Part shown: positions 1 to 64,000 of the stretch, in pieces
How the letters are laid out: every line of letters starts with the position of its first letter
Position numbering within the stretch: position 1 is the first letter of the stretch
Assembly: GCF_026151205.1 (NCBI RefSeq)
Contig: NC_087076.1
Location: 17,595,419 to 17,659,418, forward strand
Direction: 5' to 3'
DNA: 64,000 bases
Source: Bolinopsis microptera
Taxonomy: Eukaryota; Ctenophora; Tentaculata; Lobata; Bolinopsidae
The notes under the pieces: generated by a model
Seen by the model: the letters and a program-made list of their open reading frames with translations, nothing else
Told to the model about the DNA's origin: nothing
The model's database searches: none
Made by a program: the position numbers and the translations under genes

Positions 1-860
1 ATTTAGCTGCTGCTACGTCTGGAGTGCTACAGTTGTTGAAGTGTTGCAGTGCTGCTCTGGGTGTGGCATCCTCAGCTGCTGTGATAGTAGTAGCGTCACA
101 GTTAGACACCACGATTAAATAAAAAAGGAAAGAAAAGAAAAAAGAAAAATTGGTAAGTAACAAATAAAAGAAAAGAGAAGAGAAGAAAATAAGATAGTCA
201 AAAAGAAACAAAAAGTAAAAAAGAAAGAAAGTTTCTTAAATGAGAAAATGAAATAAGTAAAGAAAATTGGTAAAGAAAATAAGTAAAGAAAATAAGTAAA
301 GAAAATGAAATAAGTAAAGAATTGAAAAGAAATTAGTAGTACTAACCTTGTAACTTGACTATAAAAATGACTTATTTGCAAGTCACATATTCGCAATCAA
401 ACGGTTTTGTAGATTTGCCATAGACTCTAGTTAAGCTTTTTTTAAAGCAAGTAGCCAAATTTTAGTCCCACTAAAGTTCTTGTTTTGTTCCTATATAGTA
501 TATATAATAATCAAATACTGTCGAACATTTTCCTTTCCTCTCTTTTTACTTTCCTCTCGTGCCCATTATAAAACTTTTGCGATTTTAACAGTCGAAATTG
601 AAGCATTTTTCAATATAAGTCAAAAATCCAATTAAAACATGGGACATAGCTTCTCCAATTCATTCCAGTTCTCCTATTAATTTAGCACACAGCTTGGATA
701 TTTGTATGGTAAAATATGATATCGCCATCTCTCCTTTCCGTACCACCTTAACAAGACATACAATGTGGTAAAGTCTGTTGTTCAGCAATATAATCCAAAC
801 AACCCTTTTATTTCGCTGTTAGACCCACTCCCGTTGTAACGGGCTCCCCCTTTTTTACAG
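1..860. other. Sequence upstream of the first visible cyclin T exon
   Basis: No gene is supported here. The stretch is AT-rich. Positions 115-345 are a purine-biased low-complexity run built from variants of GAAAATAAGTAAA. Positions 3-101 are open on the minus strand for about 33 alanine- and threonine-rich residues, but without a convincing start or splice context. The earlier cyclin T exons were looked for here and not found, so they should lie outside the window. Confidence 0.5.
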
Positions 861-3190
861 GTTTTGAGGTGACGGTCGACCACCCTCATACGCACGTGGT
901 GCGCGCAGTTCAACAACTTAAAGGTAAGCATTAACACGTCTCTACAGTCTCCTATTTATAGATTATGTAAATTTTATTTATAATATTCAGTCCATTTACA
1001 TCCGCCGTGAAATACCATTATTTACCAATGCAATAGGCGTTATCTGTTCATCGTAACCAACGTTGGTGCTATTAAAATATTACCATACTGACTATTTATC
1101 AAATACACCCCCTGCAGTGACGAACGGCTCCTCGAACGAAGGAGGCACGACTGGCGGTATTGGTCACGTGAACGACCTGGCCCGGTCCTCCTACTTCATG
1201 GCTACACAAAGCCTCCACCTCACCACCTTCTGCCTCCAGTATAAACCTGCCCTCGGTGCTGCCGTGTGTGTCCATATAGCGTGCAAGTGGACTAACTTCG
1301 AGGTAACGAGTTGCTGAATTTGGTGTTTGTGGTCAGTAGATTATAGTCCTGGCTTGAACTAGAAAATGTAAGAAATTATTAATAATATCGCATTGAATTC
1401 TAGACAAATTTCAAAAATTCAGGGCTGTTGATGGTATCTCGTTTTCAGATCGACCATCCAAATCCAGACAGGAACTGGTGGGAGCTGCTTGGATCTGACA
1501 TAACCTTAGAACAGCTCAACTGTAAATAATTTACTGAGTTCAAATAGCTCAATTGTAAATAATTTACTGAGCTAACGAATTCGATCAGCGATAGCTTTTT
1601 GTTTTTTAGAAAGAATCTCAAGTACTTGAAATGTTCGAGTGGTCTTTTGGGTTCTTCTATCTTACTTGCTTTAAATCAATTAAATCATTTCAGCAATAGC
1701 CAACGAATTTTTAAAGATTCTTGAAAATACTCCCACCAAGCTAAAGCAAAAGATGATAAGGGTACGATTTTTACAAATATAAACTTCGGCTGTTTTAAAA
1801 TAAACTCAAACTCAGTGATTGTACTCTTTATTGAAGTCATCTAGTTATTGAACTAATTATTGGTCGTATGGTAAACTTTTCTGATTCTACTATATCGCTG
1901 ATGTCATATCCCTCCAGCCTCCTCAATTGCCAATATCCCTCGGCTTAACAAGAAGAGATGCTGTCAAGAGACCACGAATCGAGGGTGACCATCAAAACAG
2001 AGTTAGTTATTTAAGATCATTATTCTCGAGCACACTGAGTTTCATAGTCTAAATTGATGTGCTGATGAACATGTTGTATCACGAGGATTCGTAATTAAAT
2101 TTAATAATCATGCTTAAATTCTTTTCTGTATATCTTTCTATCACTTCGAATTTACTAGATTCTCTACTGTAAATCTAACACTTAATATTTCCAGGCTGGT
2201 AACCATCTTCCTAATCCTCATCACGGTGTCTCCCACAACCCTGGTGCTATGGAGAAGTCAGTGAGCGACAAACTTGACTTCCTTATCGGTAGTGCTATCA
2301 CCAAAACAAAAGTGAACGGTTCTAGTTCATCCCACAAAGTTGAAGAACGGCGCTCAAACCATGAACACCATCGACATGAGACGGACGGCAAGCGGCCCAT
2401 CGCTATTCCATCGGCCTCCAGACCTTCATCAAACGAACTTCACAAATCGTCTCCTCACATCGTCCGGCAAAACGAACAGCATAAATCGTCCCCACATCTT
2501 AGTCGGGAACATAAATCGTCGCCGGGTCTTAGTAGGGAGCAGTTCAAATCATCGCCGAGTCTTAGCAGAGAACAGTTCAAATCATCGCCGAGTCTTAGCA
2601 GAGAACAGTTCAAATCTTCGCCTCTGATCACTCGGCCGGGGGAAGAAAGAAAAGATCACCCTCTCCACAGTGGTCGAAGTGGTGAACACAGACCAGGGCA
2701 GCATTCCCACGATCACAGACCTCCTGCTCCAGTACGTGATAACCGTCCGCCACTCTTCGAAAATAAGACATCTCATGAACCCAAACTGCCCCCAATGCAC
2801 GAACACAGGACAGTTCCTCGAGACTTTGAACTGAAACGGGATTTCGCATCTGAAGAACGTAACAAACATTCACTTAAAAAAACGAAAATTAAAACAGAGT
2901 CTGACTGGCACGATCCAAGTAAAGAAGCCAGCCTTAAAAAACTGGAACAGCGGATGAAAAACGAGCAGTTGGACACCAGAACACCCATCATAAAAGCAGA
3001 TCTGGACGTTCCTTTAAAGGAGGAAGTGGAAGACTCTCCACCGCCGCCTCCTCCACCTCCTCCTCCACCACCCCCTCTACAGAGAGCCCCCAGACCCCAA
3101 GTCAGCTCCACAATGAGATACAATCTACCTCCACCTCCCCTGCATAGACAGTCTGATCACATTAAAGCTGAACCCAGGAACTCAGGATGA
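861..3190 (+). CDS. CCNT: Cyclin T (P-TEFb regulatory subunit), 5' partial
   Basis: Cyclin T activates CDK9 in P-TEFb, which releases paused RNA polymerase II in the nucleus. Six exons join with consistent GT-AG sites and phases: 861-923, 1118-1302, 1449-1521, 1694-1761, 1918-2001 and 2195-3190. The first encodes the cyclin T signature [16 protein letters not shown]. The second carries [20 protein letters not shown] and ACKWTNFE, followed by NWWELL and [10 protein letters not shown], which together form the end of the first and the second cyclin fold. A short Gly/Ser/Asn-rich insertion precedes SYFMA. The last exon encodes a long disordered tail: a His-rich stretch, 11-residue [11 protein letters not shown] repeats (about 2500-2620), a charged Lys/Glu region and a run of 13 prolines. 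About 490 residues are visible; the first cyclin box is missing upstream. The identification is firm, but CCNT1 versus CCNT2 is not resolvable and is probably not meaningful here. Confidence 0.93.
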
Positions 3191-4120
3191 AAATTACAGT
3201 TTCTTAGGATAACCATTTTTACAATTATTGCATCGAACGATTGTTAAAAAGCAAGTCGCTCTGATATATAAAGTCTAGTTCTTTTATAGTTTCAGTGTAG
3301 TAAAGCAAAAATGTATAAAAATATGATAATGATAATAACAATATTTAATTTATGGTATGTCTGAATGATGGCCGACGGGCTATACCAGGGTAGGGGATAT
3401 AATAATAGTCGACTGGCTAAATTGTTGAGATTAGAATTCATTGGAAATCTCGAAGATGGTATGAAAGATTTAGAGTCCAAGACCGGTTGGCTACAGTTGG
3501 TCATCGGAATATTTTCATAAACATTTGCACTAATGCGGTGATGGTGAACTTTCCGAGGCCCAATCAAATACTTTTACCTTATTTAATTTATGATTTTTTA
3601 TGTTCGGTGTAGCAATCGATGAATTACAGCCCTTCTATGGAAAACCAAGATAATTTGTTTCATTTCTAGGTCTTACCTAATTGAAATTATAACTAATTCT
3701 CGACAAAACTACTTATCTCTCTGAAAATCAATAGACCTGAAACAAAGTGCACAAAATGGCTGTAGAAAATCGAACGTAAATATTATTCATATTGTCTAAT
3801 CTACAATATATATAGACACGGCACGCAAAGCTATCTGATAGACGTTACTCTAGAAGCGGAGCGAGTGTTATCTGTTGTCACCTATTTGCTATAACATTTG
3901 TATAAGGGTGACAGAGGAATTTAATTCTCCCTTTGAATCAATCAAGCTAGATGATTTGTTGTAAATACTGAGATCAAACTATCAATTTACAGGCTATCGT
4001 CAAACATGTTGCAAGGCGTCATCTTCAGTGACATAAGCCTAAAAATTGTAAAAAGTTAGTAAAACCCAAAATTCCTTTAAAAATCTGAACACTCTTAAAA
4101 CGGTTATATAATAATTAAAA
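3191..4120. other. Intergenic: cyclin T 3' region and PLE 3' flank
   Basis: No coding region is supported. The first part is presumably the cyclin T 3' UTR. From about 3950 to 4120 the sequence is likely the 3' untranslated flank of the minus-strand Penelope-like element, because it abuts that element's stop codon and contains a TCATCTTCAG-type motif that recurs near 8220 at the other end of the element. Confidence 0.4.
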
Positions 4121-4909
4121 TTAAGATGTTAGGAGGAACGGAAGGCCAAAAGGATTTATAGTGTTTATTCCCAAAGGTTTTAAAGTCTTGAGTTGTTGAA
4201 TATATTTATGTTCACGAACTTCTAAAGTTTTAGGACTAGAATTATCAATAATTGAAACATTAAAAATTTTGTTAAAATCCTCCCTTTGTTTAAAACCATG
4301 ATCCAACAAATGTAAGCCCAAACTATATTCATCACTTGTTTCATCTACCTTATCACCATTTAATAGTTTATAATATTTGACCCTATGTTCTCCAGTTCTA
4401 GCCCGTAGAGAGCGAGTAGTGCGACCGACGTAAGCCTTTCTACAGAAACTACATTGGAACAGATAAATGATGTTGTAACTCAGGCAGTTTCCAGGGGAAG
4501 CTTTAACCTTCTCGCCGTTAACTTTGAATTCATGGCTGCCTTTGACAAGTTCGCAGCATTTGCATCTTGGCATATGGCATTTGCTGGTTGGACCATGTTT
4601 AGCTCCTAAAGCAAGTTCTTTCAATTTGACGAGGCGAGATTTTAGGCTTGGCCCTGTTTTCTTGGTGTAACTGAATATTTTCTTCCTAGGCGTGGAAGCT
4701 GTTGAGGAGGTCTCTTGGGATGTTTCAACAGTGTCACTTTCACTGAAACTCCTTGTTCTTGAGAGGTGTTCTTCATACTTCTTAGTCACAGACACCAAAT
4801 CATCATCACTACCATAAGTAGATATGACCCTGATTGGTGGGTGTAAAGAAGTCTGGTCATCAGGAGATTGAACTTTGCGTAACAGTGATCTTGTTGAATT
4901 GAGAACCTT
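4121..4909 (-). pseudogene. PLE C-terminal region: Cys finger and GIY-YIG endonuclease
   Basis: This downstream coding piece of the Penelope-like element begins, in frame, right after the inserted retroposon (KVLNSTRSLL) and ends at the stop near 4121. It has a Ser/Thr-rich linker, a CxxxxCxCC finger and the GIY-YIG nuclease core with YVGRT and the arginine of LRARTGEHR. The endonuclease of this family nicks target DNA to prime reverse transcription. The piece itself has no stop or shift, so decay is not advanced. Confidence 0.8.
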
Positions 4910-5173
4910 GTTTGTTTGTTTGTTTGTTTATAGAACCCGTCCCCAATCTCGTATCGGAAAATGACTAAACTCAGGTCTGAGTGTGAATACGGGTGGTACC
5001 TGCAAGAGTGTTCATTAAGCATTTAGAGTTCTGTAAAACTGCAGTTACAATTGTGCTAGAGTATTTTTAGTATATACGATTGGTATCAGATATATATCCC
5101 TACATGCTTCCAAAATTTGTAAAGCCGTCTTACATACATATCACATTACACCGGAGCCTACACAGTGCGATCT

Positions 5174-5229
5174 CCTCCAGTCGATCTGCGCCGCGTATGT
5201 TTATATAAGCGCGCGGCGCAGACTGGAGG
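5174..5229. repeat. GC-rich inverted repeat (18-bp stem, 4-nt bulge)
   Basis: CCTCCAGTC-GATC-TGCGCCGCG is followed by an AT-rich loop and the reverse complement CGCGGCGCAGACTGGAGG. The stem stands out from its AT-rich surroundings, lies inside the inserted retroposon and could fold in RNA. Confidence 0.75.
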
Positions 5230-5568
5230 AAACCACACTCTGCAAGTTCGATCCAGTGCAATGCTACATGTACGTACTACGGCTTCATCTCCAACTTTCT
5301 GCACAATGTACTGGAATGTTTTGAAGGAAAAGAAAGAACAAAAAAAAGGTGATATATATAAATAAAATCAGCGATTTAATGTTAGCCTTAGGAGGGTAAC
5401 TTTAATTCCCTGGTTTTTAAAATCAGCTTTAAAAAAAAATAATAATAAAGTATGTAACGTCGATACCAAACCGATTATTGAGCGATAATAACTGAGTAGT
5501 TGATTCCTGGGTTGCGGAGTCATTTAGATGTTCCAGTTTTCGAATTTGGTTCTTGTTCAGTTCTTGAA

Positions 5569-7317
5569 CAAACTATTGCTCCTTTGTAATATGCACGTGT
5601 TAGTAAGTGTAGTAAAAAGTTAAAAATAATAAAGCTTTCTGAGAGGGTGAGAGGTTCTTTAATTAGAGCTAATGATTAAATGAGACCCACTAAAGGTACT
5701 AAATTAACCGGACTGCTAGCAAGGAATCGAGAGTCGAGTGGGAATAAAAATAAAAGCGGAATAAATTTTAAGATAATGAAACAGAAACTGAAAGCTAAAA
5801 TATATACCGTTCTAGAATGCCTCCGCAAACTATTGCTCCTTTGTAATATGCACGTGTTAGTAAGTGTAGTAAAAAGTTAAAAATAATAAAGCTTTCTGAG
5901 AGGGTGAGAGGTTCTTTAATTAGAGCTAATGATTAAATGAGACCCACTAAAGGTACTAAATTAACCGGACTGCTAGCAAGGAATCGAGAGTCGAGTGGGA
6001 ATAAAAATAAAAGCGGAATAAATTTTAAGATAATGAAACAGAAACTGAAAGCTAAAATATATACCGTTCTAGAATGCCTCCGCAAACTATTGCTCCTTTG
6101 TAATATGCTCGTGTTAGTAAGTGTAGTAAAAAGATAAAAATAATAAAGCTTTCTGAGAGGGTGAGAGGTTCTTTAATTAGAGCTAATGATTAAATGAGAC
6201 CCACTAAAGGTACTAAATTAACCGGACTGCTAGCAAGGAATCGAGAGTCGAGTGGGAATAAAAATAAAAGCGGAATAAATTTTAAGATAATGAAACAGAA
6301 ACTGAAAGCTAAAATATATACCGTTCTAGAATGCCTCCGCAAACTATTGCTCCTTTGTAATATGCACGTGTTAGTAATTGTAGTAAAAAGATAAAAATAA
6401 TAAAGCTTTCTGAGAGGGTGAGAGGTTCTTTAATTAGAGCTAATGATTAAATGAGACCCACTAAAGGTACTAAATTAACCGGACTGCTAGCAAGGAATCG
6501 AGAGTCGAGTGGGAATAAAAATAAAAGCGGAATAAATTTTAAGATAATGAAACAGAAACTGAAAGCTAAAATATATACCGTTCTAGAATGCCTCCGCAAA
6601 CTATTGCTCCTTTGTAATATGCACGTGTTAGTAAGTGTAGTAAAAAGATAAAAATAATAAAGCTTTCTGAGAGGGTGAGAGGTTCTTTAATTAGAGCTAA
6701 TGATTAAATGAGACCCACTAAAGGTACTAAATTAACCGGACTGCTAGCAAGGAATCGAGAGTCGAGTGGGAATAAAAATAAAAGCGGAATAAATTTTAAG
6801 ATAATGAAACAGAAACTGAAAGCTAAAATATATACCGTTCTAGAATGCCTCCGCAAACTATTGCTCCTTTGTAATATGCACGTGTTAGTAAGTGTAGTAA
6901 AAAGATAAAAATAATAAAGCTTTCTGAGAGGGTGAGAGGTTCTTTAATTAGAGCTAATGATTAAATGAGACCCACTAAAGGTACTAAATTAACCGGACTG
7001 CTAGCAAGGAATCGAGAGTCGAGTGGGAATAAAAATAAAAGCGGAATAAATTTTAAGATAATGAAACAGAAACTGAAAGCTAAAATATATACCGTTCTAG
7101 AATGCCTCCGCAAACTATTGCTCCTTTGTAATATGCACGTGTTAGTAAGTGTAGTAAAAAGATAAAAATAATAAAGCTTTCTGAGAGGGTGAGAGGTTCT
7201 TTAATTAGAGCTAATGATTAAATGAGACCCACTAAAGGTACTAAATTAACCGGACTGCTAGCAAGGAATCGAGAGTCGAGTGGGAATAAAAATAAAAGCG
7301 GAATAAATTTTAAGATA
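5569..7317. repeat. 257-bp tandem repeat array, about 6.8 copies
   Basis: The same block, including CAAACTATTGCTCC and GAGACCCACTAAAGG, recurs at an exact 257-bp step from 5569 onward. The last copy is cut off at the right edge of the insertion. Copies differ at only a few sites (for example AAAAGTTAAAA versus AAAAGATAAAA, and a CACGTG/CTCGTG change), so they were amplified recently or homogenised. Each copy contains the same 66-codon open frame, which is simply a result of copying the unit and is not called as a gene. Confidence 0.95.
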
Positions 7318-8136
7318 ATCAATTGAGAACCTTATTACTAATGACAATGTTCTCAACCATTTTCCTAGGGTAACACGCAGCAAGGAAGGCTTTTTTGAGG
7401 TTGTCGAGGTGTCCTTTGAGGCGTTCTTGGCAGTTGATGATCCTTCTGAGTCTAAGGCATTGAGAGTATACGATACCGGAATAGATATGGTTTGGGTGGG
7501 AGCTTTTAAAGTGTAGGTATGAACGAGAGTCCGTTTTCTTTATGAACAAATCCGTTTGGAGGGAGCCCAAGGAATCGAAAGTGAACATTATGTCAAGGAA
7601 AGATACGTATTTACCAGGATCTTCTATTTGGTACTCATCAATGGTTCGGCCATGGGGGAGGAGTGCTTTGTTGACATCTGCAATCCAAATTTTGAACCCA
7701 TCTGTAGTTCCCTCAAACAAACCTGCTCCGTCGTCAATGTAACGCCTGGCTGATACGATCTTCTTCATGAGCTCTGGGTTACTATAAACACATTTGTTCA
7801 TTAGGTAGTAGACTGCTATGTTTGCGATTTGGACACATAGTGATCCACCCGTAGGGATACCAATGAGCTGTATGAACCAATTTTGATCGAACACCCCAAC
7901 AGAGGATCGGAGGCTTATTTCACCAGTTGTGTGAGCCATTGGCAGAAGTCTTCAGACCAATCTTCTCTACATGATGACATAGCGGACCTTAAGGCCTCTA
8001 TGACGAGGGGTGGTGTTAAAGAGTCATAGAGGGCCTTAAAGTCGTAGGTAAACGATCTGAAGCCTTTCTTCTGTACTGGGGAATGTTCACTATCAACGAA
8101 TTCCAACCATTGAAGGGCATCGGTGTTATCAGTCAA

Positions 8137-8490
8137 AAGGTCAGAAGTCTATCCTGAGGGTGAAGTCTATCCTGATCAAAATATTTATATTCAACTCCCG
8201 AAATAGCAAATGGCGCTCATCTTCAGGTCCTATTCGTGTAATTAAGTCATTTTCATACCATGACTCCACTTTTAATTCTATAGTTGCAACTTAAATTGTA
8301 GTCAATTTATTTGAATGGGGATGGGGGGGTAATAAGGTATCCAATGTGCAATGGTTAATGATTTTTGTCGGTCGCGCTAAATCACTCTACAGTCGATTCT
8401 TCCATTTTCACCACTTTTAGTTTCGCAATGGATTTGGAGGACTTCGACGCGCCGCGCGAACTAGCATTCTCGCTTCGCATCGTCGATCGT
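8137..8490. other. PLE upstream flank, no gene
   Basis: This holds the edge of the Penelope-like element, including a short direct repeat GTCTATCCTGA at about 8147 and 8165, followed by AT-rich sequence with a G-run near 8325. No coding region is supported. Confidence 0.4.
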
Positions 8491-8493
8491 TGC

Positions 8494-10314
8494 AACCTAC
8501 CAGGACGCGCGCCGAGTTGGACTCGTCGTTACTGGGCCGCGCTCAGCCTGTCATTCCGCCTAAGCTCTATTCGAACATAATAGCCTGGGGTCCTCAGGTA
8601 AGACTCGTCGACGGTCCTATAAATGTATGGAACAGATATTTTACGAGTATCACCCGTTAACTTCGCAGAGCAACGATCTCGATGGGTTGACATCGTCAAT
8701 CAAGCATTGGATGAGCACATAACATGTTATACGCGCACATATCCCAGCCGGTAGGGTTTGCTGGGTACTTGTAGCGCGATGCGTTACTGAGCCGCGCTGA
8801 ACTGCGATGAATTGACATCGTCAATTAATGCATTTTGCCGATCCACCGAAGTTGGTTGCGAGATCAACAGAGCTGAAGCATTATTCATTATTTGATGCGC
8901 GGCACGGCCAAGTGGTGCATCGCACTACAATAACGTCGCCAACTACAAGTACAAGCAAAACTGAAAACCCTGTTCCCAACCCGCTGGGGGTGTATATGGT
9001 ATAGATCATCCCTTGTATTGTGTATGAAATTTTTGAAAAATTAGGTCCTTCAGATATTGTAATTTTGGCCCAGTAGCGCGGCCCAGTATGCAGTAACGCA
9101 TCACGCTACAATGTCTGATCAAGCTCATTATTGTCACACGTTGTAAGCCCGCGGTGCACGAGTTGCTCTAACAAGAGCCCTCTCTGCTCTCGCTTGCAGT
9201 AGCGCGCGACCGTGAAACAAGCGCAAATGGTAAAGCGCGTCACGCAGTAAGCATATACTAGTAGTAGCAGTACTGAGTACACGCAGACTCATGGCTATGT
9301 GAAGCGCACGAGTGCGCGGCTGTATCGTGGCGGGGGTACCAATGGCATAAATGGCATAATGGAGAATTGGCCAATAAAAATTTCCAATTACAATTTATGC
9401 TATAAAACGTACGCCATTTTATGAAATTCTATGCCATTGGTACCCCCCGTTTGATATAATAAATTTCTATTTTCTTTATTTGTCATATGAATCTTTAACG
9501 ATCATTGCATGGATCCGATCATTCCAAGCGTTATAAAGCATGACAAATGTCTCTTATTCAAGTACTAATAATAATATGCGAATTTAAAGTCATCCTAAAG
9601 GTCAAATATGAAGACCTAAATTCATGGCATAAATGGAGAATTGGCTAATAAAAATTTCCATTTATGCCATTTTATGCCATTGGTACCCCCCGTCCCCATT
9701 TTGATTCACGATGTCAATCCTTCCTAGCTCGGCGAGGCCCAGTGGTGCATCTCGCCAAGCATTATTGGACATTGGATGCGCGCGCGACCCAGTAGTGCAT
9801 CGCGCTACAACCCCTTATCCACCATCGTGGCTTTCGTCCCGATACCACTAAGCGAAATGAAAATGGCGGTCACGACGTGATACAAGCTTATTACGCGCGC
9901 TCCTGTGACAATTATTTCAAAATGTTCAATATTTTAGGAGTATAGGCATTTTATTTTTAAGCAAGTAATTACCCAGTTTTCGTCCTTTTCTTGACGTATG
10001 TTACTCGTCTAAATTTCTTCGAAGTAGCGCGCGCCGCTTTCTTCTCGAAATGTTATGGCACGAGCTACGAAGTAGCGCGCCGGGCCAGATCATTAACAAT
10101 GGTCGATCCTTTTCACACTCTTGCAATGCACAATATCACAAGGCAGCATTTGGTACCAAATTTATCGAAATCGGAGACAAAAATGTTGTGCTAACTCATG
10201 GCGCTTATTACATATATATTATACTTATATGGTGACCTCTTAACGGGTGATACTCGTAAAATATTTGTTTCAAGACCGTCGACGAGTCCAACTCGGCGCG
10301 CGTCTTGGTAGGTT
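8494..10314. repeat. Inverted-repeat-bounded GC-rich repetitive element
   Basis: Left arm: AACCTACCAGGACGCGCG, then GTTGGACTCGTCG and, after a break of about 80 bp, GACGGTCC and TTTACGAGTATCACCCGTTAA (ending near 8660). The same order appears inverted at about 10235-10314, so the arms face each other across 1.8 kb. The interior holds several copies of a motif like CCCAGTAGTGCATCGCGCTA (about 8908, 9068, 9740, 9788) and a foldback element. Related arm and motif sequences recur near 49200-49610. No protein is encoded. A foldback or MITE-like family with tRNA-like pieces is possible; the class is unknown. Confidence 0.6.
9332..9692. mobile_element. Small foldback/MITE-like element
   Basis: It begins CGGGGGTACCAATGGCATAA and ends with the inverse, TTATGCCATTGGTACCCCCCG. 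A third inverted end lies internally at about 9400-9450. The inner arms (TGGAGAATTGGCCAATAAAA) are also repeated. It sits inside the larger GC-rich element and encodes nothing. Confidence 0.6.
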
Positions 10315-10865
10315 ATAAACCTACAAGTGATCTCTTGCTCGTATAGTTTTCCTTTCGGTCGTTTTCTTTCCGATCAAACCAATGATATTTATGATCAGAG
10401 TTGTTTAAATGCGCTCCAACTCCAAGTGAATACTTCATTTTGTATTGTTTTTGTTCAAGAACGACTCTCGTATGACATATGAACAGCAAAATGTTTAAAG
10501 TCTTAAATTATACAAAATAAGTAAAAGATTACTGAGCGCAGTATTTCTGTAGCAGCTAGCGCCAGCGCCCACATTTTCCATTGTCAATTTTACTCTCAAC
10601 CTCATCAAAAAATAATTTCTTAAAGAAACTTTGAAATCATGATTATACGGTAGTATGCGCTATAAATTCAAAAATAGGGGCTCGAACTTCCAGTCAACCG
10701 ACAAAGTAAGTAAAGATAGCAGGTGCATTATGGCTGGAAAAGGGATTAACTGTATTACGATTAAAAAGGATTCCTTTTCAACTTAGAAGAGCAGGACTCT
10801 AGCTGTAAATAAGATATTCTATATCAATAACGTTTATATAGGGTTAAATGTAAGCATTGGTAAAA

Positions 10866-16761
<5,896 letters not shown>

Positions 16762-17104
16762 CTTTGCACTAGCTACTGTGAAGTGAAGCCGTTTAAATTA
16801 AATACAATGAACGGTTTAAAAAATATTATTGGATCATCTTCTTCGATAAGATTTTAAACATCTAGGAAAAAATTATTTGCAACCGATCAGGTAAAATGCG
16901 ATATAATTTCAACACAAAGCAGGAGACTGACCGGGATTTCGCCGTGAAAAATTCAATAAGTTAATATCAATAATGGATTAAAAAACTACCAGAAAATGTT
17001 ATCAAAATTCACCCATAAGGAAAAAAAGTGAGAATAAAAAGTTGAAGCAAAAAGTATTCCACATTAAACACTGTTCGTCATGACTCATGGGGTAGACTGC
17101 TTTG

Positions 17105-20689
<3,585 letters not shown>

Positions 20690-20933
20690 AAGCCTAAAAT
20701 TAAGAGATGATTAAGATAAGAGGAAGAGGAAACACATATAGTTGTACAGTATACAGTTAGTTTCATTATGTTTTAATGTACGGGCGGAACTGTGTCCTAC
20801 CTCCGTGAAGAAACGAGAAAGATGTGAATAAATATAATGAAGATCCAAAACGAAGTTTTACAAACAAATTAACAAAACAGTTCATTCTAATAAATATGTT
20901 ATGCAATAAAAACATTATCAAACGTTAAAAATT

Positions 20934-23900
20934 TTACCAATTATACAATTTAAAAACTTCGTCCTTGATCACCTGTCTTTCTGAAATTCTATTTCTGATA
21001 CTGATTCTTTTAAACAAAACCGGACATACAAAACTAACGCAGTTTCGATTATGTGACGCATCAGGATTAGCAACAACACTGGGAACATTCGAACAATCTG
21101 AACAAATCATAAAAACTGACTGTTCCTGAGATTTAAGCAGAGACAGCTGAGATTGGGACAAAACCCCCGCCTTCTGCCGATCCAGATAGCAAACACAAAG
21201 TGTATCAGAAACCTTATCACAGAAAGGACAGTGTTTAGTATGGTAGTAGTGAGATATAGTGTGTTTACCCCGAGTCGTAGCACCAGAGAAGTGTGTCCGC
21301 AGATCACGTGGTAGCTCGTTGTACCACTCCATCACATTAACTCCCATCAAACCAAACACTCGCTGTAAAGGTGGCACTATCGCTTTGGTGATGTAGTAGA
21401 TGGTGTTGATGTGGAGGTTACTGGAGAACAGGATGTCAGCAGGTTCGTGAACTAGTTGGATCAGTGGTAGTCCGGGTGTTCCATAACATATCACATATTG
21501 TACCCGCTCACCAACAAACGGCTCATTTCTTGGGTCAGTCTTTATCCTACGTTTTGCTATCTCCAGTGCGGGTACACATGCGCCTGGTCGATATGAGTCT
21601 TTACCTCGATACTCTTTAGCAAATATATAGTCCTGCACCGAGATCTTGTTCTTTATTATCTTTAGGAACTGATTCTGAACAAATGTTTTGACTGAGCTGA
21701 TGTCACGTGATTTGAACAATATATGAAGGGCTCGTTTCAATGTTTTAACTGAAGCAGGACACCCATCTCGTCTCACAGTTTCAATACCCTTAGCTTCATA
21801 TTCTCCAGGATCATCTACTGTCTCATACTTCATACCTACATACCTCTTCTTAGTTTGTAACACACACGGCTGGTAAACCTTCTCAAATTTCAGCTTAACT
21901 GGTTTAGGGTTCATTCCAGTCACTACATCAGCTATCTGCTGCCCTCTGGTGAAAGCTTCCGCTCGAGAACAACCTTCAAAGAGGATAAAAAGACTGTCAG
22001 TATCTCCATACACCACTCTTCCTCCCCATTTTGGAGTTTTGTTAACCAAATCTATGGCTGTTTCCAACGTCTCCCTTCCCTTAGCGACAATAGAATCGCC
22101 TATTTCAATACAGGGCATTCTACCTGAAAAGTTAGCGGAGGTATACCCATACGTGACATTTGCTATCAGCTTCAGAGCCATCTGCCTTGCATCCAGCATC
22201 TTATACAGTGCTTTATCGTCCTTGTGCTGTTTCATCATCTGTTTGACCATGATCCTAGTTTCCAGTATTTCGTTAAGCATCATTGGGAGCACCCCTCGTC
22301 TCACTGAATCCTCAACAAAAGCAACACCATTTGGAGAAACAAAAATGTGCTCCTGATATTTCATTAAAAGATTCGGAGGAACAGTGAGATGAGTTGCACC
22401 AAATGGAAAGCTTCCGTAGGTTCCAAGATAGTTCACTCTGCCAAGGCATGTGCTAAAACACATGTTGTAAGCAATGATCATGGTCGGGTACAACGACTGA
22501 AAGTCCAGGACCACAACAGGATCGCCATAAAACTTAGACTCCGGTTCCATGACCAGGGGTATAAGCTCTGGGGCAGCCATCATGGCCCGCTGCTCAGGAC
22601 TTGGACTAATACTGATAAACTTACGAGGTTTGGCTAGCCGGGACATCATGGACTCCACCCTGTACTGGGAACCACGGGATAACACATTAAAAAACTCAAT
22701 ACCAAACAGCCTGCCCATTTCAGATGTCCTGACAATTATGTTGAGATCGAGTAACAGCCTCAGGTTACTACGAGTTCTGGTGATAAAATAGTCTGCAAAA
22801 TTAAAATAAAATTTCGGGTCTTGGTAGAATGAGTCAAGGGTAGCCATAGGAAGTTTAGGAATTCTTTCGTGAAGCACATGATAAGCAATGCTCTCAAAGG
22901 AGTAGTTAGTCAAGTTAACTTCAGTTCTCATAAGCCGCCATAAGTTTAAGATGACCCTTCCAGCCAGTTGTATTTCGTTAGAAACTGTAACCCACCAGTT
23001 AGAGGGGCCCTCTTCTGATCCCTCTTCTTTAACATCCTTTGTTTCTTCAGGAAATCGAGAAATGTTGGCTTGGAAATTCAAACCGATGACGTTTGCTCTT
23101 TCAATCAGGTAACCGAGAGAAGATGTTTTGATTTCGTATCCAACAAGAATGTCAGGATCGTACTCGTGAACAATCTTAAATATTTCTTCAAATACCTCAC
23201 TTTCACTGTCCACAAAGTTAGTGTAAGGAGGGACACATTTTGGTTTACATGGAGGAGTAACTGTTATAGAGCCTTCTGTAATACCATCCTTACTATCGTT
23301 ATAAAGAGCGTAAAATACTGATATAACAGGATCATATCTAGGATCAGACTTCTTGTCTCCGATAGAGCTAGCGAATGTTTCGATGCTCATAACAGTGAGA
23401 TGTTGAACTATGTGAGATCTGGTGCTGTCTCCCATTGGTACAGTCATGGCAAACTTAAAGGAGTCGTTGTTGGATAAATGGGATATCTGAGAGTTCATGG
23501 CCAGAGTCGGACTTATTGGTGGCTTTAAAGAATCGTTCCTAGGAGAAAACTTAACTTTCTTTTTAAACCGAGAGATAGGATTTTTAGGGGCAATGGGTGT
23601 TATAAACTTGTCTGGGAGGCTAGAAAATTTCGCTTTTGAGTTGATAGGCGTAGAACAGGCTCCAGAAGGAAGCGATTCAGTTTCATCTTTGCTTTTCAGA
23701 TTCTCGGGAGAGAGTAGATAATCAGATTCACCAGAAGGGTATTTAACTTTGCTTTGTTCTGACACAGAAGATGAGGTGGTTTGCGATTCATTCAAAGATA
23801 TTTTAGATTTCTTCTTTTTCATCAGCCATAATCTAGCATCTGACAGTTTTGGTGGGTTAAAACTGTACTTCTTAGATACCAAGCTAACTTCAGATTTTAT

Positions 23901-26900
23901 ATACTTTTCCTCCATGACTCCTTCCCAACTCTCAAGCCCTAATATGCCCAAATCATTTTCACATTCCGGGTAGAACATCTGGTCAGGAAGCGTATCCAAG
24001 TGTTTCAAATTAATGTGCTTGGCACCAATCCTAATGGCATCGGGCACATCTTTCAATGAACTGTAATACGGCTGAATTGCAGAAATATTAGAATTTTCAC
24101 GAGGTTGCTGAATGTATTTCTGACAATCTAGAAATGATGGTGGACTGATCTTATATCTCAAGTTCTGAACTTCAGGCTCACGAACAATTCCAGTATTTTC
24201 ATCGACTTGATATTGACTAAAGAACATGGATGTGTCAAACTCGATGTTTCTTGGTGTCGACAGCAGGGAGTTGTTTTCAACTTCTGATCCAGACAAGACT
24301 ATTGGACTTGTGACAGAGATCTTGGAGTCGTTTGGAGAGGTTGATCGATGAGCTGGACTAGCCTCAGAGACATGGGATATTTCAGGAGAACTTGATAGAA
24401 TTACTGGACTGGCTACAGAGATCTTTGAGAGATCGGGGGAGCCTGTTTGAAAAGGAGGTCTAGTTGAACCAGATGAGCTACAATCATGTTTTGGTGATTG
24501 TTGGATTATGTCAGTAGAAGAATCATTGGATAAGTATTTTTCATGATTGACAGAATCGAATAAGGAAATTGAGGATTTGTTAGAAGCATTGCTTACATTC
24601 CTTTTCCTCGATAAGCCAGGTGACTTGGGACTATAACTAAAACTATCTTTTGAAAATTCAAAAGAAATGCTAGCCTTGCTTGTAAGGTTTGTTTCACAGC
24701 TGGGATTGGCAGATGTTGGTGGCGTTTCAGAAAACTTGTCATCAGCAACAAGATTAGAAGCAAAAGCTTTGTCAGGAACTTTGTCAGAAACTCTGTCGGG
24801 AACTTTGTCAGGAACTTTGTCAGGAGTTTTGTCAGAAACTTTGTAAGGAGCCTTGTCAGGAGCCTTTTCGGGACTTATTTTCTGGCTATCTGAGTCGTCT
24901 TCATGTTCATCTTGAGAACACTCACTCTCAGTGAGCCACATCAGAACTTTGTTATCAACATTCTGTTGCTCTTGTTCTATTATCTTCATTTCTCGGCTAA
25001 TCGAATGATCATTTTCACCAGAAGGATCTTTGTGCGATTTTTTCTTCTTAGGACTCTCAGAACCTAAAGATCCTAAAACAGTGTCTTCTGGTTCCGTATT
25101 GAAACTATCAATGGACAGCTGGTCGCTATCAAGTCTTTCCAGTTCCATTCTTCCGAGTGCTTTCAGTATTTTAGTTTTAGGAGAATCTGATGAAGGTGAA
25201 AACAACTTTTTAGGTATAACAACATCGTCATTAAATGGCTGATTTTGTCCTGGGTTATCTTTTGTCGGAGTTTTAGGCAGATTATTTTTTTCTTTAGAAC
25301 GAGCAGCCGAGATTTTCTTTTTCTTCTTTCTCCTTGACAGAGACAGCCGTGTTTCAACGGATTTATTAGATCCTGGTGAAACTATTCTGAGGCCTTTGTA
25401 CCTTTTCTCTTGGGTTGTTTTAGGAGAATTCTTCAAGTCATTAAATTGGGATAGACTGAAATCTATGTCGGGAGAGTTTTGGGAAAAATCTAATTTCGTC
25501 ACAAGCTTAGGAGAATTTCTTGCAGAGCTTACATTATTTTTAACTGTTGGGGATCTTTGAGTTAGATTAATGAAATCAGAAATCTTACTACTCTTTTTGG
25601 AGGAAGGTACGTCTTTAACGGAAGCTAAAGAACAACGATCAGCAGGATTTTCATTATCTTCAGGAGACTTTTTAGAGCAAGAGGCCGCTTCTTTACCATC
25701 TGGTTGGAGTCTCGCAATGGCATCAGCAGGGATCGTCTTCTTTTTTATACTAAGATTCAATTTACTTTTGTTGGGCTTTCTTGAAGATCCTGAATCTCTA
25801 GTACAAATCTTCTGCGGCTGCTCTTTTAAAAGATTTTCTTCGACACGACGAGAATTTCTCAGGACCCTATTGAATGATCCTACACTAGTGTGGCTGCTTG
25901 ATGACGTGGCGAATGCAGGCCTTCCCCCTAACCTCTTCCTTTTTCGAGTTGTCTCCTTACTGGGCTCAACTTCATTGTTCCCGTCTAATTGTTGAAGTTG
26001 ACTGGCAGTGATTTCATCAAAATAATCCTCATCAGAGTCAGTGCATTGCACGGCAGTGTGTGCTGTGTTAGAGTTCTCAACATTCAGATTATCTGGAGCT
26101 GTGTCATAAAACACCCTTTGGGACATCATAATAGACATTTCATTTTCGTCTTCACTGGACTCATTTTCTTCTTCTTTACAAAAGATGCTAAGGTTACCCT
26201 GACTCAACGGATTTGACCTCTGAGATGACGGTTTGCTGGGTGTAGAATCTGAACGTTGGGAGGCAATGAAATCTAACTGTGAACTTGACTGAGAAGCATT
26301 TAGATCCAACAGAAAGTCAACGACATCTGAGTCATATTTCTGTGAAGAAGGAGACAAACAGGAAGCGTTTTGGATGATGTTACCAAGTTTATCTTCCCAT
26401 CTTTTTGTCTGGGGTAAGCTGGCTTTACGTCGGGGAGGGGTTTCTGTTACGTTGGAGGGGGTGAAGTTGCCAGCTTGGTGACGGCGCTGTCGTTCTTCCT
26501 CACAAATCGCTCTGGAAAGTGAATCATGTGTGACCAGGATGATAATATTGTGTAATATAGCTTCGAAAGGTATGTCAAAACTCTCAATGCTTTTCAGATT
26601 TCTCAGGAATGTTTAATGTTAGGAAGTACACGAAACTTACTTTAGTCCAGGGTTACAATTGACATCGATAAAGTTGATATTAAGGATGCAGTCTGCTGTT
26701 GTATCAAGTTCTAGACTACTGGAACATTTCTTCACTGCTAGTTCTGGGTTCACCATGTGTTTTTGTGGTATCGTGTTTACATCTATGTCCTGTCAAGAGA
26801 GACTATCAGTATTAACTTACACATATCAGTACTAACTTACATAACTAAGATACCTTGGGAAACAATGAAGTAGGAAGGTATCTTACTACATGTACAATAT

Positions 26901-28403
26901 GAGATAGTAAGAAGGTATCTTACTACAGTATGAGATAGTTTGTAGGGGAATGTAGACGTGTCCAAATAGTTAAGATAATAATAATAATACTTACATGTTG
27001 GAGATAACTTGTGTCTTCACCAACAGTTAACTTGTTATATTGATCTTCCTTTACCCTGAAGTACAAGGCAGTAGAGACTAATACCCCTTATAGTGGTAAT
27101 GATAAGATATAACTATATAACCCACAGTGTTGTGGGTCGTATCTTATCTCTTAATAGGGGTGTTTAGGGGTGTCCTTAAGTAAAGTAAAGGGCGAATGTT
27201 TGGAAAACTGCCGAGAAAGGTTTCAATACGGATGGATAGGGTTTGTAAGATCACACACCTGAAAAACACTCTCTTGAAGTAGATGAGATTCATACCATGT
27301 ATGTTGTAGTCAGTGAGGAACTGAAGAGAGTACGGAAAATGGGCTTCGTGTGGCTGAACCAACTTTCCTCTGAAAGATAACCGGATTCAGCTTCAACAAA
27401 TTCCGAAGTCTGATTGTTTTATGGCACAGTTACACCAAACTGACCATACTTAAATGAAATACAGCTTTATTTATAATAATAGCAGTTTAAATTAAAATCG
27501 AGCTTTTCTCAATATTCGTTAGAGAAGAGCTAAGCAGTCTACCGAGGGAGTCTACCGAGGGAGTCTACTAAGAAAGACTATCAGGTCCATAAATAATGCT
27601 AGAACACATTTAAATCTATTATTTGTATTTTTGCAATGTTACCTGAGCGATCCTTGTAGTAGCAGCTGAGCAGTTCGTTTTACGTATCTCGGCTGATAGA
27701 AGTATATTTTCAGAAACTTTACCTCCTCTTCGTGGAACCCGTAGAATGGAATTCCAGATATTTGGACGATGTTGTGGACGAACTGGCCGTTTGACGAACC
27801 ATAACTTCTGTTTAGGGAGCTTTCTAACTCAGTGAAAATCTCCTGAGCCACAACTGCTGTAATTAGTTTGCATTCTTAAAACTGCGAAAGAAAGCGCTGG
27901 CGTTTATTGAGTGAAAGTCATAGCATAACAATTAATAAATTGTTCCAATCTTCTTCAGAACAGAGTTACTAACCTCCTCCTCCAGGAATTTCGTGAACAG
28001 GAATACAGAGATAAGGATATACTCGGTGTATGTGTATACATGCTTTCTGACCTATCTGGGTAGCTCCATACACTCTTAGTACTGGTACCTGGACAAAATT
28101 ACAAGCTCACACCAACCAATCAACCATTAAAATATTAAAACTCCATCATTCTCGGCTCCCTAGCTGTTGCTCGGCTACAGTACAGATTACAGAACACGTA
28201 AATAACTGAAAGTCAAAAAGTCTCATGGCATAGGTTCTTAGGTTGCTAACGTGACGAGTAAGAAAGTACACACTGTTTTGAACATTTACCCTTCTGATAG
28301 GGAGCCCAGATAAGGGGCAAGTCACGTGATCTAATTGAGGGATAGGCGCTGTTAGATAATCGTCCACTGAAACACATCTCTGTACATATACACACTCATC
28401 CAT
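20934..28403 (-). CDS. REV3L: DNA polymerase zeta catalytic subunit REV3
   Basis: REV3 is the family B polymerase of Pol zeta and extends primers past DNA lesions. Seven minus-strand exons join in phase: 28290-28403, 27974-28088, 27643-27856, 27259-27369, 26995-27055, 26641-26789 and 20934-26511, for about 2,113 residues. The N-terminal domain shows RVYGATQIGQKACIHIH, SGIPFYGFHEEE and DYNIHGMNLIYF. A long Ser-rich disordered middle follows, including PDKVPDKVPDRV-type repeats (about 24760-24870). Near residue 1043, NLRYKISPPSFLD resembles a REV7-binding site. The catalytic part has DPDILVGYEI, motif A DFQSLYPTMI (about residue 1590), LIANVTYGY (about 1703) and motif C YGDTDSLF (about 1756). 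The C-terminus holds two Cys clusters, CPFCDKV...C and CSDC...CVSFVCPVLFKR, that bind zinc and an Fe-S cluster in the family. The start MDECVYVQRCVSVDDYL is inferred. Human REV3L is longer (about 3,130); the difference lies in the disordered region. Confidence 0.95.
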
Positions 28404-29044
28404 TGATTGTGATACCCGGCCCTCTTTGTACTTCTTCAACACCCATGCTACAATATTTATTATCAATATCATGTTAAAATTAGTGTAGTTATGAAAATGA
28501 GATGTTCTTTATTCTTGGTATAATGCGTTTTACTAAGTAAGAAACTAGTATGGAATTGTGGTTAAACAAATGCATATAATATCTACCAGGTGAGCATTGG
28601 AAATAAAACAATTGCAATTTTCTGAATCGGATAAGGGGTTCAAATCGCAAAGAATTCAACGGTACTGCACTGTCAAACCCATTTTACAGTTAAAGCTGTA
28701 ATAATTATTACATTATTCGGATTATCCACGCATATAAATAATATATACATATAAAATATATAGGGATATTTAGTATTCACCACACCATGACGTGATCAAA
28801 CACAATTGTAGGTCGTTCCTTTAAAAACTAAATTGAAATCGTCCCGACTTAGCAGATTTATTGCAAAGAGCTGACAGATCTACTAATTTGTCTTTTTGCC
28901 ACAAGGTCTGAAGAGCGTTAAACAGGACATCATCAATATCCAATCTGAGTCCAGTTCACTTTCACTCTTTTTAATTCTGTACAAATTGAGTAACTTCACA
29001 TTTAACAAGCAGTTGAGATAAACAAAACCGTTAGCTGCTGTCCC

Positions 29045-31798
29045 TCAGTATTTGCCAATCTTCTCGGGCACTCCCATGTCCCCACTGGCCACGGCTTTGC
29101 GTTTGTTTATCATCTGGTTTATCCTCTGCATCTCACGATCCAGCTTTTGTTTCTCATCCACTGGTTTTTGTCTCTTCGTTTTCCTGCATAAAATGAATTA
29201 TGAAACCATTATGAAACCGTTAATAGATATAACGATGTGACCCGGCCCAGGTTACAGGTAAGAGTATTAATATAATAAACTGATTCCCACTGATTATTGA
29301 AAATATTATGTCAACGCAGTACTAGTAGTCATCTGTACTAACCTTCCGTCGCTCATTTTTATGCCGAATTGGAAGGCAGCTTTTGGCATAGCTTCCCTCT
29401 TTTCCATGTAGGCATTATACTTGTCCTCATCCTCGAAGTCCCACCGAGTTAAAGGACCTTTCTTGTTTCCCTGCAAATGGTTACGATCACAATCAAAATT
29501 TAAAAGTGAGTCTTGTTGAATTAAAATCTTAAAATTATTAGCTGATTTATGGGTTAATATATTAAAGCCCATACATGCATATGGGCTTTGAAATATTAAT
29601 TTTGAATCGCATTAGGAACAAAATTAAAATAGGAAACTAGGCCATACCATGTCCATCTTAGTATAGTCTGCATCTTCATCAGAATCATACGCAGCCCCTG
29701 ACTCCTCCATTGCACCAGGATAGCACTCCATGTAACTGTCTTCTGGTTGTTGAGCATCAAGTCTCATACGGCGAGCATCAGTGGACCTCTTTTGTGCTGC
29801 TGCTTGCGCTTTTGCTTCTGTCTCCTGCCTGCTCTTCTCTGTTACCTCATTGAAGTAAGTCATCGGTTTTTGGTCCATTTTCTTGCCAGGGTTTTTCAGT
29901 CCAGGTGGCACATACTCTCCCAATCCTCCAAATATGTCATCTTCTGTTGCTGCTGCGGGTCCCGTGGGGGCTTTTGTTTCGAACTTCCTCTTCTCTTTCT
30001 TCTTGAACTTCTGTTTACCATATCTGTTACCTTGACGCAAGTACGATAGAATTTGGGTCAGTTTGTTGATAACAATGTCGTTATTAGTTAGTGTTCTCTT
30101 CTCTATGCTGGCTTTGGCCTCAGCTTTGCTTCTGATTAGAGTGGTAGGTATGTCTGTCTCCGCGTACTCATCATCAAGTTCCACCTGATAAGCCATTCTG
30201 TTTTGTGCAAATAGCTCGTTTCTCTCTGGGTGCTTGTGAACGAAAACTGCACGATATATTGATTGACCCATTTTTGTCTTAAACTTAATTCCTTCCTCTG
30301 CTTTTTTTGGCTCTTCTGTTTTTGCAGTTTCACTTTTTAGAGTTTTAGCCTCTGTGTGATCAGTTCGTGTGATTTCTTCTCGCATTTTCTGAAGGAGAGC
30401 AAAGTCTAGACCTTTAACAAGATGGGTATGTTCCATATCTCCTCCCAAGAATTTGGATTCTTGAATGGTCTGCTTCCTCCTGTCGGCCACTGAAGCAATA
30501 CTTGACCCAGCAGGTGCATACTGGTTAGCCTGACTGGCTTCACTGGCAATTTCAAAACTCTTCTGCTCTTGTCTCTCTCACCAGCACGGTCCCGATAGAG
30601 TTCAGCCAGTTCCTTCTGCCTGGCTTCAGTTGTCTTTTTGTACTCTAAGTACTCACCTTTCTTTTTCTGAAAAAAAGTGATGAGTATTTAAAGTGGTTCA
30701 GACTATAAATAGTACGAGAAATAAAAGGTTGTCTGTGAGCTCAAATAAGACAGGTGGCATACTGTAAAATCACAATCTGGAACACGTTCCATATATAATA
30801 TGTATATATATATACATATTTCAATAATTTAAAAAATGCTATTATATATAATAGCATTTTTTAAATTATTGAAAACTTCCTATGGCTTAGTAAATTGACA
30901 CATGAACTGTTAACAAAATGTTAGTGTGACTTTCAAAAAGCATTGTTATAAAACTGCATATTAACTCTTACTTTCTTTTCTTTTAATCTCCTTTCCCGCT
31001 CTTTCAATTTTTCTTTTTCAACATTCGCTATAGTCACTTGTGGTTTAACTTTGGCTTGCTTAGGAGCTGGGGTCATCAGCATTTTCCGAAAGTCTGCATT
31101 CGTTAAGTTTGCCCTGCAAAAATTGTTCTTAGTTACTTCAAAATTTAACTTTAAGGCATATTTGTTGTCAATAAATAAATTATGAATGCAGATAAATTTT
31201 GTACTACAATCATGTATTACAATCTGGGGATCATCGCCAATTGCCATATTATGTGTATTTGGAATTTTATCAAAGTGATAAAAAGGGCGTAATTTACAAA
31301 ACGTTTGAAATTGACACCACTATTTCATGAATGAAATGAAATAAAAAATAAAGTTGTTAGACATGATTAATTCTTAGCTATTTTAAACAGGAGTATGTTC
31401 AATAAAGAACTCACGTGGTGACCAGATTGTCTTGTTCAGCATCATCAGCATCGCCCAAATGTGCAGGAGCAACAGGGTTTGAGAATGGTTGATCAGTGCC
31501 TGAAGAGGTTTGTAAATTTAAATTAACTTTCTAGAAGAGCAACTTTATAATTATATTTGCAAATAACGCACTTATCCAAAGATACACAGTAAGCACAATG
31601 TATTCTAATATAATTACCAGAAGGGTTCTAAGGGATTGTACAATGTATAAATGAAAATATCAAGCTAGATATGCATTGGGGAGAGTAGTAGTAGAGGGAC
31701 TAGGTACAGTTAAAGTTAACCCAGTATCTACCTACATCAAAGAGAATCAGCAAGGTATGAGAAATTTCATTCAACTTACTTTCCGCAACAGGAGGCAT
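29045..31798 (-). CDS. IK: IK/RED spliceosomal protein (one frameshift)
   Basis: RED (IK) is a spliceosome B-complex protein that works with SMU1. Minus-strand exons: 31780-31798, 31415-31499, 30972-31113, 29648-30666, 29343-29470 and 29045-29183. Conserved landmarks in order are PFSNPVAP, NADFRKMLMTP, EYLEYKKTTEARQKELAELYRDRA, IQESKFLGGDMEHTHLVKGL, DDEYAETDIPTTLIRSKAEA, LTNNDIVINKLTQILSYLRQ, SYMECYP, DADYTKMDMGNKKGPLTRWDF, PKAAFQFGIKMSDGR and the terminal KIGKY. One base is missing, or two are extra, around 30565-30580 (in GTCTCTCTCA on the plus strand). The frame before it reads YRDRAGER and the frame after it SFEIASEASQANQ. Length would be about 510 residues, close to the family. The RERE-type Arg/Glu repeat block of vertebrate RED is absent. 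Confidence 0.93.
30820..30873. repeat. Perfect 54-bp palindrome
   Basis: The 27 bases beginning TTCAATAATTTAAAAAATGC are followed directly, with no spacer, by their exact reverse complement. It lies in the IK intron between 30667 and 30971. Such a sequence can extrude as a cruciform or form a hairpin in the pre-mRNA. Confidence 0.95.
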
Positions 31799-32543
31799 GT
31801 CTATTCTTGTCGTTTTAGCCCTAGACCTAAATCTGTGGTTTAATTAGGTTAAAACTAATGTAGTGGTTGATGATAAAAAACAAATTTGAACATGAGCTTA
31901 ACCAAACTGTACTGAGAAAAATCCTAAATAATAAAAATGAGTGCACAAGTATCAAACTTTTCTACAAAATTTACTAAAAAGAGAATTAGTACACAAAAAG
32001 GTTGAAATCAACAAAAAACGCCATTTGTCTTTTCTAGCTTTGATAAGACTTTTGATAGTTTGTGGAAAAAGATCCCATGAAAAATTGGTCTGATTATGGA
32101 GTGTCTAGAAGTATGTGAACAGCTTCCTATTCAACAGAAAACTTTGTCTTATTTTCAACAACTTCACTGGGTTCACCAGAGCACGTTGAGAGAATTCGGT
32201 TTGCCAGAATTGTCTCCAATTCTTTTAAATTTAGTAAAACAAAATTTTTTAGTAAAACAAAATTTAAATTTTATTGCCATTACAATGAATAATGATATCA
32301 TAATAAATATAAGTAGACATCCGATAATAAACTTGTTACATCCAGTACAACCCAAGATGTCAGCCGACGCGACTTACAAAAAAATTCTACATACATAACC
32401 TTGCACAGGGTCTCAATATATCAACCCAGATATATAGGGGTTTTTAAGTTAACAGATATTGGACCTTGAAGAGTCAGTGGTGAAACAACACATCATTGTC
32501 TTTGCAACCTGCAAATGTCATGTGATGCTATCTATTTATCATA
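31799..32543. other. Upstream region of IK with a decayed RT fragment
   Basis: No intact gene. Around 32030-32160 the plus strand reads FDKTFDSLWKKIP, a stop, then KIGLIMECLE, which resembles the AFDxLxHxxLLxKL segment of LINE-type reverse transcriptases and is probably an old relic. Direct repeats of AGTAAAACAAAATTT lie at about 32230-32270. Confidence 0.4.
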
Positions 32544-34592
32544 GGGGGGGGGGGGTGTCATGTCCGTCTATGTCCGCCTATGTCCTGTCCTTTTTGGATT
32601 CTATGAGACAACGGACGTGTTTTTTGGGACATCGGCGGACACGGACGGACATTGGCGGACTCGGACGGACATTGGCGGACTCGGACGGACATTGGCGGAC
32701 TCGGACGGACATTGGCGGACCCGGACGGACATTGGCGGACCCGGACGGACATTGGCGGACTTGGATGGACATTGGTGGACATTGGTGGACATTGGTGGAC
32801 ATTAGCGGACATTGGTGGACATTAGCGGACAAACATTTTGAGGACTGAAGAGTACTGAAGAGTACTGAGGAGGATGGCTGAGAAGGATGGCTGAGGAGGA
32901 TGGCTGAGGAGGATGACTGAGGAGGATGACTGAGAGGGAGGAGAAGGATCAGGAAGACCCAGGAGGAGGAGGACCCAGAAGGAGGACCTAGGAGGAGGAG
33001 GAGGAGAACTGAGGAGGATGACTCAGGAGGAGGAGGACTGAGGAGTGAGGAGGACTGAGAAGGAGGAGGACTGAGGAGGATGGCTGAGGAGGATGACTGA
33101 GGAGGATGACTGAGAGGGAGGAGGAGGAGGAAGAGGAGGAAGAGGACTGAGGAGGAGGAGGACCCAGGAGGAGGAGGACCCAGGAGGAGGAGGACCCAGG
33201 AGGAGGACCCAGGAAAAGGCCCCAGGAGGAGGAGGAGGACTGGGGAGGAGGAGAACTGTTGAGGACTAATGAGGAGGACTGAGGACGAGGAGGAGGAGTA
33301 GGAGGAGGACTGAGGAGGGGAGGAGGAAGAGGACTGGGGAGGATCAGGAAGACCCAGGAGGACCCAGGAGGAGGAGGAGGAGGAGGACCCAGGAGGAGGA
33401 GGAGGACTGAGGAGGACTGAGGAGGAGGACTGACGATGACTGAGAAGGAGGAGGACTGAGGAGGATGGCTGACGAGGATGGCTTGGGAGGATGGCTGAGG
33501 AGGATGACTGAGGAGGATGACTGAGAGGGAGGAGGAGGAGGACTCAGGAGGAGGACTCAGAAGGAAGAGGAGGAGGACTCAGGAGGAGGACTCAGGAGGA
33601 GGACTTAGGAGAAATGAGAAGGAGGACTGAGGAGAACTGAGGAGGAGGAGGAGGAGGAGGAGGACTGAATAGGAGGAGGAGAAGGAGGGGGACTGGGAGA
33701 GGACTGGGGAGGAGGAGGACTGATGAGAAGGATTAGGAAGAGGACCCAGGAGGATGAGGACTGAGGACCGAGGAGGAAGAGGAGGAGGATGAAGAGGAGG
33801 AGGAGGACCCAGGAGGAGGAGGACTGAGGAGGAGGACTGAGGAAGACTGAGGAGGATGGCTGAGGAGGATGACTGAGAGGGAAGAGGAGGAGGACTCAGG
33901 AGGAGGAGGACTGAGGAGGACTGAGAAGGAGGAGGAGGAGGAGGAGGACTGAATAGGAGGAGGAGGAGGGGGACTGGGGGAGGACTGAGGTCTGAGGAGG
34001 AGGATGGAGGACTGAGGAGAAGGATGAGGAGGAGGACTGAGGAGGACTGAGGACTGAGGAGGAAGAGGAGGAGGATGAAGAGGAGGAGGAGGACCCAGGA
34101 GGAGGACTCAGGAGGAGGAGGACTGGGGAGGAGAAGGACTGTTGAGGACTGATGAGGAGGACTGAGGACGAGGAGGAGGAGTAGGAGGAGGACTGAGGAG
34201 GGGAGGAGGAAGAGGACTGAGGAAGATCAGGAAGACCCAGGGGGAGGAGGAGGAAGAGTAGGAGGAGGAAGCATCTAAATGTTATTTCCATTTTTGTCCG
34301 TTTTTGTCCATTTTTGTCCGTTTTTGTCCGCTCTATTTTTTGTTCGTTTTGAAAATATAGGGTACCGAACGGACAAAAAACATGATCCCCCCTATAACAG
34401 CATAAATTGAACATTTTATTTAGCAATTAAGGTGTCCATTAATGTCCGCCTATGTCCGCCTATGTCCGTCTATGTCCGCCTATGTCCGTCTATGTCCGCC
34501 TATGTCCGCCTATGTCCGCCTATGTCCGCCTATGTCCTGTCCTTTTTGGATTCTATGAGACAAGCGGACATAGACGGACGTGACACCCCCCC
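32544..34592. mobile_element. G-run TIR transposon, copy 2
   Basis: The left terminus is 12 G followed by TGTCATGTCCGTCTATGTCC; the right terminus is its inverse, ending GACGTGACACCCCCCC. The flanking 6-bp duplication is ATCATA (32538-32543 and 34593-34598). CCTTTTTGGATTCTATGAGA occurs near both ends in direct orientation. Next to the left end lies an array of GGACATTGGCGGACTCGGAC-like 20-bp units; next to the right end lies an array of TATGTCCGCC decamers. The middle is a GGA-rich minisatellite (about 32840-34270). It encodes no protein; the long open frames are repeat artefacts. Confidence 0.85.
32840..34270. repeat. GGA-rich polypurine minisatellite of copy 2
   Basis: Irregular units such as GGAGGACTGAGGAGGATGGC and GGAGGACCCAGGAGGA fill 1.4 kb, with nearly all purines on the plus strand. 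GGA repeats are known to form G-quadruplex-type structures. The antisense Ser/Pro-rich open frames have no other sign of coding. Confidence 0.9.
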
Positions 34593-34939
34593 ATCATAGA
34601 CTAGTCTATGGAGTATAAGTAGCTAAGGATTCATTGGATCTGTGTGAAATGACGCATTTGTGTTAAGTCTGCTCAGACACAGCCAAATGATCGGAAACGT
34701 GATTGAGGGTTAAATGAAGAGGGACCAAGCCCAAGAGATCAAGATTCTTCTCAGAATAATTTGTTGTCCTTATCGGATTTGGTACATCAGACTACGATCC
34801 ATAGCTTCTTCCACTGTTTTTTCATCTTGGTAGCAAGATGAAAAAACTTTCAACACTACTATATAACAAATAATTTGAGGACCCGAAACCGCTGAGCAGT
34901 CTCTATCTTGAACTTGCTTAACCCCATCTCACTTTGAGA

Positions 34940-36913
34940 ATGGTGGAATCCGGTCAAACCGATCAACAGCCAGTGGGGCTGGGTACCTCAAATTATGTCT
35001 TTCAGGAAGATAACAAAGGAAATGACAATGAAAGGCATGATTTGGGGTCCCAGATTGAAGACAATCAGACATCAGCCCCTGCTGCACCTGAATCCTTAGA
35101 AGCTGTTGCAGAGAACAGAACCCCTGAGGACTGTGAAGCAGACGTAAGCAGTTTTGTTTCATTTTGTACCAATGCTTCAACACCTTTTGATACAATTCTT
35201 TTGGCCCATTCAAAAAACTTACGATCTGAAGTAGACAATATCAAACTGAACTTTTGTAGTACTTTGAAAGTAGAAGTAGACCAATTTGCAACGTTGACCC
35301 CTACAATCATCAAAAACTGTTCAACACTTAACAAATATACCCTGGCAGACGGCCTTCTGTCCCTACTTTCTCTGTCAGAGAAAGTATGTGCAGTAATAGG
35401 GGGTAAAAGGTTGTCTATCGGTGACAACCCCATCGATGAAGCAGCAGTTGCTTCTTCCGTAGCTGCTGACTCCATTTCTGGAAATGCTACCCTCCATGAA
35501 TCCCTTCAGGCTATTCAAAATAGCATTCTTAAGAGAGATAAGGTGCACAATGACACTCTCAAATCAATCAGTGGCCAGCTTAACACCCTGACTCTCTCCA
35601 TTGATCAGTACATGAAACCATCAGATATGTCAACTCCAGATGTACCACGTAACACTGCATTTCCTTCTTTCCAAATAGGCCTTCCTTATATCAATATCGA
35701 AAAACCAGATCCTAAGATTGACTTACATACAGTGCAAAATCCTATAGACACCTCCATTGGTCACATTGAGTCATTCACACCAGATTTTGTTGCCCAAGAA
35801 CTTTCGGATAAACTCACTGAATACCTTGACACATTCAGTGAACAGTTTGATGCAAACTCAGAAAGAGGACATGGTGTCATAAGCTTTGGGGATGCATACA
35901 ACTATCCAGGAGCCAAAGCTGCAAAACCTATATCCAAAAACATCCCTGAACCCCTAACTGAACTTGTTTCGCTCATCCAGGCCAAATTCCCTGAAAGTGT
36001 CATTAATCAGTGTTTAGTGAATCGCTACCTTGACGAGAAATCAGAGCTGCCGAAGCATTCGGACAACGAAGCCTCACTAATGTTTGATAGTAACATCTTC
36101 ACTATATCACTAGGCAGTACCTGTGATGTTCTATTCAGTAAAATCGAAGGATCTGAAACCAAAACTGTATCAGCTACTGGAAAAAGTCTATATGTTATGA
36201 GTAAGCAATCTCAGTCTGTTTGGCAACATCAAATAGATCAATCTCCAACCACACGTGAGAAAAGATATAGTGTTACATTTCGTTATGTTACATCTAACAA
36301 CGAAAATGCAACAATAATAATAGGAGACTCCAACACCAGATTCTTGAAATTCGGTAGTGGGAAAGGACGTTTCGGTCATAAAATGCCAGGGAAAAGGGTA
36401 GAATGTTTTACTATTGATATGATTAACCCAAGTTTGTGTGAAGGTTACAGAAATATTTTTATTCATTGTGGAGTAAATGATATTAAGAAACGGAGCTCAA
36501 ATATCGAGCAGTGTGCCAGTGATCTCAAGGTAAAACTTGATGATATATGTCGTAAATGTCCATACTCCAAGGTTACCGTTTCGCCAGTACTACCCACTAA
36601 GTTTGGCTGGTTGAACGAGAAAGCATTATATTTTAACAAACTTATATTTCAATATGTTGACATGAACCCAAGGGTGGGAACTCTAGATTTTAATGAATTT
36701 GTTGGTGAAGATGGTAAACCAGCTGACCAGTTCGGTCGTTTCAAGGATAAAAGTGATGCCATCCATCTTGGGTCTACTGGTATCTTTAAGTTGTCTAGGC
36801 TAATAGTGGATAAAATACAGCGCAATCCAATAGATGGGCGCCAATTTAGTGATATTGCTAGGAGTAAAGTTGGGATGTTCAATTCACGTGTTCAAAGAGC
36901 TCCGAAACCATGA
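34940..36913 (+). CDS. LINE ORF1: AlkB-like dioxygenase and SGNH esterase domains
   Basis: 657 residues from the ATG at 34940. Residues 1-300 are Ser/Asp/Glu-rich without a recognised fold, though 200-230 could be helical. About 300-450 look like an AlkB-family 2OG-Fe(II) dioxygenase. NRYLDEKSELPKHSDNEA gives the iron-binding H373-x-D375, and VWQHQI gives the distal H430. KRYSVTFRYV ends the fold, with R442 and R448 where the family's oxoglutarate-binding arginines sit. About 458-625 is an SGNH/GDSL hydrolase: GDSN with S464, IHCGVND with N513 and DAIHLG with D606 and H609. Esterase-like domains are known in ORF1 of CR1-like LINEs. An AlkB domain in front of one is not something I know to be standard. 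Stop overlaps the ORF2 start. Function of either domain in retrotransposition is unknown. Confidence 0.8.
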   Translation: MVESGQTDQQPVGLGTSNYVFQEDNKGNDNERHDLGSQIEDNQTSAPAAPESLEAVAENRTPEDCEADVSSFVSFCTNASTPFDTILLAHSKNLRSEVDNIKLNFCSTLKVEVDQFATLTPTIIKNCSTLNKYTLADGLLSLLSLSEKVCAVIGGKRLSIGDNPIDEAAVASSVAADSISGNATLHESLQAIQNSILKRDKVHNDTLKSISGQLNTLTLSIDQYMKPSDMSTPDVPRNTAFPSFQIGLPYINIEKPDPKIDLHTVQNPIDTSIGHIESFTPDFVAQELSDKLTEYLDTFSEQFDANSERGHGVISFGDAYNYPGAKAAKPISKNIPEPLTELVSLIQAKFPESVINQCLVNRYLDEKSELPKHSDNEASLMFDSNIFTISLGSTCDVLFSKIEGSETKTVSATGKSLYVMSKQSQSVWQHQIDQSPTTREKRYSVTFRYVTSNNENATIIIGDSNTRFLKFGSGKGRFGHKMPGKRVECFTIDMINPSLCEGYRNIFIHCGVNDIKKRSSNIEQCASDLKVKLDDICRKCPYSKVTVSPVLPTKFGWLNEKALYFNKLIFQYVDMNPRVGTLDFNEFVGEDGKPADQFGRFKDKSDAIHLGSTGIFKLSRLIVDKIQRNPIDGRQFSDIARSKVGMFNSRVQRAPKP

Positions 36914-39900
36914 ATAGAACAAATATATGTGAGAACTGTATCTGCTGCAGCAAACCTATTCGTGCTGGACACCCATTTATAAATTGCAATAAGTGTGATT
37001 GCATCATTCACAAGAGATGTAAAACACAGGAAAACATTGCCACTTTTAGAGAAAAAACTTACTGCTCAAATTGTATTCAAAATCATGATATAATTCGTTA
37101 TAATCCATTCTATCAAGCACCTCACTTTTCAAACAACGAACTACTTGACAATGAACCTCACGACTATATAGACTCAATAGGTACAATCTCAAAAACTCTT
37201 GAGAACTGTCAATCATATTCTACTAAAAACTTCAACAACCTCATAAAGCAGATTCCTCAAACAACATCAAAGCGCATATTCTCACACTACTTTCGAAATA
37301 TTGATGGAAATGGTACTAACTTTGACAAATTGGCCTTAGAATTAGCCTGCATAGACCACAAATTTTCTGTGATAGGTTTAGCAGAAACAAACATTGATCC
37401 CTGTAATAGTCAGCTGTACCAAATTAAAGACTATACTTCATGTTACCAAAAACGCTTCGTTTCTAATAAGACACAACAGGTAAAAAGTAAAGGAAGTGGA
37501 GTTTCTCTCTACATTCACAACTCCTTTAACTTTAGTGTGATTGAAAAGTTATCTGTTTGTACAGAGCAATTTGAGTCCCTATTCGTAACAATAAGTAATG
37601 CTCCAGAACCAGTAACAGTTGGAGTTGTATACCGCTCACCAAGCAATCCACTTGCTAACTTCAATGCACAGTATAAAGAAGTTCTTACTGCACTGAAAGG
37701 ACATAAAGCATACATATTAGGGGACTTCAATGTTAACATAACCAATTTATCAGGCCCAGATGAAGATATATTCGAAGAAGTTATTTATAGTCACGGGTTT
37801 ACGCCCACAATATCCATTCCCACACACCAAATGCCCCACTGCTCAAAAACGTGCATTGATAACATACACACTAATGACATTCACTCATCAACTATATCTG
37901 GAGTAATTCAGGATAGTGCTTCACATCACCAGCCCATTTTCTGCCTTCAAGTAATGAATTCTGATACTAGTTCGGAACAGAATAAATCACCTGAAAAAAC
38001 AACCATTTATTATAACTATAGTAATGCAAACCTTGATAAGCTCTGTGAAGAAATTGAAAACGACATAGATACATTTTACCACAGATGTGACTCTTTTGAA
38101 TCCTTCATGGATCTGTTTCAAGAAAAGATAGATATATCTTGCAAATTGGCTTCACCAAAAACCACCAAACGAAATAATATAACAAATCCATGGATCACAA
38201 ACGGCCTTATCAACTCTGTGGAGAAAAAAGCCAGACTTTATTTTGAATGGAAAAAAACAAAAACATTGTTAATTCCAGATGGGGATCTGGAAAGACATAA
38301 TGTTTACAAGGACTACTCAAAATATCTTAAAATTGCCATAAAAACTGCCAAAACCAGGTATTATGCTGAAAAGTTTGAGAAAAATAGCCATAACTCCAAA
38401 AAAACCTGGCAAAAAATTAACGAGCTTCGTGGCAAAAAGAAGAATCAGCTAAAAGATGACTTCATTATAGATGGGACTAGAGTAATTTGTAGGCGGACAA
38501 TTGCAAACAAATTCAATAGTTACTTTACATCTTTAGCTAGTAATTTAAGGCCACAGGGGGGGGGTCGAGGCTTTAAAAAATGCAAAAAAACATTATGCTT
38601 TGAATCAATATATATTTTTGTGGTGGATACTTTGCCACCACTCATTTTTCTGTAGCTATTTTACTTTTTTTTATAAATGAGGTTAACTAATTCTCATTTA
38701 ACCTCATTTTTTTGATAAATCGATAATGGAGGGCAGAAATATTGATGCCATTACAACTGAAAACTACGATAAGCTTTGTTTTTATTGTTTTTGTGTTATT
38801 TCAGCAGTTAAACTTTGAAAAATATACAAATAAAGGCAAAATACTCAAAAATCACATAACATAAAAAACAGTTTTTTGTCTCTCCTGAAAACCTCGAATT
38901 TTTGACTTCAAAATCTATCTTCTCCTAGAGTTTTTATCCATTTCACCTCAAATTTGGAACTTATGTTCCTGACATAAATTTAAAAGTTTGTTATGTAACG
39001 ATTGTTGTAATTTTGCTCCTAACTCTTATTATGAGGTTAACCATTTTAAATTTTGTAACCCGCACTCATGGTTAACCTCATATCTCAGCTTTGGAGCAAG
39101 ATATCATAAATCGTTACATAACAAAAACTCAAAATACCTTGAAGAACATTGTTGCCAAGTTACAAGGTTCTAAGTCATAAACTGAAAAAGAAGATAGATT
39201 TTGAACACGATTTCATTTAAAGTTTTCATTTACAATAGAATTACAGGTAAACCTCAAAATTCAACGCGCGATATCTTCAAATAGGAAACTTTGTTTTCGG
39301 TAAGGACAAAAGCATTTGAAAATTTAGATCGAGCTCTACAACATATCTCAAAATCTCAAAATCGACCTCGGACCCCCCCCTGTGGCCTTAAATGAGAAGG
39401 TTTTGTCCGAGAACCAACTGTCTATCCAACCAATGCAATCATTTGTTGAGTTTATGTCGAAATCAGTCAACAGTTCAATACATCTAGAAGAAACTCATCC
39501 TGAGGAGATTCTTGAAATAATTCAAGAATTCGTTAACGGAAAAGCCAGTGATATACCAATAGCAGTTATCAAGAAACCGGCTCATCTCTTATCCAACATA
39601 TTAGCAAATTTGTATAATACATGTATTCAAAAAGGCACGTTCCCATCCATATTCAAAATAGGCAAAGTAACTCCTATCCATAAAAAAGATAATAAAGAAA
39701 ATATTGAAAATTATAGACCTGTGTCAATATTGCCAATCTTTGGTAAAATATTTGAAAAAATAATATACAAACGGCTTTATACCTTTTTCACTGCTAATGA
39801 CATTCTCAGTAATGAACAATTTGGTTTTCGAAAAGGCCACTCAACCTCACATGCACTCCACAAATCAGTTCATTCAATCACAACATCAACATCCAGTGGT

Positions 39901-41256
39901 AATCATGTTCTAGGAATCTTTATTGACCTAAGCAAAGCTTTTGATACTCTTGACCATGGCATTCTCCTGAGGAAACTGGAAAATTATGGGGTTAGAGGTC
40001 TAGCTCTAGGACTTCTAAAAAGCTATTTATCCGATAGATCACAGTATGTTTCATTTCTCAACACTACATCAGAGACTATGAATGTAAAATATGGAGTTCC
40101 CCAAGGTTCCATACTAGGCCCTCTACTTTTCTTATTATATATGAACGACATAATAAACTGTTACAAAGGCGATGAATGCAAATTTGTGCTCTATGCTGAT
40201 GACACAAATATATTTATCACTGGACCGTCCAAAGAAGCAACATACTTGAAGGCCAATAAAGTTCTTGATTTCGTATGCAAATTCATGAGAAGTAATCTCT
40301 TACATATAAATATGTCTAAATGCTGCTACATACATTTTCTACCTGCATACGAATCTGATGAAACCTGCGCCAGGGTTAGGCCGTATGCCAATGAACATGA
40401 CAAATCACAAGGAATATTTATAAATGGACACAAAATTGTCAAGGTTAGCAACACCAAATTTCTTGGTGTAGTAATTGATGAAAAACTTAGCTGGGGCCCA
40501 CATATAGAATATCTAAGAAAAAAAATTAGATCCACTACAGGAGCACTTAACAGGATTAAACATTCAGTTCCAGGGGAACACTACCAAAAAATATACTCTG
40601 CATTATTGGAATCACATCTTGCTTACGGAATAAGTGTTTGGGGCTCAGCTCTCAAAGACCAACCAAACGATAAGCTGTTCATAACTCAGAAACGTTGTAT
40701 AAGAATCCTTTTTGGAGACCTAAATGCATACCTCGACAAACATGCCACTTGTGCACGAGCCAGACCTTATACAAAACAGAGGTTAGGAGCTGCTTTTTTC
40801 GAAAAAGAGCACACCAAGCCCATTTTTAATCGACTAAAATTGCTTACTGTTCAAAACTTGTACAAATACCACTGTATATCTGAGATATTTCGAATTATGA
40901 AATTTCGCACTCCATACTCGTTGTATTGTACTATAGACTCATCAAAACGTGATACAAGCAATGTCATAATCCTCCCAAGAAAAACCAACACTTTTCTTTA
41001 TATAGCCTCCAAATTGTGGAATAGCATACATAAACGGATTCTAAATGAGAATGGGGAAATCCTCACTACTTCTGTAGCTTTGGTTAAATTACGCTGTAAA
41101 AGTATCATCCTGGGATCTCAATCCATCAACAATAATAACACCTGGACTTACCACAACTTTCACATCGCCCCTCACTCAATCACAGACCAAACCATTTCAT
41201 CACTCACTCACCAAATTGCCGATCCAATATCTATTGAAGTGGCGAAAATTTTCTAG
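36910..41256 (+). pseudogene. LINE ORF2: PHD finger, AP endonuclease, reverse transcriptase (interrupted)
   Basis: ORF2 makes the endonuclease and RT needed for target-primed reverse transcription. It begins at the ATG overlapping ORF1. Residues 10-55 are a PHD-type finger with Cys/His spaced C10-C13-C26-C29-H34-C37-C52-C55. The endonuclease shows GLAETNID, VGVVYRSPSN, YILGDFNVNI and SASHHQPIFC, where the usual SDH is SHH. At 38549-39387 an 839-bp element interrupts the frame and adds a stop. After it, RT motifs follow: YRPVSILPIFGKIFEK, NEQFGFRKGHST, IDLSKAFDTLDH, GVPQGSILGPLLF and catalytic YADD (about 40190). The C-terminal thumb region ends at the stop at 41256. Apart from the insertion I see no stop or shift, so the copy was recently intact. 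Clade assignment to CR1-like rests on the PHD and esterase combination. Confidence 0.85.
38549..39387. mobile_element. TTAA-specific TIR element inside LINE ORF2
   Basis: Target duplication TTAA at 38545-38548 and 39388-39391. Terminal inverted repeats GGCCACAGGGGGGGGGTCGA and, on the other strand, GGCCACAGGGGGGGTCCGAGG with small gaps. TTAA duplication is typical of piggyBac and Kolobok families. Inside are inverted copies of GAGGTTAAC (about 38680-38705 and 39030-39080). No transposase is present, so it is non-autonomous. Its ends contain long G/C runs like the unrelated-looking G-run transposons nearby. Confidence 0.85.
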
Positions 41257-41391
41257 ACAAATGATATTTCGATATTATTGCTGCAGCAGATACAAATACC
41301 AACATTATTATATTCCCAAACGTTTGAACCTTTAAATTAACTAGGAAAGTCAATCCTCAACTTGACTTTTACTGTTTTAAACAGATATGAT

Positions 41392-44300
41392 GGGGGGGGT
41401 GTCATGTCCGTCTATGTCCGCCTATGTCCTGTCCTTTTTGGATTCTATGAGACAACGGACGTGTTTTTTGGGACATTGGCGGACACGGACGGACATTGGC
41501 GGACTCGGACGGACATTGGCGGACTCGGACGGACATTGGCGGACTCGGACGGACATTGGCGGACCCGGACGGACATTGGCGGACTTGGATGGACATTGGT
41601 GGACATTAGCGGACATTGGTGGACATTAGCGGACAAAAATTTTGAGGACTGAAGAGTACTGAAGAGTACTGAAGAGTACTGAAGAGTACTGAAGAGTACT
41701 GAGGAGGATGGCTGAGAAGGATGGCTGAGGAGGATGGCTGAGGAGGATGACTGAGGAGGATGACTGAGGAGGATGACTGAGAGGGAGGAGAAGGATCAGG
41801 AAGACCCAGGAGGAGGAGGAGGAGGAGGACCCAGAAGGAGGACCTAGGAGGAGGAGGAGGAGAACTGAGGAGGATGACTCAGGAGGAGGAGGACTCAGGA
41901 GGAGGACTGAGGAGGACTGAGAAGGAGGAGGACTGAGGAGGATGGCTGAGGAGGATGGCTGAGGAGGATGACTGAGAGGGAGGAGGAGGAGGAAGAAGAG
42001 GAAGAGGACTGAGGAGGAGGAGGAGACGGACTGAGGAGGAGAAGGAGGACCCAGGAGGAGGAGGACCCAGGAGGAGGAGCACCCAGGAGGAGGACCCAGG
42101 AAAAGGCCCCAGGAGGAGGAGGAGGACTGGGGAGGAGGAGAACTGTTGAGGACTGATGAGGAGGACTGAGGACGAGGAGGAAGAGTAGGAGGACTGAGGA
42201 GGGGAGGAGGAAGAGGACTGGGGAGGATCAGGAAGACCCAGGAGGACCCAGGAGGAGGAGGAGGAGGAGGACCCAGGAGGAGGAGGAGGACTGAGGAGGA
42301 CTGAGGAGAAGGACTGACGATGACTGAGAAGGAGGAGGACTGAGGAGTACTGAGGAGGATGACTGAGGAGGATGGCTGGTGAGGATGGCTGAGGAGGATG
42401 ACTGAGGAGGATGACTGAGAGGGAAGAGGAGGAGGACTCAGGAGGAGGACTCAGAAGGAAGAGGAGGAGGACTCAGGAGGAGGACTCAGGAGGAGGACTC
42501 AGGAGGAGGACTTAGGAGAAATGAGAAGGAGGACTGAGGAGAACTGAGGAGGAGGAGGAGGAGGACTGAATAGGAGGAGGAGAAGGAGGGGGACTGGGAG
42601 AGGACTGGGGAGGAGGACTGATGAGAAGGATGAGGAGGAGGACCCAGGAGGAGGAGGACTGAGGACCGAGGAGGAAGAGGAGGAGGATGAAGAGGAGGAG
42701 GAGGACCCAGGAGGAGGAGGACTGAGGACGAGGACTGAGGAGGACTGAGGAGGATGGCTGAGGAGGATGACTGAGAGGGAAGAGGAGGAGGAGGAGGACT
42801 GAGAAGGAGGAGTAGGAGGAGGACTGAATAGGAGGAGGAGGGGGACTGACGATGACTGAGAAGGAGGAGGACTGAGGAGTACTGAGGAGGATGGCTGAGG
42901 AGGATGGCTGGGGAGGATGGCTGAGGAGGATGACTGAGGAGGATGACTGAGAGGGAGGAGGAGGAAGACTCAGGAGGAGGACTCAGAAGGAAGAGGAGGA
43001 GGACTCAGGAGGAGGACTCAGGAGGGGAGGAGGAAGAGGACTGAGGAAGATTAGGAAGACCCAGGGGGAGGAGGAGGAAGAGTAGGAGGAGGAAGCATCT
43101 AAATGTTATTTCCATTTTTGTCCGTTTTTGTTCATTTTTGTCCGCTCTATTTTTTGTCCGTTTTGAAAATATATGGTACCGAACGGACAAAAAACATGAT
43201 CCCCCCTATAACAGCAAAAATTGAACATTTTATTTAGCAATTTAGGTGTCCATTTATGTCCGCCTATGTCCGCCTATGTCCGTCTATGTCCGCCTATGTC
43301 CGCCTATGTCCGTCTATGTCCGTCTATGTCCGCCTATGTCCGCCTATGTCCTGTCCTTTTTGGATTCTATGAGACAACGGACGTGTTTTTTGGGACATTG
43401 GCGGACACGGACGGACATTGGCGGACTCGGACGGACATTGGCGGACTCGGACGGACATTGGCGGACTCGGACGGACATTGGCGGACCCGGACGGACATTG
43501 GCGGACTTGGATGGACATTGGTGGACATTAGCGGACATTGGTGGACATTAGCGGACAAAAATTTTGAGGACTGAAGAGTACTGAAGAGTACTGAAGAGTA
43601 CTGAAGAGTACTGAAGAGTACTGAGGAGGATGGCTGAGAAGGATGGCTGAGGAGGATGGCTGAGGAGGATGACTGAGGAGGATGACTGAGGAGGATGACT
43701 GAGAGGGAGGAGAAGGATCAGGAAGACCCAGGAGGAGGAGGAGGAGGAGGACCCAGAAGGAGGACCTAGGAGGAGGAGGAGGAGAACTGAGGAGGATGAC
43801 TCAGGAGGAGGAGGACTCAGGAGGAGGACTGAGGAGGACTGAGAAGGAGGAGGACTGAGGAGGATGGCTGAGGAGGATGGCTGAGGAGGATGACTGAGAG
43901 GGAGGAGGAGGAGGAAGAAGAGGAAGAGGACTGAGGAGGAGGAGGAGACGGACTGAGGAGGAGAAGGAGGACCCAGGAGGAGGAGGACCCAGGAGGAGGA
44001 GCACCCAGGAGGAGGACCCAGGAAAAGGCCCCAGGAGGAGGAGGAGGACTGGGGAGGAGGAGAACTGTTGAGGACTGATGAGGAGGACTGAGGACGAGGA
44101 GGAAGAGTAGGAGGACTGAGGAGGGGAGGAGGAAGAGGACTGGGGAGGATCAGGAAGACCCAGGAGGACCCAGGAGGAGGAGGAGGAGGAGGACCCAGGA
44201 GGAGGAGGAGGACTGAGGAGGACTGAGGAGAAGGACTGACGATGACTGAGAAGGAGGAGGACTGAGGAGTACTGAGGAGGATGACTGAGGAGGATGGCTG

Positions 44301-47300
44301 GTGAGGATGGCTGAGGAGGATGACTGAGGAGGATGACTGAGAGGGAAGAGGAGGAGGACTCAGGAGGAGGACTCAGAAGGAAGAGGAGGAGGACTCAGGA
44401 GGAGGACTCAGGAGGAGGACTCAGGAGGAGGACTTAGGAGAAATGAGAAGGAGGACTGAGGAGAACTGAGGAGGAGGAGGAGGAGGACTGAATAGGAGGA
44501 GGAGAAGGAGGGGGACTGGGAGAGGACTGGGGAGGAGGACTGATGAGAAGGATGAGGAGGAGGACCCAGGAGGAGGAGGACTGAGGACCGAGGAGGAAGA
44601 GGAGGAGGATGAAGAGGAGGAGGAGGACCCAGGAGGAGGAGGACTGAGGACGAGGACTGAGGAGGACTGAGGAGGATGGCTGAGGAGGATGACTGAGAGG
44701 GAAGAGGAGGAGGAGGAGGACTGAGAAGGAGGAGTAGGAGGAGGACTGAATAGGAGGAGGAGGGGGACTGACGATGACTGAGAAGGAGGAGGACTGAGGA
44801 GTACTGAGGAGGATGGCTGAGGAGGATGGCTGGGGAGGATGGCTGAGGAGGATGACTGAGGAGGATGACTGAGAGGGAGGAGGAGGAAGACTCAGGAGGA
44901 GGACTCAGAAGGAAGAGGAGCAGGACTCAGGAGGAGGACTCAGGAGGAGGACTTAGGAGAAATGAGAAGGAGGACTGAGGAGAACTGAGGAGGAGGAGGA
45001 GGAGGACTGAATAGGAGGAGGAGATGGAGGGGGACTGGGAGAGGACTGGGGAGGAGGAGGACTGATGAGAAGGATGAGGAGGAGGACCCAGGAGGAGGAG
45101 GACTGAGGATTGAGGAGGAAGAGGAGGAGGATGAAGAGGAGGAGGAGGACCCAGGAGGAGGAGGACTGAGGAGGACTGAGGAGGATGGCTGAGGAGGATG
45201 ACTGAGAGGGAAGAGGAGGAGGAGGAGGAGGAGGACTGAGTAGGATGACTGAATAGGAGGAGGAGGAGGGGGACTGGGGGAGGACTGAGGAGGAGGATGG
45301 AGGACTGAAGAGAAGGATGAGGAGGAGGACTGAGGACTGAGGAGGAGGATGAAGAGGAGGAGGAGGACCCAGGAGGAGGACCCAGGAGGAGGAGGAGGAC
45401 CCAGGAGGACCCAGGAGGAGGACTCAGGAGGAGGAGGAGGACTGGGGAGGAGGAGGACTGTTGAGGACTGATGAGGAGGACTGAGGACGAGGAGGAGGAG
45501 TAGGAGGAGGACTGAGGAGGGGAGGAGGAAGAGGACTGAGGAAGATTAGGAAGACCCAGGGGGAGGAGGAGGAAGAGTAGGAGGAGGAAGCATCTAAATG
45601 TTATTTCCATTTTTGTCCGTTTTTGTCCATTTTTGTCCGTTTTTGTCCGCTCTATTTTTTGTCCGTTTTGAAAATATAGGGTACCGAACGGACAAAAAAC
45701 ATGATCCCCCCTATAACAGCAAAAATTGAACATTTTATTTAGCAATTTAGGTGTCCATTTATGTAGGAGGAGGACTGAGGAGGGGAGGAGGAAGAGGACT
45801 GGGGAGGATCAGGAAGACCCAGGAGGAGGAGGACGGAGGAGGACCGAGGAGGAGGAGGAGGACTGAGGAGACTGAGGAGAAGGACTGACGATGACTGAGA
45901 AGGAGGAGGACTGAGGAGTACTGAGGAGGATGACTGAGGAGGATGGCTGGGGAGGATGGCTGAGGAGGATGACTGAGGAGGATGACTGAGAGGGAGGAGG
46001 AGGAGGACTCAGGAGGAGGACTCAGAAGGAAGAGGAGGAGGACTCAGGAGGAGGACTCAGGAGGAGGACTTAGGAGAAATGAGAAGGAGAACTGAGGAGG
46101 ATGAGGAGGAGGACTGAATAGGAGGAGGAAAAGGAGGGGGACTGGGAGAGGACTGGGGAGGAGGACTGATGAGAAGGATGAGGAGGAGGACCCAGGAGGA
46201 GGAGGACTGAGGATCGAGGAGGAAGAGGAGGAGGATGAAGAGGAGGAGGAGGACTTAGGAGAAATGAGAAGGAGAACTGAGGAGGATGAGGAGGAGGACT
46301 GAATAGGAGGAGGAAAAGGAGGGGGACTGGGAGAGGACTGGGGAGGAGGACTGATGAGAAGGATGAGGAGGAGGACCCAGGAGGAGGAGGACTGAGGACC
46401 GAGGAGGAAGAGGAGGAGGATGAAGAGGAGGAGGAGGACCCAGGAGGAGGAGGACTGAGGACGAGGACTGAGGAGGACTGTAGAGGATGGCTGAGGAGGA
46501 TGACTGAGAGGGAAGAGGAGGAGGAGGAGGAGGAGGACTGAGGAGGACTGAGAAGGAGGAGTAGGAGGAGGAGGACTGAATAGGAGGAGGAGGAGGACTG
46601 AATAGGAGGAGGAGGGGGACTGACGATGACTGAGAAGGAGGAGGACTGAGGAGTACTGAGGAGGATGGCTGAGGAGGATGGCTGGGGAGGATGGCTGAGG
46701 AGGATGACTGAGGAGGATGACTGAGAGGGAGGAGGAGGAAGACTCAGGAGGAGGACTCAGAAGGAAGAGGAGGAGGACTCAGGAGGAGGACTCAGGAGGA
46801 GGACTTAGGAGAAATGAGAAGGAGATCTGAGGAGAACTGAGGAGGAGGAGGAGGAGGACTGAATAGGAGGAGGAGAAGGAGGGGGACTGGGAGAGGACTG
46901 GGGAGGAGGAGGACTGATGAGAAGGATGAGGAGGAGGACCCAGGAGGAGGAGGACTGAGGACCGAGGAGGAAGAGGAGGAGGAGGACCCAGGAGGAGGAG
47001 GACTGAGGAGGAGGAGGACTGAGGAGGAGGAGGACTGAGGAGGAGGACTGAGGAGGAGGACTGAGGAGGATGGCTGAGGAGGATGACTGAGAGGGAAGAG
47101 GAGGAGGAGGAGGAGGAGGACTGAGGAGGACTGAGAAGGAGGAGTAGGAGGACTGAATAGGAGGAGGAGGAGGGGGACTGGGGGAGGACTGAGGAGGAGG
47201 ATGGAGGACTGAAGAGAAGGATGAGGAGGAGGACTGAGGACTGAGGAGGAGGAGGAGGAGGATGAAGAGGAGGAGGAGGACCCAGGAGGAGGACCCAGGA

Positions 47301-47845
47301 GGAGGAGGAAGACCCAGGAGGACCCAGGAGGAGGACTCAGGAGGAGGAGGAGGACTGGGGAGGAGGAGGACTGTTGAGGACTGATGAGGAGGACTGAGGA
47401 CGAGGAGGAGGAGTAGGAGGAGGACTGAGGAGGGGAGGAGGAAGAGGACTGAGGAAGATTAGGAAGACCCAGGGGGAGGAGGAGGAAGAGTAGGAGGAGG
47501 AAGCATCTAAATGTTATTTCCATTTTTGTCCGTTTTTGTTCATTTTTGTCCGCTCTATTTTTTGTCCGTTTTGAAAATATATGGTACCGAACGGACAAAA
47601 AACATGATCCCCCCTATAACAGCAAAAATTGAACATTTTATTTAGCAATTTAGGTGTCCATTTATGTCCGCCTATGTCCGCCTATGTCCGTCTATGTCCG
47701 CCTATGTCCGCCTATGTCCGTCTATGTCCGCCTATGTCCGCCTATGTCCGTCTATGTCCGCCTATGTCCGCCTATGTCCGCCTATGTCCTGTCCTTTTTG
47801 GATTCTATGAGACAAGCGGACATAGACGGACGTGACACCCCCCCC
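41392..47845. mobile_element. G-run TIR transposon, copy 3 (internally amplified)
   Basis: The left end is 8 G then TGTCATGTCCGTCTATGTCC; the right end is GACGTGACACCCCCCCC. The target duplication is TATGAT (41386-41391 and 47846-47851). At 6.45 kb it is three times longer than copy 2 because the inside is repeated. 41400-43020 and 43322-44942 are near-identical at a 1,922-bp step. Their junction (about 43250-43400) fuses a right-end decamer array to a left-end array through the shared CCTTTTTGGATTCTATGAGA block, without terminal G or C runs. A third, partial unit begins at 45764, where the right-end sequence stops abruptly in TTATGTAGGAGG. No coding capacity. Confidence 0.85.
41640..47510. 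repeat. GGA-rich polypurine minisatellite of copy 3
   Basis: Three blocks (about 41640-43100, 43565-45595 and 45764-47510) are built of GGAGGA, GACTGAGGA, GACCCAGGA and GATGGCTGAGGA units, each followed by a T/C-rich segment containing ATTTTTGTCCGTTTTTGTCC. Purine content on the plus strand is extreme throughout. Minus-strand Ser/Pro/Leu open frames of up to about 270 codons result from the repeat and are not called as genes. Confidence 0.9.
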
Positions 47846-47851
47846 TATGAT

Positions 47852-50760
47852 GATATTAACTTAATTTATTATTATTATTATTATTTTTTTTTTTTACATA
47901 CTCCTTCTTAGTGTGGTGACTTGGGGTCCATAAATATAACAATACAAGCTGATAAACCAAAAAGAACAACTGGGGTAGGTAGGTAGCCCTGGTGGGTGCG
48001 TAAACTTTACGGTCTGCTCTCTCCAAGATCAGCCTGCTTCTCCATTTTACCGTGAAGCCTAATTTCTAGTTTTTATAAAATATACAATGCAAGTGCAGGT
48101 TTACTAATCTTAATCTACTTAACAACTCAATAGCCCAAGTCACCATACCGTAGTATATTCCATGGTAATAGAAGAGCTTTAAAGTTTTTCAAATTGTTGC
48201 TATAATTGATTTAAATAAAAATTTGTTGTTTTCTTGAAAATTTGTTGTTTTCTTGCATCAAGATCCTGTTCGTTGACAAGACCAAAGTACTTGATAATGT
48301 ATAGAAAGCTCACTTACACCAATATCGACGGAGACATACTTAACCGGTGGGTTGACAAAGGAGATTTTAAAATAGATTGATTGAAATTCTTAGACTAAGC
48401 GATAATGTGATTTGAACTTTCTGCTTAAGAGACGGACATTCTAACCACTCAGCCACCTGGCCGTAAGTGATGATAAAAGGCGAGAACAAAGGGCAGTGAA
48501 AGATGCTGTAGAGGCTAGACTCACATCAGGTTGTGATAAATTATAATTTCCGACCGGTTGCATATTCCAGCCACTGGGTGGTATTAGGACTTAATCGGTA
48601 GAAGTGTTTTGTTACATCGATAATTTCATTGGTAATTGAGGAGGTGCCCTACCAGTAGATCTTCGATCGTGTTGTGATCCTCTTACGTACACGTAAACTG
48701 GGGCCTGATATGTCATAAGTAAACAATATTGATTCGGGTGATGAAGAACTAAAGAGACAAACAACTCGTAATCCAAAATGAAGGTGTAGTGAATGGTATC
48801 TTCAAAAGATACAAAACCTTTTGCTCATCTTCATTTACCATCAATCACGGATTTCGCAATTATTCAGCTGAGTCGTTCGGAGGTGATAGCATAGTACAAA
48901 ACATCATAGCTTGTAAGGTGAAACAGTTGAACGACTATGCATACTATACCGGGGTGTCTAACAATATTTAGTAGCGCTCGATTCTAAAATAATGTTTCGG
49001 AGTGCGCAGCATTCTGAAAAATTAATTTGAAAATGAAAGGTTATCTTTTTAGAATTGTTTTTATACTTTTAAAAACAACTCAATTGTTTATAACTTGTGT
49101 AATAGAGTTGACAAATCATTTTTTCAAGTTTTGATAAATATTTCAATACAAAAGAGAAAAGTGGTTTTAAAATACAAGTAAAATAATTTGTTTGCCCTTG
49201 ATTCACGATGTCAATCATTCGTAGCTCGGCCCAGTAAGGCCCAGTGGTGCATTTCGCCGATCTACCGAAGTGTGGTTGCGAGAATAGTTATTTTATGCGT
49301 GGTGCGGTCCGTGGCTCAGTATTATATAGGTTTATAAGCTTGAACCTACCAGGACGCGCGCCGAATTTGGAATTGGACTCGTCGACGGGGTAATCGACGA
49401 TGTCAATTCATGGCAGCTCGGCGCGGCACAGTAGCGCATCTCGCCGATCTAACCAGAGAAGCCTCATTGAAGGCTGTGATCAGAAGCCTCATTGAGTGCG
49501 CGGCGCTGCACAGTAACGCATCGCGCTACAAGTCGACGGTCCAATATTTGGAACAAATATTTTACGAGTATCACCCGTTATATTAAGGCTCAGTAGTGCA
49601 TCGCGCTGCGCCGCTGCAAGAGTTAGGGTTTCAGCATAGTAAAAAACAAAATTTTTATTTACCACAAAACAATCAATACATATTTAATATTATTATACAT
49701 TTACAAATAAATCTAAATTTGAATTCAGCTATATATACAATACACAGCCCGCCGCGCAGACAGCCACAGGAAAGAAAATTTTTTTTAGGAAAGAAAAAAT
49801 TTTTATTTACCACAAAACAATCAATACATAATGTTATATTCACAAATAAATTAAAATTTCAATTTCAAACACATATACAGTACGCCGCGCACACAGCCAC
49901 AATTTTCAATTGTTCAGAAATTCGTAGGTCAGCTGTAGGCGCCGCGCACAGGATCTATTTAATTGTTATCTTACAATTACATGTCGCATTTTTTTAATTA
50001 CTAGAGCCAAAATTTCAGAAGCAAAATAATTTAAAACATATTTCTGTCGTTCTCGCAGTACAGGCCGTGAGCACTGCGATCTAATTAATAGATCGAAAAA
50101 TAATAATGGAGAAATTCCAAAAACCGCGCGCTCGTTATTTGTGATTAAATTGAGTGCTATTATATGCGCGCCTCTGTGAACAGCAGTACCGCTCAAGCAT
50201 GAAGTACTAAGCGGTACGCAGTTCTGCGTGAGGCGTAGACATTTGTAGCACACGTTTCATTCAACTAATCAATTATGTGACATGTAATTATATTAAAGCA
50301 AAAAGAATATTAATTTTAGTAATAATTGACGTAAACATATGTGTTTAAATAACATTTATAATCTAGCGAGTTGCCAATAATATAATACTATTTGTTTGTA
50401 TTATTGATTATATATGTTTACACTAGCCTATATTATGATGGAGATATACATTATATAATTGCTCCAATATTCAACACTGCTAAACAACAAATACCTACTC
50501 GCCCACCGATGAAGCAGTCGCCAAAACAAAGCTCAAAGTTAATATACCTTCGTACTTCGTTTTGGAAACTGTAGAATGCCAGTAAATAATTAGTGTTTCA
50601 ATCGTGTATTCGATGGGCAAGCACTCGCCACTCGAGGCCGAGACAAACGGCACCGGCTCCGCCCCGCAACCATGAAGTAGTGTAAGCAGTAAGGCGGGGC
50701 GGTGGTGTGCGCCGTTTATACGGCCCACAGCACGAGACATTTTGAGCTCCAAGACTTAAG
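47852..50760. other. Repeat-rich intergenic stretch
   Basis: No protein gene supported. 47860-47895 is a TTA/T-rich low-complexity run. 48390-48463 contains a tRNA-like sequence. 49200-49610 holds GC-rich repeats related to those at 8.5-10.3 kb, including AACCTACCAGGACGCGCG and TTTACGAGTATCACCCGTTA. Between 49650 and 49870 a short segment (TTTTTATTTACCACAAAACA) occurs twice, each followed by an AT-rich stretch and CAGCCACA. Confidence 0.5.
48392..48462 (-). ncRNA. tRNA-like sequence with Pol III A and B boxes (SINE head or tRNA relic)
   Basis: On the minus strand the sequence starts GGCCAGGTGGCTGAGTGGTT. It contains a perfect A box (TGGCTGAGTGG) and, about 40 nt on, a B-box-like AGTTCAAATCA. 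A CTTAAGC loop would place a TAA anticodon (Leu). The acceptor and anticodon stems do not pair and the long variable arm of tRNA-Leu is missing, so it is not a functional tRNA. A tRNA-derived SINE head or a decayed tRNA gene are the two readings. Confidence 0.5.
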
Positions 50761-50762
50761 AC

Positions 50763-50770
50763 TATAAAAG
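50763..50770 (+). promoter_or_regulatory. Candidate TATA box
   Basis: TATAAAAG lies 137 bp before the ATG of the two-exon gene at 50907 and directly follows a GC-rich patch (50600-50730). Position and sequence suit a core promoter, but no transcript data support it. Confidence 0.4.
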
Positions 50771-50906
50771 TCCCGAGTTAAACGTAGCGACTTACCATCG
50801 TCAGCCGTCAAAAATTTAGAATTTGTATGTTATAAACTCTACATCTGATATCAGTATAACATGTAATTTAGTTTGTTATTGGCTAAATTTTTAACTCGAT
50901 TAAGCG

Positions 50907-52084
50907 ATGCAGACGGATGAACTAGGCTCCTCCTCCGTCAAAAACACAATGAGAGGGGATTGTGGAAGGACACGAACACTATTCGTTAACTCGTACCCCG
51001 GGTACCCCCTAGAACTATATGTCCCATCAGAGAGAGCCCATCACCCGTCAGATCGAAAACAGTGTTTTAATTTTGATATATGCTGTACCAATTACAATAA
51101 ATGGTAAGTCAAGGCTGACGTTGGTAGCAAATAATAAATAATATGCTATTTTGCTAGGGATTGTGCATGTTAGGGTTAGGGTTGGGATAAAATTAGAGAA
51201 ACAAATTTTTTAGGAAAACAAATCTAAATTTTTGTATTTATTAATAACAAGACAATATTGAAGATTTAGATTTAAATATTGAGCCCTTTGGCTAGAGAAT
51301 ACTTTCTTGAATATTTTCGATAGTTTTTAATATTGGTAATATCAATGAATTGTAATTGATTGATATGTAATATTTAGGCCCGTGGCCAGTTTTCACACAT
51401 TTATTAATAACAATGAAAACATAACATATCATAAAAATAAAGCCGTGCGTTGGTTTACTGCCTCAGTAAGGTGAATAATTTAAGCTTGAAGGTACCCCGC
51501 GCATTTGCAGAACCTCATGCGGCGATCACATGATCATGAGGACCTGTAAGCGCCAAATTTAATTTAAAGTTTCTAGAAATCATACATCACTACGAGTGAT
51601 GCTTTTTAAAAATTGTTTAATAGGAGTGCAGATTGTTAGGTATTTCATTCATTCATACTTAGTCAATTTAAAGCTGTACATTTAGAACTCACTATTGTTT
51701 AAACTATGAAAGCAGAACGTAGATAATGCACAATATACCGACGACAATACCAAAGACCCGAGTGCTGCATTGACTTTTCCGGGTCCGTTTTTACCGAAGG
51801 CTTATCCACCAGTTACTCATGCAGCATGTATAGTCTGATAATATTTATTTGTTTTATTCTATAGCGATTGTAACTCACCGCCCCAACTTGCGTTGAGTTT
51901 TGCCGTTGAGAGCATGAGTAATATGAAAGGCAGATTGGGGAGACATCAAATGAATATTTTAAAATGTATATTGAACGATTTGGATAAAAGAAATATTGTG
52001 ATGAATAGTTTGACCGATTTAACAGAGCTACGACTGACTGCCCTGAACAGAAATCTTTGGCGCCAATTGTATAATTTTCAATAA
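50907..52084 (+). CDS. Unrecognised two-exon gene, 138 residues
   Basis: Exon 1 (50907-51103) opens at an ATG and encodes MQTDELGSSSVKNTMRG to CFNFDICCTNYNK, ending at a strong donor TG|GTAAGT. Exon 2 (51865-52084) follows TTCTATAG and continues in phase with CDCNSPPQLALSF, then RLGRHQMNILKCILNDLDKR, ending RQLYNFQ and a stop. The joined protein has 138 residues, no signal peptide and no membrane segment. It has a Cys cluster across the junction (CFNFDICC...C-DC) and a helical, Leu-rich C-terminal half. I do not recognise the family. Support comes from the start, matched splice phases and an upstream TATA-like box; conservation is unknown. Confidence 0.5.
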
Positions 52085-53373
52085 ATAGTGTTTTCAGTAT
52101 TGGTGCCCTGATAGTTTAGATACTTAGTAATGTTCTTCTGCGTAGACTTATCAGACATTTAGGATGTTTTCTTTAACTACTTTGGGTTTGTTTTAAAGTT
52201 CGATAATAATAATACAAAACTAACTGGGGAAAGTTTTTTAATACATTCAGAACTTTTTTTCAGAGCTTAACCACAAGTGGTTCCATGATTTCTATCGCAC
52301 TGCACTGTGCATGGATGGAAGGCGACCATGTAGTTAAGGGTAATGCTTCTGTCGCTTACATCTGTGATCGATCTGTCCAATGGGGACCAGAAAGCTTTGA
52401 AGGGGAATGTGGACAGTACAGCCAGATGGATGCTCTTTTATGGATGCTATTTTTAAAGGAGCACTAGTTTGTAGCTTTCTTTGAGAAATTAAGACAGGTC
52501 ATTCACGATTGTTTCCCATTAGCGTTTGTACAGCTCTTTCTTAAAGTGCTTATTCATCCAATTACACATTTTTATAAAATAACTCATTGTTTTACATAAC
52601 TGTTCATGTTGGTAGATATCATAAAATTGAATTATGAAATTATCGACTTTTTGGTTTCTCATGAACAACTTGTCAGAGCATCCCTTATTGAAAAAGTATT
52701 TCTTAATTGCTGCGACAGCACAGAGGGCTTTGAACAGAAGTCTCAAGTGGTCTAAATCTCAATACGTCTTACAAGAAACTGAATGAATTTGTAACCTTTT
52801 GTCGAGTCAAATGTGGGGTGACTGGAGAGTTTTTCATATCACATGATGATGGTCCTTGCATTATTTAAGTTTTCTTAGACAGCAGAATGTTGTGGAAAAG
52901 TGACTCATCATATAATCTATCGGGTTTTATCTATTGAATTGCAAAATAACCATTTGCTGTGATTAAGGCTACTGGAGCCATTTCCTGAGACAAGAAAATG
53001 TACATTGTGATCAAACAGTAAACATCTAGATCTTTGATTTCTAAAGTATGTTGCAGCTTTTTGAACGAACTCATCTCCTTGTACTTACTGATTTAAATCT
53101 ACTGGACTGAAACATGTTTGGTAATTTTAAGTAATTTTAATTGGCAAGTTTTGAAAATTAAGAATTGATTTGAAAATAAACAATTATTGGGAAGTTCCAT
53201 TCTGTTCATTAAATAAGTTCAAATCATTGTCAGTTGCTGCAAGAAATTGATCTACAAATTGCCCTAGAATAACACAGTTTGACTTCTGTGTGATTGCTTG
53301 GTAAAATTGTCATAATTTCTATTAATCGTTGACTTCAAAACTACACAGAACTAACCAAATATTTTCAGCTATC
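52085..53373. other. Region between the 138-residue gene and IFT88
   Basis: No gene supported. The last bases (ATATTTTCAG, ending at 53368) form a splice acceptor just before the IFT88 start, so part of this stretch is probably a 5' UTR intron or a trans-splice region. An open frame of 60 codons at 52285-52467 has no splice or start context to recommend it. Confidence 0.4.
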
Positions 53374-55811
53374 ATGGACCAAGACATTTACTCCGGCTTT
53401 GATGAAGTCAAAGACTTGTCAGTGTTACAAAATGAAGACGTCTTTCAAGAAGCTGTCACAACAAGTTATGGTCAAAGAAGAGGGCCATTGGTCGTTCCTC
53501 AATCTCGTGGAGGTGCTGGATTTGGCACAAAAACTGCTAGTAAACCGCCACCCACAGCTATTAGAGGAGTGTTAGGGTCAAGAAGGGGGACTGCAACAGC
53601 AGGAGGGGAAGGCGCTGGTGGAAGGCCAATCACAGCCATTACTGCTGCAGGATTTTCTACTGGAGCAGCTAATCGCAAACCAGGAGCTGTTGACTTCCGC
53701 GGATCTGCTGCTGAAGCCAAGTTGGAAGAAACTCCAGAGGCAGCTATCAAGAAGATGGAGAAAGAAATAATGGATTTGATTGATGAGAGTTCTTTTTCTC
53801 TGGAAAACAGGCAACATAAAGTAGCCCTTGAAAAGGCCAACAAGGCTGTAACCAAGGAGAAAATATTACAGCGACATCGTGATCTGCAAGGATTTTCTGA
53901 ACAAACATACTTGGACTTAACTTACTCTGTTTATTTCAATTCAGGTAATGTTTTTGAGGCATGTGAAATGTACCAAGAAGCCCAAACAGCATACATGGCT
54001 ATCATAAAAAACAAAGCTTTCAGTAATGCTGGTCGTTTTAGAGTTAATCTTGGGAACATTTTGCTCAAGCAGGGAAAGCATGTAGAAGCAATCAGAATGT
54101 ATCGCCGAGCTCTGGACCAAATTCCTGAAACACACACCCACATGAGGATCAAGATACTAAAAAACATTGGAGTCACTTTCATCAAAATGAGCCCACCACA
54201 ATATTCAGATGCCATTGTGTCATTTGAACACATCATGAAAACGAAGCCTGACTTTAGAACTGCTTTCAATTTGACTCTCTGCTACTATGCTATTGGTGAT
54301 CAGGACAAGATGAAGAAAGCTTTTCACAGGCTACTAACAGTGCCAATTGAAGGAATTGAAGATGACGATCGGTATTTGCAGTATGGAGATGACCCTCATT
54401 CGTCATTAGTACTTGAAGCAATTAAAGATGACGAGCTTAGAAAAATCGAAAGAAATAAGAAAAGGTTAGCTGAAAAATCAATAATTCAAGCAGCAAAACT
54501 TATTGCTCCTGTTATTGAAAGTACTGAGGCTCTTGGTTTTGACTGGTGTGTGGATTGTGTAAGAGAATCTCAGCACAATGAACTGGCCAGCGAGCTGGAA
54601 ATCAACAAGGCCATCATGTTTCTCAAGCAAAAGGATTTCCAGAAAGCCGTCGAAGCCCTCAAAGTATTTGAAAAGAAGAACTCTAAAATTGCATCTACTG
54701 CTGCCAACAATCTATCGTTCTTGTATTTCTTGAAAGGTGAATCAAACGAAGCTGAAAAGTATGCTGACCAAGCAATTGAAAGTGATAGATATAATCAGTG
54801 TGCACTTGTAAATCGTGGCAACATTCATTTTAAGGCTGGTGAACTGGAAAAAGCCCGGGATTATTATCAAGAATCTCTTGCCATCGAGTCGGGTTGTGCT
54901 GAAGCACTGTATAACTTAGGGCTAACCTTCAAAACGATGGGTAATCTTGACAATGCACTGGAATGCTTTGAAAAGTTACACACAATACTGAACAACTGTC
55001 CTGAGGTAATATATCAGATAGCGGCCCTGTATGACATGAAACAAGATATCCAGCAGTCTGTTGATTGGTTCATGCATCTCATAACAATTGTTCCCACAGA
55101 CCCTGGTATTCTTTCACAGATTGGAGCGATATACGACCAAGATAGCGATCGATCTCAAGCCTTCCAGTACTTCCTGGAATCTCATAAATACTTTCCTTCT
55201 GATATCTCAACAATCTCTTGGCTTGGTGCTTTTTACATTGATGGGCAGTTCCATGAGAAAGCGATCCAATACTTCGAAAGAGCCTCACTAATCGAACCTC
55301 AAGAAGTAAAGTGGCAGTTGATGATAGCTAGTTGTTACAGAAGAAGCGGTAATTATCAGCAGTCCCTTGCTACCTACAAGAAGATCACATGAGATTCCCA
55401 GATAATGTCGAATGTCTCAAGTTTTTGGTAAGGATCTGCACGGATCTAGGACTCAAAGAACTTCAGGAATATTCAAACAAGCTAAAGAAAGCAGAGAAAT
55501 CAAAGGAGCTTCGAGAACAGCGGAGGGAAAATTCAGGTCGAAAAAGTGGTCGTAACCGTGGAAGTGGGGGGAGTGAGAGGTCGAATTCGGGACAGAGACA
55601 ACCGTCAGGACGCCAGAACTCAGGGAGAAAGCAGGATCAGGAGATTGCAATCAGAGACACAAATAGTGGGCGCAAGAAACCTGTTGACGCGACTTACTCT
55701 GATCCGATAGGAGATCTTCCACCACGACCTCGAACTGCCGCAAGGAGCAGAGTTGTGGAGGATGATGACTTTGGAGATGAGGAGCTGGGTGATGATTTGC
55801 TTCCTGAGTAA
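53374..55811 (+). CDS. IFT88: IFT88 intraflagellar transport TPR protein (one frameshift)
   Basis: IFT88 is a core IFT-B protein needed to build cilia. The ATG at 53374 (MDQDIYSGFDEV) matches the family N-terminus and follows an acceptor by 5 nt. The coding sequence then runs without introns. Landmarks are RPITAITAAGF, LDLTYSVYFNSGN, KNKAFSNAGRFRVNLGNI, MRIKILKNIGVTFIKM, FNLTLCYYAIGDQDKMKKAF, KLIAPVIE, CALVNRGNIHFKAG and SQAFQYFLESHKYFP; TPR repeats cover most of residues 190-670. Near 55385 one base is missing. The frame ends as YKKIT and resumes from 55389 as RFPDNVECLKFLVRICTDLG, followed by a Ser/Arg/Gly-rich tail and the conserved terminus DEELGDDLLPE. Overall length is about 813 residues, matching the family (about 824-833). 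An AATAAA lies at 56060. The lack of introns is odd for this gene. Confidence 0.93.
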
Positions 55812-56486
55812 TTTTAGACATTGTGTTTTGAACTATATCACGAGCGGAACTGTTATATTTGAATATAATATGTGGTTTAGATCTTTAAACGTTTTCTCTG
55901 AGTTATTCTGAAGTGAATACAGTGCCTTGCTGCGATGTAATTGACATGCCAATGTCTTTGTTTCAATTCCAAAAAAAATGTCCACATATCATGTATATAA
56001 TACTTTTTACATTTTCTCTGGATGTATGCTTGTGTTTCTGATACACAGTTTATATACAAAATAAAGCAGGCAGGGACTTTCATTAATACTTAAAACCAGC
56101 CGTATTTAATGTTCATAATATTGTTTTTCATGCATATTATGGTATCAAAATGTGTTATTATGATTATTGTAGATAAACGAATTTTGCTGCGCAAACCTAG
56201 ATTTGATTGTGTTGTGTATAACTTTGTTCTTGTTGATCTATAAATATGAAATGTACATAAATGTTCGATTTACTGGATTTATCAACTATCAAATTATTTT
56301 CTGATTAAATAACCTACTTAATTTGAAGTGACAGAAATAAAATCGATGAAATTCACTTGGATCGCAGAAAAATAGTTTCACATTATATACGTGACTATTA
56401 AAAGAAACATACATTAAAAAGATATCGACAGATTAATGGTAATTCTTAATAACAATCATGTTTTAATTGCGTGTTTCATAGGCGGC
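55812..56486. other. IFT88 3' region and EML upstream region
   Basis: AT-rich, no gene. AATAAA at 56060-56065 is a candidate poly(A) signal for IFT88. The acceptor GTTTCATAG ends at 56481, 5 nt before the EML start codon. Confidence 0.5.
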
Positions 56487-59400
56487 ATGTCAGTGCCCCA
56501 GGCACGATTGCGTCTCGACTGGATCTACGGATACCGGGGACACCAGTGCCGACAAAATGTCCAATACCTTGCTTCTGGAGAGATAGTCTACTTCGTAGCA
56601 GCAGCTGCTGTAGTCTACGACCCTACAAAGAAGCAACAGCGCCACTTCATCGAGCACACAGACGATATCATATCCCTTACTACACACCCGGATATGAAGA
56701 TAGTAGCTACGGGCGAGATAGGAAGTTCTCCAGTAATATACATCTGGGATTCTGAGACCCTGGTAATTGAGTCGGTGTTGTCCGGTAACCATTCAGCTGG
56801 GATCACTGCTATGGCCTTCAGCTCTTCTGGTAACTTGCTGGGGAGTATCGATCTAGCTGCTACCAGCACATTCTGTATATACGATTGGAGGAGAGGGAAG
56901 ATATTGGCTAAGCATTCGATGGAGACTGATAGAGTTTTCGATATCAAATTCAAGCCAGGTTAGATTCAGATTTAGATTTAATCAATTAGTTATGAAATTG
57001 AATTGGTTTATCAAGTTCTTGTTATAAATAAATACTGCTAGTAGTGCAGAGAAGTAAGCTAAAATCTATTCTAATTTCAGATGACGACAGTGCAGTGGTC
57101 ACGTGTGGTGTTAAACACATAAACTTCTGGAAACACTGCGGGAACGCATTACAGATACGGAAAGGGAAGATGATAAACAAGACGGGAGAGATTCAGAGTC
57201 AGATGTGTGTGGTGTTCGGGGAGGAGGAAAACTGTTTCTCAGGAACACTTTCAGGTGGGGAGGCTTTAAAAGTGGGATTGTTATTTTGTAGGTTAGCAGC
57301 ATTCCTTTATAGGTGATGGGATGAAAAACCAGTTATGAATAGTATAGTGTACCAGTACAGTAGCAATACCTGGCAATAGTTTAGGATGTGATGATCTGAA
57401 TCTTAAAAGTATACACCGTGTTAAATGTAACCCGTTCTTATGTAAAAATCACATTTTACAGGAGACATATACCATTGGAGCGGCGGACAACTAACAGCTA
57501 TAATCTCGAATGCTCACACCGGAGCTGTCTTCTCCATGCACCGCTCAGCGGAGGGTATCGCCAGTGCCGGCAAGGACGGTACCATAAAACTATGGAGCTC
57601 CAACCTGACTCTCATCACCACAATCGACCTGTCAATCACCAACCTCGGGGCTGAAAACTTGTGTTTGAGATCGATAGTGTGGTATAAAGATCACATTGTA
57701 GTGGGAACCAAGACAAGCTGTATTATAGATGTAGATGTGAAGGACAGAAGTAGACCTAGGATTCTGGTTAGTGGACATAGTGAAGGTGCTATGTGGGCCC
57801 TAGCTACTCATCCCAAGAAGGACTTCTTTGTTACTGGTAAGCTTTCCAAAATTTATTCTTCGAATATCTGCCAATTTATTTGTTGTAGCGGGTGCATAAA
57901 GTTAAATATTTTATTTGGAAATTCAAATAATTGTTATACATGAAAATCAAGCGTTACAATTTAGGTGCATGTAAAATTATATTGATCATACTATTTTGAT
58001 ATACAACTAATGGAAACAGTGGTATTGCAATATAAGTTGCATACTGAGTTCGAGTGGCCAGGTAATAATAACTAAACTAAAGAAATAAATTAGAATATAT
58101 TATAATATAATAGTTATACAAATTTATTCGGCTGAACAACACATGGTAAGAGCCACATTAATATTTTCCATATAATAGCCATAGAACATTCCTGGAATAT
58201 TTGGACACGTTAAAGAGAAGATAAGATAAGAGAGCAGTTGTAGTGTAAGATCAGTTCCTGATTTGAAGAATCTGTCTCCCCCAAGATTTCACCCTCAATC
58301 TCACCTCCCTCATCCTCCAAAAGTAAAGGAGCGGGTTGAGGGTAGCATTTAGAACGGTACACAAAATCTCACTTAACGGCCAGCTGTAAAAGAACATGAA
58401 AGTGCTCGAGTAAATTTGTCCCGGATAATCGTTATTCAAAACATCTGTTAGCGTGTACAGGACAGTATTGACGAAAGTGAAGGAGTTGCACACCAGGTAG
58501 ACGGCTGCAAAGTACATGATAGCCCAGGAGGCGTTTCTGTTGTTTCTACTGGAAACATTTTCACTTCCAATGGATGAGTTGTCGGTGTTTTTCTGAAGCT
58601 TTGTTACTGACGCCAAAAATGATAAAAGTACGAGAATTGGAGGAAATCCAGTTGATATATTATAGTTTACATGATACAAAGTCTTGACAAGTCCTTTTTT
58701 ACTGAATACTCTTTGGCAGAATCCCACCGATATGACGTAGGAATTGTAAGATACCAAATACGAGAGACCGATCCAAACAGCTTGATAAATGAAATAAACT
58801 GGGATCGACATTAGCGCAGCTTTTTTGTTGATTCTGTAAAATGGTGAGAATATAACAATAGCTCTGGAAACTGACAGCAACATTACAACATACATGGACA
58901 TCAGTTGAACTGATAGCAAGATAAAGTACCAAACAGAACAGAACACACCACTCTCCATTACACCAGCTTGTCGACCGTTGAATAAACTCATAGCAACGGG
59001 AAGGTGAATAACGCTGCTGATAAGGTCGATGGAACAAGCCACAATATACAGCAGAGTTGACAGATTCCGTTTCTTTGACTGAAGGAAGTGTGTCAGGGCT
59101 AGGAAGTTTCCCGGGAGTCCAACTATAAGGCAAGCACAGAAGGATGTAGCCAGCACACAGTCGCACACTCTGTAGACGTGCCTTGTATTAAGTCTACATC
59201 CTGGGGTGTGGTGAGGGATGGGTGTTGAGTTCCTCCCTTGCAGTACTAGCAAAGTGGTGATCATTGTTATCGAGATGGTTGGGCAAAACAGTGAACGAAT
59301 CAGGTCACTTTAAGCTGCGTACAGTCAACGTCTACTGAGAAATATCTTCCAGAGGTATTAAACTGAAAGATATGGCCAGTATAAATTACTTGCAATAATG

Positions 59401-62400
59401 GTTATAGCCTCCACTAATTACTATTGGAATAAAGCTGCTGCTAGTTCACGTGATCGTTTATTCACTGTATGAAGCATATTTTGCACCTGCTGTTATATTT
59501 AAAAAGGTGAGCCATATGCGTCTTAGTGAATGGAAGGGAGGTTATTAAAGGGAGGTTATTTACTGATCTAGTTAAAATATATAATTTTTAGGGCCAGCAA
59601 TTTAAGCCAAACACCTGGCCAATCTTATACCTGCCCAGTTCAATATATAGGCTATAGCACCAGAATATAGTCAATATAGTATAGTCGCAAGCCTGGGACC
59701 ACTACTAGCATTGTCACAACATCTACAAAGCTGCCATATAGCCTGACTGACAATTTTCTCGACTGACTGACAATGTTTATTCTTTTCCCCATTTAGAATA
59801 CAAAGATTAATACATTTTAGCTTATGATTAATATTATATTTTTACCTATAGTTTACCTAGATAGCAGTCAAACGAAATGAATATAACTACAGAAAAAGCA
59901 CCGAAAACCTTTTTTGATGCAACTATAAGAGTTGGCGAGCCGAGACGAAGAGACTTTGTTGAATAATTAATATATTCTCTGATTAAAATCAATGATTAAT
60001 TAATCAATTTATTTTTGGATGCAATTGTAAAAGTTGGCGAACCGAGACGAAGAGATTTTGTTAAACAATTATTATATCCTCTGATTAAAATCAACAACTA
60101 AGTAATCATATTATTGAACTGCTGTTCTACTTCAGGGAGTGATGACTGTACTATAAGGGTTTGGGATGCCACCAAGCACTTTACAACCTCCTTATCTACC
60201 ATGTCAGACTCTGTGCGTGCCCTCGCTTTCTCACCAAACGGTCAAGAGCTAGCTACAGGGCTAAAGAACGGTGATCTTGTACTTCTAGAGTTTCCGGCAA
60301 TGAAGAAGATAGCTGAGTTGATCGGAACTGGGGAGGCTATACACGAAATCAAATTTTCCCCGAAAGGTTTGAAATTGTAGCTTACGGTTATTTTCTTCTT
60401 TTCGTGCCGAATCCCTATTTAAAACTATCCAGACTGTAGAAAACGGAGATAAAATATTAAGGTTTTGAATGCTTAAATTAAATTATTTTATACACAGCAC
60501 ATTAATAACTTGACCTTAGTAATTGATCCCAAACTTGTTCAGGTGACTACATAGCTGCAGGTTACAACGATGGTCTAGTGCCTAGTGTTCAGCACCTCTA
60601 CAGGTTTTGCAAAACCCCTCATATTCCGAGGTCACACCGACTTCATCTCCCACATGGACTGGTCTGATGACGGAGAATACCTCTTTACAAACGCTGGCAC
60701 CAACCAGACTAAGATATTCTCCATCTCATCTTCAGCTGAAGTTGGACAGGTCTCGGGGGACTCTAAAGCCAGTACCTATACCCGGGTTATGGGCGCCCAG
60801 GTTCAGGGGATCTACCCTAAGTTCATGAAGGATGTGAACGATGTTAACGCTATTGACGTGGATCAGACTGCTAAGCTAGCTGTAACTGGTGATGACTATG
60901 GGAATGTCAAGTTGTTTGATTTCCCTTGTGATGCCCCGGGTAGTAAAGCTAAACGCTACATCGGACACTCCGCTCACGTGACCAACGTTCGTTTTAACCA
61001 CTCTAAGAAAATAGCGATCAGTATAGGGGGTGAGGATCACGCTGTGTTCCAATGGAAGGTCTACCAGGGAATGGAGGTCCCTAAAGGACACTCCCAAACT
61101 GTGGACTCTTGTGATGAAGAATCTGATACTTCCGATGCTGAACTGGACTCTGACCTAGAGGAGGAAACTCAGATATCGTATGATAGACCAAGATACAAGG
61201 AAGATACTATCAAAGCTAGAGGAAGGAAGAAAGGACCAGGAGCAGTGACCAGACCTCCTGCTCCTGATGGGGGTCTCCTCCTGGATTTCGTGTTTGGATA
61301 CCGAGGATACGATGCCAGGAACAACATTCACTTCACTGCCCAGAAGGAGATTGTGTACCACGTGGCTGCACTTGGGATCCTGTATGACAGTGAGAACCAC
61401 ACTCAGAGGTTTTACAATAAACACACTGATGACATCCTCTGTCTTGCTCTTCACCCCATGAAAGATTATGCTGCCACCGGCCAAGTTGGTCGAGATCCCG
61501 CAATACATGTTTGGGATATTACTAAAACTACCACGATATCCATCCTGAAGGGACAGCACCAAAGGGGGGTGTGCTCGGTAGATTTCAGTTCAGACGGAAA
61601 ACTTCTTGCTTCAGTCGGACTGGACGACAACCACACTATTGTTATCTGGGGTTGGAGAAAAGGTGAGAAGTTATCTTCTGTTCGAGGAAACAAGGCTAGA
61701 ATATTCTCCCTGAAATGGAAAACTGGCTCGAATGAGAGCTTGGTATCTGTAGGAGTGAGGCATATTAGTTTCTGGACTATGAAAGGAGCAAGTTTGACAT
61801 CAAAGCGGGGGATATTCGGAAAATCTGGTAAAGCATGCACAATGCTATGTTGTTCCTTTTCAAAGACAGGAGACCTAACTTTCAGTGGCGGTGAAAATGG
61901 TTTGGTTTACATTTGGGATGGTCCGAGATTAAAATCAACTGTAGAGGCCCACAAAGGCGCAATCCATGCTATTTGTGCTCTGGACAGAGGCTATGTCACC
62001 GGTGGCAAAGATGGAACTGTATGTTTATGGGACGATACTTTTGAAGCTCTTCTCAAACAATATTCGCTAGCAACTTTTAAAACTGAGAATCCAATGCTAA
62101 TGATGAACCCCGTGCAAGCAGTTCGGGGTATAGCACTCGGGCAAGGTAAAATAATCGTGGGCACAAGAAAAGGGAATATATTCGAGATTGAAAAGAGTGG
62201 TCACGTGGAACTGTTGGTCGGTGGTCATGCGGAGGGAGAGGTGTGGGGTCTAGGGCCCCATCCAACTGAACAAGTCTTTGCTACTGTCAGCGATGATAAG
62301 ACACTCAAAGTATGGGATGCAGCTGAGAAGTTACTAGTTTTGAACAAATCCCTGACGGTAGAGGCCCGGTCTGTTTGTTTCTCAAATTCAGGAGATCTCC

Positions 62401-64000
62401 TTGCCGTTGGCTACAAAACAGGCTCTGTTGAGATCATGAAAACAGAAGACTACACTCTGGTAGCGTCGTTTAAACACAGAAAAGAAAACATATCTGACTT
62501 AGCATTTTCTCCAAACCAAGACAAGTTCTTAGCAGTGGCTTCTAACGACAACTTTGTAGACATTTACTCAGTACCTGACTTTAAACGAGTTTGTGTTTGC
62601 AAAGGAGCCTCCAGTTACATCACCCACGTGGACTGGGATAGGTCGGGGAGTCTGCTGATGACTAACTCTGGAGCAAAAGAGGTGCTATTTTACGAAATTC
62701 CTAAAGGAGCCCGCATTCCTCTGAAAACCTCGGACATTGGTTCTCAGGATTGGGGAACATGGACGAGTGTGTTGTCTCCCCAGTGCACTGGTATCTGGCC
62801 CAGTCCGAGTGATGTGACTGATGTTAACGCTGCTCATGTTTCTCACAACGGTAACATTATCGCCACTGGGGACGACTTCGGATTTGTCAAACTCTTTGAT
62901 TTCCCTGCCCTCCAGAAGAACGCTAAGTGTAAGAAGTATGCGGGACACAGCGCACACGTGACCAACGTTCGGTGGACCAAGAGTGACAACTTCCTTGTGA
63001 CAACAGGTGGTGGAGACACATCAGTGATGTTGTGGTCACACCGGGGTTTAACAGCGAGTAACGGGGAGAGTGACGAGTCAGAGAGTGAGGTAGAGGAGGA
63101 TGGTTACGACTCTGATGTGGAGTTCGAGTGTTCTATTAACTACAATCTGAAGACATACTCCAACCCTATCAGGGTGGTGGGTGATGGTGTCCGCCCTGAT
63201 TTGAAGAACACCACCTACACAGCTGAAACTAAGATTGTTCGTCAACAGACGAGTGATTGTAATGTGGCTCGTAGAAAGTCCACTCATGATGTTAACTCTC
63301 TGAAACTAAAGCACGTGTTTGGGTACCGGGGGTACGATGCGCGGCACAACATACACTTCCTGGAGAAAGAGACGGAGATTGTGTACCATGCAGCTGGGTT
63401 AGGTATCGTCACTGACTTGGAGAGTTCGGAGCAGCGCTTTTACACGGAACACACAGACGATGTCCTCTGTCTGAGTGTCAACAAACACCCAAAATACAAG
63501 AACATTGTGGCAACCGGACAGCTGGGCACAAAAGCACAGGTCCTTGTCTGGAACGCTGACACTCTGCAGACTGTCTCCATATTGCAGGGATTTCACAGTG
63601 GTGGTGTGTGCACTGTGAACTTCAGCTCCAGTGGCAAGCTCCTGGTATCTGCTGGGCTGGATGAGCTGCATTCCATGGCTATATGGCACTGGGTAGATGG
63701 AACTCGTCTCGCTACAGTACAGAACACTGCCCTTCGTGTTCTACACTGCGAGTTTCGTCCTGACAGCGACACTCAGCTTGTATCAGTAGGTCAGAAACAT
63801 GTTAACTTCTGGAGTCTAGCCGGCACTGACATCGTCTCCAGAAAAGTGAAGATCTCAGAGAGTTTAGGAGTGAAGATGCAGACCATGTTATCTGTTGCGT
63901 TTAGTACTGCAGGGATCACGTACACTGGTACTATTACTGGGAGCGTGTTCGTGTGGCAGGATTCAACACTCGCACGTGTCATTGCTAGTTGTCACACTGG
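56487..64000 (+). CDS. EML5/6-like microtubule-associated WD-repeat protein, 3' partial
   Basis: EML proteins bind microtubules through a TAPE domain: a HELP motif plus tandem WD40 propellers. EML5/6 types contain three such modules. Exons 56487-56958, 57081-57254, 57462-57836, 60136-60366 and 60543 onward join in phase; the last runs open past the window end. HELP-type motifs appear three times: GYRGHQCRQNV (exon 1), GYRGYDARNNIHF (about 61290) and GYRGYDARHNIHF (about 63320). Each is followed by HTDDI/V and ATGxxG. GHSAHVTNVRF and GHSAHVTNVRW close the first two modules, each followed by an acidic Asp/Glu/Ser linker. A 7-bp tandem duplication (CTAGTGC, 60575-60588) shifts the frame early in exon 5. 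Without it the sequence reads on through NDGLVFSTSTG. Intron 3 (57837-60135) contains an antisense GPCR gene. Family call is secure; EML5 versus EML6 is not separable. Confidence 0.93.
57837..60135. other. EML intron 3
   Basis: A 2.3 kb intron that holds the antisense GPCR gene at 58251-59264. Near its end, 59916-60115 is a diverged two-copy tandem repeat of about 100 bp. Both copies contain GTTGGCGARCCGAGACGAAG, and the differences inside this block fall at third codon positions of a VGEPRRRDFV reading. The rest is AT-rich with nothing recognised. Confidence 0.6.
58251..59264 (-). CDS. Class A (rhodopsin-like) orphan GPCR, nested antisense in the EML intron
   Basis: An intronless 337-residue seven-helix receptor acting at the cell surface; its ligand is unknown. 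The N-terminus has one N-glycosylation site (N12-S-T). Helix 1 carries GLPGNFLAL (N53), helix 2 CSIDLISS (D80), and C109 precedes helix 3. The usual DRY is SRA (S133-R134-A135), keeping only the arginine. Extracellular loop 2 has a Cys for the disulfide (VGFCQRV). Helix 7 has NPLLY (N310-Y314), and the tail is short and basic. Helix 6 lacks a clear CWxP. Such receptors, with an altered DRY and a short tail, are abundant in lineage-specific expansions of early animals. The ATG at 59264 gives a plausible 33-residue extracellular N-terminus. Confidence 0.85.
   Translation of the reverse strand: MITTLLVLQGRNSTPIPHHTPGCRLNTRHVYRVCDCVLATSFCACLIVGLPGNFLALTHFLQSKKRNLSTLLYIVACSIDLISSVIHLPVAMSLFNGRQAGVMESGVFCSVWYFILLSVQLMSMYVVMLLSVSRAIVIFSPFYRINKKAALMSIPVYFIYQAVWIGLSYLVSYNSYVISVGFCQRVFSKKGLVKTLYHVNYNISTGFPPILVLLSFLASVTKLQKNTDNSSIGSENVSSRNNRNASWAIMYFAAVYLVCNSFTFVNTVLYTLTDVLNNDYPGQIYSSTFMFFYSWPLSEILCTVLNATLNPLLYFWRMREVRLRVKSWGRQILQIRN

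Follow-up and report, generated by a model that had tools for sequence, protein, structure and literature searches.

A predicted AlkB-type dioxygenase domain fused to an SGNH esterase-like domain in ORF1 of LINE retrotransposons, and the same domain pair in a Helitron, in the ctenophore Bolinopsis microptera

The analysed stretch of the Bolinopsis microptera genome, hereafter the window, comprises 64,000 nucleotides of contig NC_087076.1 (positions 17,595,419 to 17,659,418). It contains one copy of a retroelement with two open reading frames, whose features are as follows (window positions).

34843..41392, + strand: LINE element copy, 5' end at about 34843, from the alignment to locus L009 (99.6 and 99.9%) and a five-copy comparison
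34940..36913, + strand: ORF1, an open reading frame of 657 aa
34940..35734, + strand: N-terminal part of ORF1 (aa 1-265), no Pfam match
35735..36295, + strand: predicted AlkB-type 2OG-Fe(II) dioxygenase domain (aa 266-452)
36056..36064, + strand: H373-S-D375, predicted iron ligands 1 and 2, invariant in 23/23
36227..36229, + strand: H430, predicted iron ligand 3, invariant in 23/23
36263..36283, + strand: R442-x-S-x-T-x-R448 with the two arginines, invariant in 23/23
36305..36844, + strand: predicted SGNH hydrolase/esterase domain (aa 456-635; S464, G511/N513, D606, H609), invariant in 21/21, with PDB profile and fold matches
36910..38548, + strand: ORF2 part 1, ending at the insertion, with an APE endonuclease and cysteines that look zinc-finger-like by eye
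38549..39387, no strand: 839-bp insertion with inverted ends (GGCCACAGGGGG...) that splits ORF2, from the copy comparison
39388..41256, + strand: ORF2 part 2, reverse transcriptase (PF00078, 3.5e-40)

The element displays the plan of an APE-type LINE, a separate ORF1 followed by an ORF2 that encodes an APE endonuclease (PF14529, E = 1.3e-5, 25.5 bits, slightly below the cut-off of 27.4) and a reverse transcriptase. On this architecture it is classified as a LINE, and the assignment of the upstream frame to LINE ORF1 in a preliminary description of this DNA holds. It is probably of the CR1/L2/RTEX kind, a clade name that we infer, the reverse transcriptase tree being confined to its own genome. 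ORF1 starts about 97 bases downstream of the 5' end common to the compared copies, and its stop codon overlaps the ATG of ORF2 (ATGA). The 3' end was lost at about 41388-41392, where the five-copy comparison places a G-run/TGTCC repeat. ORF2 is broken because the 839-bp insertion, flanked on both sides by TTAA (38545-38548 and 39388-39391), splits it, and the copy is incapable of moving by itself. Loci L009-L012, in contrast to this broken copy, retain two uninterrupted ORFs; identity is 99.67-99.83% among them and 99.46-99.95% with each of the two parts of the window copy. The family therefore appears to have been active recently.

The insertion itself (38545-39391 with its flanks) ends in inverted G/C runs and has duplicated TTAA, a footprint that suggests a piggyBac-like non-autonomous element. 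Repeat arrays of the GAGGAGGA and TGTCCGCC types lie on both flanks of the LINE (32627-34590 and 41388-47790), with inverted G/C-run junctions at either side of the element. Pieces of a Penelope-like retroelement were recognized by eye at 4121-7939 (minus strand), with a GIY-YIG-like ORF at 4121-4798 and a reverse transcriptase-like ORF at 7319-7939.

Residues 318-448 of ORF1 match the 2OG-FeII_Oxy_2 domain (PF13532, E = 3.9e-16, 60.3 bits against a cut-off of 31.2), and PF03171 also matches the protein (9.9e-7). At E-values up to 1, a phmmer search of ORF1 against the PDB gave 16 sequences, each an ALKBH3 or ALKBH2 (5.3e-4 to 0.11), and the first half of a profile built from 21 own-genome relatives reached ALKBH2/3/8 at 2.5e-15 to 5.7e-13. 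These matches bear out the AlkB-like dioxygenase that the preliminary description had read from an iron triad and the arginines of an RYSVTFR motif; H373, D375, H430 and R442/R448 are found where it placed them. We take R442 and R448, by homology, to be the 2OG-binding and active-site arginines. The structure prediction proposed there as a check also gave AlkB folds as best matches of the model, with ALKBH3 and ALKBH2 on top (19-25% identity in structural alignments with the human proteins), and clustering of H373, D375 and H430 would follow from the residue alignment to ALKBH3 together with this fold match. Nor did related copies show the loss of catalytic residues that would have spoken against the idea (kept in 19/19, 21/21 and 23/23 of overlapping sets).

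By curated profile, residues and predicted fold, the ORF1 domain is thus placed in the AlkB family of 2OG-Fe(II) dioxygenases, and a chance HxD/H motif is ruled out by the E-values, the relatives' profile, the fold match and the invariant residues. The model's fold neighbours include ALKBH2/3, ALKBH6, ALKBH5, ALKBH8 and AlkB plus many viral AlkBs, with ALKBH5 ranked under ALKBH3, ALKBH2 and ALKBH6; since several subfamilies are near in fold, the fold match cannot fix the substrate. The NCBIfam AlkB equivalog scored 17.3 bits against 267 required, and the domain is therefore not an orthologue of bacterial AlkB. Human ALKBH3 and ALKBH2, the best fold and sequence matches, have the HxDxE...H...R(x5)R pattern in common with it, although they are stand-alone host enzymes and the domain described here is part of a transposon ORF1.

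The SGNH motifs noted earlier after the AlkB region are likewise in place (GDSN at residues 462-465, GVND at 511-514, DAIH at 606-609). GDSL_2 on the window protein is below threshold (E = 0.053, 14.5 bits against 32.9), as are the Pfam SGNH matches of L033 and L035-L041, with none at all in L041. Support for the SGNH call comes from the profile of the family and from comparison of folds; the second half of the 21-relative profile reaches SGNH enzymes including 4c1b (3.2e-4), given in the available text of PMC3905857 as the ORF1 esterase of the zebrafish LINE ZfL2-1. With its serine, Gly/Asn oxyanion residues and Asp-x-x-His, the window protein fits the esterase-type (type IV) LINE ORF1. Its N-terminal residues 1-265 have no Pfam match at E = 1. 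A PHD finger is matched by Pfam in 10 of 19 related ORF1s and is absent by Pfam from the window ORF1.

Relatives were sought in the genome that contains the window (G000; 264.65 Mb, 232 contigs), and the statements on spread concern this host only. A search with the AlkB part scored the best 150 of 761 candidates, all of which matched (150/150), and a PF13532 search scored the best 150 of 587 candidates with 151 matches, the 150 listed all being above the cut-off. Merged within 700 bases, the two sets of 150 give at least 297 distinct AlkB places, many with long open frames; three of them (L049-L051) are, judged by motif, putative host ALKBH2/3 genes. Thirty-four loci were fetched (L001-L034), several being the same copy twice and L002 being the window copy, and in all 34 open frames match both AlkB and SGNH, although in L003 the frame of ORF1 is split. 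AlkB-free LINEs are under-sampled here because loci were picked by an AlkB or SGNH match. Among the four loci picked from the SGNH list only (L029, L030, L031 and L034) none had the esterase without AlkB (0/4), and AlkB-free esterase LINEs may occur elsewhere in the genome. Six more LINE ORF1 types (L036-L041) carry AlkB and then SGNH, non-adjacent in L040; Pfam GDSL reaches E < 0.01 in five of the six, always below the curated cut-off, and L041 has the motifs only. A reverse transcriptase lies downstream in L036, L037, L039 and L041, and an endonuclease-like ORF was seen by eye in the fetched part of L038 and L040. The AlkB and SGNH pair is spread across many LINE families and at least one Helitron, and the genome-wide matches rule out a one-off recent capture limited to the window copy. 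A search for relatives in viral contigs gave 40 pattern matches, none of them confirmed. At L034 (825-5099), ORF1 with AlkB and SGNH is open in one frame with the start of the reverse transcriptase, perhaps fused via a small indel relative to L027.

The Helitron lies at C10:16874382-16884545 (L035:4383-9800 plus L042:1-5046; the two stretches overlap, and by coordinates form a single frame with AlkB and SGNH). Its one open frame of 3,388 codons encodes SGNH (6.4e-6, below the curated cut-off), AlkB (3.6e-21), DUF6570 (6e-14), Helitron_like_N (Rep, 6.8e-23) and a PIF1 helicase (4.5e-22), and we classify the element as a Helitron by the presence of Rep and PIF1 in one frame. The order SGNH-AlkB is the reverse of that in the LINEs, and both domains are upstream of DUF6570, Rep and PIF1. 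Locus L056 has an AlkB near-identical to that of the Helitron in a 2,459-codon frame (AlkB comparison only).

Conservation of the predicted catalytic residues is complete among the relatives aligned. No row of the 19-, 21- and 23-row sets, which overlap and hold a few close pairs, departs from the HxD, H and R(x5)R residues, and the 23-row set includes the Helitron; the aligned AlkB domains fall to 24% identity with that of the window, yet neither the iron ligands nor the two arginines vary (23/23). The D-S-N, G-x-N and D-x-x-H residues of SGNH are kept in 21/21. The AlkB dN/dS is 0.07-0.22 in 13 of 19 non-independent pairs; of the remainder, four are saturated in AlkB, window/L009 is without AlkB change, and L028/L033 stands at 0.96 with very few changes. 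For SGNH, dN/dS is 0.08-0.27 in the computable pairs. At the level of sequence, these data show an AlkB site that is complete, under purifying selection and retained together with the esterase. In several pairs dS is much higher in AlkB than in SGNH (e.g., 1.17 versus 0.30 in L014/L016), a sign of mosaic descent.

Locus L014 is a chimeric LINE, in which an ORF1 of a divergent family lies upstream of an ORF2 that is 96-100% identical to that of the window family. Compared with L009, identity is 0.47-0.70 in ORF1 (150-base windows) and 0.96-1.00 in ORF2, and the shift sits at the ORF1/ORF2 border. ORF1 with AlkB and SGNH has therefore been exchanged as a unit between elements, as the alignment of these copies shows, in agreement with what the available text of PMC4120745 describes for LINEs of the Jockey superfamily, a reticulate evolution of ORF1. 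The reverse transcriptase tree (19 rows) contains at least two deep lineages with AlkB-SGNH ORF1s, L036/L037/L039 (support 99/99) versus the group of the window (83/78); length and duplicate filters removed the window, L009 and L014 rows from this tree, and L013, of the window's family, stands in for them. In the AlkB tree, 25 of 27 transposon AlkBs form one clade against the three host genes plus L040/L053 (99/97), while support drops to 84/62 for all 27 against the host genes, where the branches are long, and there may have been a second capture. Loci L040 and L053 represent a LINE ORF1 type whose AlkB is closer, with weak support, to the host ALKBH2/3-like genes, and possibly derives from an independent capture. 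For the Helitron pair the tree gives a weakly supported position next to LINEs L029-L031 (80/75), and a clade of the 17 window-nearest LINE rows excluding the Helitron was not rejected (p-AU 0.283), so transfer may have run in either direction.

Esterase-type ORF1 LINEs, such as ZfL2-1 and also RTEX, have the same two-ORF plan with APE endonuclease, reverse transcriptase and SGNH in ORF1, whereas here AlkB sits directly before the esterase. ZfL2-1 is placed in the CR1 clade (PMC3905857); the preliminary description had noted esterases in ORF1 of CR1-like LINEs. The available portion of PMC4120745 reports PHD fingers in CR1/L2 ORF1 and records the esterase type in no more than two CR1/L2 groups, both of vertebrates; that of PMC3905857 extends the type to chordates, cnidarians and sponges and to CR1, RTEX and Penelope elements, and the terms AlkB and oxygenase occur in neither portion. 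SGNH/GDSL domains have been captured by unrelated transposons, the platyfish Helitron and bdelloid LTR elements (PMC4021074, PMC5408684), there without AlkB, while here LINEs and a single Helitron frame of 3,388 codons contain both. The accessible text of PMC5408684 has no occurrence of AlkB or oxygenase, and that of PMC4021074 none of AlkB.

A retrotransposon-borne AlkB with conserved cofactor residues is known from the orchid Ty3/Gypsy element Gypsy_Pa_2799 (PMC9289625), but this is an LTR element with AlkB in a separate ORF2, kin to plant m6A erasers, and no esterase is named in the text available; the ctenophore AlkB is ALKBH2/3-like and fused in LINE ORF1. The same source names the Alphaflexi-, Betaflexi- and Closteroviridae as plant RNA virus families with AlkB, in line with the preliminary description. 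These viruses are likewise mobile RNA replicons with their own AlkB, although theirs sits in the replicase polyprotein of an RNA virus and the ctenophore domain in an integrating LINE; the replicase of Grapevine leafroll-associated virus 3 is among the fold matches of the predicted structure. In the available text of a krill paper (PMC11294593), AlkB refers to the host gene alkB2, not to a transposon. LINE ORF1 with esterase and PHD, SGNH in other transposons, and AlkB in an LTR element and plant RNA viruses are thus known already. Searches of the openly readable literature gave no account of an AlkB domain in either a LINE ORF1 or a Helitron, and we do not claim priority.

The domain may act on the element's own nucleic acid; protection or demethylation of its RNA was the role proposed in the preliminary description. 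As an overall explanation we favor, with somewhat less than even confidence, an ALKBH2/3-like removal of methyl groups from the element's own template by the ORF1 protein, alongside the esterase. The base methylations m1A and m3C, at which reverse transcriptases stop, are removed by ALKBH2/3-like enzymes, and ALKBH3 has a preference for single-stranded nucleic acid. The ORF1 protein would coat the element RNA, as LINE ORF1 proteins do, and its AlkB domain would demethylate that RNA; the likeliest substrates would be m1A and m3C in the single-stranded RNA template, perhaps also in cDNA, and clearing them in ALKBH2/3 fashion would allow the reverse transcriptase to read through. The esterase may provide membrane or lipid contact, as proposed for ZfL2-1. 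LINEs copy RNA and Helitrons pass through single-stranded DNA, so clearing methyl blocks would help both. A bolder form of this proposal, which we consider rather doubtful, is that AlkB and SGNH constitute a mobile "intermediate-care" cassette of ctenophore LINEs and Helitrons, in which ALKBH3-like clearing of base-pair-blocking methyls from the transposon's single-stranded RNA or DNA amounts to template repair and which, in LINEs, is exchanged along with ORF1.

The chief rival, unlikely in our estimate, holds that the domain erases m6A and thereby conceals the element mRNA from host m6A readers or frees it from them, in line with proposals for the orchid Gypsy element and for plant ALKBH9B. 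The host genome has MT-A70 methyltransferase matches, which leaves room for m6A erasure, and a supposed lack of m6A writers was rejected as a case against it. The nearest folds and sequences are, however, ALKBH3/2 and not ALKBH5, and the same domain pair occurs in a Helitron, to which an mRNA mark is less central; an element moving via single-stranded DNA fits repair of a single-stranded intermediate better than a purely mRNA-marking role. That AlkB instead targets host factors or nucleic acid (target-site chromatin DNA, tRNA or defence RNAs) seems improbable: the PHD match in 10/19 sister ORF1s points to chromatin, and the ALKBH2 structures among the fold matches are, by their titles, dsDNA-bound, but the window ORF1 shows no PHD finger and none of the results shows a host target.

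Slightly less probable again is a domain with little or no catalysis that, its fold and iron site preserved, now serves mainly for RNA binding or for holding the ORF1 protein together. The zebrafish LINE esterase offers a parallel, being a weak enzyme proposed as a membrane-targeting domain (available text of PMC3905857), yet binding would not need all the iron ligands and both arginines, which are invariant down to 24% identity. A chance or decayed capture, a useless pseudo-domain, could draw on the broken ORF2 of the window copy, but we give it almost no credence, as it is refuted by the E-values, the residue invariance, the low dN/dS and the spread over at least 297 places, a good number of which have long open frames.

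Of all LINE components, ORF1 proteins are understood least, and an ORF1 with a complete predicted nucleic-acid demethylase site, maintained by selection in many families, makes the effect of methylation on retrotransposition directly testable. The elements with AlkB and SGNH may carry out self-repair or unmarking of their own nucleic acid. If this is so, the contest over RNA/DNA methylation seen in plant RNA viruses and the orchid LTR element would have reached animal LINEs and Helitrons; if m1A and m3C are what is cleared, the function would be repair aimed at the reverse transcriptase template, not immunity.

Glutamate receptors of this genome agree with a ctenophore host. A ligand-binding fragment of the L048 receptor has ML032222a, a Mnemiopsis receptor, as its best PDB match (1.3e-33), ahead of 4zdm from Pleurobrachia (2.1e-22) and NMDA receptors (1e-13). 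When whole receptors are compared, kainate receptors rank first by E-value: the L048 protein matches GluK2 chains best and the ML032222a chain 11th, and that chain is absent from the best 60 matches of L043. Separately, several ionotropic glutamate receptor genes (C12:11782391-11809362, C8:6755619 and C9:7533364) each lie in one uninterrupted frame (765 to 989 codons) and therefore look intronless over most of their length.
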